NCBI GenBank assembly: GCA_024644405.1
Contig: JAHELC010000038.1
Span: forward strand, 62,001 to 126,000
Reading direction: 5' to 3'
From: Nitrospinaceae bacterium
GTDB lineage: Bacteria; Nitrospinota; Nitrospinia; Nitrospinales; Nitrospinaceae
DNA: 64,000 nucleotides
Both the position numbers and the translations under genes were made by a program. How positions within the stretch are numbered: the first letter of the stretch is position 1; the number at the start of each line of letters is the position of its first letter. Of the stretch, positions 1 through 64,000 are shown one piece after another. Under the pieces are notes generated by a model, which was not told the origin of the DNA, ran no database searches, and saw only the letters and a program-made list of their open reading frames with translations.

Positions 1-65
1 AATGATTTATTTTTATCCATCTTGGGAATTCCCCGTAATACGAGCCCTGATCATCCGAAGCGGGT

Positions 66-569
66 TCAGTCTCTCGGGTCCCAGCGCATCTCCTGCGCGA
101 GGTTTTTATAATCGTGCCAGTTCTGGGCGTCGGCGTTCTCCAGCATGTACTCGTCAGTGGCCAGCACCAGGGGGTGCCCCTTGTTCACGAACGACTGGAC
201 GCTTGGAAACCGGAGCAGGAATATGGTAACGGCAACACGCCCCAGCGCTTTGATATCCGGATCGTCCAGGATTTCTTTCAATACTTCATCGGCATTGTCG
301 GCGTTCACCTTTTGGAACAGTTCTTCGGTTTTTTGTTCGAGTTCCGGATTGGTGTCGCAGACTTTGGCGGCCTCCAACTGCAATTCCAGAATGCGGTTGT
401 AATCCGCTTCATCGAATTCGCCGTCCATCTTGCCTTCTTCCCAGCCGGAGCCGTCGAGTTTCCGGTCATTGGGCTCGTCTTTACGTTCGGCGGTTTCACT
501 AAATGTCAAGTTTGCCTCATCCAGGATGATTTTTGCTTTGATTTCTGAACTCATGATTTGCTGTGACAT
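66..569 (-). CDS. Acidic hypothetical protein, 167 aa
   Basis: I do not recognise the family. The protein is soluble-looking, strongly acidic in its first half (many D and E around residues 20-60) and predicted mostly helical, with no signal peptide or membrane segment. I chose the ATG at 569 because AGGGAG lies about 12 bases upstream. The frame stays open further upstream to 671, but that extension has no good ribosome site. A second ATG five codons in is also possible. The gene is divergent from the radical SAM gene at 928, and the 358-base gap must hold both promoters. The function is unknown. Confidence 0.7.
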   Translation of the reverse strand: MSQQIMSSEIKAKIILDEANLTFSETAERKDEPNDRKLDGSGWEEGKMDGEFDEADYNRILELQLEAAKVCDTNPELEQKTEELFQKVNADNADEVLKEILDDPDIKALGRVAVTIFLLRFPSVQSFVNKGHPLVLATDEYMLENADAQNWHDYKNLAQEMRWDPRD

Positions 570-927
570 GGGTGTTCTTGTGCTCCCTATACGGTTCAAA
601 ATCCGGCTGTTTCTGAAGGGGCCGTTTTCCGCCGCCTGCCCAGAGCCGGATATGGATTCAAAAAATTCCACTTTAAAGATGGCTTCATACTATCACAATC
701 CAAGTCTGTCTCTACAGAAAACCAGGGAATCGGTTTGATTTTCTTGCCCTAATTCCCGATTTTTATCCTCTGGCTCCGCCGGCGGAAAATCCTGATTCTG
801 GGTTTCACCCCCCTTGATTTTCCAGACATTATGATACCATAGGGCCCAAAAGCTGGAAGCCTGTTGAATAGTTGTGTCACCCTGAGTCCGTCGAAGTAGG
901 GCAGTCGGGGGTCCGAGGATATACGTT
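570..927. other. Divergent intergenic region
   Basis: This gap separates two divergently transcribed genes. It contains one copy of a short repeat (877-900) that recurs near 61.5 kb. On the minus strand a TGATAGTAT extended -10-like string lies near 690-700, without a convincing -35 box. I see no RNA gene or small ORF that I would support. Confidence 0.5.
877..900 (+). repeat. REP-like short repeat, copy 1
   Basis: The string TCACCCTGAGTCCGTCGAAG is nearly identical to the one at 61469-61492, and the CCTGAG...GTCGAAGG core recurs inverted at 61548-61581. Short intergenic elements with this core are common in many bacterial genomes. Here the copy lies just upstream of the radical SAM start and could affect its leader RNA. 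Confidence 0.6.
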
Positions 928-2751
928 ATGAAAAAAGTGATGTTGATTTTTCCGCCGGAGTGGGTACCCACTGCACCGTACCTGGCCCTGCCCAGCCTGA
1001 CGGCGGTTCTGCGCCAGAACGGCATCGAGGTGGTGCAGAAGGATATCAGCGTCGAGGCGTTCGATCATTACTTCACCCGGGAATTCATCGAATTCGTGGG
1101 CGCCCGTATCCAGAACCGCCTCAAGGAACTGCGCGTCAAAAAGCGGGAGCAGGGACTCAACAAGGAAGACCGGCAGCTCAAGGATATGCTGACGCAGTAC
1201 ACCTACGCCGACCTGCCGTACCACATCGAAAAAGTCCGTCGCGCCAAGGAGATCGTTCGCTGTGAGGAGTTTTACGAGGTCGACAAGCTGGAGTGGGCGC
1301 TCAACGCGTTCCGCGAAGTGATGGAGTTCGTTTCCGCCTCCTATTTTCCAGCGGCCATCAATTTCTATCCGGTGGAAAGCAACCTCAACAAGTACCGGCC
1401 TTGGGTGTCGGAGGATTTGTTCGCAGCGCCCAGGGATGAAAACGTCAATATCTACATCGACCTGTGCCGGCAACTGGTCTTCCCCGCCATCGAAAAAGAC
1501 AAACCGGAGATCATCGGCATCTCCATCGGCACGCCGGTGCAGCTCATGTCCGGCATGACGTTCGCGCAAATGATCCGCGAACAGTATCCGGACATTCACA
1601 TCACTGTCGGCGGCAACATCACCACCCGCCTCAAAGACGAAATCAGTAAAAATAAGAAATTTTTCGAAAAAGCGTTCCACTCCATGATCTCCTACGAGGG
1701 CGAGCACGCCATGGTGGAACTGGTGCAGGCGTTGTCGGAGGGCAAGCCGCTGTCCGAGGTCTCCAACCTGATCTGGATGGACGATGCGGGCACCGTACAG
1801 GTCAACGAAAAGCTGTACACCGAGCGGGTGAACGAACTGCCGATCCCGGATTTCGACGGCATCCCGTGGGACAAATATTTTGTGCCGGAGAAAATCGTGC
1901 CGTACCTGGGCACGCGCGGGTGCTACTGGGGCAAGTGCACGTTCTGCGACCACGGCGCGGGCTACATCGATCAGTTTCGCGCCAAACATGCCGACCAGAT
2001 TCTCGACGAACTCAAGCAGATCAAGGAAAAATATAACGCCAAACATATCCTGTTCACCGACGAATCGTTTCCGCCGGCCCTGTTCATCAAACTGCCGCCG
2101 ATGATGATCGAGGCCAACCTCGACATTTACTGGACGACGCTGATCCGGTTCGAGTCGTTGCTCATCGAGCCGGAGGTGTGGGACCTGGCGGCGCAGTCCG
2201 GGTGCCGGTCGCTTTATTTCGGGCTGGAGTCGGCCAACGAACGCATCATCAAGCTGGTGCAGAAGGACACCAAGATCGACGTCGCCATCCAGAACCTCAA
2301 CGAAGCCAAGCGGGTGGGGATCTGGAGCCATGTCATGGGATTCTTCGGTTTCCCCAGCGAAACCCAGGCGGAAGCGGAGGACACGCGGCGCTTCCTGATC
2401 GACCACAGCGACATCATCCACTCAGTGGAAATGTATTTTTTCGTGCTCTACAAAAACGCGCCGGTGTGGAACATGATGGAGGAGACCAAAATCAAAGTGC
2501 AGGAAAACCCGGAACACGACCTGGCGCTCGATTATTACTACACGCCGGAGTCGGGCCTCACCATTCCCGAGGCGATGGAACGCTACCAGAATTTTTACAA
2601 GGACGATTTCGATCCCTGGGCCCTGCGTGTCAATGCCCGCGAGCATGTCTATTTATACATCACCCATTTCGGCACCAACCACCTGCCGCAACTCTACGTC
2701 AAAAACCACCCCGAATCCCAACACGAAGAATCCTTCCAGGCCATGCTCTAG
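928..2751 (+). CDS. B12-binding-domain radical SAM protein, 607 aa
   Basis: The N-terminal part (about residues 1-260) has the layout of a cobalamin-binding domain: a beta strand ending in FPPEW, then a SLTAVLRQNGIEV helix-strand, then an IIGISIGTP strand and a VGGN loop. The radical SAM core follows, with the cluster cysteines at C332, C337 and C340 in GCYWGKCTFC. The first gap is four residues (CX4CX2C) instead of the usual three. Downstream, the YFGLESANERI segment matches the SAM-binding region of the superfamily. GAGGAT sits 11 bases before the ATG. The enzyme would use a 5'-deoxyadenosyl radical, perhaps with methylcobalamin. The substrate cannot be read from the sequence, and no pathway partner is adjacent. 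Confidence 0.88.
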   Translation: MKKVMLIFPPEWVPTAPYLALPSLTAVLRQNGIEVVQKDISVEAFDHYFTREFIEFVGARIQNRLKELRVKKREQGLNKEDRQLKDMLTQYTYADLPYHIEKVRRAKEIVRCEEFYEVDKLEWALNAFREVMEFVSASYFPAAINFYPVESNLNKYRPWVSEDLFAAPRDENVNIYIDLCRQLVFPAIEKDKPEIIGISIGTPVQLMSGMTFAQMIREQYPDIHITVGGNITTRLKDEISKNKKFFEKAFHSMISYEGEHAMVELVQALSEGKPLSEVSNLIWMDDAGTVQVNEKLYTERVNELPIPDFDGIPWDKYFVPEKIVPYLGTRGCYWGKCTFCDHGAGYIDQFRAKHADQILDELKQIKEKYNAKHILFTDESFPPALFIKLPPMMIEANLDIYWTTLIRFESLLIEPEVWDLAAQSGCRSLYFGLESANERIIKLVQKDTKIDVAIQNLNEAKRVGIWSHVMGFFGFPSETQAEAEDTRRFLIDHSDIIHSVEMYFFVLYKNAPVWNMMEETKIKVQENPEHDLALDYYYTPESGLTIPEAMERYQNFYKDDFDPWALRVNAREHVYLYITHFGTNHLPQLYVKNHPESQHEESFQAML

Positions 2752-2754
2752 GCA

Positions 2755-2785
2755 GGCGGAGTCCCTCCGCCGGCAAATGTGCCGG
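2755..2785 (+). repeat. Two adjacent hairpins after the radical SAM gene
   Basis: GGCGGAG (2755-2761) pairs with CTCCGCC (2765-2771). Directly after, CCGGC and GCCGG pair around AAATGT up to 2785. No T-run follows, so this is a 3'-end structure or REP-like element and not a classic intrinsic terminator. Confidence 0.5.
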
Positions 2786-3000
2786 TACAGGGACGCCCGA
2801 TCCAAAAGTTCTTTCAGCCGTACACCGTTTCCCTTAATTCCTCAAAAAAACCAGCCGAATTAAGGCCTCTTTAAAAAGATTGCCAGTAATAATCCGACCT
2901 GTTAGCCTAAGTTATTGAGAACTAAAATATTCCGGCCGGACCGATGGCGTGAAACAGGAGCTTTGGGAACCGGCGGGGAATACCTTTCCTGAGAGAGACA

Positions 3001-3849
3001 ATGAGCAGTAAAAATGCAGTTTTGGATGAGCTAGTGAGCGGCTGGATCGGCTCGCCTCCGGTGGTTTTCAACAAACTGCAGGAAGCCCTCAGCGATCCGG
3101 ATTTGTCTTTCAAGGAACTTGACGCCATCATCAGCGCCGATCCCAGCCTGACCGCCCGCCTGTTGAAAGTCGCCAACAGTTCCTTTTACGCCCTGGATAG
3201 CAAGGTCGAAACCATTTCCCATGCGCTGGGCATCGTCGGGGTCAAACCGCTGATCGAAATGGCCCTGTCGACGGTCATGGTGCAGAAGCTGCAGGGCATC
3301 TCCCCGGCGTTGCTCAACATCCAGGCGTTCTGGAAACACAATGTCGCCTGCGGCCTGGCATCACGGGCGATCGCCCAGAACCTGGGCCGGGAGAATCTGG
3401 AATCGTTTTACACGGCGGGCATGCTGCACGACATCGGGTCCCTGATCATTTACCAGGGCAATCCCAGGAAAGCCAAGGAAATTCTGACCCGCTGCCAGGC
3501 CGAAGGACGCCCCCAAAGCGAGGTGGAAGAAGAAGTGTTCGGGTTCAGCCATGCCCGGGTCGGCGCGCTGATCTTCAAGGAATGGGGACTGGCGCCGAGC
3601 TTGATCGAAGCCGTGCGTTACCACCACTATCCCTCAGAGGCGAAAAACTTTCCGTTGGAAACGGCCGTCCTCCATGTGGCGGATTTTCTGGTCTACAAAA
3701 TGAAATACAATCTCGGCGACGGTTACACCACTCACCCGTTGGATCCCAGCGTGGTCCCGATGACCGGTGTGACCCGCGACTCCCTGACCTATATCCACCA
3801 GGCCGTAAACACCCAGATGGCCGAAACCCTCGACATCTTTACACACTAA
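3001..3849 (+). CDS. HDOD-domain signalling protein, 282 aa
   Basis: The HDOD domain spans about residues 15-215. It opens with the characteristic PPVVFNKLQEAL and continues with ISADPSLTARLLKVANSSFY. An HD pair is retained in AGMLHDIGSL near residue 142. No second output domain is evident, so this is a stand-alone HDOD protein of the kind found in signalling pathways involving cyclic nucleotides, chemotaxis or cell-cycle control. GAGAGA lies about 4 bases before the ATG. The gene is monocistronic, with a 249-base leader region upstream and a convergent neighbour at 3891. Confidence 0.9.
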   Translation: MSSKNAVLDELVSGWIGSPPVVFNKLQEALSDPDLSFKELDAIISADPSLTARLLKVANSSFYALDSKVETISHALGIVGVKPLIEMALSTVMVQKLQGISPALLNIQAFWKHNVACGLASRAIAQNLGRENLESFYTAGMLHDIGSLIIYQGNPRKAKEILTRCQAEGRPQSEVEEEVFGFSHARVGALIFKEWGLAPSLIEAVRYHHYPSEAKNFPLETAVLHVADFLVYKMKYNLGDGYTTHPLDPSVVPMTGVTRDSLTYIHQAVNTQMAETLDIFTH

Positions 3850-3876
3850 ACGAAATTCAAGGTTTTAAAATTACCT

Positions 3877-3891
3877 GCGGCGGTTCGCCGC
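3877..3891 (+). terminator. Short GC hairpin between convergent genes
   Basis: GCGGCG (3877-3882) pairs with CGCCGC (3886-3891) around GTT and is followed by TACTTCTTTT. It lies between the HDOD stop at 3849 and the stop of the convergent gene at 3891. It could end HDOD transcription, although the U-tract is interrupted. Confidence 0.45.
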
Positions 3892-5747
3892 TACTTCTTT
3901 TCGGCGAGGAAGACGGTGACGTCGGGGTGGACCTGGTTTTCGGGGCACATTTTGCGGTGCTGGTTGAAGAACGGCATCTCAATGACGGGATCAAAGTTGC
4001 GGTCGTGCAATCCGTAATGCTCGAACAATCCCCGCAGAGGGCCGGGTCCGCACAGGAACAGCATCCCGCCCGGTTGCAACGCGTCGGACAGCGATTTCAA
4101 CATCCCCTCGCACGCCTCCCGGTTCTGGTGAAACACGAACGGGATCCACTTGTAGATCATGGCATAGGTTTGCTGGTACGCCGCGTCCACGTGTTCCGCT
4201 TCGCTTAAAAATTTCACGCGTTTTAAATTGTCGAGTTGCTGGCGTCCGGCGGCGAAGTTCCACAACTGCTGGGCGTTCTTCACCGCGAATTCCGGATCGC
4301 CGTACAGCACGGTCACGTCCCGGTCGTGGGTGCAGTCGACGCATCCCGAGATGACACTGTCGAAGGTATGCACCAGCACCGAATCGACCGCCTCCAGTTT
4401 TTCCTCCATGTCCTCGTGGCTTTCCATGTAGTGAAAGATCTGGTCCAGCACCATCGGTTGCAGTGACGCTTCGTCGATTAATGCCTCGCCCTCCGGATAG
4501 AAGGGGACGGTGAACAGGATTTTGACCGGATCGGTTTCCGGCGCACTGCCGCCGAAAAAATGCTGCCAGCCGAACGGGGCGGCAGGCGGGGCTTTCGCGG
4601 GGGTTTGATCGGTCACGTGCCACGCCTCGGTGATGGATATCTTCTGTTGTTCCGCCGCGTCGTGCAGGACGACCTGGCCGCTGGTCACGGACATGTAGCG
4701 CTGGCAGGAACCGAAGCCGCCGCGCGCGGTGTTGATGTAAGGGATGCCGATCGGGTCGTCGTACAACGTCAGCTTGTAGAGATACCCGTCCTGCACGGTG
4801 AGGCTCAGCGACTGTACTTCGCTGAAATAGCGCCACGGCGGGTCGGCCCGCGGCGTCCACTCGATTTCGTGCGAGCGGTCGGTGTCCATGAACACCTCCA
4901 TGATGTCTTCACCCGCCGGACCTTGCGGCGTGAAGAACGCCGAAAAAATATTGAACGCTTCTTTCGAAGGATAGGTGGGGAGTCCCCGGTAGCGCAGGGG
5001 CGCCAACGGCGTTTCCCGCGACTGGTCCTCGAACAGGCCCCAGATGAACTCGAACACCGCGCCGCCGCTTCCCGGAAGCGTCGATTGAAACAATTCGACC
5101 ACCGGAATGAGGTCCAGCTTCTCCCACTGTACGCCGAACATGAAACTGACGAACACCGGTGTTTCGAAGGTGCCGCCGGGTAACGCATACAAACCATCTT
5201 TATATAAATTGACGTCGTATTCGCCCTCGGCGGTGGGCACAAAATTTTCGTCTTTATAAAAATACTGCACCTCCGAGAACGGCACCTGCCAGGCCTGTGC
5301 CGCACCCTGGCGCAACTGGTCGAGGCTCATGGTTTCCCATCCCGGCTGGCCCTTGATGCTGATATGGGTGGAGAATTTTTTGGCGCGGGGTTTGATGCCG
5401 ACCCATTGCCGGCAGTCGAGCCGGCAACGCGCCTGTTTCAGTTTGATCTCGTGAGTGGCCTCGTCGGCCTCCCATTCCGCTTCGTGAAGGGGGTTGCCCT
5501 CGGGATCGGTCATCAGGAACCGCCGGCCGAAGGTGTTGTAGAACACGACGTGGCCGGTCGGGTAGACTTTGACGCGGATCGTGGCGGGGGTCGGTTTTTC
5601 GCCTTCGAACCAATAGGTGGACCCGTCCTGCGTCTCACTTTTGAGGCGGGTCAGCGGCTCCTGCAGGATGTCCGCCATCCTCTGGTTGGCGGGAAAACAA
5701 AGGTTTTCCTTACGTGTGAGAGCCTCGATTAACCGGTCCTTGTCCAT
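3891..5747 (-). CDS. Large hypothetical protein with possible methyltransferase-like C-terminus, 618 aa
   Basis: I do not recognise the full-length family. The first 450 residues are beta-rich and Trp/Tyr-rich, with no signal peptide. The last 120 residues contain SLSDALQPGGMLFLCGPGP, which resembles the strand-turn after motif III of class I SAM-dependent methyltransferases. The glycine-rich SAM motif is not clear, so this may be a degenerate or non-catalytic fold. I chose the ATG at 5747 because AAAGGG sits 7 bases upstream; a TTG two codons earlier is less likely. The gene converges on HDOD and diverges from the TPR gene at 5966. Confidence 0.75.
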   Translation of the reverse strand: MDKDRLIEALTRKENLCFPANQRMADILQEPLTRLKSETQDGSTYWFEGEKPTPATIRVKVYPTGHVVFYNTFGRRFLMTDPEGNPLHEAEWEADEATHEIKLKQARCRLDCRQWVGIKPRAKKFSTHISIKGQPGWETMSLDQLRQGAAQAWQVPFSEVQYFYKDENFVPTAEGEYDVNLYKDGLYALPGGTFETPVFVSFMFGVQWEKLDLIPVVELFQSTLPGSGGAVFEFIWGLFEDQSRETPLAPLRYRGLPTYPSKEAFNIFSAFFTPQGPAGEDIMEVFMDTDRSHEIEWTPRADPPWRYFSEVQSLSLTVQDGYLYKLTLYDDPIGIPYINTARGGFGSCQRYMSVTSGQVVLHDAAEQQKISITEAWHVTDQTPAKAPPAAPFGWQHFFGGSAPETDPVKILFTVPFYPEGEALIDEASLQPMVLDQIFHYMESHEDMEEKLEAVDSVLVHTFDSVISGCVDCTHDRDVTVLYGDPEFAVKNAQQLWNFAAGRQQLDNLKRVKFLSEAEHVDAAYQQTYAMIYKWIPFVFHQNREACEGMLKSLSDALQPGGMLFLCGPGPLRGLFEHYGLHDRNFDPVIEMPFFNQHRKMCPENQVHPDVTVFLAEKK

Positions 5748-5965
5748 CTGCAAACCCTTTGAAAATGGTGGTATTGGAACGAAGGGGGATTATAGGGAGC
5801 CGGTCGGAAACTGTCAAATGAACCTTAGGTTGACAGTGCCGCCTGCGAAACATATAATCCACAGAGAATCCTGATAAAAATCAGTTTGTTAGATAATTTG
5901 AGGGCCATTTCCCGGTCCTTATTTTTTAGGGGTTTGTACCCTTTTTGTATTAGAGAGAGACGTTC

Positions 5966-8599
5966 ATGGAAAAGCAATCGACCGGCAGTACCAGTGACGA
6001 GGGCAAGAAGTATGAGCAAATGGCCTACACCAGCCTTCAGAAAAAAGATTTCAAGGAAGCGGAAACCAATTTCCTGGCGGCCCTCAAGCATATGGAGGAC
6101 TCCGGCGACGAAACCGGGCAGGCCTACACCCTGGGTAACCTCGGCAACATCTATTTCCAGCGCCGCCGGTGGAACGAGGCCCGGGACTACTACGAAAAAT
6201 CCCTCACCCTGATGGAAAAATTAAAAGATGAAAGAGGCATCGAAAGCTCCCTCGGCAACCTGGGCAACGTGAGTTTTTACCAGGGCGAGCTGGACATGGC
6301 GCAGGAAAATTATGTGAAGGCACTGAAACTGGTCGAACAAAACCAGAATCTGAAAGGCCAACTCCAGTACAACGAAAACCTCGGCAATATTGCCGTGCAG
6401 AAAAAAGATTTCCAGGCCGCCGAACGGTATTTTGAAAAGGTCAAGGCATGCCTGATGTCGGAGAAGGAAGACGCCGAGCGCATTAGCGTGGTGGAGGAGA
6501 AAATCAAATCCATCAAGAAACAGCCGGAATATCTCGAGGCGAAGGAAAACGACGCGCAGGGTGAAATCGACCGGCTGACCCAAAACAAACAGCACGCGGA
6601 GCTCATCAAGAAATATCAGGAGCTGGAAGAGATGTTCTACGAGGCGAAGCGCTTCGACAAGGTGATCGAGATCAACCGCAAGATCATCGGCGTGCTGGAG
6701 GAAATGAGCGATGCGGCGTCGATCGCCATCTGCCACGCCAACCTGGGGAGCACGCTGTTGCAGGAAGGGTTGGTCGGCAAGCCGGAACTGCTGGACCAGG
6801 CGGAAACCAATTTCAAGCAGGCGCTGGAATTCGTCGAAAAGCAGAATGACCAGCGCCGTCAGGCCTACCTGCTCGGCAACCTCGGTATCTTGTATCTCCA
6901 TAAAAAAGATTTTGACCAGTCGTACGATCATTACAACCGCTCGTTGAAGATCATGACCGAGCTGGGCGACGAACTGGGAGAGGCCCGGAGTTACGCCAAC
7001 CTGGGGAAAATCGAGTCCCTCAAGAAAAACTGGGACGCGGCGGCGGAACAATATGGCCGATCCCTGCAGATCATGGAAAAACTCCAAAACCGCCCCGGCA
7101 TGGCCCAGCAGAACGAGGCACTGGGCGAAGTGTTTCTGCAAAAGGAGAATTTTGAGGAGGCGGAGAAATTTCTGCAGAACGCCAACGCCATGTACGAGGC
7201 GTTGAAAGACCCGCAAGGCGTTCGCATCGTTCAAGACAAACTGCTTTATCTCATCAGCCATCCCACCACCATCCAGAAGCGCAAGGAAGAAATCGAGGCC
7301 GAACTCAAGAAACCGGAAGTCGAGAAAGACCCAGCCAAACAGATTTCGCTGTTGACCGATCTCGGCAATACGTTTTTTCTGGGGAGCCAGCTCGACGACG
7401 CCCGTCAGGCATTGGAACGGGTATTAAAAATCCAGGAAACGACCGGCGACAAGAGCGGGATGAGTTCCACCTACGGCAACCTGGGGAGCATCCTGTCGGA
7501 AAATGAAGACTGGGAGGCGTCGGATCAGTGTTATGAAAAAGCCATCGCGCTGAGGGAGGAGTTGAGCTCCGACTCAAGCGCTCTGCTGGAGTTGTACAGC
7601 AACCGCGCCAATGTGCTGGTCCGGCTGAACAAGCTCGACAAAGCGGAAAAGCTGATGCGGCAATCTCTCAAGATCAACGAAAAATCAGGCAACGGCCGCG
7701 CACTCATCAACGATTACCGCAACCTGGGTAATATGACTCTGCAGAAAAGGGACTGGGCCGGGGCCGAGCAGTTATACAAAAAAGCCCTCGACCTGAACAC
7801 CAAGGTCAACAACCAGCGGGAAATGGCGGAAGATTACCGGAACCTGTTCAACCTGTACGTGCACAACGAAAACTGGAACGAGGCGGAGAAGTATTGCCAA
7901 AAGGCCCTGGCTATCTCCGAGGAATTGCAGGACCTGCGCAACGCCTGTCAGGACATCCGCAGTCTGGCGCAGATTTATAATGAGAGGAAGGACCGGTCCA
8001 AGGTGGAACCGTATTACAAGATGGCGCTGGAACGATCGCAGAAGCTGGACGATCCCCGGGAAATTGCCATCGACCTCCGAAGCCTCGGTGCGCTGTATCT
8101 GGAAAAGGGGTACACCGAGAAAGCCGAGGAGTACTACAAGCAGGCGCTGGGTATTTCCGAAGAGTTGGGAGATCCCAAGGAGATGGCGGAGGATTTCCGC
8201 AATATGGGGAATTACCATTTCCGGCGGGGCCACTCGGAATATGCTGAGGAATATTACAAGAAGGCCCTTGATTACACGCTGAAGGTGGGCGATGCATTTG
8301 GTTCGGCCAAGGATTACACCTTTCTGGGCAATCTCAAGTTCCGGGGGCAGAAATACGATGAAGCCGAGGAATTTTTCAAAAAGGCCGCCGATATTTTTAA
8401 TGAGAAAAAGAACTTCGTCAATCTGGTTCAGTTGTATATGACGGTGGCCCGGATGAATCTGGCCGAGTCACTCAAGGATCCCTGTGAAAGTTACCTGAAC
8501 CGTGCGGAAGAAGTGGCGCAATTGCTGGGAAATCCTGAAAAGTTGACGAACTCCATCGAAGAAATGCGGAAGACGGTCGAGAGAATCGATAAAATTTGA
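5966..8599 (+). CDS. Large TPR-repeat scaffold protein, 877 aa
   Basis: The protein is built almost entirely of tetratricopeptide repeats of about 40 residues, with cores such as LGNLGNIYFQRRRWNEARDY and AEEYYKQALGISEELGDPK. These resemble the TPR_12/TPR_10 class of kinesin-light-chain-like repeats. Two highly charged helical linkers, near residues 165-215 and 430-450, divide the array into three blocks. There is no signal peptide or enzymatic domain, so it is probably a cytoplasmic protein-interaction scaffold. GAGAGA lies before the ATG at 5966. Its partner is not evident from the neighbours. Confidence 0.9.
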   Translation: MEKQSTGSTSDEGKKYEQMAYTSLQKKDFKEAETNFLAALKHMEDSGDETGQAYTLGNLGNIYFQRRRWNEARDYYEKSLTLMEKLKDERGIESSLGNLGNVSFYQGELDMAQENYVKALKLVEQNQNLKGQLQYNENLGNIAVQKKDFQAAERYFEKVKACLMSEKEDAERISVVEEKIKSIKKQPEYLEAKENDAQGEIDRLTQNKQHAELIKKYQELEEMFYEAKRFDKVIEINRKIIGVLEEMSDAASIAICHANLGSTLLQEGLVGKPELLDQAETNFKQALEFVEKQNDQRRQAYLLGNLGILYLHKKDFDQSYDHYNRSLKIMTELGDELGEARSYANLGKIESLKKNWDAAAEQYGRSLQIMEKLQNRPGMAQQNEALGEVFLQKENFEEAEKFLQNANAMYEALKDPQGVRIVQDKLLYLISHPTTIQKRKEEIEAELKKPEVEKDPAKQISLLTDLGNTFFLGSQLDDARQALERVLKIQETTGDKSGMSSTYGNLGSILSENEDWEASDQCYEKAIALREELSSDSSALLELYSNRANVLVRLNKLDKAEKLMRQSLKINEKSGNGRALINDYRNLGNMTLQKRDWAGAEQLYKKALDLNTKVNNQREMAEDYRNLFNLYVHNENWNEAEKYCQKALAISEELQDLRNACQDIRSLAQIYNERKDRSKVEPYYKMALERSQKLDDPREIAIDLRSLGALYLEKGYTEKAEEYYKQALGISEELGDPKEMAEDFRNMGNYHFRRGHSEYAEEYYKKALDYTLKVGDAFGSAKDYTFLGNLKFRGQKYDEAEEFFKKAADIFNEKKNFVNLVQLYMTVARMNLAESLKDPCESYLNRAEEVAQLLGNPEKLTNSIEEMRKTVERIDKI

Positions 8600-8736
8600 C
8601 CGTGTAAAGTATTGATAAAGTTGAGGTTTTTGTTTTTGCGGTAGATCGTGCGAGTTGTATTTGCCGGTGTATTACCGAAATGTGGAAAAGCCTGTTTTAA
8701 ATAAATTTTTCACACCCGGAATCAGGGCTGAAAGCC

Positions 8737-8763
8737 TTGACAAGGGCGGGGTCATTCTATAAA
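8737..8763 (+). promoter_or_regulatory. Candidate sigma-70 promoter for the 8840 gene
   Basis: TTGACA (8737-8742) is followed after 15 bases by TATAAA (8758-8763). The spacer is short; TAAATT two bases later gives a normal 17. It lies about 75 bases upstream of the ATG at 8840. Confidence 0.4.
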
Positions 8764-8839
8764 TTTCAGGTAACACCTTTTTAGGGAAAGCTTGCAATCC
8801 TTTGGTTTTGAGAATTTATTCGGATAATCATCCAGTCTT

Positions 8840-10048
8840 ATGAAAATCAACTACAGTCCCCAATTGATGGAAGAAGCGGTGTTCCGGCACCTCAACCATC
8901 TGGAACGTTCCGGTATGCGGGCCGATTATGACGAGTACCATTCGCTGGCCGATCCCATATATGAAATTCCGGAAGATGACCGGGAAGAGGCCTTTGCCAA
9001 GGTCAACGAACTGTTTTTCCGTGAAAAGCTCCAGTTGGGCGACCATGTCCTGCAGGCCCTGGAAGCCTGTGGATTGATCCCCAAACGGCAAAAATCCGTT
9101 AAAAAGGCGCTCGCCGCCGCTCCTGCCGAAGCCCCCGACGACAGCGGTGTGGCCGTGGCCGAGGGCGATGAAGGGTCGCATGAAGATACGGAAGAGACGG
9201 ACCCTGCATCGGAATCTTCTGAAGATGCGCCCGAGGCGGAACTGATAGAAACCCTGGACGACACATCGGCTCCGGTGGATGAAGACTTATCTGAAATCCA
9301 GTATGAAGAGGAAGAGCGGTCGTTCGAGGAAAAAATCAAGGAAATCACCATCAAGCGCGCCATCAACAAGGTGGATGAAGGCTCCAACGTGCTGAACCGG
9401 GTTTCCGGCCTGCCGGTGATTGAAATGCGCGTCCTGGCCAGCCGCTTTGCCAACCCGGAGGAGATGGAAGAATTGGGGTCCTTTTTGATTCACGAGTTCA
9501 TGCACGCGCGGGACATGATGGATCCGGCCTTCGATTATGAGGACGCCTTCATTCCCGGTAACCCGTCGATGAAAAACCTGATCACCGCACGGTTCCGCCT
9601 GCTGTGGAATATTTTCGTCGATTCGCGCCTGGCTCGTAAAAAAATCCAGTCCGTCATGACCAAGGAAGCGCGTTACCGCGAATTCGACAATTATTACCGG
9701 AAAATTCCCGAACAGCAAAGGCGCGGAATATTCGAGGGCCTGTGGGATACGGAAAAGCTGACGCACGAGGAACTGCTGTCCATGGCCACCGACCTGGAGA
9801 CCCTGATCAGTACGTACATCGATTACTCGGAAGAGTTTACCGAGGAGGATCGCGAATATATCCATCTGCAGGGGTCGCCCTGTCCGTTGTGCAAATTTCC
9901 GACGTACAACTGGGTGGATGATCCGGAAAGTGTGTGTGATGAAATGGTCATCGAGGCCATTCAGATCGATTTCCCGGATTGGGAAAGCAAGGATGGCGCT
10001 TGTGACCGATGTATCGAGGTTTACGAGTTGAGAGCCGGAACTTCTTGA
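8840..10048 (+). CDS. Hypothetical protein with HExxH motif and Cys pairs, 402 aa
   Basis: Three parts are visible. The N-terminal region (1-85) is helical. Residues about 90-165 form a very acidic, low-complexity linker rich in E, D, S and A. The C-terminal half carries LIHEFMHARDMMDP, with an HExxH zinc-protease-like motif at H218-H222. Two cysteine pairs follow near the end, CPLC and CDRC, that could bind a metal. No signal peptide is seen, so it is probably cytoplasmic. I do not recognise the family. The motif suggests, but does not prove, a metallopeptidase. The ribosome site before the ATG is weak. Confidence 0.75.
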   Translation: MKINYSPQLMEEAVFRHLNHLERSGMRADYDEYHSLADPIYEIPEDDREEAFAKVNELFFREKLQLGDHVLQALEACGLIPKRQKSVKKALAAAPAEAPDDSGVAVAEGDEGSHEDTEETDPASESSEDAPEAELIETLDDTSAPVDEDLSEIQYEEEERSFEEKIKEITIKRAINKVDEGSNVLNRVSGLPVIEMRVLASRFANPEEMEELGSFLIHEFMHARDMMDPAFDYEDAFIPGNPSMKNLITARFRLLWNIFVDSRLARKKIQSVMTKEARYREFDNYYRKIPEQQRRGIFEGLWDTEKLTHEELLSMATDLETLISTYIDYSEEFTEEDREYIHLQGSPCPLCKFPTYNWVDDPESVCDEMVIEAIQIDFPDWESKDGACDRCIEVYELRAGTS

Positions 10049-10216
10049 TTTTTTTAGGGTTTATGATAGTTTGAGTATTTAAAATTTCCTTTCGGCTTAA
10101 ATTAAATTAAACTTGTGAGCCGGACCGCTAGAAGGGTCCTTGGGGGTATGCAAGGCTTGAGGTATTAAACGGAGATTGGGCCGTGTGTCGGCCTGACTAT
10201 TTTTAGGGAGAGTCCC

Positions 10217-11044
10217 ATGTCCGAAGTGAGCGAAGCAAAAAATCAAGATCCGATTATGGTGAAGTTTGGTGAAACGGGATCTGTGGAAGAATGCAAGGAA
10301 CAGAGAATATCCATGCAGTTGGCCCGTGGCCGGATTTATGACGTACTGTCCAACGCGTTCAGTTATCCCTGGAACCGGAAGTTTTTTCGGCCCAAGTCCC
10401 TGCTGGAGCCGTTCGACGTGGTTTTGTTGGACGAAGAGGACTGGGGACGAGTCAAGGAAATGATCGGACGTTTCAGCAAGTACCTCCCTAAAATGGCTTT
10501 GAAGCAAGTGCAACAGGAATATGTCCGCGTCTTCGGACACGCGGTTTCCCAGGAATGCCCTCCTTACGAAATGCAGTATGGAACCGAGGGCGGAATTCAG
10601 TCCCAGACCGATGTTTTGATCCAGCTCGGCGGTTTTTACGAAACCTTTGGATTCGAGTTTCCAAAAAGCCGGGGCAAAGAACGGGTCGATCATATTGCCG
10701 TGGAGCTGTCCTTTTTATCGTATCTGTGCTTTCGGGAAGCTTATGGCATCACCAACGGTCACGACGAGAAAAAAATCGCCGTGGTGCGCTCCACCGCCAA
10801 GAAATTCCTCCGTAACCATATCGGACGCTGGACCCCCTTGTTCTGCATTTTTACCGCGCGCAAGGCGGAACGGGGTTTGTACAAGGACATTATCGACATT
10901 CTGTCCCTGATGGTGCAAAACGAGTGTTCCTTGCTGGATGTGAAGCCAATTAAGGTCGAAGAGCCGGAGTACCGATCCCTTTCCTACAGTATGGAAAACG
11001 ATCTGGTCGCCAACGCTCCGGCCGAATGTGAACCAATCAAATAA
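10217..11044 (+). CDS. TorD/DmsD-like molybdoenzyme chaperone, 275 aa
   Basis: The all-helical protein shows the TorD-family signature around YVRVFGHAVSQECPPYEMQYG, and the later helix ERVDHIAVELSFLSYLCF is typical of the family. Such chaperones bind the precursor of a molybdopterin oxidoreductase and hold it for cofactor insertion. AGGGAGAG precedes the ATG. The next gene, 52 bases downstream, encodes a heme-b subunit of the same enzyme class, so the two probably serve one complex. The catalytic and Fe-S subunits are absent from this window. The first 35 residues are an unstructured-looking extension. Confidence 0.85.
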   Translation: MSEVSEAKNQDPIMVKFGETGSVEECKEQRISMQLARGRIYDVLSNAFSYPWNRKFFRPKSLLEPFDVVLLDEEDWGRVKEMIGRFSKYLPKMALKQVQQEYVRVFGHAVSQECPPYEMQYGTEGGIQSQTDVLIQLGGFYETFGFEFPKSRGKERVDHIAVELSFLSYLCFREAYGITNGHDEKKIAVVRSTAKKFLRNHIGRWTPLFCIFTARKAERGLYKDIIDILSLMVQNECSLLDVKPIKVEEPEYRSLSYSMENDLVANAPAECEPIK

Positions 11045-11096
11045 CCTGCCTCTACTGCATTAAGATCAGGTACCCCTCCAACCCTGGAACGGGATA

Positions 11097-12047
11097 GTGG
11101 CTGACTGCAAACTTCTAAGAGTCGCGATACTTGTCCTGCTGGCAATGGTTCCTCCCATTTCCGTCAGCGCCACGACTATTGAAGCGGCCCGAGTCCATGG
11201 GGAAATACCCGTCAATCCCTCCGATGTCTTCTGGTCGAACTACGGCCCCACCAAGGGGAAAAGCGTGGTGCTTGACCTGCAACCCCAAATGATCACCAAC
11301 CCCATGTGGCCGGCTCCCGCAACCAAATGGGTCAGTATCAAAGCCGCGCGCAACCAAAAGGAAATTGCCGTTCGGCTGGAGTGGGTCGATCCGACCCGTA
11401 ACGATATCATGGTCCAGTCCCAGCAATATAAAGATCAGGCGGCGGTGATGTTTCCGGTCGACCCGTCGGGTCCGGTGCCGCCTTTCACCATGGGCGGTGA
11501 AGGGGAACGGGTCAATATCTGGCAGTGGAAAGCAACCTGGAATAAGGAAGGCGCCGGTTCCGCCGGCAACGAAATGATGCAGGACCTGGAAGACCAGTAC
11601 GACTACATGGCGATGGGTTCCGGCAGTTATTATATTTACGAGCCGGATGGCAAACTTGTTTTGGCACCCGAGCAATCTCCAAAAGTTTCGGAGCGCCAAA
11701 CCCATATTGATCCGGGTATGGGGAAAAACGAAGGTGTGTTCAATCCCGGCCGGGCGACCGGTAATATTTTGTCGGACAATACCCTGCGGCGGTCCCCGGT
11801 GGAGGACCTCAACGCCGAAGGATTCAGCACCCTCACCACCCAGTCCCACCAGGATGTCGATGGCAACGGTAACTGGAGCAATAATCGGTGGATGGTTGTT
11901 TTCAAGCGGAGCCTCCTAACGGAGGATCCCAACGACACCCAATTTAAGAGTCGGGAAATCCCCATTGCTTTCGCCGTATGGAACGGCAACAACAAGGAAC
12001 GAAACGGTCAGAAAGCCCTCACCATCTTCCATATTCTGAAATATTGA
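11097..12047 (+). CDS. Exported EB_dh/NxrC-like heme-binding gamma subunit, 316 aa
   Basis: A signal peptide (residues 1-25, ending SVSA) is followed by the ethylbenzene-dehydrogenase heme-binding fold (EB_dh). Diagnostic stretches are AAVMFPVDPSGPVPPFTMGG, VNIWQWKA and WMVVFKRSL. In the known EbdC structure heme b is held by a Met and a Lys; the best matching residues here are M132 and K270. The subunit would pass electrons from a periplasmic DMSO-reductase type II enzyme (nitrite oxidoreductase, chlorate or selenate reductase, ethylbenzene dehydrogenase) to a cytochrome. The GTG start at 11097 is forced by the signal peptide and has only a weak GGAACGGG ribosome site. Which of these enzymes it serves cannot be decided here. 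Confidence 0.85.
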   Translation: MADCKLLRVAILVLLAMVPPISVSATTIEAARVHGEIPVNPSDVFWSNYGPTKGKSVVLDLQPQMITNPMWPAPATKWVSIKAARNQKEIAVRLEWVDPTRNDIMVQSQQYKDQAAVMFPVDPSGPVPPFTMGGEGERVNIWQWKATWNKEGAGSAGNEMMQDLEDQYDYMAMGSGSYYIYEPDGKLVLAPEQSPKVSERQTHIDPGMGKNEGVFNPGRATGNILSDNTLRRSPVEDLNAEGFSTLTTQSHQDVDGNGNWSNNRWMVVFKRSLLTEDPNDTQFKSREIPIAFAVWNGNNKERNGQKALTIFHILKY

Positions 12048-12444
12048 ATTCGGCTACCCGTCACAGATCACCCTAACCGTTCTTAACCAAAGGGTTTATA
12101 AGGGCATCCCGCCAGTCCTTTCGGCTTGGAATTTATTAAAACCCAAAGTCCCTTTTTCGCATCTTAATTAATGTAGTATTTGTGTCTTGTCTCGTTTTTC
12201 GACATCAACAGCGCCCCACGGATTCTTGGATGGGGCTTAAAATGCCTTGTTTTTTATAAGTTCATTGCGTAAAACCCGGGTGTAATCGCGCACTTAGGGT
12301 TTTGAAACTATATTGATTTTGGATCGTAGTATGAGTGATACGGTTAAAAAGTTTCGTAAACAGGGAAAAGACTTTGAATGGGAGGGTATGTGCACCTGTT
12401 TACACGGATGAATGTTATGAAAAAATAAGGCGGTCTCGCGCCTT
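12048..12444. other. Intergenic region before the 12445 gene
   Basis: The gap contains a possible terminator near 12212-12237, where GCCCCA pairs with TGGGGC before a T-rich stretch. It also holds a 26-codon reading frame at 12331-12411 and the start-site hairpin at 12425-12446. No RNA gene was recognised. Confidence 0.45.
12331..12411 (+). CDS. Possible 26-residue leader ORF
   Basis: An ATG at 12331 opens a frame encoding MSDTVKKFRKQGKDFEWEG followed by seven more residues with two cysteines (MCTC). It stops 33 bases before the start of the next gene. The ribosome site is weak. It could be a leader peptide or a gene remnant, and it may not be translated at all. Confidence 0.25.
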   Translation: MSDTVKKFRKQGKDFEWEGMCTCLHG

Positions 12445-12446
12445 AT
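12425..12446 (+). promoter_or_regulatory. Hairpin covering ribosome site and start codon of the 12445 gene
   Basis: ATAAGGCG (12425-12432) is perfectly complementary to CGCCTTAT (12439-12446), with a six-base loop. The 5' arm contains the likely Shine-Dalgarno AAGGCGG, and the 3' arm ends inside the ATG. Folding would block initiation. Confidence 0.6.
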
Positions 12447-14142
12447 GTTTGTATTTGATCCATTGAATCAGGGGCTGGAGCTTCTGGCCAAGAGGGATTT
12501 ACAAAACGCCGAATCTCTGTTCCTGAAGGTCATCAACGATCCTTATGTCCAGTCGGAAGATCTCGATCGTGCCCGTACTTATCTGAACGATATACGCTCC
12601 TGCCAGACGGGCAACAAGGTCCTGGATTTCAGTCAGTATAAAAAACTGTCCAGGAAAACGATCGTTTCCCTGGACATGGTGGAAGATCTACTCTCCACTA
12701 TATATTTTTCTCCCAGCCAGACCTACGCGGATTTCGACCGCGAAATTCAAGAGCAGTCCCACACCATTATTAGCCGCCTCAAGCAGATCAAGATCCGGGA
12801 TATCGGAGCGAGAGACGAGCTGTTTCAAAAAATCGAAAAGAACGGCATCCAGTCCATAAAGAAAAAACTGTCTGCCGGGAAATCCAACGGGGGATCGGGA
12901 GGCTTGGATCTATACCGCTGGAAAACGATTTACCGCAAATTCATCGAAACCATCAACCCGGTTTTGCTGGAACGCCATCTCGAGCTTTTGGATTATATTC
13001 TCATCACCGGGGAAATCGAAATGCTCGAGGATCCCAAGTTGACCGCCTTGACTCCCAAATACCGGTGGATCATAGAGTCCACTCTGAAATCCAAATGGTA
13101 TCTGCTCCGCAGTTATTTTTTCAAAGCCCGGTCGGAGATTGAGGGGCAATTCAGCAAAAAGGAAGGCACCCGCAAGTATTGGGAGGAAGTGAAGTACAAG
13201 AAAATCAGAATATTTGAAATGTGCGGCTTCCAGGAAAAAAATATCCAGAAATTTCTGTATATCGACAAATTGAATTATAAAACCCTCCAGGATATTTATG
13301 AATTTGCCCACAACCTGGGCCTGGAGTTGACCCCCCGGGATGTCAGTCTGGCCCTGCGCGGCGTGGATAAGGCCAAGGATCATATCAAGGAACGTGGCGG
13401 CTACCTGATGGGGAGCCGGAAAGACTTCCAGGGCCGGCTGATCGAACTCGGTTTCGATTCCGAGAATGCTTATCAAATTGCCCGCCAGGCGAAAAAAGCC
13501 AGCAACCACCAGATTGCCGAATCGTATGAGCAGGCTCTGAAAGTCGCCCGGGACGAAATTTACTGGTACCGCGTTCCCCCGCAAAATGAGAACCTGCGAA
13601 AGGATATTGAAGAGCAATGTTGCAAGCATTTGAGTACGGTGCGCATTCATCTGTTCGATCGCGGCCGCTTGAACAAATTACTACTGCAAAATGGCAAGCC
13701 CCTGATCCGGAAATACCTCGTGCAGGCTTATGGAGAGGAAGTCGTGGACCTTCATTGCTACTTCCGGCTCGAAACCATCCACCAGTATTACAAACTTAAA
13801 TTCTTCCAGTACCACAGGGATAACCTGCCCAGCGTTTCGGAATTGATTAAAATCAGCCGGAAAGATTTCCAGCCCCTGCTGGTCGAGGGTTTTGGCGCTT
13901 TCGTGAAGAAAAGACGGTTGGACATTCCGGGATCATTGATGCAGGGCTTGAAAAAGCATTCTGCCATCACGGAATGGGAAGATGCACACACCACTCCGGA
14001 AGAAAAGTTTTTGCTGCGTTGCTGGTTTTTGATGGACCACGGGGTGTCGATCACACAGGGTCTGATTCACAAGGGAGTGTTGAATCCCGGGTCGGACCTG
14101 TGGGATTTCCTGAAGAGTCAGGAGTCGGAGTGCAAAATCTGA
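12445..14142 (+). CDS. Unknown 565-aa protein, possibly TPR-like at N-terminus
   Basis: I do not recognise this protein. The first 50 residues look like a single TPR-type helical pair (GLELLAKRDLQNAESLFLKV). The rest is rich in Lys, Arg, Tyr and Leu and predicted helical, without a signal peptide or membrane segment. A region near residues 330-380 (SRKDFQGRLIELGFDSENAY) could be a helix-turn-helix-like or protein-binding segment. The start codon is locked in a hairpin. Its last 25 bases overlap the convergent YgfZ-TPR gene, so the two mRNAs are complementary there. Confidence 0.75.
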   Translation: MFVFDPLNQGLELLAKRDLQNAESLFLKVINDPYVQSEDLDRARTYLNDIRSCQTGNKVLDFSQYKKLSRKTIVSLDMVEDLLSTIYFSPSQTYADFDREIQEQSHTIISRLKQIKIRDIGARDELFQKIEKNGIQSIKKKLSAGKSNGGSGGLDLYRWKTIYRKFIETINPVLLERHLELLDYILITGEIEMLEDPKLTALTPKYRWIIESTLKSKWYLLRSYFFKARSEIEGQFSKKEGTRKYWEEVKYKKIRIFEMCGFQEKNIQKFLYIDKLNYKTLQDIYEFAHNLGLELTPRDVSLALRGVDKAKDHIKERGGYLMGSRKDFQGRLIELGFDSENAYQIARQAKKASNHQIAESYEQALKVARDEIYWYRVPPQNENLRKDIEEQCCKHLSTVRIHLFDRGRLNKLLLQNGKPLIRKYLVQAYGEEVVDLHCYFRLETIHQYYKLKFFQYHRDNLPSVSELIKISRKDFQPLLVEGFGAFVKKRRLDIPGSLMQGLKKHSAITEWEDAHTTPEEKFLLRCWFLMDHGVSITQGLIHKGVLNPGSDLWDFLKSQESECKI

Positions 14143-15839
14143 TTCAGCCGGTTTTGCATATCCCTTAAAGGCATCAGGTCGCCTTTCTTGGAAGCCGCTT
14201 CAATTCCCTTTTGATAAACCTCCGCCGCCTCTTCCTTCCGCGAAAGTTTTTCCAGCGTTTTTCCCAGCGCCAGATAAGCCGCCGAGTGATCCCGGTAGTG
14301 CTCCACCACCGTTTTCAGCGGGTTCAGGGCTTCCTCATACTTGCCGGTGTCCAGGTAGATGGAACCGAGACCGAAGTTGGCCACCTGGTCGACGGGATCG
14401 ATTTCCAGCACCTTGTGGAACATCTCTACCTGACGTTCCTGTTCCTCCTTATTCTGGGAGGCTTGTTTTTCGCGTGCCTTTTTCGCCTGATTTTCCTCGA
14501 TCATTTTTTCGAACTGGATCGCCGTGGCCTCGCCCTTTTCCATTTCGGCATCTTCAATGCGGCCCTGTTGCATGTAATAAATGGAGAGATTGGTGTGCGC
14601 CATAATTTCCTGCGGGTCGATTTCCACCAGGCGTTTCATCAACGCGATGGCCTCGTCCAGCTTGTTTTGCTTGGAGAGCATGACCCCCAGCGCTTCATAG
14701 CCGGGAGCGAATTTGGGATCGAGGGCGATCGCCTCGCGCAGCAGAGCAATGGGGCGATCTAAATTTTCTTCCTTCTTGAAAAGTGTTAATGCCTGTTGAT
14801 GGAGCTGTTTGGCGCGCTCGGTTTTGCCGGCCGTCTGGTAAAACGGAAGCAGACAGGTGGTGATCCTGGCAGGCCGGTCATTCAGGGTGACTTCATGGGT
14901 TTGACCGGGACTGCGGAAATCTTTTTGCAGGTAAGCCAGGGCAATCACCTTGCCCAACGAGGGTGAATACACCGAACTTTTCACCACGCCGATTTTTTTG
15001 GTTTTTATTTTGATGGGGGTATGCAGGGCCGGCGGCGCGTCTCCATCCAGAATAATTCCCATCAGCGCAAAAGCCGGAGAGCCGTAGGTTTTGATGCGGG
15101 CGATTACTTCCTGGCCGATGTAACAGCCCTTGTGGTAACTCACAGAGGTGTGTTCCAGTCCTGTTTCGGGAAGAATGTGGCTTTTATCCATGTCCCGGCC
15201 GTACACCGGAATACCGGCTTCGATTCTCAGGATTTCCCGGGTCTCGGTGCCGATCGCAACCAGGCCCCCCGATCTATCCGCTTTGTGCAAAGCCTGAAGC
15301 AGGTCTTCTTTGCGGTCGGCGGAGCACGCCAGGATGTAACCTTCCTCACCGGTCAGGCTTTTACAGATTACCCAGGTTTCGATTCCATCAATGCCGGCTG
15401 TGAAAATATCGTTGGTGTTGTGGAGGCTGACGGCGGACTCGGTGAGGTGTTCCAGCACCACCGGACTTTTCGGACCCTGCAGGGCCACCAAAAAGTTAAA
15501 AGGAGTGTCGGTGTTCCACTCAATATCTTCCCGGAAATGATATTCTTTCAGTTGATTGATCAGCGTATCGCGCTGGTCGGTTTCAAGGAGGAAGAGCGCC
15601 GCGGTGTCCGAGGTTTTATGCAGTGAAAAATTACACAACAGGCGCGCTTTGCGGTCGACCAGGGCATTGCCCAGACCGGCGCCGATGGCCAGGTTGAGAA
15701 CGTCGTTGGTGGTTTGGGATTGGAGAAAAGAAAAAGTGTCCTTGCCCTTCGCTTCCACCAGGCAGAAGTCCTCCAACGGAAAATAAACACAACCCTCGCG
15801 GGCCTGTCGGTGTTCCTCTGTCAGCGTGGTTACCGTCAT
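14118..15839 (-). CDS. YgfZ/GcvT-type Fe-S assembly protein fused to TPR domain, 573 aa
   Basis: Residues about 1-325 form a folate-binding YgfZ/IBA57-type module of the aminomethyltransferase fold. It has the family signature KGCYIGQE with its cysteine at C239. Residues about 335-573 are TPR repeats split by a charged coiled-coil (EKMIEENQAKKAREK region). YgfZ/IBA57 proteins assist A-type carriers in building 4Fe-4S clusters, and the gene immediately upstream encodes such a carrier. I chose the ATG at 15839. A TTG at 15905 would place the start inside the upstream terminator. The TPR fusion is unusual and could tether the module to client proteins. Confidence 0.85.
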   Translation of the reverse strand: MTVTTLTEEHRQAREGCVYFPLEDFCLVEAKGKDTFSFLQSQTTNDVLNLAIGAGLGNALVDRKARLLCNFSLHKTSDTAALFLLETDQRDTLINQLKEYHFREDIEWNTDTPFNFLVALQGPKSPVVLEHLTESAVSLHNTNDIFTAGIDGIETWVICKSLTGEEGYILACSADRKEDLLQALHKADRSGGLVAIGTETREILRIEAGIPVYGRDMDKSHILPETGLEHTSVSYHKGCYIGQEVIARIKTYGSPAFALMGIILDGDAPPALHTPIKIKTKKIGVVKSSVYSPSLGKVIALAYLQKDFRSPGQTHEVTLNDRPARITTCLLPFYQTAGKTERAKQLHQQALTLFKKEENLDRPIALLREAIALDPKFAPGYEALGVMLSKQNKLDEAIALMKRLVEIDPQEIMAHTNLSIYYMQQGRIEDAEMEKGEATAIQFEKMIEENQAKKAREKQASQNKEEQERQVEMFHKVLEIDPVDQVANFGLGSIYLDTGKYEEALNPLKTVVEHYRDHSAAYLALGKTLEKLSRKEEAAEVYQKGIEAASKKGDLMPLRDMQNRLNQILHSDS

Positions 15840-15880
15840 CGACCAATTTCCATTGGAATAAGGGAGTGGCTCCCGGTTCA

Positions 15881-15918
15881 GAAAATAAAAAGGCGCACGG
15901 GTCAATCCCCGGTGCGCC
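15881..15918 (-). terminator. Intrinsic terminator of the A-type carrier gene
   Basis: On the minus strand, GGCGCACC (15918-15911) pairs with GTGCGCC (15898-15892). The stem extends through a GGGG/CCC segment with one bulge and is followed directly by TTTTTATTTT. This is a strong rho-independent terminator 36 bases after the stop at 15954. Confidence 0.85.
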
Positions 15919-15938
15919 GAAATAGGGCTAAGTTGGGT

Positions 15939-15953
15939 CCAGCGTCACGCTGG
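15939..15953. repeat. 15-base palindrome, copy 1
   Basis: CCAGCGTCACGCTGG lies directly after the stop of the A-type carrier gene. A copy differing only at the centre base is at 61599-61613. Confidence 0.6.
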
Positions 15954-16298
15954 TTAGGTGAGAGAAAACGACTCTCCACAACCGCAGGTGGACTTGGCGT
16001 TGGGGTTGACGAAAACAAACCCCTTGCCCTGCAGCCCCCCCTGGTAGTCCAGCTCCATCCCTTTCAGGTAGATCAGACTTTTGGGGTCCATGAACACCTG
16101 GAATCCTTCATGGTCGATCACTGTATCGCCGTCCTCTTTCGGGGTGAACCCCAGGTCGTAAGAGAGACCGGAACAGCCGCCGCCCTTGACACCAAGGCGC
16201 AAGCCGATACCGGGCTTGTTCTCCTGAGCGACGAGTTTTTTCACTTCTTCCGAGGCAACGGGGGTAATGGAAACGAATTGTTGTTGTGTATCGGGCAT
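15954..16298 (-). CDS. erpA: A-type Fe-S carrier (ErpA/IscA/HesB family), 114 aa
   Basis: Full-length member of the HesB/IscA family. The three conserved cysteines are C42 in GGGCSG and C105/C107 in STCGCGESF. It receives Fe-S clusters and hands them to apoproteins; with YgfZ/IBA57-type partners it supports 4Fe-4S enzymes. AGGGAG lies 7 bases before the ATG at 16298, which fixes the start. Gene order with the YgfZ-TPR fusion downstream and BolA plus monothiol glutaredoxin divergently upstream points to a single Fe-S maturation locus. The choice of erpA over iscA is by similarity only. Confidence 0.9.
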   Translation of the reverse strand: MPDTQQQFVSITPVASEEVKKLVAQENKPGIGLRLGVKGGGCSGLSYDLGFTPKEDGDTVIDHEGFQVFMDPKSLIYLKGMELDYQGGLQGKGFVFVNPNAKSTCGCGESFSLT

Positions 16299-16439
16299 TG
16301 AAGGCTCCCTGTAAATCAATAGGTTTAACTGTTATTTAGATACGAGAATAACCTTTTGGATTCAATATTATACCGGAAATTTTCAGAGTTCGCCAAACAT
16401 TGTGGCGGTATTTCTGCCCCCAAAATACCTATTAACTTA

Positions 16440-16467
16440 TTGAAAAATAATGCTTTAAAAATATAAT
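16440..16467 (+). promoter_or_regulatory. Sigma-70 promoter of bolA-grx-prx
   Basis: TTGAAA (16440-16445), 16-base spacer, TATAAT (16462-16467). It sits about 115 bases before the BolA ATG in an AT-rich stretch and faces away from the A-type carrier gene. This is one of the best consensus matches in the window. Confidence 0.7.
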
Positions 16468-16580
16468 TCTGAAACAGGATTGTATGATATATTTCAGAGG
16501 AGCCAAGAAATTTAAACCTTTTCGGGACCTCTTGAATCTTAATGGTTTGAATTCAGGCTGTGAAAGAGAAAGGTGAGTCA

Positions 16581-16814
16581 ATGATCAGAATTCCGGACTT
16601 GATTGAATTGGTCCAATCGAAAATACCCGATGCGGAAGTTAATGCCATGGATAAAACAGGGATGAGCGACCATTTTATCATCCATGTTGTTTCCAAAGAA
16701 TTTGAAGGAAAGAATGTCATGGAGCGGCACCGAATGGTTCAGGGGTGCCTGACCGATGCCATGAAAGACGGACGAATCCATGCGGCGGAAATCAAAACCG
16801 AGGTCCCTGCATAA
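16581..16814 (+). CDS. bolA: BolA family protein, 77 aa
   Basis: Short BolA/YrbA-type protein. It shows SDHFIIHVVSKEFEGKNVMERHRMV and ends with the conserved His in IHAAEIKT, the residue that shares a 2Fe-2S cluster with monothiol glutaredoxin in known BolA-Grx complexes. AAAGGTGAG precedes the ATG at 16581, which is better placed than the GTG at 16560. The glutaredoxin gene follows after 45 bases, matching the known partnership. Likely cytoplasmic, with a role in Fe-S cluster trafficking. Confidence 0.9.
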   Translation: MIRIPDLIELVQSKIPDAEVNAMDKTGMSDHFIIHVVSKEFEGKNVMERHRMVQGCLTDAMKDGRIHAAEIKTEVPA

Positions 16815-16859
16815 AAAAATAATTTTAACAATATGTAATGTTTTTTCAAGGAGTTGCTC

Positions 16860-17183
16860 ATGTCTGCCATTGAAGACGAAATCAAAAGCGAAATTGCCGA
16901 ACATAAAATTCTGATTTATGGAAAAGGCACCAAATCCGCACCTCAATGCGGTTTTACGGTGGAGACCATCCAGTTTTTCAACAAGTACGGGTATCCCTTC
17001 GAAGTGATCAATTGCCTCGAAAACATGCAGAAGCGGGAAGCCCTCAGCCAGATGACCAATTGGCCCACGCTTCCGAAAGTATTCATCAACGGGGATTTTT
17101 ACGGCGATACCGATATCCTCGATGAAATGGAAAGCAAGGGAGAAGTCGAGCCCTTGCTGAAAAAAGCTTTCGGCGACGCGTAA
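16860..17183 (+). CDS. Monothiol glutaredoxin with CGFT site, 107 aa
   Basis: Grx4/GrxD-type fold with the active site PQCGFT (C30) and the glutathione-binding WPTLPKVFINGDFYGDTDIL segment. Family members almost always read CGFS; here the last residue is Thr. These proteins bind a 2Fe-2S cluster with glutathione and pair with BolA. AAGGAG lies 7 bases before the ATG at 16860. It is the second gene of the bolA operon, followed 38 bases later by the peroxiredoxin-like gene. Confidence 0.9.
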   Translation: MSAIEDEIKSEIAEHKILIYGKGTKSAPQCGFTVETIQFFNKYGYPFEVINCLENMQKREALSQMTNWPTLPKVFINGDFYGDTDILDEMESKGEVEPLLKKAFGDA

Positions 17184-17221
17184 GGCATTCCTCTTTTTTA
17201 ACCTCTTGCAAAGAAGGTTTT

Positions 17222-17749
17222 ATGGCTGACAAACTGGAAGTGGGGGACCGTGCGCCCAATTTCGAGCTACCCGCGGTGTATGGTTACAAGCCCGGGGCGA
17301 CCAGCCCCTCTGCTGAAGAAGGCGTGGTCATCAAGCTCAAAGAGCTTGAAGGTAAAAACTGGGTCATCCTCGCGTTTTACGTATTCGACGCCAGCCCGGA
17401 AGACACCCGGTCGATGGTTTGTTTCAACGAGTGGAACCGTAAGTTCCGCACCAAGGAAGTCGAACTGTTTGGAATCAGTTGGAACGGCCTGCAATCTCAC
17501 CGTCAATTCACCGAAATCTACCAGCTCGGATTCACCCTGTTGGCCGACGAGCATAAGAAGGTCAGCGAACTGTACGGAGTGATCGAGGAGATCGACGACC
17601 TGGGGCAGATGGTCAAGCGTATTCACCGGACCACATTTGTGATCGACAAAACCGGAATGATCCGCGCGATCTGGGACAACATCGAAGATCTGCGCGAACA
17701 TCCCCGGGAAGTCTGGGAATTCATTCAGAAAGAAAAAGCCGGAAAGTAA
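17222..17749 (+). CDS. AhpC/TSA-fold peroxiredoxin-like protein lacking canonical Cys, 175 aa
   Basis: The thioredoxin-fold framework is clear: GDRAPNFELP at the start, WVILAFYVFDASPED after the first strand, then ELFGIS and HRTTFVIDKTG. In typical members the active site is PxxxTxxC directly after the strand. Aligned without gaps, the peroxidatic Cys position is D61 and the usual Pro is V54. The only cysteine is C67 in SMVCFNEW, six residues later. It may be a displaced one-Cys site or a non-catalytic relative. It ends the bolA-grx operon. Confidence 0.82.
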   Translation: MADKLEVGDRAPNFELPAVYGYKPGATSPSAEEGVVIKLKELEGKNWVILAFYVFDASPEDTRSMVCFNEWNRKFRTKEVELFGISWNGLQSHRQFTEIYQLGFTLLADEHKKVSELYGVIEEIDDLGQMVKRIHRTTFVIDKTGMIRAIWDNIEDLREHPREVWEFIQKEKAGK

Positions 17750-17767
17750 CTGAACCCGGTGTGCGGC

Positions 17768-18526
17768 TTACCCCGCCTGAATTTTTTTCTCTTCCCGGTC
17801 CTGCTGGCTTTTTAGATTCTCGTAATTTTTACAGATAATATCGCGCAGGTTGTGGAGCACGTTTTCTTCTTTGTCCTCCGAAACCGACTGGCTGGATATG
17901 GGCGGTGAAATGATGATCCGAATCCGCCCGGGTTTGATGATGCCGCTGCCTTTTTTGATGATGCTTCCCGTTCCCATAAGCGTGACCGGAACCAGCGGCG
18001 CACCGGACCGCACTGAAAGCAAAGGCCCGCCTTTTTTGAACGGGCCGATCGTTCCATCCTCTGATCGTGTTCCTTCCGGAAAAATCACAATGGAATTGCC
18101 CGCCTTTAATTTTTCAATCGTTGCAAGAAAAGCCTGGTAGGATTTTTTGCGGTTGCCTCTTTCCACAGGAACGTAACCCGATGCCGTCATCGACCATCCC
18201 ACAAAAGGAATCTTAAACAAACTGGATTTAGCCACCCATCGAATCTGAGCCGGCAGGTAAGCGTTGAGGGCGAAGATGTCGAAGAACCCCTGGTGGTTGG
18301 CGATATAGATCTGGGCCCGGTCGACCCGGACATGTTCCAGTCCTTCGATATCCACCCTGATCCCGTTCAAGACGCACAACCCGCGTCCCCACAAGCTTGA
18401 TATCTTGTGCGAGAGATTATTCGAGGAATCGAACAGACGTGCCAGAACCGCCAGGGTTCCCAAAACCATCGAAAGAAGGATGATGACGATCCAGAACTTG
18501 ATGGTATGATAGGCCGCTTTAATCAT
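17768..18526 (-). CDS. plsC: 1-acyl-glycerol-3-phosphate acyltransferase (PlsC), 252 aa
   Basis: Membrane-anchored acyltransferase that converts lysophosphatidic acid to phosphatidic acid. The catalytic NHQGFFD (H78, D83; HX4D) and the FPEGTRS substrate motif (149-155) are intact. A hydrophobic helix spans residues 10-30. The length is normal for the family. The gene converges on the peroxiredoxin-like gene. Its ATG is only 29 bases from the divergent nuclease ATG, so the two promoters must overlap the opposing coding regions. Confidence 0.93.
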   Translation of the reverse strand: MIKAAYHTIKFWIVIILLSMVLGTLAVLARLFDSSNNLSHKISSLWGRGLCVLNGIRVDIEGLEHVRVDRAQIYIANHQGFFDIFALNAYLPAQIRWVAKSSLFKIPFVGWSMTASGYVPVERGNRKKSYQAFLATIEKLKAGNSIVIFPEGTRSEDGTIGPFKKGGPLLSVRSGAPLVPVTLMGTGSIIKKGSGIIKPGRIRIIISPPISSQSVSEDKEENVLHNLRDIICKNYENLKSQQDREEKKIQAG

Positions 18527-18555
18527 TGTATGCCGAAGAAACGGGTGCCATTTGT

Positions 18556-19359
18556 ATGGGAAACAAAGTTGTCCGATGTTTGATTGGGCTTGTGTTGCTG
18601 AGTGCCATACCCTTGCAGGAAGGGCGGGCCTGGGGGCCGGCGGGTCATCGTATTGTCGGCACTATTGCGGAAATGAATCTGGACCCCCGGGTTCTGCATG
18701 CCATTCGAACCGAGTTTAACATAAATCATCTGGCAAATGTCGCCAACTGGGCTGACGAAATCAAGCGGAGCGACAAAAAACCGGATGTTCTGCATTACAC
18801 CAATATTGCCGTCAACCATCGCACGTACAATCAAAAACGTGATTGCCCCCGGAAACGTTGTGTTACCGAAAAGATCAAGAAATATGAAAGTGTTCTGGTG
18901 GACCCCGGGTCGTCCCGAAAAATACGAAAGGAAGCCTTCAAGTTTCTGGTACACTTGATCGCCGATGTGCATCAGCCGATGCATTTGGGGTACGAGAAGG
19001 ACCGTGGAGGCAACGATATTGCTGTCTACTTTGGAAGCAAACCGACCAACCTTCACCGCATCTGGGATCATGACCTGGTTTTTCTGAATGGCAAGACTTC
19101 ACGGCAATTCGCCCGCCGGTTGAACCGGTCCATCACTCCTGAAAATAAAATACAGTGGTCCGGCGGCACACCCGACGATTGGTCCAATGAATCGCGTGCC
19201 CTGGTCCTGGATGTCGGATACAACCTGCAGTTTTCCCGGGGGCGCGAGTTATCGCTCGACTATATCCGCCATGGACGGAAAATAGTCGAAGAGCAGTTGC
19301 AGCGAGCCGGTATTCGCCTGGCGGACAGGCTCAACCGACTGTTGAAAATTGAATTTTAA
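18556..19359 (+). CDS. Secreted S1/P1-type nuclease, 267 aa
   Basis: Zinc-dependent phospholipase C/P1 nuclease fold. After a signal peptide ending EGRA, the mature protein starts with WGPAGH, as in P1 nuclease, where the N-terminal Trp binds zinc. Matching ligands are W26, H31, D67, H80, H133, D137, H143, H167 and D171. The 4-, 6- and 4-residue spacings of the core ligands are kept. It would degrade single-stranded DNA or RNA outside the cytoplasm, perhaps to scavenge phosphate. The ATG at 18556 fits the signal peptide better than the upstream TTG at 18526. The next gene starts 13 bases after the stop. Confidence 0.9.
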   Translation: MGNKVVRCLIGLVLLSAIPLQEGRAWGPAGHRIVGTIAEMNLDPRVLHAIRTEFNINHLANVANWADEIKRSDKKPDVLHYTNIAVNHRTYNQKRDCPRKRCVTEKIKKYESVLVDPGSSRKIRKEAFKFLVHLIADVHQPMHLGYEKDRGGNDIAVYFGSKPTNLHRIWDHDLVFLNGKTSRQFARRLNRSITPENKIQWSGGTPDDWSNESRALVLDVGYNLQFSRGRELSLDYIRHGRKIVEEQLQRAGIRLADRLNRLLKIEF

Positions 19360-19372
19360 ACGAAAGGGAATC

Positions 19373-20089
19373 ATGACGGAAACCAGCCCTCTTTATTTCA
19401 AACAACTGCTGTGCGGTGTGGATGTCGGCCAGGGCGACGCCTCGGCCCGGTCCATGGCCAACTTCATTTATCTGATCGGCGACAGGAAAAGCCGGGAATG
19501 CGTGGTGGTCGACCCCGCGTGGGATGTCGATGGCCTCCTGAAAATTATCGAGGGGGAGGGGATGAAGCTGACCGGGGCGCTGGTGACGCATTATCATCCG
19601 GACCATGTCGGCGGACAGATCTTCGGCCTGGACATCCTGGGCCTGCCGCAATTGATGGAAACCCATCCGGTCCCCATTTATGTGAACAAGCACGAGGCGG
19701 AGGGATTGAAGCAGGTCACCGGGGTTTCTCTTTCGGATATGAAACAGGTGGACAGTGAAGAGCAGATGAAGGTGGGATCGGTCGAAATTTCGTTTTTGCA
19801 CACGCCGGGCCACACACCCGGTTCCCAGTGTTTCCGGGTCGGCGATTATCTGGTGGCGGGCGACACGCTGTTTCTGCAGGGATGCGGGCGAGTGGATCTG
19901 CCGGGGGGCGACAGCGAGGTGATGTACGATACTTTGACCCGGCGCCTGGCGAAAATCCAAAATGAAATTATCCTGTATCCCGGCCACAACTACGGCGGCA
20001 ACGGCTCGGCTCCCATGGGTGAAGTCCGCGAATCCAATTCCTATTTGCAGATCAACAGTCTGGCTGAATGGCGCATGATGATGGGGTGA
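19373..20089 (+). CDS. MBL-fold hydrolase, glyoxalase-II-like, 238 aa
   Basis: The metallo-beta-lactamase fold has a complete metal set: HYHPDH (H73, H75, D77, H78), H147 in HTPGHTPGS, D164 in GDTLF and H205 in YPGHNYG. This pattern is closest to hydroxyacylglutathione hydrolase and persulfide-dioxygenase-like enzymes. No rhodanese or second domain is present. AAAGGGAA precedes the ATG at 19373. The gene probably shares the transcript of the nuclease. The substrate is uncertain. Confidence 0.88.
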   Translation: MTETSPLYFKQLLCGVDVGQGDASARSMANFIYLIGDRKSRECVVVDPAWDVDGLLKIIEGEGMKLTGALVTHYHPDHVGGQIFGLDILGLPQLMETHPVPIYVNKHEAEGLKQVTGVSLSDMKQVDSEEQMKVGSVEISFLHTPGHTPGSQCFRVGDYLVAGDTLFLQGCGRVDLPGGDSEVMYDTLTRRLAKIQNEIILYPGHNYGGNGSAPMGEVRESNSYLQINSLAEWRMMMG

Positions 20090-20284
20090 CCGGCACTTTT
20101 GCAGAGGTCGTTTTGGTGTTTGTTAAAAATAGGTTTTTGATGGATTGATTTGACCCCGACATCATGTTAAAAGACATGCAAATACTCTTCCTGATCTTTG
20201 TTGGAAGGTGACGGGATGTTGCAGTAACCCGAAATCAAGCTTGTTTCGAGGCTATAATCCCTTAATATATTCGAAGGAAAAACT

Positions 20285-20956
20285 ATGAGATCCATCTTTT
20301 CAATGTTCGCAAGATCGCCGTTTAAACCGTTGGCGAGCCATATGGACAAGGTGCGGGCCTGTGTGGACCAGATCAAGCCGTTATTTACCGCCCAGCTCGC
20401 AGGGGATTACGATCAGGTTCAGAAAATTTCGGAAAGAATTATCCAGTTGGAATACGAATCGGACAAAATCAAAAATGACATCCGGGATCATTTGCCGCAA
20501 AGTATTTTCCTGGCCGTCGACAAACGCGATTTCATGCAATTGTTGTCCGCGCAGGATGATATTGCCGATTCAACCGAAGACCTGGGAGTCATTCTCCGCA
20601 TACGTCACCTGGCGAATCCTCCGGAGCTCAAGGAACCGTTGAGCCAATTGGTCGATCACGTGGTGATGAGCGCCCAAAGCGCCTGCGACTTGATTTATGA
20701 GCTTGAAAATCTTTTGGAAGCTTCTTTTGGGGGGGCTGAAGCGGAAAAAGTAGAGAAAGCCTGCCATCAGCTCGCGACCTACGAATGGGAGGCCGATAAA
20801 AAACAGTTTGTCCTTGCCCAGAAACTGTTTTCGCTGGGTGATTCCCTGTCCGCCGCCGACTTGTTGCTCTGGAACGAGGTGAGTAAAAAGTTGGGAGCCG
20901 TGGCTGACAAATCGGAACAAATTGGGAAAACCCTGAGAATTTTTCTTGCCAAATAA
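20285..20956 (+). CDS. DUF47/PhoU-like regulator of phosphate transporter, 223 aa
   Basis: Helical DUF47 protein (TIGR00153-type). It shows the repeated acidic metal-binding helices of PhoU-like proteins, for example ERIIQLEYESDKIKNDIRDHL and YEWEADKKQF. Members are typically encoded directly before a PiT transporter and modulate it; the PiT gene follows here after 37 bases. GAAGGA lies before the ATG. Cytoplasmic. Confidence 0.92.
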   Translation: MRSIFSMFARSPFKPLASHMDKVRACVDQIKPLFTAQLAGDYDQVQKISERIIQLEYESDKIKNDIRDHLPQSIFLAVDKRDFMQLLSAQDDIADSTEDLGVILRIRHLANPPELKEPLSQLVDHVVMSAQSACDLIYELENLLEASFGGAEAEKVEKACHQLATYEWEADKKQFVLAQKLFSLGDSLSAADLLLWNEVSKKLGAVADKSEQIGKTLRIFLAK

Positions 20957-20993
20957 ATAACCCCGTCTTTCTGAATTTATCCTGGAGATTCTT

Positions 20994-22244
20994 TTGGATC
21001 TATCGACCATTCTGCTCTGGTTTGGCATCCTCGCCTGCGTCTACATGGCCTGTAACATTGGCGCCAACGATGTGGCCAATGCCATGGGCACCAGTGTCGG
21101 TGCAAAATCCCTGACTTTTCGGCAGGCCGTTCTGGTTGCCGCGGTGGCTGAATTCGTCGGAGCGGTCTTCGTCGGCGGGCATGTCTCCGATACCGTACGC
21201 AAGGGCATGGTCGATCCCAACCTGTTTGCCGATATGCCGATGCACCTGGTTTACGGGATGATATCATCCCTGGTCGCTGCTTCCATCTGGTTGCATATCG
21301 CCAGTTCCCTGGGTTGGCCGGTTTCCACGACCCACTCCATTGTCGGTGCCGTAGTCGGATTTGGATTTATCGCCGGCGGAGCGGATGCGGTTAACTGGGG
21401 CAAAGTCGGTTCGGTGGTTATGAGCTGGGTCGTGTCCCCGGTAATGGGCGGATTGGTGGCCTATGGGGTGTTCCGGTTCATCACGGTGTATATTCTCGAT
21501 AAACGCGACCCGGTGGCCGAGTCCAAAAAGCTGGTACCTTTTATGGTGTTCGTGGTGTTTGCGATCCTTGCCATTTCCATGGTGTACAAAGGACTCAAAA
21601 ACCTGAAGCTGCATCTCGATTTCTCGAATGCCCTGATCATCGCATCGATCGTCGGGGCTATCGCGTTTGTGATCGCCAAAGTCCTGGTACAGAGGGTTAA
21701 AGCCGTTCCCTCCTCAGACCTGACCCAGCAGTTTGTTTCCACCGAACACATATTCAAGTTTCTGCAGGTAATCACCGCCTTTTACGTGGCTTTCGCTCAC
21801 GGGGCCAATGATGTGGCCAATGCAGTGGGACCGCTGGCCGCTGTGGTTTCCATTTTGGATAGCGGAAACGTGGAAATGAAGGTGGAGATGCCGTTGTGGA
21901 TACTGACTATGGGGGGCACCTGTATCGTGGTCGGGTTGTTGATCTGGGGAATGCGCGTCATGGAAACGGTGGGTAAAAAGATTACAGAAATCACCCCGTC
22001 CCGCGGTTTCTCGGCAGAGTTCGCCGCCGCTACAGTGGTATTAATCTGTTCCAAACTGGGACTGCCCATCTCCACCACGCATACCCTGGTCGGTTCGGTG
22101 ATCGGGGTGGGAATGGCCCGCGGGTTGGCCAGTTTGAATCTGGCCATCGTTAAAAAGATCGTCATCTCCTGGTTTGCCACCGTTCCCTTCACCGCCATTC
22201 TGGCCATGTTGTTTTTTAAAGCATTCATTATTTTTCTTCCCTGA
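20994..22244 (+). CDS. pit: PiT-family low-affinity phosphate transporter, 416 aa
   Basis: Inner-membrane transporter with about ten hydrophobic segments. The two signature repeats GANDVANAMG (near residue 22) and GANDVANAVG (near 267) mark the inverted-duplicated PiT fold, which moves metal-phosphate with protons or sodium. The start is a TTG at 20994, supported by GGAG 7 bases upstream; no ATG exists before the first signature region. It forms an operon with the DUF47 gene. Confidence 0.93.
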   Translation: MDLSTILLWFGILACVYMACNIGANDVANAMGTSVGAKSLTFRQAVLVAAVAEFVGAVFVGGHVSDTVRKGMVDPNLFADMPMHLVYGMISSLVAASIWLHIASSLGWPVSTTHSIVGAVVGFGFIAGGADAVNWGKVGSVVMSWVVSPVMGGLVAYGVFRFITVYILDKRDPVAESKKLVPFMVFVVFAILAISMVYKGLKNLKLHLDFSNALIIASIVGAIAFVIAKVLVQRVKAVPSSDLTQQFVSTEHIFKFLQVITAFYVAFAHGANDVANAVGPLAAVVSILDSGNVEMKVEMPLWILTMGGTCIVVGLLIWGMRVMETVGKKITEITPSRGFSAEFAAATVVLICSKLGLPISTTHTLVGSVIGVGMARGLASLNLAIVKKIVISWFATVPFTAILAMLFFKAFIIFLP

Positions 22245-22410
22245 TCACGCTTTTCTGGAATAAAATTGTCGTTTTTGTGGGATGAATCCCCGCCGGCGCT
22301 CCGTTCGGGGACAGTGGTATAATGCCCTTGCAGTTGGATCCTCGAAATTCATGAAACCTCTGGGTGGAATAACCCGGAGTGACTACCCATCTTATACTAT
22401 AGAGCAGGCG

Positions 22411-23208
22411 ATGAAGGCAGCGGGACAGCTTCGAAAAATGACTCATGAAGATGCGGACCCCATTGAATATTTCCTGAGCCTGGATGAAAAACCGGTGCCG
22501 GTGAATCCAGTGGTCGGTCAGGAAGTATCTTTGAAATTTTTGAATAAAATCACCTGTATCGAATGCGGTCGATCGATCAAAAAAACTTACGATCAGGGGT
22601 ATTGTTTTCCGTGCGCGCGCGACCTTCCCGAAAACGCTATGTGTGCCGTGCGGCCGGAAAAATGCGAGCATGAATTTGGCAACGAGCAGGACCGGGAGTT
22701 TTTCAAGAAGTACTGCAAAGTCGATCATCTGGTTTACCTGTCGCTGACGTCCGGAGTCAAAGTGGGAGTCACGCGCCACTGGAATATTCCTTCACGCTGG
22801 ATCGACCAGGGAGCGTTGCAGGGCCTGGTGATTGCCCGTACCCCGGAACGAAAATTGTCCGGTTTGATCGAAGTGGCTTTGGCCGAGCATATGGCGGACA
22901 AGACCAACTGGCGAAAAATGCTCCAGGGAGATGTGGCGTCGGTTAATTTGCAGGAGTACCGGCAAAAGGCCAGCGAGTGGTTTCCCAAAGACCTGAAGCA
23001 GTATTTCCTGGAGAAGGAAGCCGTTCAGGAACTGCACTACCCGGTGGAGGCCGTTCCTCCGAAAATTGTCAGCCATAATCTTGACAAGGAACCGCAATTC
23101 CGCGACCGTTTGACCGGTATCAAAGGGCAGTACTTGATCTTTGGTCACCGGGTGATCAATTTGAGGAAATATGGCGGGTACCATGTGGAAATTAAAACGT
23201 TCAGTTAA
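22411..23208 (+). CDS. DUF2797 protein with zinc-ribbon-like cysteines, 265 aa
   Basis: The family start GQLRKM is seen directly after the chosen ATG, followed by CIECGRSIKKTYDQGYCFPC and a further Cys pair in VRPEKCEHEF. The core VYLSLTSGVKVGVTRHWNIPSRWIDQGA is the conserved DUF2797 segment. The function is unknown. The frame remains open to ATGs at 22351 and 22282, so a longer N-terminus is possible; I chose 22411 by family length. The MgtC gene follows after 26 bases. Confidence 0.82.
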   Translation: MKAAGQLRKMTHEDADPIEYFLSLDEKPVPVNPVVGQEVSLKFLNKITCIECGRSIKKTYDQGYCFPCARDLPENAMCAVRPEKCEHEFGNEQDREFFKKYCKVDHLVYLSLTSGVKVGVTRHWNIPSRWIDQGALQGLVIARTPERKLSGLIEVALAEHMADKTNWRKMLQGDVASVNLQEYRQKASEWFPKDLKQYFLEKEAVQELHYPVEAVPPKIVSHNLDKEPQFRDRLTGIKGQYLIFGHRVINLRKYGGYHVEIKTFS

Positions 23209-23234
23209 AACCAGTATTGGATAGAGGGGGCCCA

Positions 23235-23918
23235 GTGGATTTTGAATTCAATTGGTTGATCGAATCTTCCGTTCTGTTTCGTTTGATCCTGGCAGTGTTG
23301 CTGGGCGGGGTGATTGGCATGGAGCGGGAAATGCATGGACGGCCCGCTGGATTTCGCACGCATATCGTGGTCTGCCTCGGGGCTGCCATGTTGATCGTGG
23401 GATCCGAATACTACCATGATCATATCGATCCGGAAACCGTGTTTGATCCCAACCGCATGGGTGCCGGCATCATCACGGGGATCGGTTTTCTGGGCGCCGG
23501 GGCCATCATGCGTGAGGAGAACATGGTGCGCGGGCTTACCACGGCCGGTTGTATCTGGTTCGTTGCCGGGTTGGGAATTATCATCGGCAAGGGGCTGTTT
23601 CCCCTGGCGCTTTGGGGAACTCTTCTGGTGTTCATCATGCTGGTATTTTTCCGTTATGTGGAAAACTGGATGTCAGTGGAAAATTACGGGGAGTTGTCGA
23701 TCCGAATGAATCTCGAAAATTACGAACGGATCAAAGGCGAGTGTACGGAAATCATCCGGGACAGCGGGTTCCTGATCCAGGAATCCCGCTACCGGATAGA
23801 CCGGGTCAACCAGGATGTCCAGTTGAGTTACGTGCTGACTTATAGCAAGGGTAAAGACCGCGAGGGCATGATCATGGCTCTCTCCGGACTGGAAGGGATC
23901 CGCGAGGTGAGCGGATGA
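23235..23918 (+). CDS. MgtC/SapB family membrane protein, 227 aa
   Basis: Four transmembrane helices occupy the first 135 residues, with the family motif GGVIGMEREMHGRPAGFRTH and the helix GIITGIGFLGAGAIM. A C-terminal ACT-like soluble domain (about 145-227) completes the standard MgtC architecture. It is linked in other bacteria to magnesium limitation and control of ATP synthase or phosphate uptake. The GTG at 23235 is preceded by GAGGGGG. It is cotranscribed with DUF2797 and sits near the phosphate transporter genes. Confidence 0.9.
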   Translation: MDFEFNWLIESSVLFRLILAVLLGGVIGMEREMHGRPAGFRTHIVVCLGAAMLIVGSEYYHDHIDPETVFDPNRMGAGIITGIGFLGAGAIMREENMVRGLTTAGCIWFVAGLGIIIGKGLFPLALWGTLLVFIMLVFFRYVENWMSVENYGELSIRMNLENYERIKGECTEIIRDSGFLIQESRYRIDRVNQDVQLSYVLTYSKGKDREGMIMALSGLEGIREVSG

Positions 23919-23939
23919 TTTTTTAGGTTTGAAACCGGT

Positions 23940-24824
23940 TTACGCGGCTTTGGTCACTTTGCCGCTAAAATACCGACCGGAACCGTCAGGTTCCATGACA
24001 GCGATCTGGAGATTGGTGGCCAGCCCGAGTGCTTTGAGCCCACGAATGACCATCCAGGTGCTGTCGAATTCCCAGGGCCGCAATCCATGTCGTGCGGATT
24101 TTGGAAAGGCGTGATGGTTGTTGTGCCAGCCTTCGCCCCAGGCGATAAGGCCAACCCACCAGCAATTGGTTGCCCGATCGTCGGTTTCAAAGTTTTTGTA
24201 GCCCCATTTATGAGCGGCGCTATTGACCGACATGGTCTGCTGGTAAACAACAGCGAGGCGGACAAAGATGCCCCAGACCACCCAGGGAATTCCGCCCAAC
24301 AGATAAAGTACCACTCCGAGCATGGCTTGAACGGGAATCATATTATTGCTCAGGAACTGGTAAAACTTATCGTCGGAGAAATCCTTGGTGTATTCCAACA
24401 ACTTGCGTTTATCATCAAAGTCGTGGGTCTTGTAAAACGACCAACCCAGATGGGACCACCAGAGTCCCTTGCTGGCATTATAAGGGTCTTTATCGGTATC
24501 GGAGTTGGCATGGTGCATTCTGTGTTGACCCACCCAGGTAATGGGAGAGGCCTGCATGGACAGGGTTCCCATCAGAACGAAAAAGTTGGCCAGCCATTTG
24601 GGCAGGTCGAAACTTCTATGGGTCAGGTAACGGTGAAATCCCAGGCAGATACCCAGGGACCCCGTCATCCAGACAAGCAGCAGCATGACTCCCACCGCAC
24701 TCCAGGAAAAAGTATATTCAGGGAGAAATATTGCGGTCAGGGCAACGAGATGAATGACGATGAACCCGATAACATTACCAATAGCGAGCTTGCTTTTTGT
24801 AGGTAGCGGCTGAACTTGACCCAT
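23940..24824 (-). CDS. Membrane fatty-acid (acyl-CoA/acyl-lipid) desaturase, 294 aa
   Basis: Di-iron desaturase of the delta-9 type with three histidine boxes: HRYLTH (64-69), HRMHH (101-105) and HNNHH (233-237). Four membrane helices are arranged around them. It introduces a double bond into membrane acyl chains using O2, so the organism is expected to live at least partly in oxygen. AAGGAAGG lies 6 bases before the ATG at 24824. Monocistronic. Confidence 0.93.
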   Translation of the reverse strand: MGQVQPLPTKSKLAIGNVIGFIVIHLVALTAIFLPEYTFSWSAVGVMLLLVWMTGSLGICLGFHRYLTHRSFDLPKWLANFFVLMGTLSMQASPITWVGQHRMHHANSDTDKDPYNASKGLWWSHLGWSFYKTHDFDDKRKLLEYTKDFSDDKFYQFLSNNMIPVQAMLGVVLYLLGGIPWVVWGIFVRLAVVYQQTMSVNSAAHKWGYKNFETDDRATNCWWVGLIAWGEGWHNNHHAFPKSARHGLRPWEFDSTWMVIRGLKALGLATNLQIAVMEPDGSGRYFSGKVTKAA

Positions 24825-25012
24825 GAGGTACCTTCCTTTTAAATCTTTCAATAAATTGATACTCTATATCTGGTATTAGAATACATTTACTTGGTGTTTC
24901 CTCACGTAAAACTTATGTAACATTATGGGGCCCAGAGCCAAGTTTAAAGCTTATTTTTCAATGATTTGTGGTGTAAAATGAATTTCAGGGGACGCTCTCT
25001 GAGGGATCAGTT

Positions 25013-25987
25013 ATGATGAACAAACTCCGCACCATTTTTCACCCGATTTTTGTTTTTGTCGGGGTCCAGATTGCCTGGATTATTCTGATGGGCATCTGGA
25101 TCAACTGGTATATCCAAAATCGCCGCGATTTTGAGGAGTTCGCCAAGAGCATCAAACCCGAGCTGTTCGATGCCGATTTGAACTGGGTGATCCTGCTGGA
25201 AGGTTGTTTCCTGATGATCGTCATTCTGGGGGGAGTGCTCCTGATTTTTGTTTTCTGGGGCAAACAGGCCCGGTTGAACCGCCTGCAGAGCAATTTCATT
25301 TCCAGCGTGTCGCATGAATTGAAATCTCCCCTGGCCTCGATCCAGCTCTACCTGGAAACAATGAAGCTTCAGAAGGTCTCGCCGGAAGAAATCCAGGATT
25401 TTGTGGACATCATGCTGACCGATACCGAACGTCTCTCAAGTTTGATCGATAATATTCTGGAAGCCAGTGGTGCTGATCCCAAGGGTCTGAAACTTCATTT
25501 CCAGTCAATCGATCTGAAATCGCTATTGAGCGAAGTGATAGAAGGGCATCAAAGGAACTTTGCCGAAAAAGAAATGCAGGTCAATCTTGAGGTTAACGAT
25601 TGTCCGCCCCTGCAATTGGACAAGCGGGCCATGAAAATGGTGTTCAGCAATCTCATCGGAAACGCCTTGAGGTATTCCTCAAAAGGGAGTCCCTTTACCA
25701 TTCGCGTGAAGCAAAACGGAAAATTTTGTGATATCGATTTCATCGATTCCGGTATCGGATTGAGCGACAAGGATTGCAAAAAAGTGTTCGGTAAATTCTA
25801 CCGTGTGCAGAACAAAGAGACCCAGAACATCGAGGGAGCCGGCCTGGGCTTGTACCTGACGCGGGAAATTGTAAAAAATCACAAAGGCAAAATCAAGGCA
25901 ACCAGCGAAGGTCGAGGCAAGGGCACGACTTTTACGGTTTCTTTGCCCATGAACGGGGTGAACCAGGAATCCAAAAACAGGGTGTGA
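25013..25987 (+). CDS. Membrane sensor histidine kinase, 324 aa
   Basis: Two transmembrane helices (about 10-33 and 58-82) enclose a very short periplasmic loop of some 24 residues. This suggests sensing in or near the membrane. The HisKA site is SHELKSPL (H101), followed by a HATPase_c domain with the N box, DSGIGL and GAGLGLYLTREI. GAGGGA precedes the ATG. The response-regulator gene follows directly, making a classical two-component operon. Confidence 0.92.
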   Translation: MMNKLRTIFHPIFVFVGVQIAWIILMGIWINWYIQNRRDFEEFAKSIKPELFDADLNWVILLEGCFLMIVILGGVLLIFVFWGKQARLNRLQSNFISSVSHELKSPLASIQLYLETMKLQKVSPEEIQDFVDIMLTDTERLSSLIDNILEASGADPKGLKLHFQSIDLKSLLSEVIEGHQRNFAEKEMQVNLEVNDCPPLQLDKRAMKMVFSNLIGNALRYSSKGSPFTIRVKQNGKFCDIDFIDSGIGLSDKDCKKVFGKFYRVQNKETQNIEGAGLGLYLTREIVKNHKGKIKATSEGRGKGTTFTVSLPMNGVNQESKNRV

Positions 25988-26001
25988 GCTTCGGCGGCAG
26001 G

Positions 26002-26706
26002 ATGAGCAAGGAAAATAAAATCTTACTGGTGGAAGATGAAAAACATCTCGCCAAGGGACTTTCGTATAACCTGGAAAAAGAAGGGTACAAGGTCACCGTG
26101 GCGGAAGACGGCCTGGCGGCCCTCGATTGTCTGGGGAAAAAGGAATATGACATGATGATCCTGGATCTCATGCTCCCCAAGCTGGGAGGCCTGGAGGTCA
26201 TCAAAAAAGTACGTGAAACCAACATCCGCTTTCCCGTCTTGATGCTGACCGCCAAAACCACCGACGAGGATCGCACCTTCGGCCTCGAAGCGGGAGCCGA
26301 CGATTACATCACCAAACCGTTTCATCTCCCGGAACTGTTGCTGCGCGTTAAAGGTATCCTGCGGCGCAAAGATTGGTATCAGGAGCCCGTTCGCAAACTG
26401 GAATATTTTGAGTTCGGCAAGATGTGGGTGGATTTCAACACAGGTAAAGCCAGGGGCTGCGAAGGAGAGTTTTACCTCACCTCCAAAGAGGTGCTGGTGA
26501 TGAACCTGTTGATTGCCAACCGGGGCAAGGTGGTCTCCCGAGAGGAGCTTCTCGAGAAAGTGTGGGGTTACAGCCCCAACACAGAAACTCGGACTGTGGA
26601 CAATTTCATCTCCCGCCTGCGGAAATATTTCGAGAAAAAACCGCAAAAACCACGCTACATCATCACGGTCCGTGAAAAGGGCTACCGCTTCACTGAAGAA
26701 TCCTGA
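26002..26706 (+). CDS. OmpR-family response regulator, 234 aa
   Basis: Receiver domain (residues 5-120) with phospho-acceptor D55 in MILDLMLPK and the conserved K in LTAKTTDE, followed by a winged-helix DNA-binding domain (about 135-232; NRGKVVSREELLEKVWGY). A GTG at 25984 overlapping the kinase stop is an alternative start; the ATG at 26002 begins at the usual family position. It is coupled to the kinase gene upstream. Its targets are unknown. Confidence 0.92.
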   Translation: MSKENKILLVEDEKHLAKGLSYNLEKEGYKVTVAEDGLAALDCLGKKEYDMMILDLMLPKLGGLEVIKKVRETNIRFPVLMLTAKTTDEDRTFGLEAGADDYITKPFHLPELLLRVKGILRRKDWYQEPVRKLEYFEFGKMWVDFNTGKARGCEGEFYLTSKEVLVMNLLIANRGKVVSREELLEKVWGYSPNTETRTVDNFISRLRKYFEKKPQKPRYIITVREKGYRFTEES

Positions 26707-26716
26707 TCACTATAAA

Positions 26717-28513
26717 TCAAAACGGCAGTTTGAATTTTTTCAATACGGAATCGGCACCCGGGACTTTTCCCAGTAATGCTTTTTCCGTGGCCTGACTCAA
26801 CAGGTCCTTGGAGGTCGATTCCTCTGTTTGTAGAATTTTTTTGAAATCCATCAGGCCGGCGACGGAACCGTTTGCCTCTGACAAGGGTTGGGCGGTCGAG
26901 GCGGCAATAGACTTTTTCAGATCGGCTTCAAAGGTCTTTATTTTTCCATCAAAAAGTTTCTTGACGGATTTCGCCAGGATTTGATCCAGGTCGGTTTTGA
27001 TGTTCAAGCTGTATTCGTCCGGAGTTCCGTTCACTTCTCCTTTGATGTAAAACTGGTTGATGGACTTCATGACATTTCCAAGAACGCGGGACATCTCGTC
27101 CTCGGCTTCCCCGGTTTGCGTGAATGAAGCCCCGTGCACCTTGACCGTAAAGTTGCCCTTTATGTTCTTTTCGTTTTGAATATCGATTTTTCCATTGATG
27201 TCCGCAAATCCCTCAGCCAAAGTCGCCCACTTTCCAAGGGGTACGGGTTTGATTTTCAGGGAATCTACATGAGTTTCCAGAAAATCCGCCGCCTCTGCCC
27301 GGGTCCGATCCAAAACCAATTTCAGTTTGAAGAGTTTGAATGTTTCGTTTTGGCTTCCTGCGAGGTTGAGATTGAACGGTTTGCCGTAAACTTTGGGATC
27401 GTCGGTCAGCCCCTGAAAAGCTCCCGCCACATCCTGGTCCCACACATTCATGGAAAGTTTGGCCTGCCGGATTAAAAAATCGGGAAACGGGTTGGGAGAA
27501 GTAAACTTTATAAATTGCCCCTTGCCCCGTGCCATCTTTTCCGGTTTCGGTTTAGAGTCGGAATCGCTTTTCAGGTAGGGGCTGATCATTTTGTAATATC
27601 CCCACGCTTTGTCGATTTTGGCTTTCAATGGACCGGAAACCATTTTGCTGATCAGACCCGTCCCGCTCTTCAGGTCGAGTGAATATTTTTTTCGCAATCG
27701 GTCAAAATCTTTTTTAGGCAGATCCTTGATTTGGGATGCAAGCTTTTGGGCTTGACGGATATCCGCCTCCAGGTTCTTTTTGAAATTTTGGACGGTATCG
27801 ATCCGGGTTTGGATGTCGTTCCGCAATGCCTTGATTTCGGTCGTGATCGACTGAATGGCCCGCGGATCCTTCAGATTTTTGCTTTTGGCTTGAAGATCCT
27901 TGATACGATTTTGGATTTGAGTCAGGCTTTCTTTGCTCAATTGCTGGTCGACCTGGGTTTGCCACTTGGTTTTAAGCGCTTCCAGGTCACCCTTGGTTTT
28001 TTCGACGACTTCAAGGGTTTCCAGGGTTTCATTTTTCAGGATATCCTTCGGGTTTTTAAAATCGAGTCCTTGAGGCATGCCAATATCAATGGAAGACTTC
28101 TCTTCGGATGCTTCATCGGATTTTTCGCTTACGGGTTTGTAAGCTTTGGCAGGCTTCTCCCTTTTCTGGTTCAGCCGCAGGCCTTCCAATTGCATGTCAT
28201 CGATGATTACTTTTTTGGAAAACGCCCGGTTTCCATCAAAATCAAACTTGATGCGGCCGGCTTGCACCAGGTTTTCATCCAGTTTGTCGGCGTTTGCGAT
28301 CTGGAGGTTTCCAATATCCATCGACTGGGACAGGAGTGAGGTGGATACCGAACCTACATCGATCTGCGACTCCATCACTTGGGAACCCCGATCTTCAATC
28401 GTATCTTTAATGATACCGTCCAGAAACAGCACAAAAAAACCACCGATCAAGAGAGTTAGGACCACAAAAACGGAGATCCCCAGAACTCTGAATTTTTTGT
28501 TGGGAGGTGTCAT
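26717..28513 (-). CDS. TIGR03545-like envelope protein, 598 aa
   Basis: An N-terminal membrane anchor (about 9-31) is followed by a beta-rich AsmA-like segment. Then comes a long coiled coil (about 150-270, e.g. LQAKSKNLKDPRAIQSITTE), and a second beta-rich part ends near residue 520. The domain order and the gene partner match the family TIGR03545. The function is not established; lipid-handling in the envelope is a possibility by analogy to AsmA. Its ATG overlaps the stop of the upstream gene by 4 bases, so the two are translationally coupled. Confidence 0.8.
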   Translation of the reverse strand: MTPPNKKFRVLGISVFVVLTLLIGGFFVLFLDGIIKDTIEDRGSQVMESQIDVGSVSTSLLSQSMDIGNLQIANADKLDENLVQAGRIKFDFDGNRAFSKKVIIDDMQLEGLRLNQKREKPAKAYKPVSEKSDEASEEKSSIDIGMPQGLDFKNPKDILKNETLETLEVVEKTKGDLEALKTKWQTQVDQQLSKESLTQIQNRIKDLQAKSKNLKDPRAIQSITTEIKALRNDIQTRIDTVQNFKKNLEADIRQAQKLASQIKDLPKKDFDRLRKKYSLDLKSGTGLISKMVSGPLKAKIDKAWGYYKMISPYLKSDSDSKPKPEKMARGKGQFIKFTSPNPFPDFLIRQAKLSMNVWDQDVAGAFQGLTDDPKVYGKPFNLNLAGSQNETFKLFKLKLVLDRTRAEAADFLETHVDSLKIKPVPLGKWATLAEGFADINGKIDIQNEKNIKGNFTVKVHGASFTQTGEAEDEMSRVLGNVMKSINQFYIKGEVNGTPDEYSLNIKTDLDQILAKSVKKLFDGKIKTFEADLKKSIAASTAQPLSEANGSVAGLMDFKKILQTEESTSKDLLSQATEKALLGKVPGADSVLKKFKLPF

Positions 28514-29004
28514 GAATGTTTCCCGTAAATGTCTAATACCTTCAGAAATTTTAAAACGGGGAATTTGCCAATGAAAGCATTGTAAACGTCCCGGTATTTC
28601 ACGACCAGCACGTTGAACAGGAAAAACAAAGGCACCGCCGCCGCCAATGTCGTTATCAGGCTACCCATGACAATGGTGTTGTTCAGGTTCGCCAGAAGCA
28701 AAATGGGGCAACTGAAAAACTGGGTCCAGAACTCTTCCAGCCCCTGGGAAGTCAAAATTGCAAAACCCAATTGATGAAATAAGGGATCCAGGGCGTAGGC
28801 GATCAGGGAGAATAAGGCACAGCTGACGATCACCATGCTGATATTCACATTGATGATGAGAGCCAGAAACACGATGACCAGATTGTGGAGGCTGAGGAAG
28901 GGGGTGAGACCCAGAATCGAACCGAAAATGATCCCCAGACTGATTTGCCAGGGGGCCTCGTTGGAATTCAGGGCTTTTAATACTTTGATGACCAGACGGA
29001 GCAT
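28510..29004 (-). CDS. TIGR03546-like membrane protein (DUF2062-related), 164 aa
   Basis: Small inner-membrane protein with three to four hydrophobic helices and the motif GIIFGSILGLTPFLSLHN, seen in DUF2062/TIGR03546 proteins. It pairs with the TIGR03545-like gene downstream through an ATGA-type overlap, the arrangement known for these two families. The function is unknown. Confidence 0.82.
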   Translation of the reverse strand: MLRLVIKVLKALNSNEAPWQISLGIIFGSILGLTPFLSLHNLVIVFLALIINVNISMVIVSCALFSLIAYALDPLFHQLGFAILTSQGLEEFWTQFFSCPILLLANLNNTIVMGSLITTLAAAVPLFFLFNVLVVKYRDVYNAFIGKFPVLKFLKVLDIYGKHS

Positions 29005-29216
29005 GGATCCACCCTCATCAATGAACAGGTTTGAAAATCACTCTATTTCGGGCTACCCCAGGAAATATGTGCGCAAGTGTACCACATCCATTGCCCAGGT
29101 AAACGTTTTTACTTGGATCGATCCACATCCTTGTTTACCATGGAAGAAAGACCCTTTAAGCGCCCTCAAATTCATATCAAAAAAACACGAATTAGTCCAA
29201 ATTAGGTAATTCCGCC

Positions 29217-29885
29217 ATGCCCCTTACTTCGAACAAAGGTAAGAGAAAATATGCCACGGAGGATCGGAAATTTAAAAAGCCCCTGACTCCGCAGGAGCCG
29301 GAGGCGGCCCCCGGTCTATGGGCGCAACTCTGGGCCACAGCGGTCGAACCGGCTTCCCGGCCCTGGAAACCCGTCCCTTTTTGGGCGCTGGCGGTGACCT
29401 CCGTTTGCTTCGCGTTTCTGATGTATTTGCTGAAAACGGATTTATTGGGCCATCATTCCTTTTGGATGAGGGGGTTGCATAGGGTAAACTTGGTCTTCCA
29501 TGAATTCGGCCACCCCGCGTTCAGTTTTTTTGGGCAGACCATGAGTATTCTGGGGGGAACGCTGGGGCAACTCCTGATTCCCCTGATCGTGACCGTGGCC
29601 TTCTGGCGGCAACGTGATGCCCTCGGGTGTGCGATCGGCGGGTTCTGGTTTTTTGAAAATTTTCTGGATGTGGCCGTGTATATGGCCGATGCTCAGGTCC
29701 TGCTTTTGCCGTTGATCGGCGGCTTGGGAAGCGAAGCCCATGATTGGAGAAATCTATTCACGATGTGGGGCGTGCTGGATAACACACCGGTCATCGCAGG
29801 AACCACCAACACTCTCGGGTGGCTCGGAATGGTTGCCACGTGGGTCTGGTTGAGCTGGCGGTGGTTGTGCAGCAAAAACAATTGA
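29217..29885 (+). CDS. HExxH-containing multipass membrane protein, 222 aa
   Basis: After a charged cytoplasmic tail of about 60 residues come four to five membrane helices. VFHEFGHPAF places an HExxH (H95-H99) at the edge of a helix, as in M50 site-2-type proteases. Candidate third ligands are in FFENFLDVAVYMADA. Canonical PDZ and NxDG motifs are missing, so protease activity is a guess. TTAGGTAA precedes the ATG. A 70-codon gene follows 10 bases later. Confidence 0.75.
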   Translation: MPLTSNKGKRKYATEDRKFKKPLTPQEPEAAPGLWAQLWATAVEPASRPWKPVPFWALAVTSVCFAFLMYLLKTDLLGHHSFWMRGLHRVNLVFHEFGHPAFSFFGQTMSILGGTLGQLLIPLIVTVAFWRQRDALGCAIGGFWFFENFLDVAVYMADAQVLLLPLIGGLGSEAHDWRNLFTMWGVLDNTPVIAGTTNTLGWLGMVATWVWLSWRWLCSKNN

Positions 29886-29895
29886 AACGGATTGG

Positions 29896-30108
29896 ATGAC
29901 AATGGATCCACATATCGAAAAACTACTCGTCGCGTTTATGGTTTTGATCGAGGAAAATGGAGGGTCCTGCAGTTTGGATACCGACGCATTTCAAAAAATG
30001 TTTGAGGTTCGGCATAATAAAGGGATTCAGGTTCGGGAATCGAAGGAGTCTATGGTCTTTACGATTGGAGATATGCCTGTCAACCCGGACGATGCCATGC
30101 TGAATTGA
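29896..30108 (+). CDS. Small hypothetical protein, 70 aa
   Basis: Short soluble protein beginning MTMDPHIEKLLVAFMVLIEE, with a single cysteine pair-like CSLD region and a beta-rich C-terminal half (ESKESMVFTIGDMPV). No family recognised. It follows the membrane HExxH gene after 10 bases and is probably cotranslated with it. A second ATG two codons in is also possible. Confidence 0.55.
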   Translation: MTMDPHIEKLLVAFMVLIEENGGSCSLDTDAFQKMFEVRHNKGIQVRESKESMVFTIGDMPVNPDDAMLN

Positions 30109-30135
30109 GAAAAGTGGCGAACGCACTGCTGGCCT

Positions 30136-31566
30136 ATGGTGTGGTATAAACTTATCCGACTTCTTTGCCTGTGTGCTGCCCTTTTCCTGGGAGGCGCTTT
30201 TCTGCTGCCGGGCCGTCCAGCTGTTGCCGAAACCGGCAACTCGCCTCCTTCCTACAACGCATCGCGTTATCTCGAAGACTACCGATATTTGAAAGATCCC
30301 GCCCGGCGCACCGATTACTGGGATCGACTCAAATACATTCCCCTTGATGACTCCGGCACCGTTTACCTGTCCTTCGGTGGCGAAACCCGCCAGCACTACG
30401 AAAGCATCCGCAACGAGAACTGGGGAGCGACCGTCGAGGACAACAACGGCTGGTACCTGCAACGCTATTTACTGCACGCCGATCTCAATGTGGGAAACCG
30501 GCTCCGCCTGTTCTCGCAGATTCAGAGCGGCATCGAAACCGGGCGTTCCGGAGGGCCGCGCGGGGTGGACGAGGACCGGCTGGATATCAATCAATTGTTT
30601 CTGGACTTTTCCCCGCTTTCCTCAAACAATAAAAATCTTACAATCCGGGTTGGCCGGCAGGAAATCATTTTCGGCTCCCGGCGATTCTTCAATTATCGCG
30701 AACGTCCCAACCTGCGCCTCAGTCACGACGCCGTACAACTCATGGCGAAAATGGGACGCACGGATTTCACTGCGTTTGCCGGCAGGCCGGTGGAAATCGA
30801 CCGCGATTATTTTGACAACAACTCCGGCAACGAGCATTCGTTCTGGGGCCTGTATACGGTGACGGACCTCGCTGGGTCGTTTCCGCAACAGGTGGATCTC
30901 TATTACATCGGACTCAACCGCGAACAGGCGCGATTCGACCAGGGGGCGGCGAACGAAATCCGGCACAGCGTCGGGACCCGGTTATCAGGAAAGCAGGGCG
31001 CGCTCGATTACAATTTCGAGTTTATGGTTCAGTTCGGGAGTTTCGGAGATTCCACCATCAGCGCCTACACCCTGGCTTCTGACACGGGTTACACCTGGAA
31101 GTTGGGAAGCGACTCCCAAATCCGGTTCAGCCTGCGGGCGGATATTTACAGCGGCGACGACGATCCGAATGACGGCGACCTCAATGCCTTCAACCCGTTT
31201 TTCCCAAAGGGCAAACACATCAGCCAGCTGGCGGCTACCGGGTTGATCAACCAGCGCGACCTGCATCCCCGGATCGACATCCAGTTCAACCAACACTGGT
31301 CCCTGAGGCTCAGTACGGAATTCATCTGGCGGGACAGTCTGGATGACGGTATTTATTCCATCGCCAACGGTTTGTTGAAAACGGGGCAGTCCAGCCGGGC
31401 GCGCTATGTCGGCACCCAACCGGAGGTGGAACTGAAATGGCAGGTGGACCGCCACCTCGATATCAAGGGGATTTTCAATTTCTTCGATGCCGGACCCTAT
31501 ATCCGGGAAACTCCGCCCGGCAACGATATCGTTTATCTCGGTACTATGGCGACTTACCGATTTTAA
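30136..31566 (+). CDS. Alginate-export-family outer-membrane porin, 476 aa
   Basis: A signal peptide (about 1-32) precedes a large beta-barrel of the Alginate_exp type. Recognisable segments are RYLEDYRYLKDP, WDRLKYIPL, LSFGGETRQHYE, VGRQEIIFGSRRF and the terminal strand YLGTMATYRF ending in Phe. These proteins form outer-membrane channels for anionic substrates; substrate identity is not predictable. The stop overlaps that of the convergent DUF190 gene (TTAA). Confidence 0.87.
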   Translation: MVWYKLIRLLCLCAALFLGGAFLLPGRPAVAETGNSPPSYNASRYLEDYRYLKDPARRTDYWDRLKYIPLDDSGTVYLSFGGETRQHYESIRNENWGATVEDNNGWYLQRYLLHADLNVGNRLRLFSQIQSGIETGRSGGPRGVDEDRLDINQLFLDFSPLSSNNKNLTIRVGRQEIIFGSRRFFNYRERPNLRLSHDAVQLMAKMGRTDFTAFAGRPVEIDRDYFDNNSGNEHSFWGLYTVTDLAGSFPQQVDLYYIGLNREQARFDQGAANEIRHSVGTRLSGKQGALDYNFEFMVQFGSFGDSTISAYTLASDTGYTWKLGSDSQIRFSLRADIYSGDDDPNDGDLNAFNPFFPKGKHISQLAATGLINQRDLHPRIDIQFNQHWSLRLSTEFIWRDSLDDGIYSIANGLLKTGQSSRARYVGTQPEVELKWQVDRHLDIKGIFNFFDAGPYIRETPPGNDIVYLGTMATYRF

Positions 31567-31910
31567 GAAGACGTTTTATCGTTGCCCTCGTACAGGATGA
31601 TCTTCACCTTCTCCTCGGTGATCAATCCCTCGGTGACGATCTCATCCAGCTTGGGTTTGACCGCGTCGATCTTGGCCTGTGTGTCCGCCACCTCCACTAC
31701 AATGGGAAGGTCGGTGGACAGTCTTAAAATGGAAGTGGTGTGGGCATGACTGGACTTTCCGAAACCGTCGATGCCGCGCAACACCGTCGCCCCCGCCAGG
31801 CCTTCTTTCCGGAAAAACTCCACCAGGTATTTGTACAGGTGTTTCCCCTTATACTGGGTGGACTCGCCGATAAAAATCCGCAATAAAATGGCATCGCTTT
31901 CTTTTTTCAT
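31563..31910 (-). CDS. DUF190 family protein, 115 aa
   Basis: GlnB-like ferredoxin-fold protein with LLRIFIGESTQYKGKHLYKY and GIDGFGKSSHAHT, both diagnostic of DUF190. Genes of this family are commonly linked with crcB, and here crcB ends 10 bases upstream. A regulatory or accessory role in fluoride export is inferred from that linkage. Confidence 0.9.
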   Translation of the reverse strand: MKKESDAILLRIFIGESTQYKGKHLYKYLVEFFRKEGLAGATVLRGIDGFGKSSHAHTTSILRLSTDLPIVVEVADTQAKIDAVKPKLDEIVTEGLITEEKVKIILYEGNDKTSS

Positions 31911-31920
31911 AATCGACTCG

Positions 31921-32289
31921 TTATAGATTCAAGGTGATAATTTTTCCCAGATAAATGGCCAGCAGGGTGAGGCCGACCGAACCGATGACGTTGGCGCTGA
32001 ATAACATATGTTCCTGCTGCTCCAGCAGCTTGAACGACTCGTAACTGAAAGTCGACATGGTGGTGAAGGACCCCAGCAAGCCGATGGACAGAAAGATCCG
32101 GGTTTCCTCGTTGAAGTATCCTTTATACTCGGACAGGAACATGACCATCGCCAGAATAAAACTGCCGATGAAGTTGACCACCAGTGTGCCCAGGGGAAAG
32201 GTCACCACTCCCGCCTGCACCCAGCCGCTGATCCAGTAGCGGAGAAGCGCACCGGCGAATCCGCCTATCCCGATCCACAAGATAATCAA
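31921..32289 (-). CDS. crcB: Fluoride channel CrcB/Fluc, 122 aa
   Basis: Four-helix membrane protein that works as a dual-topology dimer exporting fluoride. The conserved GGFAGALLRYW, the Asn of VVNFIGSF and the GSFTTMSTFS signature are intact. It starts with TTG at 32289, supported by GGGAG 7 bases upstream; no earlier ATG exists. No fluoride riboswitch is visible in the leader. It is in an operon with DUF190. Confidence 0.92.
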   Translation of the reverse strand: MIILWIGIGGFAGALLRYWISGWVQAGVVTFPLGTLVVNFIGSFILAMVMFLSEYKGYFNEETRIFLSIGLLGSFTTMSTFSYESFKLLEQQEHMLFSANVIGSVGLTLLAIYLGKIITLNL

Positions 32290-32375
32290 AGCTTCACTCC
32301 CGTCCGAAACGTTCCGATCGATATTCTGCCTGTTTTATACACTGGAATTCAATGAGGAAAAAGAGTTTTAAGGTT

Positions 32376-33344
32376 TCAGCCGGGCAGGATGTGCGTGCCC
32401 GTTCGCCCGGCCACCGCCTCGGCTAATTGGTTGAGATGCGCGATCACGGTTCTTTTGCCGCCGTTTTTGAGAAAATAAAGAGCGGCCTCCACCTTGGGTT
32501 TCATACTGCCTTCGAGGAAATGGCCTTCTCGCAACCAGGTATCCATTTCGGAGGCGGTTGCCGTTTCAATGGGACTTTGTTCCGGTTGGTTGAAATTCAG
32601 GCACACATGATCGACCTGCGTCAGGATCACCAGGGTGTCGATGCCGATGCGGGAGGCGAGTAACGCGCTGGTGCGGTCCTTGTCGATCACCGCTTCGATG
32701 CCTTCCAGTTCTCCCTGTGCGTTGCGGTACACCGGAACTCCGCCGCCGCCGGCGCCGATGGCGATGCATCCCCGGTCCAGCAGATCGTGAAAAATGGCTT
32801 CTTCGACAATCTCCAGTGGTTGCGGCGAAGGAATCATACGCCGCCAACCGCGCCCCGCGTCTTCCTTCAGAATCCATCCGTGCTCTTTCGTCAAGCGTGC
32901 GGCTTCGTCTTTTTTATAAAACACGCCAATGGGTTTGGTCGGATTCTGAAAGCCGGGGTCGTTCGGGTCCACCACCACCTGTGTGATCACGGAAAATGAT
33001 TTCTTGTCGATGCCGTGTTGCTGGCACACGTTGTCGAATACATTTTGTAAAATATACCCGATGCGCCCCTGGCTGTCCGCCACGCACACGTCGAGGGTGA
33101 TCTGGCGGGGAAACTCGTGTGCCGTCAATTCCTGCTGCCGAAAAATCTGTCCGACCTGGGGTCCGTTGCCGTGCGTGAGGATAATGGTTTCGTATCCTTC
33201 CTTTAAGAGCGGCACCAGTTGTTCCATGCTCCGGCGGGCGACGATGAACTCCTCCTTTTGTACGGGTTTGTGGTCACCGGGGACGTTCAGCGCGTTGCCG
33301 CCGAAAGCGATCAGCAGACTGGGTTTTCCCGAGGGTGTATTCAA
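32376..33344 (-). CDS. arcC: Carbamate kinase, 322 aa
   Basis: Amino-acid-kinase fold with LLIAFGGNAL, THGNGPQVG, GAGGGGVPV and the VIDKDRTSALLA nucleotide site, all typical of ArcC. It catalyses the reversible reaction of carbamoyl phosphate and ADP to ATP and carbamate. No arginine deiminase or ornithine transcarbamylase gene is nearby. The only start compatible with the conserved N-terminus is TTG at 33344, three bases after the stop of the upstream P-loop gene, so translation is probably coupled. Confidence 0.92.
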   Translation of the reverse strand: MNTPSGKPSLLIAFGGNALNVPGDHKPVQKEEFIVARRSMEQLVPLLKEGYETIILTHGNGPQVGQIFRQQELTAHEFPRQITLDVCVADSQGRIGYILQNVFDNVCQQHGIDKKSFSVITQVVVDPNDPGFQNPTKPIGVFYKKDEAARLTKEHGWILKEDAGRGWRRMIPSPQPLEIVEEAIFHDLLDRGCIAIGAGGGGVPVYRNAQGELEGIEAVIDKDRTSALLASRIGIDTLVILTQVDHVCLNFNQPEQSPIETATASEMDTWLREGHFLEGSMKPKVEAALYFLKNGGKRTVIAHLNQLAEAVAGRTGTHILPG

Positions 33345-33347
33345 GGT

Positions 33348-34664
33348 TTATCCGGTAAAAGGTTTCAAGACGGCTTGCAGGTTGGGGGAACCGATCTCCT
33401 GCAATTCGTAGGTGACGCGCACCGTGGGTTTCTGGATGTTGACGACACGGTTCAAATCGATGGGCGTGCCGATGATGACGAGATCACAATCAACGGCATT
33501 GATGGTGGTCTCCAGGTCACGGATTTGTTCCGGGCCGTAACCCATCGCCGGGAGAAGCGCGCCAACCTTCGGGTATTTGGCAAATGTATCTTTAATGGAC
33601 CCCGCCGCCCAGGGACGGGGATCGATGATTTCCTTCGCGCCGAACTGGCGGGCTGCGATAGTTCCCGCGCCGTAGGGCATCTCGCCGTGTGTCAGCGTCG
33701 GGCCGTCCTCGATCACCAGCACCCGTTTGCCCTGTATCTGTTCCCGCCCCTCGACGGTGATCGGCGATGCGGCTTCGATGACTTTCGCTTGCGGATTGGT
33801 TTTGGTGATGGTGTGGCGGAGTTTGTCGACTTCGATGGCCTTGGCCGTGTCCATTTTGTTGATGATGACCACCTGTGCCCGTCGCAGGTTGGTTTCGCCG
33901 GGATGATAACGCGTTTCATGTCCCGTGCGATGGGGGTCGGTCACCACGATTTCCAGGTCCGATACGTAAAACGGAAGATCGTTGTTGCCGCCGTCCCACA
34001 GAATGATCTCCGCTTCCTGTTCGGCTTCCCGCAGGATGGCTTCGTAATCGACCCCGGCGTAGACCACCCCGCCCATGGCGATGTAGGGTTCGTATTCCTC
34101 CATCTCCTCGATCGTGCAGTCGTGCTTTTTGAAATCTTCCAATGCCGCAAAGCGTTGCACCTTTTGTTTGGCGAGATTGCCGTAGGGCATGGCGTGGCGG
34201 ATGGCGACGGCTTGTTTCCCGGCGGATTTTAAAATCTGCATGACCTTGCGCGTGGTCTGGGATTTTCCGCAGCCGGTGCGCGTGGCGCAAATGGAAACCA
34301 CGGGCTTGGAGGATTTCAGCATGGTGCTGTCGGGTCCCATCAGCCAGAAATCCGCCCCTGCGGCGAGGACCGCTGAGGCCTTGTGCATGACCGTCTCGTG
34401 CGTCACGTCGCTGTAGGCGAAGATCACGCGATTCACCCGGTGCTTTTTAATCAGGCCGGCTAGCTCTTCTTCCGGGTGGATGGGGATGCCGCTGGGGTAG
34501 AGTTTTCCGGACAGGCTTGCGGGATACGTTTTGTCGTCGATGCCCGGTATCTGCGTGGCGGTGAAGGCGATGACGTCGTATCCCGGATTGTTCCGGAACG
34601 CCACGTTGAAGTTGTGAAAATCGCGTCCCGCCGCCCCCATGATGATGATTTTGATTTTAGCCAT
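33348..34664 (-). CDS. Cyclic 2,3-diphosphoglycerate synthetase-like P-loop protein, 438 aa
   Basis: A Rossmann-type N-terminal part (KIIIMGAAGRDFHNFN) is followed by a P-loop at residues 128-137 (TRTGCGKSQT), then ILWDGGNND and VIINKMDTA, which resemble GTPase or kinase motifs. The length and motif order match the family annotated as cyclic 2,3-diphosphoglycerate synthetase, best known from thermophilic archaea. In a mesophilic bacterium the true substrate is open. It is coupled to carbamate kinase, which suggests a shared acyl- or carbamoyl-phosphate-related role (inference). Confidence 0.8.
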   Translation of the reverse strand: MAKIKIIIMGAAGRDFHNFNVAFRNNPGYDVIAFTATQIPGIDDKTYPASLSGKLYPSGIPIHPEEELAGLIKKHRVNRVIFAYSDVTHETVMHKASAVLAAGADFWLMGPDSTMLKSSKPVVSICATRTGCGKSQTTRKVMQILKSAGKQAVAIRHAMPYGNLAKQKVQRFAALEDFKKHDCTIEEMEEYEPYIAMGGVVYAGVDYEAILREAEQEAEIILWDGGNNDLPFYVSDLEIVVTDPHRTGHETRYHPGETNLRRAQVVIINKMDTAKAIEVDKLRHTITKTNPQAKVIEAASPITVEGREQIQGKRVLVIEDGPTLTHGEMPYGAGTIAARQFGAKEIIDPRPWAAGSIKDTFAKYPKVGALLPAMGYGPEQIRDLETTINAVDCDLVIIGTPIDLNRVVNIQKPTVRVTYELQEIGSPNLQAVLKPFTG

Positions 34665-34809
34665 GATCTCCCGTTCCGTTTTCTGCCATTGTATTATAGC
34701 TAAATAATGGTAATGAAAAATAAATTTAGAAAATCATTTTGCCAAGATTATCGACAGGAATTCCGGGTAGGAAAGAGCTTGGTTTTTCCGAAGGGTTTAA
34801 ACGATGAGG

Positions 34810-35610
34810 CTAATTGATCTTATACTCACTGAACAAAAACCGGTAAAAATGCAGAATGTCGCCACCTTTTTTAAAAATTTGATTTATTTTGACAGGGAGC
34901 CAGAATCCCATAACTTTTCGATAGGTATAACGGGTAGTCTCAGAATAAGAATCCCTTCCCAGGTCAAATCGTGCGAGGGTTTCGGAAACCAGCCATTTGT
35001 CTTCTTTTTGGATATATTTGAATTGGGAAGCAACATTGTACGGCGGAGTTTTCTTTTCGATGTTGATTTTGGATATTCTCCAATGCTCGGAATTGATATC
35101 CAGGGAATAGGTTTGAATCTCATCGTACTTAAAGGGAGATTGATATTCGACAGTTGTCTTGAAGAAGGATTTGCCCGCTTGGTTGGATTTGAATCCTAAA
35201 AGAGTTTGACTGAGACTGCGCGGCAGAATGACTTCGCGGTAGTTCACGTAAAAGTTTTTGATTTTCTCTTTTTCGGTTTCGGTCAATCTTTTGAGTCGGG
35301 GGTCAACTTGGAAAATGCGCGTATCGGATTGGCTATCCCAGGAGAACAAAACCTCTGGGTGTGATATGAATTTTGGCGAGGATGCCGCCAAATCTTTCTG
35401 CAACCATTTGATTCTGGCAGTCAATTTATTCAGACCTAATTGTGAGGGATAGTAATAGTGTGAATCCAGTTTTTGAAGAAGAAGATCCGTAGATAGAGCA
35501 AAAGCGGGGTAGGGGAGGTTGATAAATATACTGAAAAATAAGAGAAACCGAAGCAAGCAGGCACTCCAGGATTTTCCATGGGCCTTGGGATTCAATTCAT
35601 TCTTTCGCAT
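34810..35610 (-). CDS. Exported hypothetical protein, LolA-like, 266 aa
   Basis: A long positively charged N-region precedes a hydrophobic signal (LLRFLLFFSIFINL, ending PAFA). The mature part is beta-rich with SQTLLGFKSNQAG and QFKYIQKEDKWLVSE, resembling outer-membrane lipoprotein-sorting (LolA/LppX) folds, but weakly. It is the last gene of the envelope operon and follows the TlpA gene. ATGs at 35640 and 35637 are alternative starts. The DNA is more AT-rich than most of the window. Confidence 0.72.
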   Translation of the reverse strand: MRKNELNPKAHGKSWSACLLRFLLFFSIFINLPYPAFALSTDLLLQKLDSHYYYPSQLGLNKLTARIKWLQKDLAASSPKFISHPEVLFSWDSQSDTRIFQVDPRLKRLTETEKEKIKNFYVNYREVILPRSLSQTLLGFKSNQAGKSFFKTTVEYQSPFKYDEIQTYSLDINSEHWRISKINIEKKTPPYNVASQFKYIQKEDKWLVSETLARFDLGRDSYSETTRYTYRKVMGFWLPVKINQIFKKGGDILHFYRFLFSEYKIN

Positions 35611-35642
35611 TGCACAAAAAATTCGTCGCGCAGTCATCATTA

Positions 35643-36182
35643 TCAATGTAGGGATTTCATCAGCTCCAATGAAGCCGGACTATCCCAATTCCGGGCCCCT
35701 GAGACGAAACCCCGGAGTTTTCCTTCGGCGTCGATCAGATAGCTGGTGGGAAGACCACGGATAAAATAGGATTTACGAACGCTGCGGTCAGGGTCCACCA
35801 AAATGGGAAACGTCAGGTTCAGATTCTCTGCATACTGGTTCACTTTTTTCATGTTAAACCGATCAATGGAAATAGCGATAATATGAAAACCTCCGTTTTT
35901 ATTGGCGGCTTCATGCATTCTCTGCATCGAAGGCAGTTCTTCCTTGCAGGGTCCGCACCAGGTGGCCCAGAAATTGAGCAGAACCGGTTTGCCCTTGAAT
36001 TGCGCCAGGCTGACCGGTTTGCCGTGGATATCCTTTAAAACGAAATCGGGTGCCGGTTTGGAGGTGCGGGGACGCGCCACGCCGAGTTGTTCAAATGGAT
36101 CGGGTGAGGCGTTTAACGGCATTGCACACAAAAAATAAAGCAGAAGCAGCGCCCATAGTTTTTTCCAGATGCCTCTATTCAT
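35643..36182 (-). CDS. TlpA-type periplasmic thioredoxin, 179 aa
   Basis: An N-terminal signal or anchor (10-25) is followed by a thioredoxin fold with the redox site WCGPC (C76, C79) and the cis-Pro in RGLPTSYLID. Such proteins reduce cysteines of exported metal or heme proteins. It starts one base after the stop of the monoheme lipoprotein gene, which supports a role in maturing that protein or the Cys-rich first product of the operon. Confidence 0.92.
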   Translation of the reverse strand: MNRGIWKKLWALLLLYFLCAMPLNASPDPFEQLGVARPRTSKPAPDFVLKDIHGKPVSLAQFKGKPVLLNFWATWCGPCKEELPSMQRMHEAANKNGGFHIIAISIDRFNMKKVNQYAENLNLTFPILVDPDRSVRKSYFIRGLPTSYLIDAEGKLRGFVSGARNWDSPASLELMKSLH

Positions 36183-36183
36183 A

Positions 36184-36483
36184 TCAATCCTTCCGGGCGT
36201 TACGATGCAGATAGGCCCTTATGGTTTCCATTTCCTGCGGTTCAAACGGAACTCCACGATTTTTCATATGGGTTTCCATGACTTTCAGGTAGTGATTCCA
36301 CTCCCGGACGTTATGTCGTCTGGGGTGCGGCCAACTGTGGCACACGGTGCATTTGTTGCGGAACAGAGCCACGTCCGGTGTTCCTTCTTCGGGTAGCGAT
36401 CCTGCGCCGCAACTCCACAGCCCCAGAGCCGCAATCGTCAGGATCAATGCACCTGAGAAATTAATTTTTAGCCATTGAACCAC
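36184..36483 (-). CDS. Small monoheme c-type cytochrome lipoprotein, 99 aa
   Basis: A lipobox-like LWSC at residue 25 follows a hydrophobic signal. One heme-c site, CTVCH (C45, C48, H49), is present, and M69 or M73 could be the distal ligand. The protein would sit on the periplasmic face of a membrane and carry single electrons. The GTG start overlaps the last base of the upstream stop (TAGTG), with AAGGAG 11 bases before, so translation is coupled to the outer-membrane protein gene. Confidence 0.87.
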   Translation of the reverse strand: MVQWLKINFSGALILTIAALGLWSCGAGSLPEEGTPDVALFRNKCTVCHSWPHPRRHNVREWNHYLKVMETHMKNRGVPFEPQEMETIRAYLHRNARKD

Positions 36484-37676
36484 TAAAATCCCAGCTCCTT
36501 CGGTGGATTCGTGCCCGTGTAACGCCGGCTCCGCTCAGTCGGCAGTTCGATGTACCAGGTCAGCATGACCCGAAAATCCTCTTTCAACTGCGGCCCGCGG
36601 AGGTCCTGGTAAAATGGAACCGAACCGTTGAGCTCGATGACGTTCAGCGGAAACGGTTGCCATTGAATACCGGCGGTTACGCTCACTTTTCTTCCTCCGT
36701 AATTGGCCGGATCGAATACGGGACTGATAAACGGGTTGGCGGGATTGAAGCCAACATGTCCGTGCCCCAACTCTCTTCCCGCATCCGGTTCGTCGCTGTA
36801 GCGGTCTTCCCAGGAGCCATTCAACTGCAGATGAACGACGGATTTTTCATGGAACTGGTACATACCATAGAGGTCCAATCGGAATTCGTCTCCCTGTTGA
36901 TAGCCCCGGTTGTTGTCGTAAACCCGGGCCGTATACAGGGCGGTGGCTCCATACCAGAACGGATCCTGGGATCCCTGATAGGCCAGTCCAAATATAGGAT
37001 CAAAGGTGCCGCTCCCCAGCTGCATTTTGAACGGAAGAATGGTGCCGTTTTGACCGGCAACGGGGTTGTTCCTGAATTTTTTATCGATGTTTCCTGTGGG
37101 GAGGGAAACTCCGAAAAGAGTCGAAACCTGATCCTTGGGAGCCAGATGGTCATCACTGTACAAGCGGTATTTACCAAGCAGTTTGATATCGCCGAAACCC
37201 CGTGACTCCATGGTGAATCCTGCTTCTCCGGTAGCGGCCTGCAGTCCGGCATTGAATTCCATCTGCATGCGGTTGAACTTGTAACTGGTCATCGCCATCA
37301 GCGCAAAATTGTCCGTAAACGAATAAGCGCCGCCAATCATGGTCATGTACATCTGCATGGCCGACGGAACCACGACGAACCTTCCCGGAGTCAATGGGGG
37401 TCCCAGCAGGGAGCCTTCCGATAAATTGGTGGTGCCGCTCCGCAGGGGGCCCATCGACATGATCATCTGGCTGAGCTTGAAGCGGAACTCGTGCGGTTCC
37501 GGGATGCCGCCGCCCGGAATGTTGAGGGGCATGTTGCCGCCGCAGTGTGCGCAACAGAGTCCCAGATAAGCCAGCGAGACAGAGGGCAGTAAAAGTCCTC
37601 CCAGTGTTAACAGCGCGACCGCTTGAACTTGACGTTTCACTCTGGCGGTAAAAGAGTTACGAATAAAAGTTTTCAT
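36483..37676 (-). CDS. Met-rich outer-membrane beta-barrel protein, 397 aa
   Basis: A signal peptide (ending SLA near 36) precedes a mature N-terminus with a Cys/His cluster, CCAHCGGNMP. The barrel contains unusually many Met residues (MIMSMG, MQMYMTMIGG, MAMTSYKFNRMQM), which is typical of copper- or silver-handling proteins. The overall layout resembles the MetA-pathway phenol-degradation type of outer-membrane transporter. It is the second gene of the operon. The specific metal is inferred, not shown. Confidence 0.8.
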   Translation of the reverse strand: MKTFIRNSFTARVKRQVQAVALLTLGGLLLPSVSLAYLGLCCAHCGGNMPLNIPGGGIPEPHEFRFKLSQMIMSMGPLRSGTTNLSEGSLLGPPLTPGRFVVVPSAMQMYMTMIGGAYSFTDNFALMAMTSYKFNRMQMEFNAGLQAATGEAGFTMESRGFGDIKLLGKYRLYSDDHLAPKDQVSTLFGVSLPTGNIDKKFRNNPVAGQNGTILPFKMQLGSGTFDPIFGLAYQGSQDPFWYGATALYTARVYDNNRGYQQGDEFRLDLYGMYQFHEKSVVHLQLNGSWEDRYSDEPDAGRELGHGHVGFNPANPFISPVFDPANYGGRKVSVTAGIQWQPFPLNVIELNGSVPFYQDLRGPQLKEDFRVMLTWYIELPTERSRRYTGTNPPKELGF

Positions 37677-37806
37677 GTACCAGATTCCTTATCAGAAAAA
37701 TGGGAATTATCCTGAAGGTTCACGGACTTATCAACATGTAAGGACTTCCTGTACACGGAGTATGATAAGAGTGGTTCTTCAGGAGTTGAAAGTCAGACTA
37801 GGATGA

Positions 37807-38217
37807 TCAGGCGTGTTGGGGAGGTTTTTCCCGGCGGTCAGGAAAAGGGGAAGGCAGGCGAAACCGTTTCGGGGTTAAAGAATATTTTTTGTCAGCAGAT
37901 GCAGTTGCGCCCATCGACGGGATAAGCATCAATATTTTGGACCCTTGGATTTGAACCAGAGTGCCACGGGAAGAATCGCCGCAGTCCGACTTGAGCTGGG
38001 TTTTTGTACTCCGGTCCCGCAGGGTGTGGGGACAAAACGGCAAAGTTTTGTGGTGATGTCCCTTGAGCAGACAATGGAGCGATTTCTTCACTTTAGGCGC
38101 ATCGAAAGGGGATTGGGCATGGACGCTCATGTGTGACGGATGCGCCAGGGCACCGCCGGGGAACACAAGTATTCCCGATACGAAAACCCCCAGTAAAATG
38201 ATCCCAAAGCCCTTCAT
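37807..38217 (-). CDS. Exported His/Cys-rich protein, 136 aa
   Basis: A signal peptide (ending GALA near 25) precedes HPSHMSVHAQ and then HCLLKGHHHKTLPFCPH, a dense His/Cys motif that should bind a soft metal. The C-terminus is basic and low in structure. I know of similar small proteins from copper-response loci, but I cannot name the family. It is the first gene of the envelope operon and the direct target of the promoter-palindrome at 38241-38277. Confidence 0.75.
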   Translation of the reverse strand: MKGFGIILLGVFVSGILVFPGGALAHPSHMSVHAQSPFDAPKVKKSLHCLLKGHHHKTLPFCPHTLRDRSTKTQLKSDCGDSSRGTLVQIQGSKILMLIPSMGATASADKKYSLTPKRFRLPSPFPDRREKPPQHA

Positions 38218-38240
38218 GAACCCTCAATTTTAAAAGATAT

Positions 38241-38277
38241 ATAGGTATTTATACCTATTTCTACCCCAACAAGTCAA
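38241..38277 (-). promoter_or_regulatory. Promoter with palindromic operator over the -10 box
   Basis: On the minus strand TTGACT (38277-38272) is separated by 18 bases from TATAAA (38253-38248). The -10 box lies inside a perfect inverted repeat, ATAGGTAT-TT-ATACCTAT, at 38241-38258. A dimeric repressor bound there would block RNA polymerase. No regulator gene is adjacent. Confidence 0.75.
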
Positions 38278-38291
38278 GAGGGGGTCAATAC

Positions 38292-38870
38292 TTAGCGGAA
38301 ACTTTCGGGGGAATAAAACCGGGCCGACAGGTAAGCGAGGTAGCGGAAGAAGCGGTGAAAGGGATTTTCCGGGCCGGGCACGGGTTGGACGTGGATGAAC
38401 CGCATGCCGGCGTCGATGGCCCCGCCGTCGGTAATGTAGTTGTCGCCGATCATGCACACCGTTGCCGGGTCGTCCAATCCCAGGTATTGTTTCATGGCGA
38501 TTTCGAAGCCCCGCGGGTCGGGTTTTGGTAGGACGTCGGTCACAATGGCGACGCCTTCAAACGCCTCGAAGCGGTCTTCCATGGCATTGGTGTAAATCGC
38601 CACGCGCAGGCCGTTTTGAACCATCCTGTGAACATGCCCGCGCACCGATTCGGAGAACACCCGGGTATGATGCGGCCCCAGCGTCCCGTCAGCATCCAAC
38701 AGAACCCCTTTTATGCCGTCCGAGATCAAAGAGTCGACAGGAATGTCCTCAAACCGTTTGACGGCCCTGTAGGTTTTCAGGCTTTTCGGCGCAAAGGGCA
38801 GGGTGAGAAAGCGCTGGATTTTGACCCATTTCAGGCCTTCACGCGGGGAGGTAACTTGTGGTGTGTTCAT
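38292..38870 (-). CDS. HAD-superfamily phosphatase, YqeG-like, 192 aa
   Basis: HAD motif I is LLDADGTLGP (D59, D61), motif II is IYTNA, motif III is KPDPRGF, and motif IV is GDNYITDGG. The short insert-free fold and FAPKSLKTYRAV at the N-terminus match YqeG (HAD subfamily IIIA). The substrate may be a phosphatidylglycerol-phosphate-like lipid as for the plant and yeast relatives, but this is uncertain. It is probably not in the metal operon, as a promoter separates them. Confidence 0.87.
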   Translation of the reverse strand: MNTPQVTSPREGLKWVKIQRFLTLPFAPKSLKTYRAVKRFEDIPVDSLISDGIKGVLLDADGTLGPHHTRVFSESVRGHVHRMVQNGLRVAIYTNAMEDRFEAFEGVAIVTDVLPKPDPRGFEIAMKQYLGLDDPATVCMIGDNYITDGGAIDAGMRFIHVQPVPGPENPFHRFFRYLAYLSARFYSPESFR

Positions 38871-38977
38871 ATCAGGGAGATCCTCGGGCCGGAAAGCAAT
38901 CGCTCCCGATTATAACAGACTTACACTAACTCCATTAAATTCAATAAGTTCTATGGGGTACTGTTTATGCCTCCACG

Positions 38978-39006
38978 TTGAATTTGATACAGGCGCATGG
39001 TATATT
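38978..39006 (+). promoter_or_regulatory. Sigma-70 promoter of the DUF4124 gene
   Basis: TTGAAT (38978-38983), 17-base spacer, TATATT (39001-39006), about 95 bases before the GTG at 39100. Confidence 0.6.
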
Positions 39007-39099
39007 ATTATATTGTAACTAGATGTAAATATTATAAATCTCTGGCTAATTGCGTATCTGTCGCAGGTCAGTTTTTTTATGGATTCAGGGAGAACCCCC

Positions 39100-39783
39100 G
39101 TGCGAAAAACTTTCAAACTATCCTACCCCGTCATCGGCCTGATGATGGCCCTGCTCTGGCTGTTTCCCGCCCCGGTGGATGCCGCCATATACAAGTGGAA
39201 AGACGATCAGGGCAAGACCCATTTTACCGATGATAAATCCAAAATTCCCCTGAAATACCGTGAGCAACTGGAAAAATTCAAGGGCGTGGCCGAGCCGAAG
39301 CCCGAACCGGTTGAAGAGCCGGTGGAAAGTGAGAAAGAAAAGGAAGCCGTCGCTGTCGAACCGGAAGCCGGAGAAGGCAATGGCGGAGGGGAACCCCCCA
39401 AGAAGAAAAAGAATGTCGAATTAATTGCCATGTTGAAGGAAACCATCCAGTTTCTTGAAGATGAAAACCGGACACACCAGCGCCTGCTCAATTTTGTGAA
39501 ACCGGATGTGCAAAACGGCCGGTATTACATAGTGCCCATTCGCAAGGGGGTTAACAAAAAGGAACAATTCGTCAAAAAGCTGAAGGGCTTCAAACATCCT
39601 TCTTTGAAAAGGGCGGGACGGTTTCTAAAAAACAGCCTCTTCAGGGATCGCCAGGAAAAAATCGGCGGAGATGGCTATCTGGAGCGGATTCTAGATTTGA
39701 AACAACGGCTGGAGAGAGAAATCAAAACCAAAAAAAAGATCATCAAAAGACTGCAGTCCGACCTGGACGAAGAAGACAAATAA
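39100..39783 (+). CDS. DUF4124-domain exported protein, 227 aa
   Basis: After a signal peptide ending VDA, the DUF4124 motif AIYKWKDDQGKTHFTDD opens the mature protein. A low-complexity P/E/K-rich linker (about 75-110) and a coiled-coil, Lys-rich C-terminus follow (LKQRLEREIKTKKKIIKRLQ). I chose the GTG at 39100 because AGGGAG lies 7 bases upstream; the ATG at 39079 adds seven residues and has a poorer site. Periplasmic; function unknown. Confidence 0.83.
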   Translation: MRKTFKLSYPVIGLMMALLWLFPAPVDAAIYKWKDDQGKTHFTDDKSKIPLKYREQLEKFKGVAEPKPEPVEEPVESEKEKEAVAVEPEAGEGNGGGEPPKKKKNVELIAMLKETIQFLEDENRTHQRLLNFVKPDVQNGRYYIVPIRKGVNKKEQFVKKLKGFKHPSLKRAGRFLKNSLFRDRQEKIGGDGYLERILDLKQRLEREIKTKKKIIKRLQSDLDEEDK

Positions 39784-39968
39784 ATCCTGCCTCACTTCAA
39801 GCAACTTTCAATATAAGCGCGAACCTGTCAAAGGGTTTTAACCGGCCTCCATCATTCATTGTATAAGGAATGATGTTTTACGGGTAAACCTGCGTCCTGT
39901 CTTTGGAGAGAGCTGTTGGGAAACACTGAACGAAGTGTTGTGGGCAGAAAGGGGAACAGAAACCTTTT

Positions 39969-40018
39969 CCGGCCCGTGGCGTCAGCCCGTAAGGGCTGTG
40001 CCACTCTTTGGGACCGGA
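39969..40018. repeat. Long hairpin at the 3' end of the pilin operon
   Basis: An outer stem, CCGGCCC with GGGACCGG (one bulge), encloses GTGGC/GCCAC and then CAGCCC/GGGCTG around a GTAA tetraloop. It lies 16 bases past the pilX stop at 40034. No long U-tract follows on the minus strand, so it may stabilise the mRNA 3' end or be a REP-like element. Confidence 0.6.
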
Positions 40019-40033
40019 GGTTGTTCGTCAGAA

Positions 40034-41464
40034 TCAGTCGATCTCTTTCCAGGCGACTGTCTCGAAGTTGAGATTGATGATGCTGTTGGCGAGGTCGATA
40101 GCCGCACAACTGTAATAGATGTCGGCACTACCGGTAAACTCGACGGTCGCGTTGACCGCGTTACCCACCACCATGGCGCCGTAGATCTTGGCAGAACCCG
40201 TTCCGACCAGAGCGCCGGGGCAGTCGGGACAGGAACAGGTGGAGCAGGCCCCGACCAGAATAACTCCGTTATAATCCAGGGAACCTGAAATAGACAGATC
40301 ACCATCAACGATCAGAACCCCATGGCCTGTCGAGGATCCGTTCAATGTTAAATTGTCGTCAAAATAGGTGATTTGGGGGGCCGCGAGAGTTCCCATGGTG
40401 ACGCCACTCAGACTTTGCGCGCCATTATAGACCACGTTGGCCTGGGGGATCAGCTCGGTCCGCAGTTCTTCGCCTTCCACGCCGGTGAAGCTGGTTTGGC
40501 CGGTTTCAATGGCCGGTATGCCACCGCTTCCGCCGTTGAAATTGTTAAATGTTCCCGCACTCGCCGCCATACAGGTCGGGTCGGTGCAATCCGCTTCGTT
40601 ATTATTTCCCACCTGCTGGATAGCCCCTGTGGATTCAGTGGCCACGGCTTCCTGCGACGGACACGAGGGGTCTGCCGTTGGAGGATCGCCAATGCCATAC
40701 GCGCTGCCCCCCGGTGCGCCACCATCGACGATGAAACCACCACCGGAAACTGAGATAATGGATTGAGGACCGGTCAGGGTTACCGCACCGGGAAACGTTG
40801 ACGGTGGAAAAATTTTGCGCTTGACCTTGGCGTGGATGGTTTTGGTCGTGCCATCGGCTGTGACGCCGATGGATTCTACATGGACAAAGCCATCCCGGTC
40901 GACCCACGCTTCATTGGCGGTGTCCAGCTTGGGGTCCGTATGACCCGGCGCACATATCGTGTTACCCAGAGTATCTACCGGGCATAAATGAGCATCATTG
41001 TTGTCCCATACACGGATCAGGTAGGTCCCGCCGTTGTAAGCCACCTGGGTATAATCATGAGCAGCGCCGTCGATCTTGCTGGTTGTGTTAACCGCGGTGC
41101 TTCCGGCGATTGCCGTCGGCCCGGCTCCCCCGGCGGTGAACGTGCCGTTGTCGGTAAAAGTGGTCAAAACCTGATCCGTCCCGAACATAACATCTTCGAG
41201 TGTGTTGGACGAGAAAACCTCCTTGACACGCTCAACACCCGCGTCTGCCATAAAAAACGCTTCGCGGTCGGTCTGGAATTTTTCGCCCCGGTCGAATTCT
41301 GCAGAGGTCATTTGCAGGGCCACCGGAACCAGAGAGATCATGACCACCATCAGGAGCAGAGCCACGATCATGGCCGCGCCGGATTCGTTGGCCAATGCAC
41401 GAATACCAGGAGAGTTACCTCCGTTAGTAGTTTTGTTCTTGTCGTTCTTCAGATGTATATTCAT
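40034..41464 (-). CDS. pilX: PilX-like minor pilin protein, 476 aa
   Basis: The N-terminus has the PilX_N pattern: a short positive tail, then ESGAAMIVALLLMVVMISLV as membrane helix (about 28-50), then REAFFMADAGVERV, matching the helix of type IV minor pilin assembly proteins. The remaining 380 residues are far longer than in Pseudomonas PilX (about 195 aa). They are Gly/Thr-rich, predicted beta, with paired cysteines (CTDPTC; CSTCSCPDC near residue 400). This suggests a large surface-exposed head. The ATG overlaps the pilW stop by 4 bases. Confidence 0.83.
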   Translation of the reverse strand: MNIHLKNDKNKTTNGGNSPGIRALANESGAAMIVALLLMVVMISLVPVALQMTSAEFDRGEKFQTDREAFFMADAGVERVKEVFSSNTLEDVMFGTDQVLTTFTDNGTFTAGGAGPTAIAGSTAVNTTSKIDGAAHDYTQVAYNGGTYLIRVWDNNDAHLCPVDTLGNTICAPGHTDPKLDTANEAWVDRDGFVHVESIGVTADGTTKTIHAKVKRKIFPPSTFPGAVTLTGPQSIISVSGGGFIVDGGAPGGSAYGIGDPPTADPSCPSQEAVATESTGAIQQVGNNNEADCTDPTCMAASAGTFNNFNGGSGGIPAIETGQTSFTGVEGEELRTELIPQANVVYNGAQSLSGVTMGTLAAPQITYFDDNLTLNGSSTGHGVLIVDGDLSISGSLDYNGVILVGACSTCSCPDCPGALVGTGSAKIYGAMVVGNAVNATVEFTGSADIYYSCAAIDLANSIINLNFETVAWKEID

Positions 41465-42360
41465 ATGCCCATATTCCTTAAATTGATGTCAGTCTGTAAT
41501 AATGTAGTAATACTGGAATCGTCGTCGTTTACGACAGTAATCGAAATGCCTATCTTGCGTACCTCACCCAGGTCGGCCGCAGACAAGGGCAGGGTGGTGA
41601 GTGCGACATCGTCCGCATCAAAATAGGTGAATGTCAAATCGGATACCTTGCTGGCCACCGTAGTCGTCGTGTCGTCCCCGCCACCGTCGTCGGTGCCGTT
41701 GTCATCTGTAACTATGATGGTCTGGGCACCTGCGTTATAGGTATACGTAATGACATGGAATTTGTTGACTTCCACCGCAACCACGTCGGTTACCGGCAGG
41801 TAAGTTCCATCACCCCCGCCGCCATAGGCGCCGACAGTGACGTTTCGGGCCGCGGTTCCTGTTCCCCAGCCCATCATTTCGCCTACCCCGGGAATAGTCA
41901 CCTGTGAAGTGAAAGTTTTGGTGTTCCATTTGGTCGGTGTTTCCACATCATAAAAGACTATATTGTCGTTTACCGTAAAGGGGGTCGGATCGTCCACCAC
42001 CAAACCGGTATTGTTGGGATCGGTGGAATCGAAACTGGCATAGGTCGAAACATTGTCCATGTTGGCCATGAAAGTAATAGTCGTGGCGTCGGCGTTGGTA
42101 ATGCCTCGTGCGGGCCGGAGTGCGGCTGAATCGCCGGGAGGAAATCCGTAACCGGCCAGGAGAAGGTTGTCCACCACTTGATCCATAGCCAGGCGGGCAA
42201 AATCCCTCGTTTGCAGGGTCCTGTTTTCATCCCGCAACAGTTTGTCCTGTTTGGAGTACGTATAAATAGCGGCTCCCATTAAAACGATTCCGACTGCCAT
42301 GGCAATCAGCATTTCAATCAGGGTAAAACCCTTTTCGTTTTTTATTTTCGTGTCGATCAT
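41461..42360 (-). CDS. pilW: PilW-like minor pilin, 299 aa
   Basis: It has a prepilin cleavage site, EKG/FTLIEMLIA, with the Glu at +5 and the following hydrophobic helix. The body contains PilW-type GYGFPPGDSAALRPARG and many Asp/Thr repeats. GAGG lies 7 bases before the ATG at 42360; a TTG four codons earlier is less likely. Minor pilins of this class prime pilus assembly from the inner membrane. It is the middle gene of pilVWX. Confidence 0.87.
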   Translation of the reverse strand: MIDTKIKNEKGFTLIEMLIAMAVGIVLMGAAIYTYSKQDKLLRDENRTLQTRDFARLAMDQVVDNLLLAGYGFPPGDSAALRPARGITNADATTITFMANMDNVSTYASFDSTDPNNTGLVVDDPTPFTVNDNIVFYDVETPTKWNTKTFTSQVTIPGVGEMMGWGTGTAARNVTVGAYGGGGDGTYLPVTDVVAVEVNKFHVITYTYNAGAQTIIVTDDNGTDDGGGDDTTTTVASKVSDLTFTYFDADDVALTTLPLSAADLGEVRKIGISITVVNDDDSSITTLLQTDINLRNMGI

Positions 42361-42376
42361 GAATCGCCTCAAGTGA

Positions 42377-42763
42377 TCAATCGTTTATCAATGTTCTTAA
42401 TGTGTACTGCGTGGCTCCCTGGCTCGTACCGTCCCAGGTGACCACGACCGTCACTTCATCGGACAGGCCCACAAAGTCTTCTACAATGGTCCAGGCCCGG
42501 TTAAAGGTACCGGCCTGAGTGGTAACGGTATCGGTGCTGTTGTCTGCCGAGGATATGTCATTCTTCAGCGCCAGGCCTCGCAAATCCTCTACCTTGTCCT
42601 GAGCGATAAGCGTGGCCATGGTTCTACGTTCATTACCGGAGTTCTTGCTCACCAGGCTACCCAAAAAAGTAGCCATCGCAAGCAGGCCGAAGGTAAGGAT
42701 GACGGCGGCAATAAGCACTTCGATCAGAGTGAATCCGGATGATTTGTCGATTTTTTGTCTCAT
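42377..42763 (-). CDS. pilV: PilV-like minor pilin, 128 aa
   Basis: Prepilin with cleavage site SSG/FTLIEVLIA and helix AVILTFGLLAMATF. The PilV-type NSGNERRTMATLIAQDKVEDLR segment follows. First gene of the pilVWX operon, with a candidate sigma-54 promoter about 86 bases upstream. Confidence 0.9.
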   Translation of the reverse strand: MRQKIDKSSGFTLIEVLIAAVILTFGLLAMATFLGSLVSKNSGNERRTMATLIAQDKVEDLRGLALKNDISSADNSTDTVTTQAGTFNRAWTIVEDFVGLSDEVTVVVTWDGTSQGATQYTLRTLIND

Positions 42764-43247
42764 TGTCTTCTTTATAAAGTTGAATTGATTGATAATGAAC
42801 TTTAACCAGCAGTTTTCATAAATTCAGTAACTTAATAGGTAGTATAAAGCCGGTTTTCTGCCAGGCGCATCATTTTTCGTAATTCACTACAGTTTGAAAA
42901 GCAATAATCAGGCCAACCCAAGGGACAAATCACCTAAATAAAGTAAGTTCTTCGTTAACTCATTGAAATTCATAAAATTAGGATTTTATCAAAACACCAG
43001 GGTGCCCTATCAGATTATAATTTATACCCCATAAGAGTGACAAAATTAGAGCGCAAATTAACAATAATTGTCAGGAATACCTTGGGTGTAAATCAGTCCC
43101 TGGCCAGACCAAAATCCTAATCTGGGATAATCGGTTGGTTTTCAACCGAGTATAAAGCCTGAAATTGAGCGGGATTGGAAACCGTCGATTTTTCGAATGG
43201 GGATCTAAATGTATAATTTTTTACAACTTTTTCGGAGTATGTGGCCT
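42764..43247. other. Intergenic region upstream of pilV
   Basis: The AT-rich gap of 484 bases separates the GspH/FimT-like gene from pilV. It holds the sigma-54-like element at 42849-42863 and an overlapping TATACT on the minus strand (42846-42841). I see no further gene or RNA. Confidence 0.5.
42849..42863 (-). promoter_or_regulatory. Candidate sigma-54 promoter of pilVWX
   Basis: On the minus strand TGGCAGAAAACCGGC gives GG and GC separated by exactly 10 bases, the invariant spacing of -24/-12 promoters, and the -24 box TGGCA matches consensus. The predicted start lies about 74 bases before the pilV ATG. Confidence 0.5.
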
Positions 43248-43817
43248 TTACTTCCAGGGTGGGGAATCGCCGGGGGAAATCTTTAAAATCGATATTTCAC
43301 CGTTGCCTCCCAGGATTTTCAAGGCCCGGATATCGGCATTACTGTTTCCCATATCCTTTTTGGCGATCAAATAAACCGCACCGGTACTGCTGATGGTGCC
43401 GTTGGGTTTGAAGAATATTTTTTCGCCATCATTCCCGAAATCAATGGGGTGGGATATGGTTTTGGTTCCCCACACGTTCTGGATGGGAGGTTCCAGGTTG
43501 ATTCCAAACTGGAGGTCGGGGTGCAGCTTGATTTTACGGGTGGGTTCACCGTTATCCAGGATTCCGTTTCCATTTACATCTTCATAGATCATGTATCCGG
43601 AGGTTCCCAGGAAAGCCACCCAAACCTTGTGTTTGTTTTTAATCGCGGTATTTTTTGCCGTTTCAAGATTGAAATACAGCTTGGTCGCTTCATTGGCGAT
43701 GACCGACCCTTCCGTCCAATTCATAAGCCGGGGAACGGCGAAAACGATCAGGATGATGACAATGAGGACACCGGTGACGATTTCAGCGACGGGCAGTGGT
43801 TTTTTTTCTTCGGCCAT
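43248..43817 (-). CDS. GspH/FimT-like pseudopilin without standard cleavage site, 189 aa
   Basis: The N-terminus is LPVAEIVTGVLIVIILIVF, where the Glu and the hydrophobic helix align with E5 and the helix of prepilins. The expected G/F before the helix is replaced by P and L. The globular part resembles GspH/FimT (ATKLYFNLETAKNTAIKNKH, FKPNGTISSTGAVYL). Without Gly at -1 the prepilin peptidase should not cut, so it may stay as a membrane-anchored component. It is upstream of, but separated from, pilVWX. Confidence 0.78.
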   Translation of the reverse strand: MAEEKKPLPVAEIVTGVLIVIILIVFAVPRLMNWTEGSVIANEATKLYFNLETAKNTAIKNKHKVWVAFLGTSGYMIYEDVNGNGILDNGEPTRKIKLHPDLQFGINLEPPIQNVWGTKTISHPIDFGNDGEKIFFKPNGTISSTGAVYLIAKKDMGNSNADIRALKILGGNGEISILKISPGDSPPWK

Positions 43818-43968
43818 ATCCGGGAGATGCAAGGTTGGAATTCATGTGAAACAGCTATTTTATTGTAACAAATGAATTTTCATTCGGAAATAAAATGTAG
43901 GGAATGTTTGCCGCCAACGTCTCACACTATACAAATTTTTCAGGAGGTAAAGATAGTGAGCCGGACTG

Positions 43969-44499
43969 TTATTGGAGTTGCGGGTTGATGGGAATGAGCT
44001 GGGCGTTCATCTCCTTTTCGGAGGTCAGGCGGTCAAGTGCCGCATATAGCGGGTCCAGTCCCTGGGAGACGGTGCCTTCGATGTGCAGGTAATAGGTTTT
44101 GTTGGGGGATCCCTTTTCCGGTTCGGTATTCGAATCGAGATGCAGGATGTTCAACCCCGCATCCGCCAGCGCGGTGGTGACTTCTTCCACAATACCCAGC
44201 CGGTCGCTGGCGTACACGCTGATCCTGACGTCCGGTTCGACATGGTGTTCCATGCCGCCGGGCAGTTCATCGATATGCGGGGTGAGGGTCAGGGTCTGGC
44301 TGATCGGCTGGATGATTTCTTCTAACTGTTTGAGATTCCCGTCCCATTGCACCATGACCATGATGGAAAAGTTGGCGCCCAGCCGCGCCATCGAGGAATC
44401 CCCGAGATTGCACCCGGCCTTGCACAAGGCCGCGCTGACTTGGGCGACCAGTCCCGGCCGGTCCTTCCCCACCAATGACAGCATGTACCAGCGTTCCAT
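43969..44499 (-). CDS. Double-ACT-domain protein, GcvR-like, 176 aa
   Basis: Two ACT domains in tandem: residues about 1-80 (YMLSLVGKDRPGLVAQVSAA) and 90-170 (VRISVYASDRLGIVEEVTTA). This matches the glycine-cleavage transcriptional repressor GcvR and related amino-acid sensors. I chose the ATG at 44499 because the conserved ACT strand begins there; the open frame continues upstream without a ribosome site. The ligand is unknown. Divergent from the SleB-type gene. Confidence 0.82.
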   Translation of the reverse strand: MERWYMLSLVGKDRPGLVAQVSAALCKAGCNLGDSSMARLGANFSIMVMVQWDGNLKQLEEIIQPISQTLTLTPHIDELPGGMEHHVEPDVRISVYASDRLGIVEEVTTALADAGLNILHLDSNTEPEKGSPNKTYYLHIEGTVSQGLDPLYAALDRLTSEKEMNAQLIPINPQLQ

Positions 44500-44731
44500 A
44501 GTTCCCGTTTCATCTATTTGCGGTTTCAGGTGGCACATTGTGGCAAAAAACCGGGGGCATGTAAAGCACGGTCGGAGTAACGATGTCTTGATATTACCCG
44601 CGGAGATCCTCCGCATTTCCATTTTTCCGCATACGGACAGGGCGCTATTTTTCAATTCAATAGCTGGTTTCCGGCGCCAAAGTGCGGTTTAATTGATAGG
44701 TGGCGCAGAGAATTGCCCTATACTTATTGGC

Positions 44732-45346
44732 ATGATTAAAGATTGGATATATAAAATCAGTTCGTTAAGACTTTGGACGGCACTCGGTAATCTGTGGTTG
44801 AGAGTGCGCTACCGCTGGTCCAATTTGAGGATCCGGCTGTCCACCTTCTGGTCTCTGACCGACCGGAGCCTGTGGTTTGTTTTCGGCGCATTGGGCCTGG
44901 TGTTTGCCACACTGGGTCTGCTGATGTACAGCACCGTCGATGACAAGATGGTGAATCGCGATCTCACCTGTCTGGCGCTCAACGTTTACTACGAAGCCCG
45001 CGGCGAACCCAAAAAAGGGAAACTGGCGGTGGCCAAGGTGACCCTCAACCGGGTGAGCTCCCGGCGTTTTCCCAACACGATCTGTGATGCGGTGTATGAA
45101 CAGCGGTGGGACAAACGCCGCCGCCGTTATGTCGGCGCTTTCGCCTGGACCGAGTTCGATACGCTTCCGCCCCCTAAAAGCAGGGAATGGCAGAAAGCCT
45201 GGAATGCGGCGGAAACCGTTTACACCAATCCGGAATCGGTCGAATTAAAAGGTGCTTTGTTTTATCATGCCACGCGCATCAAACCGAGATGGGCGAAACA
45301 AAAAAAACGTATCAAAAAAATCGGCCGCCATATTTTTTACCGGTAA
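44732..45346 (+). CDS. SleB/CwlJ-type cell-wall hydrolase, membrane-anchored, 204 aa
   Basis: An N-terminal basic tail and one membrane helix (about 45-70) precede a Hydrolase_2 domain. LALNVYYEARGEPKKGKLAVA contains the catalytic Glu, and WTEFDTLP and GALFYHATRIKP follow. These enzymes cut peptidoglycan. Outside spore-formers they act in cell-wall turnover. I chose the ATG at 44732; the TTG at 44693 is upstream. Confidence 0.85.
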   Translation: MIKDWIYKISSLRLWTALGNLWLRVRYRWSNLRIRLSTFWSLTDRSLWFVFGALGLVFATLGLLMYSTVDDKMVNRDLTCLALNVYYEARGEPKKGKLAVAKVTLNRVSSRRFPNTICDAVYEQRWDKRRRRYVGAFAWTEFDTLPPPKSREWQKAWNAAETVYTNPESVELKGALFYHATRIKPRWAKQKKRIKKIGRHIFYR

Positions 45347-45396
45347 GAGAATCCCTTCCCCGGATTCTGCCCGGAAACTTCAGAGCCCCCCAATGA

Positions 45397-45437
45397 ACCC
45401 TGATGGGTCTCAAGCCCCTCTTTCAGGGTAATTTTTT
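45397..45437 (+). terminator. Intrinsic terminator after the SleB-type gene
   Basis: ACCCTGA (45397-45403) pairs with TCAGGGT (45423-45429), followed by AATTTTTT. The loop is 19 bases. Confidence 0.65.
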
Positions 45438-45558
45438 CCAAAAAAATTGCGGATACTGCCCCTGTTCAGGCCTTCCAGTAACTTATTGATATTAATCAGA
45501 TTATTACCGCAAATCGATTCGGGAGGGGAATTTCAGGGATTCCAATCCTATAGGATTA

Positions 45559-45587
45559 TTGACAAGTCGGCTCACTCTTCTTACCAT
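45559..45587 (+). promoter_or_regulatory. Sigma-70 promoter of small membrane-protein pair
   Basis: Perfect TTGACA (45559-45564), 17-base spacer, TACCAT (45582-45587), about 70 bases before the first ATG. Strong spacing and -35 suggest substantial expression. Confidence 0.6.
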
Positions 45588-45656
45588 TATAGTTAGTGTA
45601 AAGATAATAGATTTACATTGAATTATTTGAGTTTAACAGAATAGGAGACTCAGAAG

Positions 45657-45893
45657 ATGGAAAGGTTTGATGATGTTGTCAAGTGGATCAAAAAGATGAC
45701 CGAAGCCGGTGTGGCGTTAGTGGCTTTGGCTATCGTCCTCCAGATTTTGTTTGGGAAAGTTGTTCCCTTTATTGGAGGTGATGTGATTGGCAGTATCACC
45801 AGTGTCGTTGCCGCCCTGGGTGCGCAAGGTCTGGTGGGATTGGCCGCTGTCGGCGTGATTTATGCAATTTTCACGCGCCCGTTAACGCGGTAA
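45657..45893 (+). CDS. Small two-helix membrane protein A, 78 aa
   Basis: An amphipathic N-terminus (FDDVVKWIKKMTEAG) is followed by two hydrophobic helices (about 20-37 and 55-72) and the core LGAQGLVGL. The protein ends IFTRPLTR. GGAG precedes the ATG. It is 44 of 76 residues identical to protein B encoded 114 bases downstream. No family recognised; no toxin, holin or bacteriocin signature beyond size is evident. Confidence 0.85.
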   Translation: MERFDDVVKWIKKMTEAGVALVALAIVLQILFGKVVPFIGGDVIGSITSVVAALGAQGLVGLAAVGVIYAIFTRPLTR

Positions 45894-46007
45894 GTCAGTA
45901 TTCTGGAAATTTTTTGTAGTATTTGGCAATAGTCCTTTCCATCAACAATGAACATTTCTTTGGATGGACTATGGTTTTGTTGAATTAAAAATTTTGAGGA
46001 GAAAAAG

Positions 46008-46241
46008 ATGTTTAATGATATGAGCAAATGGATTAAAACTACGACAGATGTGGGAATCGCTTTGCTGGGTCTGGCTATTATTGTTCAGATTCTGTTCGGC
46101 GGCTCCGTTCCTTTTTTCAGCGGCAATGTGATCAACAGCATTGCATCCGTCATTTCTAATCTTGGAGCGCAAGGTCTGGTCGGTCTGTTGGTCGTTTGGT
46201 TGGTCTATGCGATTTTCAACAGACCCGTAGGATCAAAATGA
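46008..46241 (+). CDS. Small two-helix membrane protein B, 77 aa
   Basis: Paralogue of protein A. KWIK, LQILFG/VQILFG-type helix, VPF, VIxSI and LGAQGLVGL are all kept, and it ends IFNRPVGSK. GAGGAG sits 6 bases before the ATG. The duplicated genes are separated by 114 bases without their own strong promoter and so are likely cotranscribed. Conservation of the central loop and helix 2 suggests selection on helix packing or oligomerisation. Confidence 0.85.
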   Translation: MFNDMSKWIKTTTDVGIALLGLAIIVQILFGGSVPFFSGNVINSIASVISNLGAQGLVGLLVVWLVYAIFNRPVGSK

Positions 46242-46275
46242 CCCGAGGTTCGGGTTCGTTGCTCCATAATCATAG

Positions 46276-46293
46276 TTCCTCTTATGTGAGGAA
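46276..46293 (+). terminator. Hairpin after the small membrane-protein pair
   Basis: TTCCTC (46276-46281) pairs with GAGGAA (46288-46293) around TTATGT. The T-content after it is modest. Confidence 0.4.
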
Positions 46294-46387
46294 ATGTTTG
46301 TGGAAATTGTTGGAAGGAAAACATTTATAAGTAGAAGGCTTGTTGCAATTCTTATTTCTTAACACCGTTGATTCGTAACTGGCCTGC

Positions 46388-47794
46388 TCAAGCCTTCTCC
46401 TTCCAGCGCCTTACATCTTTCAGGTATTTTTCCCGGTCCATGGTCAGGTCCGCGGGAAAGGTATCCATCAGCGGCTCCAGCGCCTGGTTGATTTTCTCGG
46501 ACGGAAAATACTCCAGACTGCCGTTGGTGATGCGATAGATATTGTTAAAGGTCCGGTAGTTCCCGCACAAGGCGACATAATCCCACGACGTCGTCTTCTC
46601 AATCAAAGCATACAACTCTGAAGAAGCAATCCCCTCGTACAGGTTGATCTTGGCCAGGCTTCCCTTTTGAATGCTCAGCTCGGGTTGGCCGAAATCGATG
46701 CTCCATATTTCCGACTCTCCCTGCCCGAACACTTCCAGCTGATACATCATCTTCCAGTGCTTCCAACCCTGCAGGATCTCGCTGTTTGCAATCCGGTCCA
46801 AAAACTGATTTTCAATGAAATCCCGGATCACCTTCATTTCCTGTTCATGTTGCGCCTTGTCGCTGGTTCGCGTACGAATCGGCGACACCTCCAGCACCGG
46901 TTTGAAAGCCACCCGGTAGCTGTCATCCTCCACCGTGCGCACGAAATCCGAGCCCTGCGTTTCCACACGAATTCCATTGGGCGTGATATGGGCGACATCC
47001 CCGGATAAAAAGGTACTGCTTTGGATCTCGGGACAGAACTCCGAAAGATCGCTCAGAAACTGCTCCTGCGTGGTGGGAAACGTGTAATGGTTCATGAAGG
47101 CGAACTCGTCCCGGTAACGGAAGGCGGCCGAGCCGGGGACCACGAACCGCGGCGCCAGCGCGCGCATGGCGTTCAGGAACGAACAGTACTCGTCGAACGG
47201 CAGGACCACCGGTTTGTGGTAGGTGAAGTTCCCCTCCAGCAACGGCAGAAACCGCGAATGCGCCAGATCCACCCCGCCGTACAGCTGTTTGATGTGATCG
47301 ATGATCTCAGGGCTGACAATGGTGTCCACCTGGTTCCACGCGGTCACCTCGCCGTCGTGCACCAGCAGGCCGTGCTCCGGAAAATAATCCTGCGACGTGC
47401 TTGCCTGGTTGAGCGAGGGCGTCGGGGTGATCGTGACATCCTTCACCGGGATCGGTTCGAAATCGGCGAGGATCTCGACATTTTCAAATTCCAGTTCCTT
47501 GAGAACCTCCAGCACAATATCGTCGTTGGGCGCCATGATGCGGACATCGGGCTTGAGGATGCGCTTGTTCCGCTTGAGATAAGCCAGGGTGCGCACGTCG
47601 AAATGGTCCTGGTGCCGGTGCGACAGATATAGAACGTCGACGGGGGGAATCGTGTCCCGGTCCAGTTCCGTGCGGGGGCACAATACGTTGATCTCCTCCC
47701 ACAGGTAATCGAACCAGACGGGGTCCGTCAGAATCGTCGTCTCCTTCGACTGGATGAGCAGGCTGGCATGCCCGATCAGGGTGGTTTTCAGCAT
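46388..47794 (-). CDS. MBL-fold metallohydrolase, CMAH/UlaG-like, 468 aa
   Basis: The N-terminal beta-lactamase fold starts LIGHASLLIQ and has SHRHQDHFD (HxHxDH). The middle (DHIKQLYGGVDLAHSRFLPLLEGNF) and the long C-terminal extension (from about residue 250) resemble proteins related to CMP-Neu5Ac hydroxylase rather than simple lactonases. No Rieske domain is present. The substrate is unknown. Monocistronic on the minus strand. Confidence 0.8.
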   Translation of the reverse strand: MLKTTLIGHASLLIQSKETTILTDPVWFDYLWEEINVLCPRTELDRDTIPPVDVLYLSHRHQDHFDVRTLAYLKRNKRILKPDVRIMAPNDDIVLEVLKELEFENVEILADFEPIPVKDVTITPTPSLNQASTSQDYFPEHGLLVHDGEVTAWNQVDTIVSPEIIDHIKQLYGGVDLAHSRFLPLLEGNFTYHKPVVLPFDEYCSFLNAMRALAPRFVVPGSAAFRYRDEFAFMNHYTFPTTQEQFLSDLSEFCPEIQSSTFLSGDVAHITPNGIRVETQGSDFVRTVEDDSYRVAFKPVLEVSPIRTRTSDKAQHEQEMKVIRDFIENQFLDRIANSEILQGWKHWKMMYQLEVFGQGESEIWSIDFGQPELSIQKGSLAKINLYEGIASSELYALIEKTTSWDYVALCGNYRTFNNIYRITNGSLEYFPSEKINQALEPLMDTFPADLTMDREKYLKDVRRWKEKA

Positions 47795-48339
47795 TATTCT
47801 GCACTAGTTAGGGGTTGGAAACAGGTAAGCCTACCTGAAAGGCGGGCGTAATTCAAGCCCTCGAAGCGGGCCGGGGGCTTAGGGGCTGGAGGATTTATCC
47901 CCCCTTGTAAAGGGGGTTAGGGGGCTTCTTCCTTAATTTAAAAAGAAAAAGATTTTACACCTGCTCCCTTTCTCCTTGTTCCATTCTCCGTTCTCCATTC
48001 TTTGTTTGAAAAAGGGGGTCAAGTCTCTTCTTGACTACATAATGTTTTCAGTTTGGCATAGATGTTTGCCCATTTCCTGTTTTTTCTGATTCCACCGCCT
48101 TTCCATTTTGCGAGATGTCTCCATATTATGAATGCCTGAATTTTTTTCAGTTTCTAGTTTTTGGGGACTCTTCCCTTTAGGCTTTAGTCCAAAACTAATT
48201 GACTTTATAAAGCTTATTTATCCAGGTCAAAAGAAACTTGACAATTCCGAAATAAGGAATTTAATTACAATGATTAGAAATCAATCCTTATTTCCAAGTC
48301 TGTTGACTAAAGATTATTGAATCAAATAGAGATTGGATC
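47795..48339. other. Intergenic region before the tandem kinase gene
   Basis: The region turns from GC-rich to distinctly AT-rich near 48000. It holds a CCCCCTT/AAGGGGG hairpin (47900-47916) of a type common in bacterial intergenic repeats, and pyrimidine-rich strings near 47960-48000. A 62-codon frame at 48132-48320 lacks support. Confidence 0.45.
47900..47916. repeat. CCCCCTT/AAGGGGG hairpin
   Basis: Seven-base perfect stem with loop GTA, followed by TTAGGGGG. Probably a small intergenic repeat. Confidence 0.45.
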
Positions 48340-50730
48340 ATGAAAATATCCCCTCCGAAGAAAGAGGCTCCGGCAACTGGCCCCGGCCCGTTTAAAAAGG
48401 CTTTGCCCAAACTTGGCCAAATAAGACCTCAAAAAATCCATCAGTTACTGGTATCGGAGTTATTGAATAAAATCGAACTATTTAAATATTTTGAACAGCC
48501 AACCCTGAATCGAATTATTCAGGAAAGCCCTGTGAGGCTCCTAGAAAAGGGTGAGATTCTTTTTGAGGGGGGAGGCGGGGAACAGAATTCCATGTATATC
48601 ATTCTCTCGGGTCAGGTGATGGTTTATAAATCCAAGAAAATTATTTCTTATCTGGGGGCAGGTGATTACGTGGGGGAAATGCCGTTAGTTGATTCCAAAT
48701 CCCGTTCGGCCTCCGTAAAGTCCATGGGAGAAACTTTATTGATGGAAATAAATGAAGCGATTTTCAACAATCATATCGCTTCCAACTCAAAAGCGCTCCT
48801 TGCAATGATGAAAGTCTTTTCCCAGAGAACCCGAAACGACTTATCACGGATGGAAATGGACATGAGAAAAATGAGCTGTTTTACTCATGACATGAGAAAC
48901 ATCCTGGAGCCCTTGAGAATAACAGAAGCCTTTCTTAAAGATGTATTAAAGTCACTGAGGGGAACCCAGGAACGTCATACAAAACGGGATGGCTATAAGG
49001 GATTGAAAGTGGGAGTGGATACCGTCCTTGCGGTCCGCAGCAATTTGATTTCAATGATCGATCAGAGTTTGGCTTGTGTAAAAAAAACACAAGGGGAATA
49101 TATCAAAGAAGATTTTGATCTATTGGCTTTAGTCAAGGAAACGGTTAAAGAAATAGCCTTCCATAAATATCTGAAGCAGAAAACCATTAAGGTCGACTCT
49201 CCTGAAATCCAGGTCAATGGGAATTTCAACTATTTAGACATCAAGAGGGTTTTGCAAAACCTGATTATCAATGCCGGGTATGCGACCCAGGAAGGAGATC
49301 AAATAATTTGTTATGTGAAAAATGCGGACGACGCCATTGAAATCAGCATTGAAGATCATGGGTCCGGGATCCCGGACGACATCAAACCGTTGCTTCTGAT
49401 GGAAAGTTTCACCTCCAAACTTGACGGTAACGGCATTGGTTTGATTTCATGCAAGGAAATTATCGAAAAACGTCATGGGGGCAAAATCAGGTTTGAATCG
49501 GAATTGCACAAGGGAACCACTTTTTATATAACCCTGCCCAAGTCCACACAAAAAAAACAGCATGCAGGTTCGAGCCAGGGTTTCAAGCTGGATTCGGCCA
49601 GTGAAGATGCCATGTTGATGAAATTGGAACTCCTGGAAAAAATAGATCTTTTTGAGTGCCTCCCACAGGATGCTAAAGAAAAACTGGCTCGGGAAAGCAG
49701 GGACGTGGTTTTAAGGGAGGGCGATGTATTAATTAAAGAAGGGTCGATGGATGAGCAATACCTCCATATTCTTCTGCGCGGAAAAGTCCGGATATGCAAG
49801 GGGCCAAACTATCAGAAGGTTATCACCGATTTAAAATCAGGAGAATATCTTGGGGAAATATCGCTGATCGACAACATGCCCCGATCCGCTTCTGCCGTGG
49901 CGTTGACGGATGTTTTTATCATTGAAATTGATAAAAACCTGTTTTTAAAACATATCGCTCCAATTCCCGAAGCTCTTCTGGAGATGATGAAAGTCTGCTC
50001 CCGCCGCCTGAGAAATGATCTTGATACCATGTCCAGCGACATTCAACAGGTCAGCCATTTTACCCATGACATGGGAAACTGTTTGGTCCCTTTAGGGTTT
50101 TCTGCCGTCCATTTCAAAGATACATTCAAAAAGCTGAGCGGTACCCAGGGGCTCCATAAAAAGCGTAAAGGCCGGGATAAAGTAAAAAAAGGATTCGACA
50201 TCATGGCATCGGTTAAAAAAAACATGATATCCATGATCAACCAGAGTCTGGCATGTGTCCAGAAAGGGGCTAGGGAATATGCTAAGGCCAAAGTCGATAT
50301 CGTCGATTTGGCAAAAGAAGCTACGCGGGAAATCGGTTGTCATAAATACCTTAAAAGCAAAAAATTAAAATTTATGGCGTCAGGTTCGAACACGACGGGA
50401 CTTTTAAATTCCCTGGATATGAAAAGAGTTTTGCAAAACCTGATTATTAACGCCGGTTATGCTTCACCCGAAAACTCGGACATTTCAGTTTGTGTCAAAG
50501 GATTGTATGGGGCAATAGAAGTCAGTGTGGAAGATAAGGGGGCCGGGATTCCAGAAGATATCAAACACCTGCTGTTTAAAGAAAATTTTACATCCAAACC
50601 TGACGGCGATGGGTTTGGCTTGATGTCCTGCAAGGAAATCATTGAGGATTATCACCAGGGGAAAATCGGGCTCAGGTCAGAAACTGGAAAAGGCAGCACC
50701 TTTTTCTTTACCATCCCCAATTGTCATTAA
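48340..50730 (+). CDS. Tandem-duplicated cNMP-binding histidine kinase, 796 aa
   Basis: The polypeptide contains the same module twice, with a period of about 393 residues. Each copy has a cyclic-nucleotide-binding domain (first about 45-165, second about 425-555), a helix carrying the phospho-acceptor THDM.N (H183 and H576) and a HATPase_c domain with VLQNLIINAGYA, the D.GSGIPDDIK or D.GAGIPEDIK box and NGIGL/DGFGL. No membrane helix or receiver domain exists. Both kinase copies look intact. The linker ends near residue 410 with a QKKQHAGSS stretch. It probably senses cAMP or cGMP directly. The gene is AT-rich compared with the first 34 kb. Confidence 0.9.
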   Translation: MKISPPKKEAPATGPGPFKKALPKLGQIRPQKIHQLLVSELLNKIELFKYFEQPTLNRIIQESPVRLLEKGEILFEGGGGEQNSMYIILSGQVMVYKSKKIISYLGAGDYVGEMPLVDSKSRSASVKSMGETLLMEINEAIFNNHIASNSKALLAMMKVFSQRTRNDLSRMEMDMRKMSCFTHDMRNILEPLRITEAFLKDVLKSLRGTQERHTKRDGYKGLKVGVDTVLAVRSNLISMIDQSLACVKKTQGEYIKEDFDLLALVKETVKEIAFHKYLKQKTIKVDSPEIQVNGNFNYLDIKRVLQNLIINAGYATQEGDQIICYVKNADDAIEISIEDHGSGIPDDIKPLLLMESFTSKLDGNGIGLISCKEIIEKRHGGKIRFESELHKGTTFYITLPKSTQKKQHAGSSQGFKLDSASEDAMLMKLELLEKIDLFECLPQDAKEKLARESRDVVLREGDVLIKEGSMDEQYLHILLRGKVRICKGPNYQKVITDLKSGEYLGEISLIDNMPRSASAVALTDVFIIEIDKNLFLKHIAPIPEALLEMMKVCSRRLRNDLDTMSSDIQQVSHFTHDMGNCLVPLGFSAVHFKDTFKKLSGTQGLHKKRKGRDKVKKGFDIMASVKKNMISMINQSLACVQKGAREYAKAKVDIVDLAKEATREIGCHKYLKSKKLKFMASGSNTTGLLNSLDMKRVLQNLIINAGYASPENSDISVCVKGLYGAIEVSVEDKGAGIPEDIKHLLFKENFTSKPDGDGFGLMSCKEIIEDYHQGKIGLRSETGKGSTFFFTIPNCH

Positions 50731-50799
50731 CCTCTTCCCCTTATTAACTCAATCCGGATTCACTTTGCTTGATTTGGTTGTCATTTCAATTAAGCGGAG

Positions 50800-50827
50800 A
50801 AGGCAGGGCCCTTTCCGGCCCTGCCTT
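50800..50827 (+). terminator. Intrinsic terminator of the tandem kinase gene
   Basis: AAGGCAGGGCC (50800-50810) pairs perfectly with GGCCCTGCCTT (50817-50827) around six bases. The stem is followed by TAACAT. Confidence 0.65.
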
Positions 50828-50879
50828 TAACATCGATATTAAAATCAAAGTAACCGCCTGTAATTAAGCAGCAAATCTA

Positions 50880-51311
50880 TTAAAATTTAATACATCCCAC
50901 CGGCGGTGGAAAACAAGCTGAGTAAGATTTCGGTTTTCCATCGTCGATTATTGTTATTCCACAGGTATCTGCCGGAGTAAGGATTCTTGTTTTCTTGAGA
51001 TCAAATTTATCAGGATCTAATCCAAGAAACTCACCCGGCGGCTTGCCTATCCTGAGGGTACCGTCCTTACAATTTACCGGAATGTTACATAGTGTATCCC
51101 TGTCTTTCTTCAAGCAAATCTTTCTCCCGTTTTTTTCGCTTTCCCATTCTTGAATTTTTGTTGTTTTTATAGGTTCCTTTTCAAGTCCTATAGTATCATT
51201 TTCTACCAACGCAATGTCTCTAGGACAACTTGCTCCTGTTAACAATATTGTAAGGGAGATCACCCCGGCGAACCAGAATTTTACGGGTGTAATAAATTTT
51301 TTTAGCATCAT
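50880..51311 (-). CDS. Hypothetical Cys-containing lipoprotein, 143 aa
   Basis: A hydrophobic signal ends in the lipobox-like TGASC (about residue 29). The mature part has six further Cys, e.g. KICLKK, TLCNIPVNC and SACFPPPVGC, probably in disulfides. GGAGGG precedes the ATG pair. No family recognised. It is encoded just downstream of the FecR-TPR-barrel gene, same strand, 103 bases away, and may share its transcript. Confidence 0.75.
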   Translation of the reverse strand: MMLKKFITPVKFWFAGVISLTILLTGASCPRDIALVENDTIGLEKEPIKTTKIQEWESEKNGRKICLKKDRDTLCNIPVNCKDGTLRIGKPPGEFLGLDPDKFDLKKTRILTPADTCGITIIDDGKPKSYSACFPPPVGCIKF

Positions 51312-51414
51312 ACTTTCCCTCCAAAAAGTTTGTAATTAAAGTGATAAAACTCGTTTAAAGCCTTCCTTCAAATTTTCAAACGCGGAATATTTCCGCATAC
51401 ACGATTACCGCTCT

Positions 51415-54400
51415 TTATTGAAGTGAGAGCGTGACCGAAACAAATAGTGACCGGGCCGGTACCCTGCGCGGGTTTCGAATATCTGAATCAAAATGTTGGA
51501 ATTCCTCGTCAAAAAGGTTGGCGACTCCCAGGGACAGGAAGCCGTACCGCTTGGGAAAACGATATTTGATGGAGGCATCCACTATCCAGAATTCATCCCG
51601 GCCATTCATGAGCACCCCAGCAGAAGCATCCAGCCGTTCAAACCTTCCCTTCTGTTCTACATAGGTTCCTTTAAATGTTGCACTCAATCCACTGGGATGG
51701 AAAAAGTTGATTCCGAGAGGAATATAATTGCTTTCAACGTTTGTTACACCGAGATTAAATTCATCCCCTCTTTCCAGCCGTTCCCACCGATATTCCGCGG
51801 TAAGCGATAGCCATTTATGTAGCGTCCAGAATAGGTAAGCGCGGATCCGTTTTTCATCCCAGTCCGAAGTATCCACCAGGTTTGTACTTATATTCGTAAA
51901 TGGAACTTCCAGTTTCTTATAGGTATGCTCGAATCCTCCATAGATACTTTTAGAGAATTTCTGATCGATAGCGCCTCCAAAGACACTATAATCTGCGCCT
52001 TGAACCTCATCAAAGAACTGACTGAAACCCGCGACCTGGGTCGGCTCCAGAGTTTGGTCGGTGGCCAGTGTTCTTCTGAGGACCCTGAAAGCTGCACCAC
52101 GCAGTGTCGTACCTTGAATAGGCTCCCAAATGATCCCGGCTTTAGGATTGAATTGATTTTTATCCAGATCTGAAGGATTATCCACGGCTAAGAAGTCGCC
52201 GCTTCCACCCAAAATGAGGGTCAGGTTGTCCCAGGGTTTGAGATAGGAGTACAAATAAACATTAGAGTGTTTTCTGTCTCCATCTGTAGCGCTTGATCCT
52301 GGAGGAATAGCACAAAAGTGGGGAGGAGCAGCTAACTTGATACAAGCCTGAAAATCGGTATTGGTTACCGAGTCTATGTAAAAAAGTCCACTACCAAACA
52401 CAAATTTAATATTTTTTGATCGAAACAGATATTGAAGTTCACCGCCTGCCCGATCATTTTCATTAACAAAATCAAGATTCGCCAAAAAAAGGTCACCCGG
52501 ATTTATATTGGGTAGTGTTGCGTTCGGATCATTAGGTTCAGATTGCACATTAAAGTCTTCATTGATATACGTAAAATTGCCGATGAGATCAGAGCCCGGA
52601 GAGAGAGTATGATGAAATCCCAGACGTCCTACCTGGAATTGGCGATCTTGGTCCTGGATGGGTAAAAAGTCATCTTCAAAGAATCTCAAGACGACATCCC
52701 CGGTTTTTGTCTCCCTATATCGGTATTCCGCCTGAATACTGGTTTGAGGAGTCAATTGATATTGCACGAAGGCGTTGACGAGGTCATCTTCTTGGTAAGC
52801 GTTTTGGCGCCAGCCATTGGTGTCAAATTTACTGTAACCGACGCTGAAGGATGCCTTGTCGAATATTCCGGAGATGATGCCTTCACCGGAATAGGTGTCG
52901 TTTTCAGCCACGATGCCGTTGCCCTGAAAGGTAATCCCATTTCTTTTGAACAGGGGATTAAACTCATTGAACGACAAAGCTCCCGGTCCGCCGGCGCTGA
53001 TCAGCAGCAGATTACTTTCAGCGAGACGCGGCTGAATGGGGGTCATGTTGATCGGCTGAAGCAGTTGCGACTGCAACAGTTCGCTGACCCGGGCAATTTC
53101 ATGACGGGGTAAGGAAGAATACGAATCGGCCAACAGACGGTGGGCGGAAAAGTTGGTGGGATCGGTGGTCGCTGACAGCCAGCCTTCCAGCAGGGCGCGT
53201 TTCTGGAAACCGAGGTCGGTGTAGATGCGCCCGATGGCCGCGCTCCGTGAAGCCAGGTCCGAGTCCAGCAGTAACTGGGACCGAAACGGCGCCCGGTTGT
53301 CATTCAACTCAATGGAAGTCTGCAGATCGTGCAAGGCTTCGACCGGCCGATTGGTGGTTTGCTTTTCAATCGCGTCGTACAAATAAGGCGTGGGATCCTT
53401 GGGATCCTTCTTTTTGGCGATGTCGAACTGCTCCGAGGCCCTGTCGCTGCGTTTTTCTTCGTAATAGGCTTTTCCCAGATAACTGCGCATCAGGGAATTG
53501 TTCGGGTCGAGATTGACCGCTTCTTCGATGTCTCCCCGGCCATCCTCTAACACACTGTCTCGGATTTTGGCCAACCCCTGACCCAGTTTCGGCAAGGGAT
53601 CGCCCTGATCCAACTCAATCGCTTTCTGGAAAGCATCCCGGGCTTTGTCCGTATCTTCCCGGGTGAGATGGGCAAAGCCCAGTACCGTTTGCGTCCTGGC
53701 GAGATTCGGGTTCAGGGAGACAGCCTTCCGGGCCGCCTCGAGGGCTTTATCCCGGTGGCCGTGCGCGGACCAGAGCTCCGCCAGCCGTGCCCAGGCCAGC
53801 GCATTTTGCGGTTCCAATTGCACCGCGATTTGCAGACTGGTCAGGGCGCCTTCCAGATCGAACCGGGCCTGCTGGGCATACGAAAGTGCGATCTGCGCGT
53901 TCGCAGATTTCGGATCGGCCTGGACGGCCTGTTGTGCCTTGCTGAAGGCATCCTCTTTTTCGTTTTGCGCCACAGCGATGATCGATTGCAGGGCAAACGC
54001 GTCACTGTGTTTCGAGTCAAGGCTCAGGGCCTGCTGAATATTTCCAGCGGCGGCGTCCACCTGGCCGACGGAAAGCTCCAGTGACGCCCGGTAGATGAAA
54101 AACCCGGGGTCTTGAACCTCGGGTACGTTCTCAAGACGATCAAAAGCCGCCTTGAGATCTCCCTTTTGATAAGACTGAATGGATTGCTGGAAGGCGCCTT
54201 GAAAATCTTCCGGTCGAATGTCAATGACTGGCGGGTAATACAAGGTCCAGCGAACGGCATCCTGGGGACGCGCCACTATCCTCAGAACAGGCGCCTGACC
54301 CGGGTTCGCCTCGGCGGACTGTCCGTTCTTCAACGCAAGGGTTCCGGACGGATTGGACGCCAGCACCACTCCCTCAAATATTGTCAGTAAGGTCTTGTCA

Positions 54401-54846
54401 TCAACGACGGTTATGAAAAACTCCGTACCCCGGACAGCGGCAATAGCGGAGGGTGTCACCACCTCCAGGCTTTTGGGAGCCAGGCTGAAAAAATAGGCCG
54501 CGCCTCGAAGAAGGTCGATCAGGGCGGTATCTTTTTCCTTAATGTCTTTTAGAGTGAGGGTCGTGTTGGCATTAAGCCGAAGAATCGATTTTGCCAGTGC
54601 AACCTCAGCCCGGCTTTTTGCATTCGACCGGAGTTTATCTCCGGGGCAGAAGGTGTCATTCAACTTAACCGGCAGCCATTGTGTAGCGCCCACCCGTTGG
54701 GCCTCTATACTGCCTTGAACCGACACCATTGTGGCGATAGGTTTCTCACAAGTTGGGGAGGATGAAGCTTGGGGGGTTAATAAGAGGACCGCGAAACTTG
54801 AACCAACTAGAAGACGAAAAAGATATCCACAAATATCCTTCATCAC
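51415..54846 (-). CDS. FecR-TPR-outer-membrane beta-barrel fusion, 1143 aa
   Basis: Three parts in order after a signal peptide (1-30). A FecR domain (about 35-175) shows VSVQGSIEAQR, GDKLRSNAKSRAEVAL and VVTPSAIAAVRGTEF. A TPR array (about 205-590) includes ARLAELWSAHGHRDKALEAA. A C-terminal TonB-receptor-like beta-barrel (about 600-1143) contains RYRETKTGDVVLRFF and RFPKRYGFLSLGVANLFDEE. No plug or TonB box was seen. Base composition differs along the gene: 16 of 60 bases are G+C at 52381-52440, and 38 of 60 at 53821-53880, suggesting that barrel and TPR parts have different histories. Divergent from the CHASE2 cyclase. Confidence 0.87.
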   Translation of the reverse strand: MMKDICGYLFRLLVGSSFAVLLLTPQASSSPTCEKPIATMVSVQGSIEAQRVGATQWLPVKLNDTFCPGDKLRSNAKSRAEVALAKSILRLNANTTLTLKDIKEKDTALIDLLRGAAYFFSLAPKSLEVVTPSAIAAVRGTEFFITVVDDKTLLTIFEGVVLASNPSGTLALKNGQSAEANPGQAPVLRIVARPQDAVRWTLYYPPVIDIRPEDFQGAFQQSIQSYQKGDLKAAFDRLENVPEVQDPGFFIYRASLELSVGQVDAAAGNIQQALSLDSKHSDAFALQSIIAVAQNEKEDAFSKAQQAVQADPKSANAQIALSYAQQARFDLEGALTSLQIAVQLEPQNALAWARLAELWSAHGHRDKALEAARKAVSLNPNLARTQTVLGFAHLTREDTDKARDAFQKAIELDQGDPLPKLGQGLAKIRDSVLEDGRGDIEEAVNLDPNNSLMRSYLGKAYYEEKRSDRASEQFDIAKKKDPKDPTPYLYDAIEKQTTNRPVEALHDLQTSIELNDNRAPFRSQLLLDSDLASRSAAIGRIYTDLGFQKRALLEGWLSATTDPTNFSAHRLLADSYSSLPRHEIARVSELLQSQLLQPINMTPIQPRLAESNLLLISAGGPGALSFNEFNPLFKRNGITFQGNGIVAENDTYSGEGIISGIFDKASFSVGYSKFDTNGWRQNAYQEDDLVNAFVQYQLTPQTSIQAEYRYRETKTGDVVLRFFEDDFLPIQDQDRQFQVGRLGFHHTLSPGSDLIGNFTYINEDFNVQSEPNDPNATLPNINPGDLFLANLDFVNENDRAGGELQYLFRSKNIKFVFGSGLFYIDSVTNTDFQACIKLAAPPHFCAIPPGSSATDGDRKHSNVYLYSYLKPWDNLTLILGGSGDFLAVDNPSDLDKNQFNPKAGIIWEPIQGTTLRGAAFRVLRRTLATDQTLEPTQVAGFSQFFDEVQGADYSVFGGAIDQKFSKSIYGGFEHTYKKLEVPFTNISTNLVDTSDWDEKRIRAYLFWTLHKWLSLTAEYRWERLERGDEFNLGVTNVESNYIPLGINFFHPSGLSATFKGTYVEQKGRFERLDASAGVLMNGRDEFWIVDASIKYRFPKRYGFLSLGVANLFDEEFQHFDSDIRNPRRVPARSLFVSVTLSLQ

Positions 54847-55458
54847 GCATCTCCCTAAAGCTGGCTTTCACAACTCCATTTTGTGCGTGTTTCCCCCTCC
54901 ACTACCGTCTGACGGTGGCTTGAGAAAGTTACCAGCTTCAAAAATAAAGCCTGTCTATAGTTCAGAGATCCGATTTCTAATTTTTGATTTTGTGCGCCTA
55001 CATTAGCATAATTATCCAGGGGAAAGGGGAGGCGACTCCTTTAATCCAATTAGGGTGATTGAACAGCATTGGGAAAAATCCAATAAAATTGTATATTTCC
55101 AAATCAAAAAAAATTCATCCCTCCGCAAAAAATTTATTGAAATAAATTAAAAGTTATGAAAATTAGTTTATAAAATGAAATTACCCTTACTTAAAATGAA
55201 ATTCTAAGCGCATTGGTTTTTACGGATTGTCCGGACTCCCATGAGGTTTTCCTTGCAAGCCCCGCTCAGATAATCATGGAATACAAACAGGCAGTTTTCG
55301 GTGGAACAGATTTAGGAAATGAGAGCTCTTAGGACTGCTGAGGATCATGGAATGTTTACCAGAGGTGGCTGTTGATTTTGGGATCAGCAGATCTGCATGT
55401 CTGAGTTTACTTCATCTGACTTTTTCACTGTCGATTCCCCTTGTGTTAAAATCCTCTC
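54847..55458. other. AT-rich divergent region between FecR fusion and cyclase genes
   Basis: The 612-base gap between two divergent signalling genes is strongly AT-rich from 55080 to 55210. It holds a direct repeat with a 21-base period (55171-55203). Several short open frames (18 codons or fewer) have no support. It is a plausible shared control region. Confidence 0.5.
55171..55203. repeat. Direct repeat, 12 bases, 21-base period
   Basis: TAAAATGAAATT occurs at 55171-55182 and again at 55192-55203. A period of two helical turns puts both copies on the same DNA face, as for tandem regulator sites. Confidence 0.5.
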
Positions 55459-57690
55459 ATGAATACCCGGTGGATAAATGCTTTCACAGTATCTGTATTG
55501 ATCTCCCTCGTTTCACTTTATATTTATTCCCTCGACCTCACCTTTTTTAAGCTTCTGGAATTCAAGGCATATGATTTTAAAATGTCGCTGCGGGGCATCA
55601 GGCCGGTATCAGACCAGGTCGTGATCGTTGCGATCGATGAACACAGTCTTCAGCGCGAAGGTCGCTGGCCCTGGCCGCGTACGCGGTTGGCGAAACTGGT
55701 GGACAAGTTGACTGAATCGGGTGCGGCGGTAATCGGGTTGGATCTGTTGTTTCCTGAAAAGGATATCTACGTTCCTTTCGATGAAGTGATGAGTGAAATT
55801 GAAAAGAAAGATCTGGCCGGCATGAACCGGAAGCAACTGAAGAGTTGGTTGAAGCAGGCAAGCGATTCGGATGCCAAATTAGCCGCCGCGATGCGTCGGT
55901 CTGAACGTTCGGTGTTGGGTTATTTCAGTTATCCAACCATTGAACTTGCCGAGGGGTCCGCGGAGGTAATGGGCCCCAGAGAATTCGAATTGCTGGAATC
56001 TTCCCAGTACCTGGCGCAGTTCGATAATAAATCATCTAAGCTCGATTTTCTGCACCCCATGGTGGCGGTGGGTCTCAGCCTGCCTGCTTTGATGGATGCC
56101 GCCAACAGTGCGGGTTACTTTTCCTTTATTCCGGATCGTGACGGGATCCTGCGCAGGATACCCATGGTGCAAGTATACAAGGAAGCCCTGTTCCCGCCGT
56201 TCAGTTTGCAAATGTTGAAGGAAGCCACACGCTTGAATATCTCCGTCCGGGTTCTCCCTGACCACGTTGCAGAAATCCTGTTGGGGGAAGATATCACGAT
56301 TCCCGTTGTTACGGAGAAAGGGGAATATCTTGTGAATTATTACGGGCCAGAGCAAACGTTTACCCACCTTTCGGCCTCCGAAGTGATAGATGGAACAGTG
56401 GAGCCGGGACTCTTGAAGAATAAAACCGTACTGGTGGGCGCCACCGCCATTGCCCTCCCTGATCGTCACAGCATCCCCTATGGTCCCCTTTATCCCGGTG
56501 TGGAGGTGCATGCGACCATCATAGAAAATATTCTGAACCAGGATTTCCTGCAACATCCTCCCTGGATTCGCATGCTGAGCATGATGGTGATACTGGGGGC
56601 GGGTTTGCTGTTGGGTTTGGCCTCTCTATATTTCAAAGCGGTTGGCACCGCCGTCTTTCTGGGGGTTGGAGTCGGGGGATACCTGGTGGCCGATTACGTA
56701 TTGTTTACCCAACAGGGGTTGTGGGTGCATACCGTGTATCCGGTTTTCTCGCAAGTGCTGGTTTATTTTGGGATCACTCTGTATCGCTTCACATTTGAAG
56801 AACGCGAAAAACGGTTTATCAAGGGAGCGTTCAGCCAATACCTGGCGCCGACCGTGGTCGACCGGCTGGTGGAAAATCCCAAGCTTCTAAAGTTGGGCGG
56901 CGAACGCAAAGTCTTAACCGCTTTCTTTTCCGATGTGGCTGGTTTCTCGACCATTGCCGAGAAATTGGAAGCCGAGGAACTGGTGGACCTGCTGAATGTT
57001 TACCTGACGGATATGACTGATATCATCCTGAAGTACGAGGGTACGGTCGATAAATTTGAGGGGGACGCAATCATCGCTTTCTTTGGTGCGCCTATCGAAT
57101 TTGAAGATCATGCCACCCGAACCTGTTTCGCCGCGCTGGATATGCAAAAACGACTGGCTGAGTTACGCGAAAACTGGAAAAAAGAAGACCGCCCCGAATT
57201 GTTCATGCGTATCGGAATCAATACTGGTCAGATGGTGGTTGGAAATATGGGATCCACAAGCCGCATGGATTACACCATGATGGGCGATTCTGTTAATCTG
57301 GCCGCACGGTTGGAGGGCGTTAACAAGCAATATCAGACGTATACCATGATAAGTGAATTTACCTTTGAACTGTCGAAGAATGATATCGAAGCACGTGAAC
57401 TGGATTCTATCCGTGTGGTGGGAAAACAGGAACCGATCAAAATTTACGAGGTGTTGGGCCGAAAAGGTGAAATAGATGATGCCATGCGCCGCATTCTCCC
57501 TTTTTTTAAACAAGGCTTGAGCCACTACAAAAACAGACGGTGGGAGGAAGCCATCGTTTCTTTTGAAAGTGTATTAAGTTTTGATGAAAATGACGGTCCT
57601 TCTTTGACTTATTTTGACAGATGTACCAATTATCTAAACAATCCACCGCCATCTGATTGGGATGGGGTGTTTGCCATGAGAACCAAATAA
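55459..57690 (+). CDS. CHASE2-domain class III adenylate cyclase, 743 aa
   Basis: A first membrane helix (7-28), a large periplasmic CHASE2 domain (about 35-360; VVIVAIDEHSLQREGRWPW, GYFSFIPDRDGILRR, VLVGATAIALPDRH) and three membrane helices (about 370-450) lead to a class III cyclase. Metal-binding D492 and D536, substrate-selecting K532 and D604, and transition-state N613 and R617 are all present, so ATP is the expected substrate. A C-terminal extension (about 690-743) resembles one TPR-like pair. It should make cAMP in response to periplasmic input. Divergent neighbour: the FecR fusion. Confidence 0.92.
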   Translation: MNTRWINAFTVSVLISLVSLYIYSLDLTFFKLLEFKAYDFKMSLRGIRPVSDQVVIVAIDEHSLQREGRWPWPRTRLAKLVDKLTESGAAVIGLDLLFPEKDIYVPFDEVMSEIEKKDLAGMNRKQLKSWLKQASDSDAKLAAAMRRSERSVLGYFSYPTIELAEGSAEVMGPREFELLESSQYLAQFDNKSSKLDFLHPMVAVGLSLPALMDAANSAGYFSFIPDRDGILRRIPMVQVYKEALFPPFSLQMLKEATRLNISVRVLPDHVAEILLGEDITIPVVTEKGEYLVNYYGPEQTFTHLSASEVIDGTVEPGLLKNKTVLVGATAIALPDRHSIPYGPLYPGVEVHATIIENILNQDFLQHPPWIRMLSMMVILGAGLLLGLASLYFKAVGTAVFLGVGVGGYLVADYVLFTQQGLWVHTVYPVFSQVLVYFGITLYRFTFEEREKRFIKGAFSQYLAPTVVDRLVENPKLLKLGGERKVLTAFFSDVAGFSTIAEKLEAEELVDLLNVYLTDMTDIILKYEGTVDKFEGDAIIAFFGAPIEFEDHATRTCFAALDMQKRLAELRENWKKEDRPELFMRIGINTGQMVVGNMGSTSRMDYTMMGDSVNLAARLEGVNKQYQTYTMISEFTFELSKNDIEARELDSIRVVGKQEPIKIYEVLGRKGEIDDAMRRILPFFKQGLSHYKNRRWEEAIVSFESVLSFDENDGPSLTYFDRCTNYLNNPPPSDWDGVFAMRTK

Positions 57691-57771
57691 ATAACGGTAG
57701 CCGTTTGTGTTTTGGCCTGTATCTGGTGGAGTAATAAATATTTTGGGAAAAAAGTAACGGGGGCAAGAGTT

Positions 57772-58428
57772 TTACTTTAATATCTTGTTCTTAAAAGCGT
57801 AATGGATCAGTTCCGTATTATTTTTCATTTCCATCTTTTCCAGAATGCGGGCCCGGTAGGTTCGGATTGTGGCTTCGCTGATAGAGAGTTCGTCTGAGAT
57901 TTCATGGACGGATTTTCCTCTGACGATCAGGCAAAACACCTGGAATTCACGTGAAGAAAGGGTTTCGTGAGGTTGTTTTTTAGAATGACCGCCCAAATCA
58001 AAAGCGATCTTTTCGGCAAGTTTCTGGCTGACAAACTTTTTCCCCTGCGCCACTTGACGTATCGCCTCCACCAATGATTCCAGGTCACCCAGTTTATACA
58101 AGTAACCCGACGCGCCTTTTTTGAAACACCGCTCTGCATATTCCGCCTCACTGTTGACGCTTAAAATCAGGATGGGGAGGTTTGGAAATTCAACTTTTAA
58201 ATCATCCATCACGGCCAGCCCGCCTTTTTCAGGCATCTCCAGATCGAGGAGCACGATATCCAGGTTCACTCCCGGCTTCCTTATTTTATCCAGCAACTCC
58301 ATGCCATTTTTCGCCTGGTCGACAACGATCATATCGGATTCTTGTGTAATCAAACGCATGAGACCTTCCCTGACGATACGATCATCGTCGGCAAAGATCA
58401 CCTTGATTTTGTCCTGGTGGGTGGTCAT
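57772..58428 (-). CDS. NarL/LuxR-family response regulator, 218 aa
   Basis: Receiver domain with D62 in IVLLDLEMPE, the switch Ser in LILSVN and K in GYLYKLGD. A LuxR helix-turn-helix follows (about 150-212; LSSREFQVFCLIVRGKSVHE, ISEATIRTYRARILEKM). No kinase gene is adjacent on its strand. The PAS-GAF kinase at 59086 and the cytosolic tandem kinase are possible partners. Confidence 0.92.
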   Translation of the reverse strand: MTTHQDKIKVIFADDDRIVREGLMRLITQESDMIVVDQAKNGMELLDKIRKPGVNLDIVLLDLEMPEKGGLAVMDDLKVEFPNLPILILSVNSEAEYAERCFKKGASGYLYKLGDLESLVEAIRQVAQGKKFVSQKLAEKIAFDLGGHSKKQPHETLSSREFQVFCLIVRGKSVHEISDELSISEATIRTYRARILEKMEMKNNTELIHYAFKNKILK

Positions 58429-59085
58429 CGCACATTTAAAGAAGCCTGAACCGTTATTGCTTCTCCCCTCACTAAATGCGGTAGATAGATTCCCGGTATT
58501 TCTTACTTGTAATAACTCACTACGATTAAATATGTACCATATTTTAGCTAATTTTATTGGGAAAGCTTCCTTTTTTGGCTAAATTTCAGCAAATCCCCGG
58601 ATGGCGAAAAGGACATACAAGTCCGAATTCAGCGCACAATCAACACAAAGGGAACGTGATTTTACGGTATGGAACTGATTATGCGGAGGGTTCGCTTGAT
58701 CGGAACACAGAATCGAAAAGGGTTCGAGCATTGAGAACCTCCAAGGTATTGCCAGCCTCCTGCAGATGCTGACTCCCTGCCAATGGAAGCCATGCGATCT
58801 GGGGAATCCTGCCTGATCGTGTCCCCTTTGTTTTTCCCTTGTCATCATTTTAAGGACAAAATTTTCAATATTTCAGTGACATGACAAAACTATTAGCCAG
58901 ATTTATATTAAGCCATGAAAACCGGTAATGGGAAAACGTTATTAACAGATAAAAGGTTTGTTTCCGGTTCTGGTTTTTAAGACCTGGTTTGTTGGACCGG
59001 GAATTTGAATTAATAATATAAGTTTGCCGTAAAACTTGAAATTTGGAATCTGATTCCAGGTTGCAAGGTAAAGGAGGGACTTAAA
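58429..59085. other. Intergenic region of 657 bases, no gene supported
   Basis: Divergent gap between the LuxR regulator and the PAS-GAF kinase. AAAGGAGGG lies 7 bases before the ATG at 59086, giving the kinase a very strong ribosome site. Frames of 71-89 codons near 58557-58848 lack ribosome sites and protein-like composition. No riboswitch or tRNA was recognised. Confidence 0.5.
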
Positions 59086-60756
59086 ATGCTCTCGGAAGCT
59101 GTAGATTCAAACGAATTATTGCAGGAATCAAAAATCGCTTATCAGACACTTCTTGATAATTCTTTCGATGCAATCATCGCCATCGATTCTGAAGGGATGA
59201 TTACCATATGGAATCACCGGGCTGAATCGATGTTTGGCTGGAATACTGAAGAAGTTATTGGAAAACCACTCACTCAAACAATCATTCCTTCCACTTTTCA
59301 TGAAGCTCATACCGAAGGTTTGAAGCGCTTCATAGCTACAAAAGAAAGCCGGGTGTTAAACCAGAGACTGGAATTAACTGCCTTGCATCGAAATGGTTAT
59401 GAAATCCCGATTGAAATATCCATCTGTGCTTCTACTTTCAGGGGCAGGCCGACTTTCACAGCTATTATCAAAGACATCACTGAGAATAAAAATGCTCTGA
59501 AGGAAATGCGGCTTAAAAAAGAGGAATTCAAGGTTTTGCATGAAGTGGCTCAATCGCTCCAGGATTCTGAAACCATGGAAGGAATGCTGCATAATGCCAT
59601 GGAAGCGATCAGTCAAAGTAAGGGCCTTCATGTAGAGAACAAAGCCGGGGTTTTTCTCGTTGACGAAGATAAAAACACATTGCGGCTGGCGTCAATTTTA
59701 GGCAAGTTCCCCAAGGGATTTTTAGAAAATCAAAACGAAATACCTTTTTATAATATTCCCTACGGCCGTTGTTACAGTTCGGGAGAGATCCTCATCAACA
59801 ACTACTGCCAATTCAAACCCCATCGCTTGGGGCCTTTTGGCGACTTAACCAATTACGGCACCTACGTTATTCCGCTTAAAAGTAGAATGAAGGTAGTGGG
59901 AGTGTTGTTTCTTTATACACCGGAACCGCCTCCCGGTTATGAAGGCAGCACGGAAATTCTGCAGTCCATTGGGTCGTTGATGGGCAATGCGATCCAACAC
60001 CGAAAATTCGAAAGAAAAATCCATCAACAGAATAAAAAACTGAATAGACTGAACGCCCTCAAAAATAAATTCCTGGGAATCGCTTCGCACGATTTACGCA
60101 ACCCGCTTTATGCCATCATGTCCTATAGCGATGTTCTTGCAGACGGTTCTTTGGGTGAGATGAATGATCAGCAGCGCGCAATACTTCAAAAAATCGCTAA
60201 ATCAGGCAACCATATGTGTAATCTGCTGGAAAACCTGCTTGATGTCTCTCGAATTGAGAGCGGTCAGTTTTCTCTGAAGAAATCGCCCCAGGATATCAAT
60301 ACTATTGTGAAAGACCAGGTGGATAAATACCAACTGGCGGCGAAAGAGAAAAATATTGACCTGCATTTCAAGAGCGACATCTCTCCCACCTTGACGGTCG
60401 ACCAGTGTTCCATGATTCAAGTCATGGATAACTTCATAGGGAATGCCATTAAATTTTCTCCAAACAATACAAAAATATGTGTCAGGACAGAAACCTCAAA
60501 CAGCCATTTTCGGTTTTTAGTGAAAGATGAAGGCCCTGGCATATCTGAAGAGGATCAAAAGCTGGCGTTTTGTGAATTTCAAACATTGGGCAGTAAACCC
60601 ACCGGCGGCGAGAAATCAACCGGCCTGGGGCTGGCCATATCAAAAAAACTCATTCAATTGCACGGAGGAAAAGTGGGGATCATTTCCCAAATAGGGGAGG
60701 GCAGTACCTTTTATTTTGATCTTCCCGTGCAGAAGGAAGCGACACCGGATACTTGA
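59086..60756 (+). CDS. Cytoplasmic PAS-GAF histidine kinase, 556 aa
   Basis: Domain order: PAS (about 18-135; LLDNSFDAIIAIDSEGMITI, WNTEEVIGKPL), PAC-type segment, GAF (about 155-310), HisKA with SHDLRNPL (H335) and HATPase_c ending near 550 (DEGPGI, STGLGLAISKKL). No membrane helix. The downstream receiver gene begins after 121 bases and is the probable partner. The ligand of PAS or GAF is unknown. Confidence 0.92.
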   Translation: MLSEAVDSNELLQESKIAYQTLLDNSFDAIIAIDSEGMITIWNHRAESMFGWNTEEVIGKPLTQTIIPSTFHEAHTEGLKRFIATKESRVLNQRLELTALHRNGYEIPIEISICASTFRGRPTFTAIIKDITENKNALKEMRLKKEEFKVLHEVAQSLQDSETMEGMLHNAMEAISQSKGLHVENKAGVFLVDEDKNTLRLASILGKFPKGFLENQNEIPFYNIPYGRCYSSGEILINNYCQFKPHRLGPFGDLTNYGTYVIPLKSRMKVVGVLFLYTPEPPPGYEGSTEILQSIGSLMGNAIQHRKFERKIHQQNKKLNRLNALKNKFLGIASHDLRNPLYAIMSYSDVLADGSLGEMNDQQRAILQKIAKSGNHMCNLLENLLDVSRIESGQFSLKKSPQDINTIVKDQVDKYQLAAKEKNIDLHFKSDISPTLTVDQCSMIQVMDNFIGNAIKFSPNNTKICVRTETSNSHFRFLVKDEGPGISEEDQKLAFCEFQTLGSKPTGGEKSTGLGLAISKKLIQLHGGKVGIISQIGEGSTFYFDLPVQKEATPDT

Positions 60757-60877
60757 ATTGAATAGACGGGAAAACATTTTCCTGTTGGAACGACCCGTAG
60801 AGGGGCGGCCATTTTAGGGGATAGCTTGGAACTCTCATGAAAAGGCTGAATGTTAACTCAAATGAAGGAGAATCGAC

Positions 60878-61300
60878 ATGTCAATAATGGATATTTGCGC
60901 AAGCACCCATGGAAGAATCCTGATCATTGAAGACGACGTGGATATAAGAGATATCCTGAAGCTTCAATTGGAACAGGGGGGGCACCAGGTTATTGAAGCT
61001 AAAGATGGCCAGGAAGGCATTGATCTAATGAAAAAAGGTTCCAACCTGCTTCAGGTGGGGCTCATCATTACCGATATTCGCATGCCTAAAGTCAATGGCG
61101 TTGAAACGATCGATTATATCAAGGCCAATGCACCCTCCATCCCGATCATGGTGGTCACGGGTTATCCTGATACCAAGCTGGCGGTGAATCTGCTTCAGAA
61201 AGGGGTCAGGGACTTTCTTGTAAAGCCTGTCGAAAAAGACACGCTGCTGGGAAAAGTGTCCGCCATCCTTTCTTCAAGACAGGAATTCAGTTATGTATAG
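60878..61300 (+). CDS. Single-domain response regulator, 140 aa
   Basis: CheY-like receiver only. Acidic residues are in IIEDDVDIRD, the phospho-acceptor is D66 (IITDIRMPK), the switch Thr is in VVTGYP and the Lys is in VKPVEK. No DNA-binding or enzyme domain follows. It probably relays phosphate from the PAS-GAF kinase to a further target by protein contact. Confidence 0.9.
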   Translation: MSIMDICASTHGRILIIEDDVDIRDILKLQLEQGGHQVIEAKDGQEGIDLMKKGSNLLQVGLIITDIRMPKVNGVETIDYIKANAPSIPIMVVTGYPDTKLAVNLLQKGVRDFLVKPVEKDTLLGKVSAILSSRQEFSYV

Positions 61301-61340
61301 AGGATGAACACATTGCTAAACAGGCACTCGCCAATAAATA

Positions 61341-61380
61341 TATGGGCTGTAGAAAACAGGTTTTCTTTTTACAGCCCATA
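61341..61380 (+). terminator. Hairpin after the receiver gene
   Basis: TATGGGCTGTA (61341-61351) pairs perfectly with TACAGCCCATA (61370-61380), with a GAAAAC/GTTTTC inner pair possible. The 3' flank is AT-rich (ATATTTTG), so it could act as a terminator in either direction. Confidence 0.6.
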
Positions 61381-61468
61381 ATATTTTGCAATCGTAGCGA
61401 GGCATCCTGAATCAGAAACTGACCTGCCCCTGACAGTTGGCCCGGTCAGCGAAGCGGCGGGGGATTTG

Positions 61469-61492
61469 TCACCCTGAGCCTGTCGAAGGGCG
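61469..61492 (+). repeat. REP-like short repeat, copy 2
   Basis: TCACCCTGAGCCTGTCGAAG here matches copy 1 at 877-900 with few changes. Confidence 0.6.
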
Positions 61493-61547
61493 ACTATTAA
61501 ACTGAAGGGGGCTGGGGGGGGATTTGGTTCAGGGAAGGTGAAGTTAG

Positions 61548-61581
61548 CCTGTCCTGAGTCCTTCGACAAGCTCAGGACAGG
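61548..61581 (-). repeat. REP-like inverted repeat, copy 3
   Basis: CCTGTCCTGAG (61548-61558) and CTCAGGACAGG (61571-61581) form a perfect 11-base stem with a 12-base loop. Read on the minus strand the unit includes CCTGAGCTTGTCGAAGG, the core of copy 2 with one change. Confidence 0.65.
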
Positions 61582-61598
61582 CACCGTCGAAGGAGAGG

Positions 61599-61613
61599 CC
61601 AGCGTAACGCTGG
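61599..61613. repeat. 15-base palindrome, copy 2
   Basis: CCAGCGTAACGCTGG differs from the copy at 15939-15953 only in the central base. Confidence 0.6.
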
Positions 61614-61771
61614 ACTCAATGGCTAGTTTGGTGAGTTAGTGCTCGGAAGGAAATTCTAATGTAGCCAAAAAGATCCTACACCTTTCGATCCTTTTCATAA
61701 TATAAATTAATAAACAGAACCCAAATATAATACGACTCCCCCAAGATAAAGTAACCATGAAAGAAATATTC

Positions 61772-61948
61772 CTATTTTGATTGATTTGTTTCTTTTTTGT
61801 TCCTTGTTAGGACTAAAAAAAGAAGAAATCCTAAAAGAAACATTGCAACAAATACCCAAGGGATTCCTTTCCAAACCCAGTCGAAAATAAGGAGAACTGC
61901 CCAAAATACTGGGGCAAAATAAATATATAAATCTTTTAATTTGCTCAT
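61772..61948 (-). CDS. Small membrane protein, 58 aa, possibly frameshifted
   Basis: It begins MSKLKDLYIYFAPVFWAVLL and has two hydrophobic helices (about 10-24 and 30-48), ending NKKETNQSK. If the reading frame slips back one base at the A6 run just before the end, translation continues into a third hydrophobic helix (IFLSWLLYLGGVVLYLG) up to about 61707. Either the frame is intact and short, or an indel has split a three-helix protein. The ribosome site is weak. No family recognised. Confidence 0.45.
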   Translation of the reverse strand: MSKLKDLYIYFAPVFWAVLLIFDWVWKGIPWVFVAMFLLGFLLFLVLTRNKKETNQSK

Positions 61949-62074
61949 AACAATACCATTTCTATAGATGCCCTAGGTCTCAGGACCAAAGACTAATTTA
62001 AACTCTGAACCAGTTTTAGGGGAGCAGGTCAAAGGACTGGTTTTCTATCTGGATCTGACATTTTTTCTTCCCGA

Positions 62075-64000
62075 TCATTTTATTTCAAAACATTTTCGAA
62101 CCAGTTGCTCAATGGCGAAATGGTATTCCGAAGGCACGTTTTTGGCTTTCTGAATTGCATCCGCCACCGCTTTTTCCTCTTGATCAAAGCGGCCCGCATT
62201 TTTGACCAGGTTCTTATGGTATTCCTTTAGCTTCTGCATAACCAGTTTCCGTTGGACCGTGTCATGGGTCATATTTTTCGCCACTTTATCGGCATCCAGT
62301 TGGTGCACGACCAAACGTTTAAAGCAAATTCCCTTGAACCGGGAAGCCACAGTATTCCGGCTCATATTGAGTTTTCGGGCGGTAGCATTCACTTCAAAAC
62401 CGTTTTCCCGGAGCGCATCCAGCATCAATTCATCCAGGTCGGTGGCTGGTTTTTGTGCAGGTGATGTTCCCTCCTCGATTGATGAAGCCGGGCCAGGAGT
62501 GATACCCAGGTCGCTCGTCTGGATCAGTTCCGTTTTTGCCAGCGCGATACCCCGTTGGATAACGTTTTCCAGTTCCCGAACATTCCCCGGCCAGTAGTAA
62601 TTTTTTAAAACACTCATGGCCGATTCTGACACGCCCTCAATCGGTTTTCCATATTCCCTGCTGTATTTATCCACAAAGTGCTGAACCAGGAATTCGATGT
62701 CCTCCCCGCGTTCCCGGAGCGGAGGCAGATTCAAGGGCAGTGTATTTAAACGGAAAAAGAGATCTTCCCGGAAGGCACCGCGCGCCACCTCGTCTTTGAG
62801 GTTTTTATTGGTAGCAGAAATTATGCGAACATTGATGGAGCAGGGCTGGCCGCCCACCGGCTGGACTTCCTTTTCCTGCAACACCCTTAACAGTTTGACT
62901 TGGATGTTCCGGCTCATTTCACCGATTTCATCGAGAAAAATACTGCCTTGGTCGGCTTCCATAAATTTCCCCTTTTTGTTGGATAGAGCCCCGGTAAAGG
63001 AACCTTTTACATGGCCGAACAGTTCGCTCTCCACCAGGTCGTGCGGAATGGCGGCCATGTTCACCGCCACGAACTTCTGGTTCTTTCGGTCGCTCAGCAG
63101 GTGAATGGCCCGGGCGAACAGTTCTTTTCCGGTCCCCGACACACCCAGGATGAGGACCGCCGAGGGCACTTTGGCATATTGTTTCAGCATTTGAAAAATT
63201 TCCAACACGTTTTGTGCCCGGGTGATGATTCCTACCCTCTCGCACTCCTGCCGTAACCGTTCCCAATCATTCTCCTCCAAAGTGACGTCTTCGAACACAT
63301 GGATTTCGAGATCGAGAACTTTACGCTCCAGTGATTCTCGCTCAGTTTTCAGATGCTCGCTTTGCTGAATAGCGGCAGACAGTTTTTGTTCAAAATCGGC
63401 AATTTTACGGGCGTTGGTCTGACTCAGTTCTTCCTGCTCTTTGAAGTTACTTTTTATTACGTCCAGGCTTTGCTGAATGCTCTCCACTTCATTCATTTTT
63501 AATGTCAAACCTTCCAATACCTCTGCCAGGCGTTTTTCCATATATTTTTTTTCGCGAGACAGGTGATCTGCATGTTTTTTTTCAACGTAAGCCTGATAGG
63601 TCGATACCCCGATAGCCGTAAATAGAATTGAAAGCAACGGCACGACCACCGGAATCACCAAGCCCAGGTGGAACAATGCAACAGATGACAGCCCATACAA
63701 AACCAAAAGCCCGATGACTGAAGCAATTTTCCCCAGGTACGAACGAATCCTGAACAGGGCAGCGGTGCCCAAGCTGATCACCAGCGTTAGAAACAAAGCT
63801 CCGGTCTCGGAAACCTCACGTAGAAAATCGCGGGTTAAAATCGTGTTGATGATATTAGCGTGGATGCCACCACCGGGATAGTTTTTTTCAAAAGGGATTA
63901 TTGTGAAATCCAGACCCGACAGCGCGTTGGAAACCAGAATAAGTTTCCCGGTCAAATCCTCACCCTGGCTTTGGCCGGGTTTCGCTTCCAAAACTGAAGC
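62075..64000 (-). CDS. CHASE2 sigma-54-dependent transcription activator, partial
   Basis: The frame is open to the window end, so the N-terminus lies beyond 64000. The visible part starts inside a CHASE2 domain (GKLILVSNALSGLDF, PGGGIHANIINTILT). Three membrane helices, a long coiled coil, an AAA+ domain and a Fis-type HTH follow (about 62330-62410; VNATARKLNMSRNTVASRFK). Walker A GVSGTGKE, the sigma-54 contact loop GSFTGA (a common variant of GAFTGA) and Walker B GSIFLDEIGE are present. It is membrane-bound yet DNA-binding: periplasmic signals would reach sigma-54 promoters without a diffusible messenger. It shares its sensor type with the cyclase at 55459. Confidence 0.9.
   Translation of the reverse strand, partial: ASVLEAKPGQSQGEDLTGKLILVSNALSGLDFTIIPFEKNYPGGGIHANIINTILTRDFLREVSETGALFLTLVISLGTAALFRIRSYLGKIASVIGLLVLYGLSSVALFHLGLVIPVVVPLLSILFTAIGVSTYQAYVEKKHADHLSREKKYMEKRLAEVLEGLTLKMNEVESIQQSLDVIKSNFKEQEELSQTNARKIADFEQKLSAAIQQSEHLKTERESLERKVLDLEIHVFEDVTLEENDWERLRQECERVGIITRAQNVLEIFQMLKQYAKVPSAVLILGVSGTGKELFARAIHLLSDRKNQKFVAVNMAAIPHDLVESELFGHVKGSFTGALSNKKGKFMEADQGSIFLDEIGEMSRNIQVKLLRVLQEKEVQPVGGQPCSINVRIISATNKNLKDEVARGAFREDLFFRLNTLPLNLPPLRERGEDIEFLVQHFVDKYSREYGKPIEGVSESAMSVLKNYYWPGNVRELENVIQRGIALAKTELIQTSDLGITPGPASSIEEGTSPAQKPATDLDELMLDALRENGFEVNATARKLNMSRNTVASRFKGICFKRLVVHQLDADKVAKNMTHDTVQRKLVMQKLKEYHKNLVKNAGRFDQEEKAVADAIQKAKNVPSEYHFAIEQLVRKCFEIK

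Follow-up and report, generated by a model that had tools for sequence, protein, structure and literature searches.

An uninterrupted frame in the genome of a Nitrospinaceae bacterium raises the question of whether one chain can hold two complete histidine kinases and, if so, how these would work together. The gene lies in a stretch of 64,000 nucleotides (the window), which belongs to a genome of 2.98 Mb (G000). An initial annotation had proposed that a module of 393 residues is repeated head to tail in the encoded protein, and had named self-alignment among the ways to check this. BLASTP alignment of the N-terminal against the C-terminal half gave 173 identical residues out of 368 (47%) with 3 gaps and an E value of 3e-112, at a repeat offset of exactly 393 residues. 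The half-to-half alignment score was 822 vs. a maximum of 63 among 300 shuffles, so that the repeat is overwhelming. No hydrophobic, membrane-like stretch was detected in the 796 residues (maximum 19-residue Kyte-Doolittle value of 1.24), and the kinase is predicted to be cytosolic.

To each half, scanned separately, Pfam assigned one cNMP_binding and one HATPase_c domain, every match being above the curated cut-off. The cassette pattern of CNB domains, G-E ... R-[ST]-A, occurs twice, with PF00027 and the GE/RSA residues in each half. Both His sites and both sets of ATP-binding boxes were intact, as the annotation had read them: H183 and H576 lie within FTHDM[R/G]N, and the N-box (NLIINAGYA), G1 (DxGxGIP), F-box and G2 (DGxGxGL) by which a histidine-kinase ATP-binding domain is recognized were found in the N and in the C half. 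HisKA gave no Pfam match in either half. For this reason, the assignment of the DHp domains relies on the H-box, on the helices seen in the structural models and on matches of the HK853 type. In the models both histidines sit in an H-box on a two-helix hairpin, and the DHp/kinase region matched HK853 from Thermotoga in sequence as well as in fold. The annotated layout of the module was thus right in its domains and boxes and had to be corrected in its boundaries, as the modules extend over residues ~36–400 and ~425–793 with a linker of ~20 residues between them, and in its DHp, which has no Pfam HisKA match. The positions of all parts are collected in Table 1.

Table 1. Positions in the window of the fused kinase gene, of the parts of its protein and of two genes of its genomic context.
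Feature	Position	Strand	Basis or remark
Fused double cNMP histidine kinase	48340..50730	+	Single uninterrupted frame, 796 aa
N-half cNMP-binding domain, residues ~37-148, cassette GEMPLVDSKSRSAS	48448..48783	+	PF00027, E 3.1e-15, half alone
N-half signalling helix and DHp hairpin (predicted), helices 150-207/219-248, H183 in FTHDMRN	48787..49083	+	H-box alignment, model
N-half HATPase_c, residues 300-402	49237..49545	+	PF02518; N, G1, F, G2 boxes
Inter-module linker, residues 404-421	49549..49602	+	Low pLDDT, alignments
C-half cNMP-binding domain, residues 457-537, cassette GEISLIDNMPRSAS	49708..49950	+	PF00027
C-half signalling helix and DHp hairpin (predicted), helices 543-600/612-641, H576 in FTHDMGN	49966..50262	+	H-box alignment, model
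C-half HATPase_c, residues 692-793	50413..50718	+	PF02518, E 8.3e-20, half alone
Class III nucleotide cyclase, 743 aa (context)	55459..57690	+	Guanylate_cyc PF00211, E 2.6e-23
Stand-alone receiver protein, 140 aa (context)	60878..61300	+	Alignment, synteny with G001

A fusion of this kind might be non-functional or transitional, with no selected property, or an artefact of assembly. It was found in just 2 of the 31 genomes that carry the module, and the second record, from the same-genus sister genome G001 (GenBank JANQEK010000022.1), is a metagenome assembly. Nevertheless, we consider this explanation very improbable. G001 holds a fused counterpart of 796 aa in an open frame, 80% identical and with the same junction, which excludes that two genes were joined or collapsed by an assembly error, the outcome that the annotation had named as its refutation. 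Comparison of the two genomes gave a dN/dS of ~0.07 in each half (dN ~0.09, dS >1 and thus saturated), and the equally low values indicate that both halves are maintained by selection. The fastest-evolving part was the disordered linker, with 41% identity to G001 and a dN of 0.38; in stand-alone module genes it corresponds in the alignment to the N-terminal tail. Taken together, the gene encodes two complete, equally constrained kinase modules, both apparently intact.

The origin of the fusion was approached by a profile search for the module in 77 genomes across the phylum. The module was present in 31 of them, mostly as one gene of ~370–410 aa with, in most cases, 38–56% identity to each fused half, while the fused form was confined to G000 and G001 among the genomes sampled. 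Two genomes, G044 and G050, carry two separate module genes head to tail on one strand, with gaps of 106 and 86 bp, respectively, and in a third (G038) the 3′ end of one module gene lies directly upstream of a full module gene, at a contig end. In the one Spirochaetes genome that was hit, the matches were at domain level only. In 10 Nitrospinales genomes the single-module gene has a gene for a uracil methyltransferase with a TRAM domain on one side and a convergent gene for a class II (D/K/N) tRNA synthetase on the other, a site which the fused gene does not occupy. At this conserved site (L048:7698-11662 and nine further loci) an adjoining regulator gene is mostly absent. In two genomes of genus g4, G012 (L050:8962-10054) and G039 (L035), two frames that overlap or adjoin each other stand in place of one intact single-module gene, which reflects either gene decay or assembly error; one of these two genomes is 98% complete.

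In the phylogenetic tree, each fused half was placed inside a supported clade together with tandem and single module genes. The C half was sister to the stand-alone gene of the same-genus genome G005 (support 99/96); this gene lies on a contig that starts 61 bp before it, so an upstream partner is possible. A clade of only the two fused halves was weakly rejected (p-AU 0.048), and a topology with the N half and the tandem upstream gene as direct counterparts gave a p-AU of 0.37. From the sister position of the C half and the weak rejection of a fused-halves clade, the duplication seems to be older than the fusion. As the fusion is restricted to G000 and G001 and the relatives are single or tandem, the sequences point to an origin of the fused kinase by tandem duplication, and then in-frame fusion, of a Nitrospinales single-module kinase gene.

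The annotation had also stated that the two cNMP domains have diverged and may bind different nucleotides. The divergence was borne out, since the cNMP domains of the fused halves are 34% identical vs. 54% for the catalytic domains and are thus the most diverged part, whereas in the unfused tandem pairs of G044 and G050 the sensors are 54–55% and the catalytic domains 57–59% identical. The second part of the statement was not supported as worded: both phosphate-binding cassettes retain GE and RSAS, so that different nucleotides are possible, yet not indicated. In the module genes of G018 (L043:9133-10359) and G016 (L014:980-2215) the cassette Arg is replaced by His, which suggests that the ligand may have been lost or changed there. 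Cyclic-nucleotide binding should hence not be assumed for the whole family.

Histidine kinases are usually dimers, in which four DHp helices make up one bundle. For the fused kinase, the reading that we prefer, and to which we give about an even chance, is that a single chain brings its DHp hairpins together in one bundle integrating two diverged cNMP-type sensors. Both hairpins would pack as one four-helix bundle, a pseudo-dimer, and each HATPase domain would phosphorylate a DHp histidine, either in cis or across the bundle. Through the signalling helices, both of the diverged cNMP-type domains would drive this same bundle, so that the output would combine two inputs, and the phosphate would be handed to a response regulator encoded elsewhere. 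Two AlphaFold2 runs, one of them deep on each half, gave sound domains but pTM values of only 0.49 and 0.51, the modules being joined by a flexible tether of ~20 residues. A fold search with the whole model returned domain-level matches only, to PKG, PKA-R and Epac for the sensors and to HK853 and others for the kinase.

A short tether would favour pairing within the chain through local concentration, which speaks against a parallel homodimer, the main rival arrangement, which we regard as less likely. In it, two chains would pair N-N and C-C and form two kinase bundles on one scaffold; these bundles may address different regulators, the fusion merely tethering side-by-side kinases. Such pairing would be in line with the single-module relatives, which presumably homodimerise like other histidine kinases, and with TodS, which has two autokinase modules and is reported to act as a dimer (PMC4861429). 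Between the G000 halves, the positions that follow the His and contact the regulator also differ (EPITF vs. VPFSH). However, the corresponding positions in G001 read VPISN vs. VPISH, and because they vary between orthologues as well, a conserved split of partners was not seen.

We think it improbable, more so than the parallel homodimer, that the kinase is asymmetric, with one half phosphorylated and the other serving mainly as a sensor, scaffold or ATP domain, its His being dispensable. A precedent for this comes from the downstream gene of the G044 tandem, in which the motif reads FTNDMKN, Asn replacing the acceptor His, at a still low dN/dS of 0.088 vs. G050. This is, however, a single case in a fragmented assembly, and the fused proteins of G000 and G001 have lost neither His and neither ATP site, with equal constraint on the two halves. 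The Asn gene itself (L042:4802-6007, codon AAT) may encode a catalytic-only partner or may be a sequencing error. Going back to the single-chain bundle, a more specific form of it would be a natural single-chain heterodimer, evolved from single via tandem to fused genes, with sensors that differ in their ligand or affinity and make the kinase output a two-input logic gate; we put this forward tentatively, as slightly less probable than the parallel arrangement.

Next to these considerations stands the question of input and partner. The fused gene forms a unit by itself between a divergent gene of the metallo-beta-lactamase fold and a convergent small gene, and no response regulator is present in its operon; a dedicated neighbouring partner was ruled out on this ground. 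The class III nucleotide cyclase gene lies 4.7 kb downstream, and its counterpart in G001 has the same order. As the G000 genome encodes five class III cyclase domains, including this one, a cyclic nucleotide is plausibly made, and the cyclase is a possible source of the ligand for the fused kinase. On the other hand, relatives of the cyclase are present in sister genomes that do not have the kinase, and the proximity of the two genes may be due to chance. Between the two genes, on the minus strand (51415-54846), the window encodes a protein of 1143 aa in which, by eye, a FecR-like domain, TPR repeats and a C-terminal outer-membrane beta-barrel can be read; a 72% identical counterpart adjoins the cyclase in G001.

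From the cyclase onwards (55459-61300), the window holds in turn the genes for the cyclase, a NarL-type regulator, a PAS histidine kinase and the stand-alone REC protein, in the same order as in G001, where the REC protein is 91% identical. This 140-aa receiver is a weak candidate for the phosphate acceptor of the fused kinase; more likely it partners the adjacent PAS histidine kinase. Close relatives of the NarL-type regulator and of the REC protein occur in many genomes, some of them with no module gene, so that no partner is claimed and this block was set aside as a candidate. The single module gene of G018 and that of G005 have a related REC gene 0.4–1.7 kb away, which gives only a weak hint at a partner.

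How the two subunits of a histidine kinase dimer integrate their signals is difficult to study, as both are the same protein. In the fused kinase the subunits have been joined by evolution and the sensors have diverged, and unfused single and tandem relatives are at hand for comparison. Each His, ATP site and sensor can be mutated separately in one chain, which makes cis vs. trans phosphorylation testable; activation by one or by two ligands can be addressed likewise directly.

A search of the literature gave no result for Nitrospina cNMP histidine kinases. The protein was compared with double and monomeric kinases from elsewhere. EL346 is reportedly a single LOV-HWE kinase, and its core, like that of the engineered EnvZ monomer, is said to work without a second chain. 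Both appear as monomeric kinases in titles cited in PMC10359499; the fused kinase differs from them as a natural chain with two full modules. With the double sensor kinases of the TodS type it shares two sensor-kinase modules per chain. In TodS the sensors are PAS domains, and a receiver located between its kinases makes an internal phosphorelay (PMC4861429, PMC3018481); TodS is reported as a chain-to-chain dimer (PMC4861429). The fused kinase, by contrast, gave no Pfam Response_reg or receiver match over its 796 residues, has just the ~20-residue linker where TodS has its receiver, and consists of modules that are paralogues of one family; an internal phosphorelay like that of TodS was ruled out by the absent receiver. 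With two transmitters in one chain and no receiver, it belongs with the receiver-less TT kinases, which rank among the rarest two-component architectures: in a 2010 census, 2 of 15,704 non-hybrid kinases were receiver-less double-transmitter proteins, and a receiver was present in 96.2% of the double-transmitter kinases (PMC3018481). For myxobacteria, a fusion or fission event (T,TR/TT) that gave a receiver-less double-transmitter protein has been noted (PMC4603909). Neither cNMP sensors nor a single-tandem-fused series is described for receiver-less TT kinases in the consulted passages of PMC3018481 and PMC4603909. Closest to the fused kinase are the Nitrospinales single-module cNMP histidine kinases, which have the same cNMP-DHp-HATPase order and the same boxes, but one module per gene, and the tandem pairs of G044 and G050, which share the family and the head-to-tail modules, but as separate genes. 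The fused kinase is therefore a very rare receiver-less double-kinase type, with an unusually clear series of single, tandem and fused forms.
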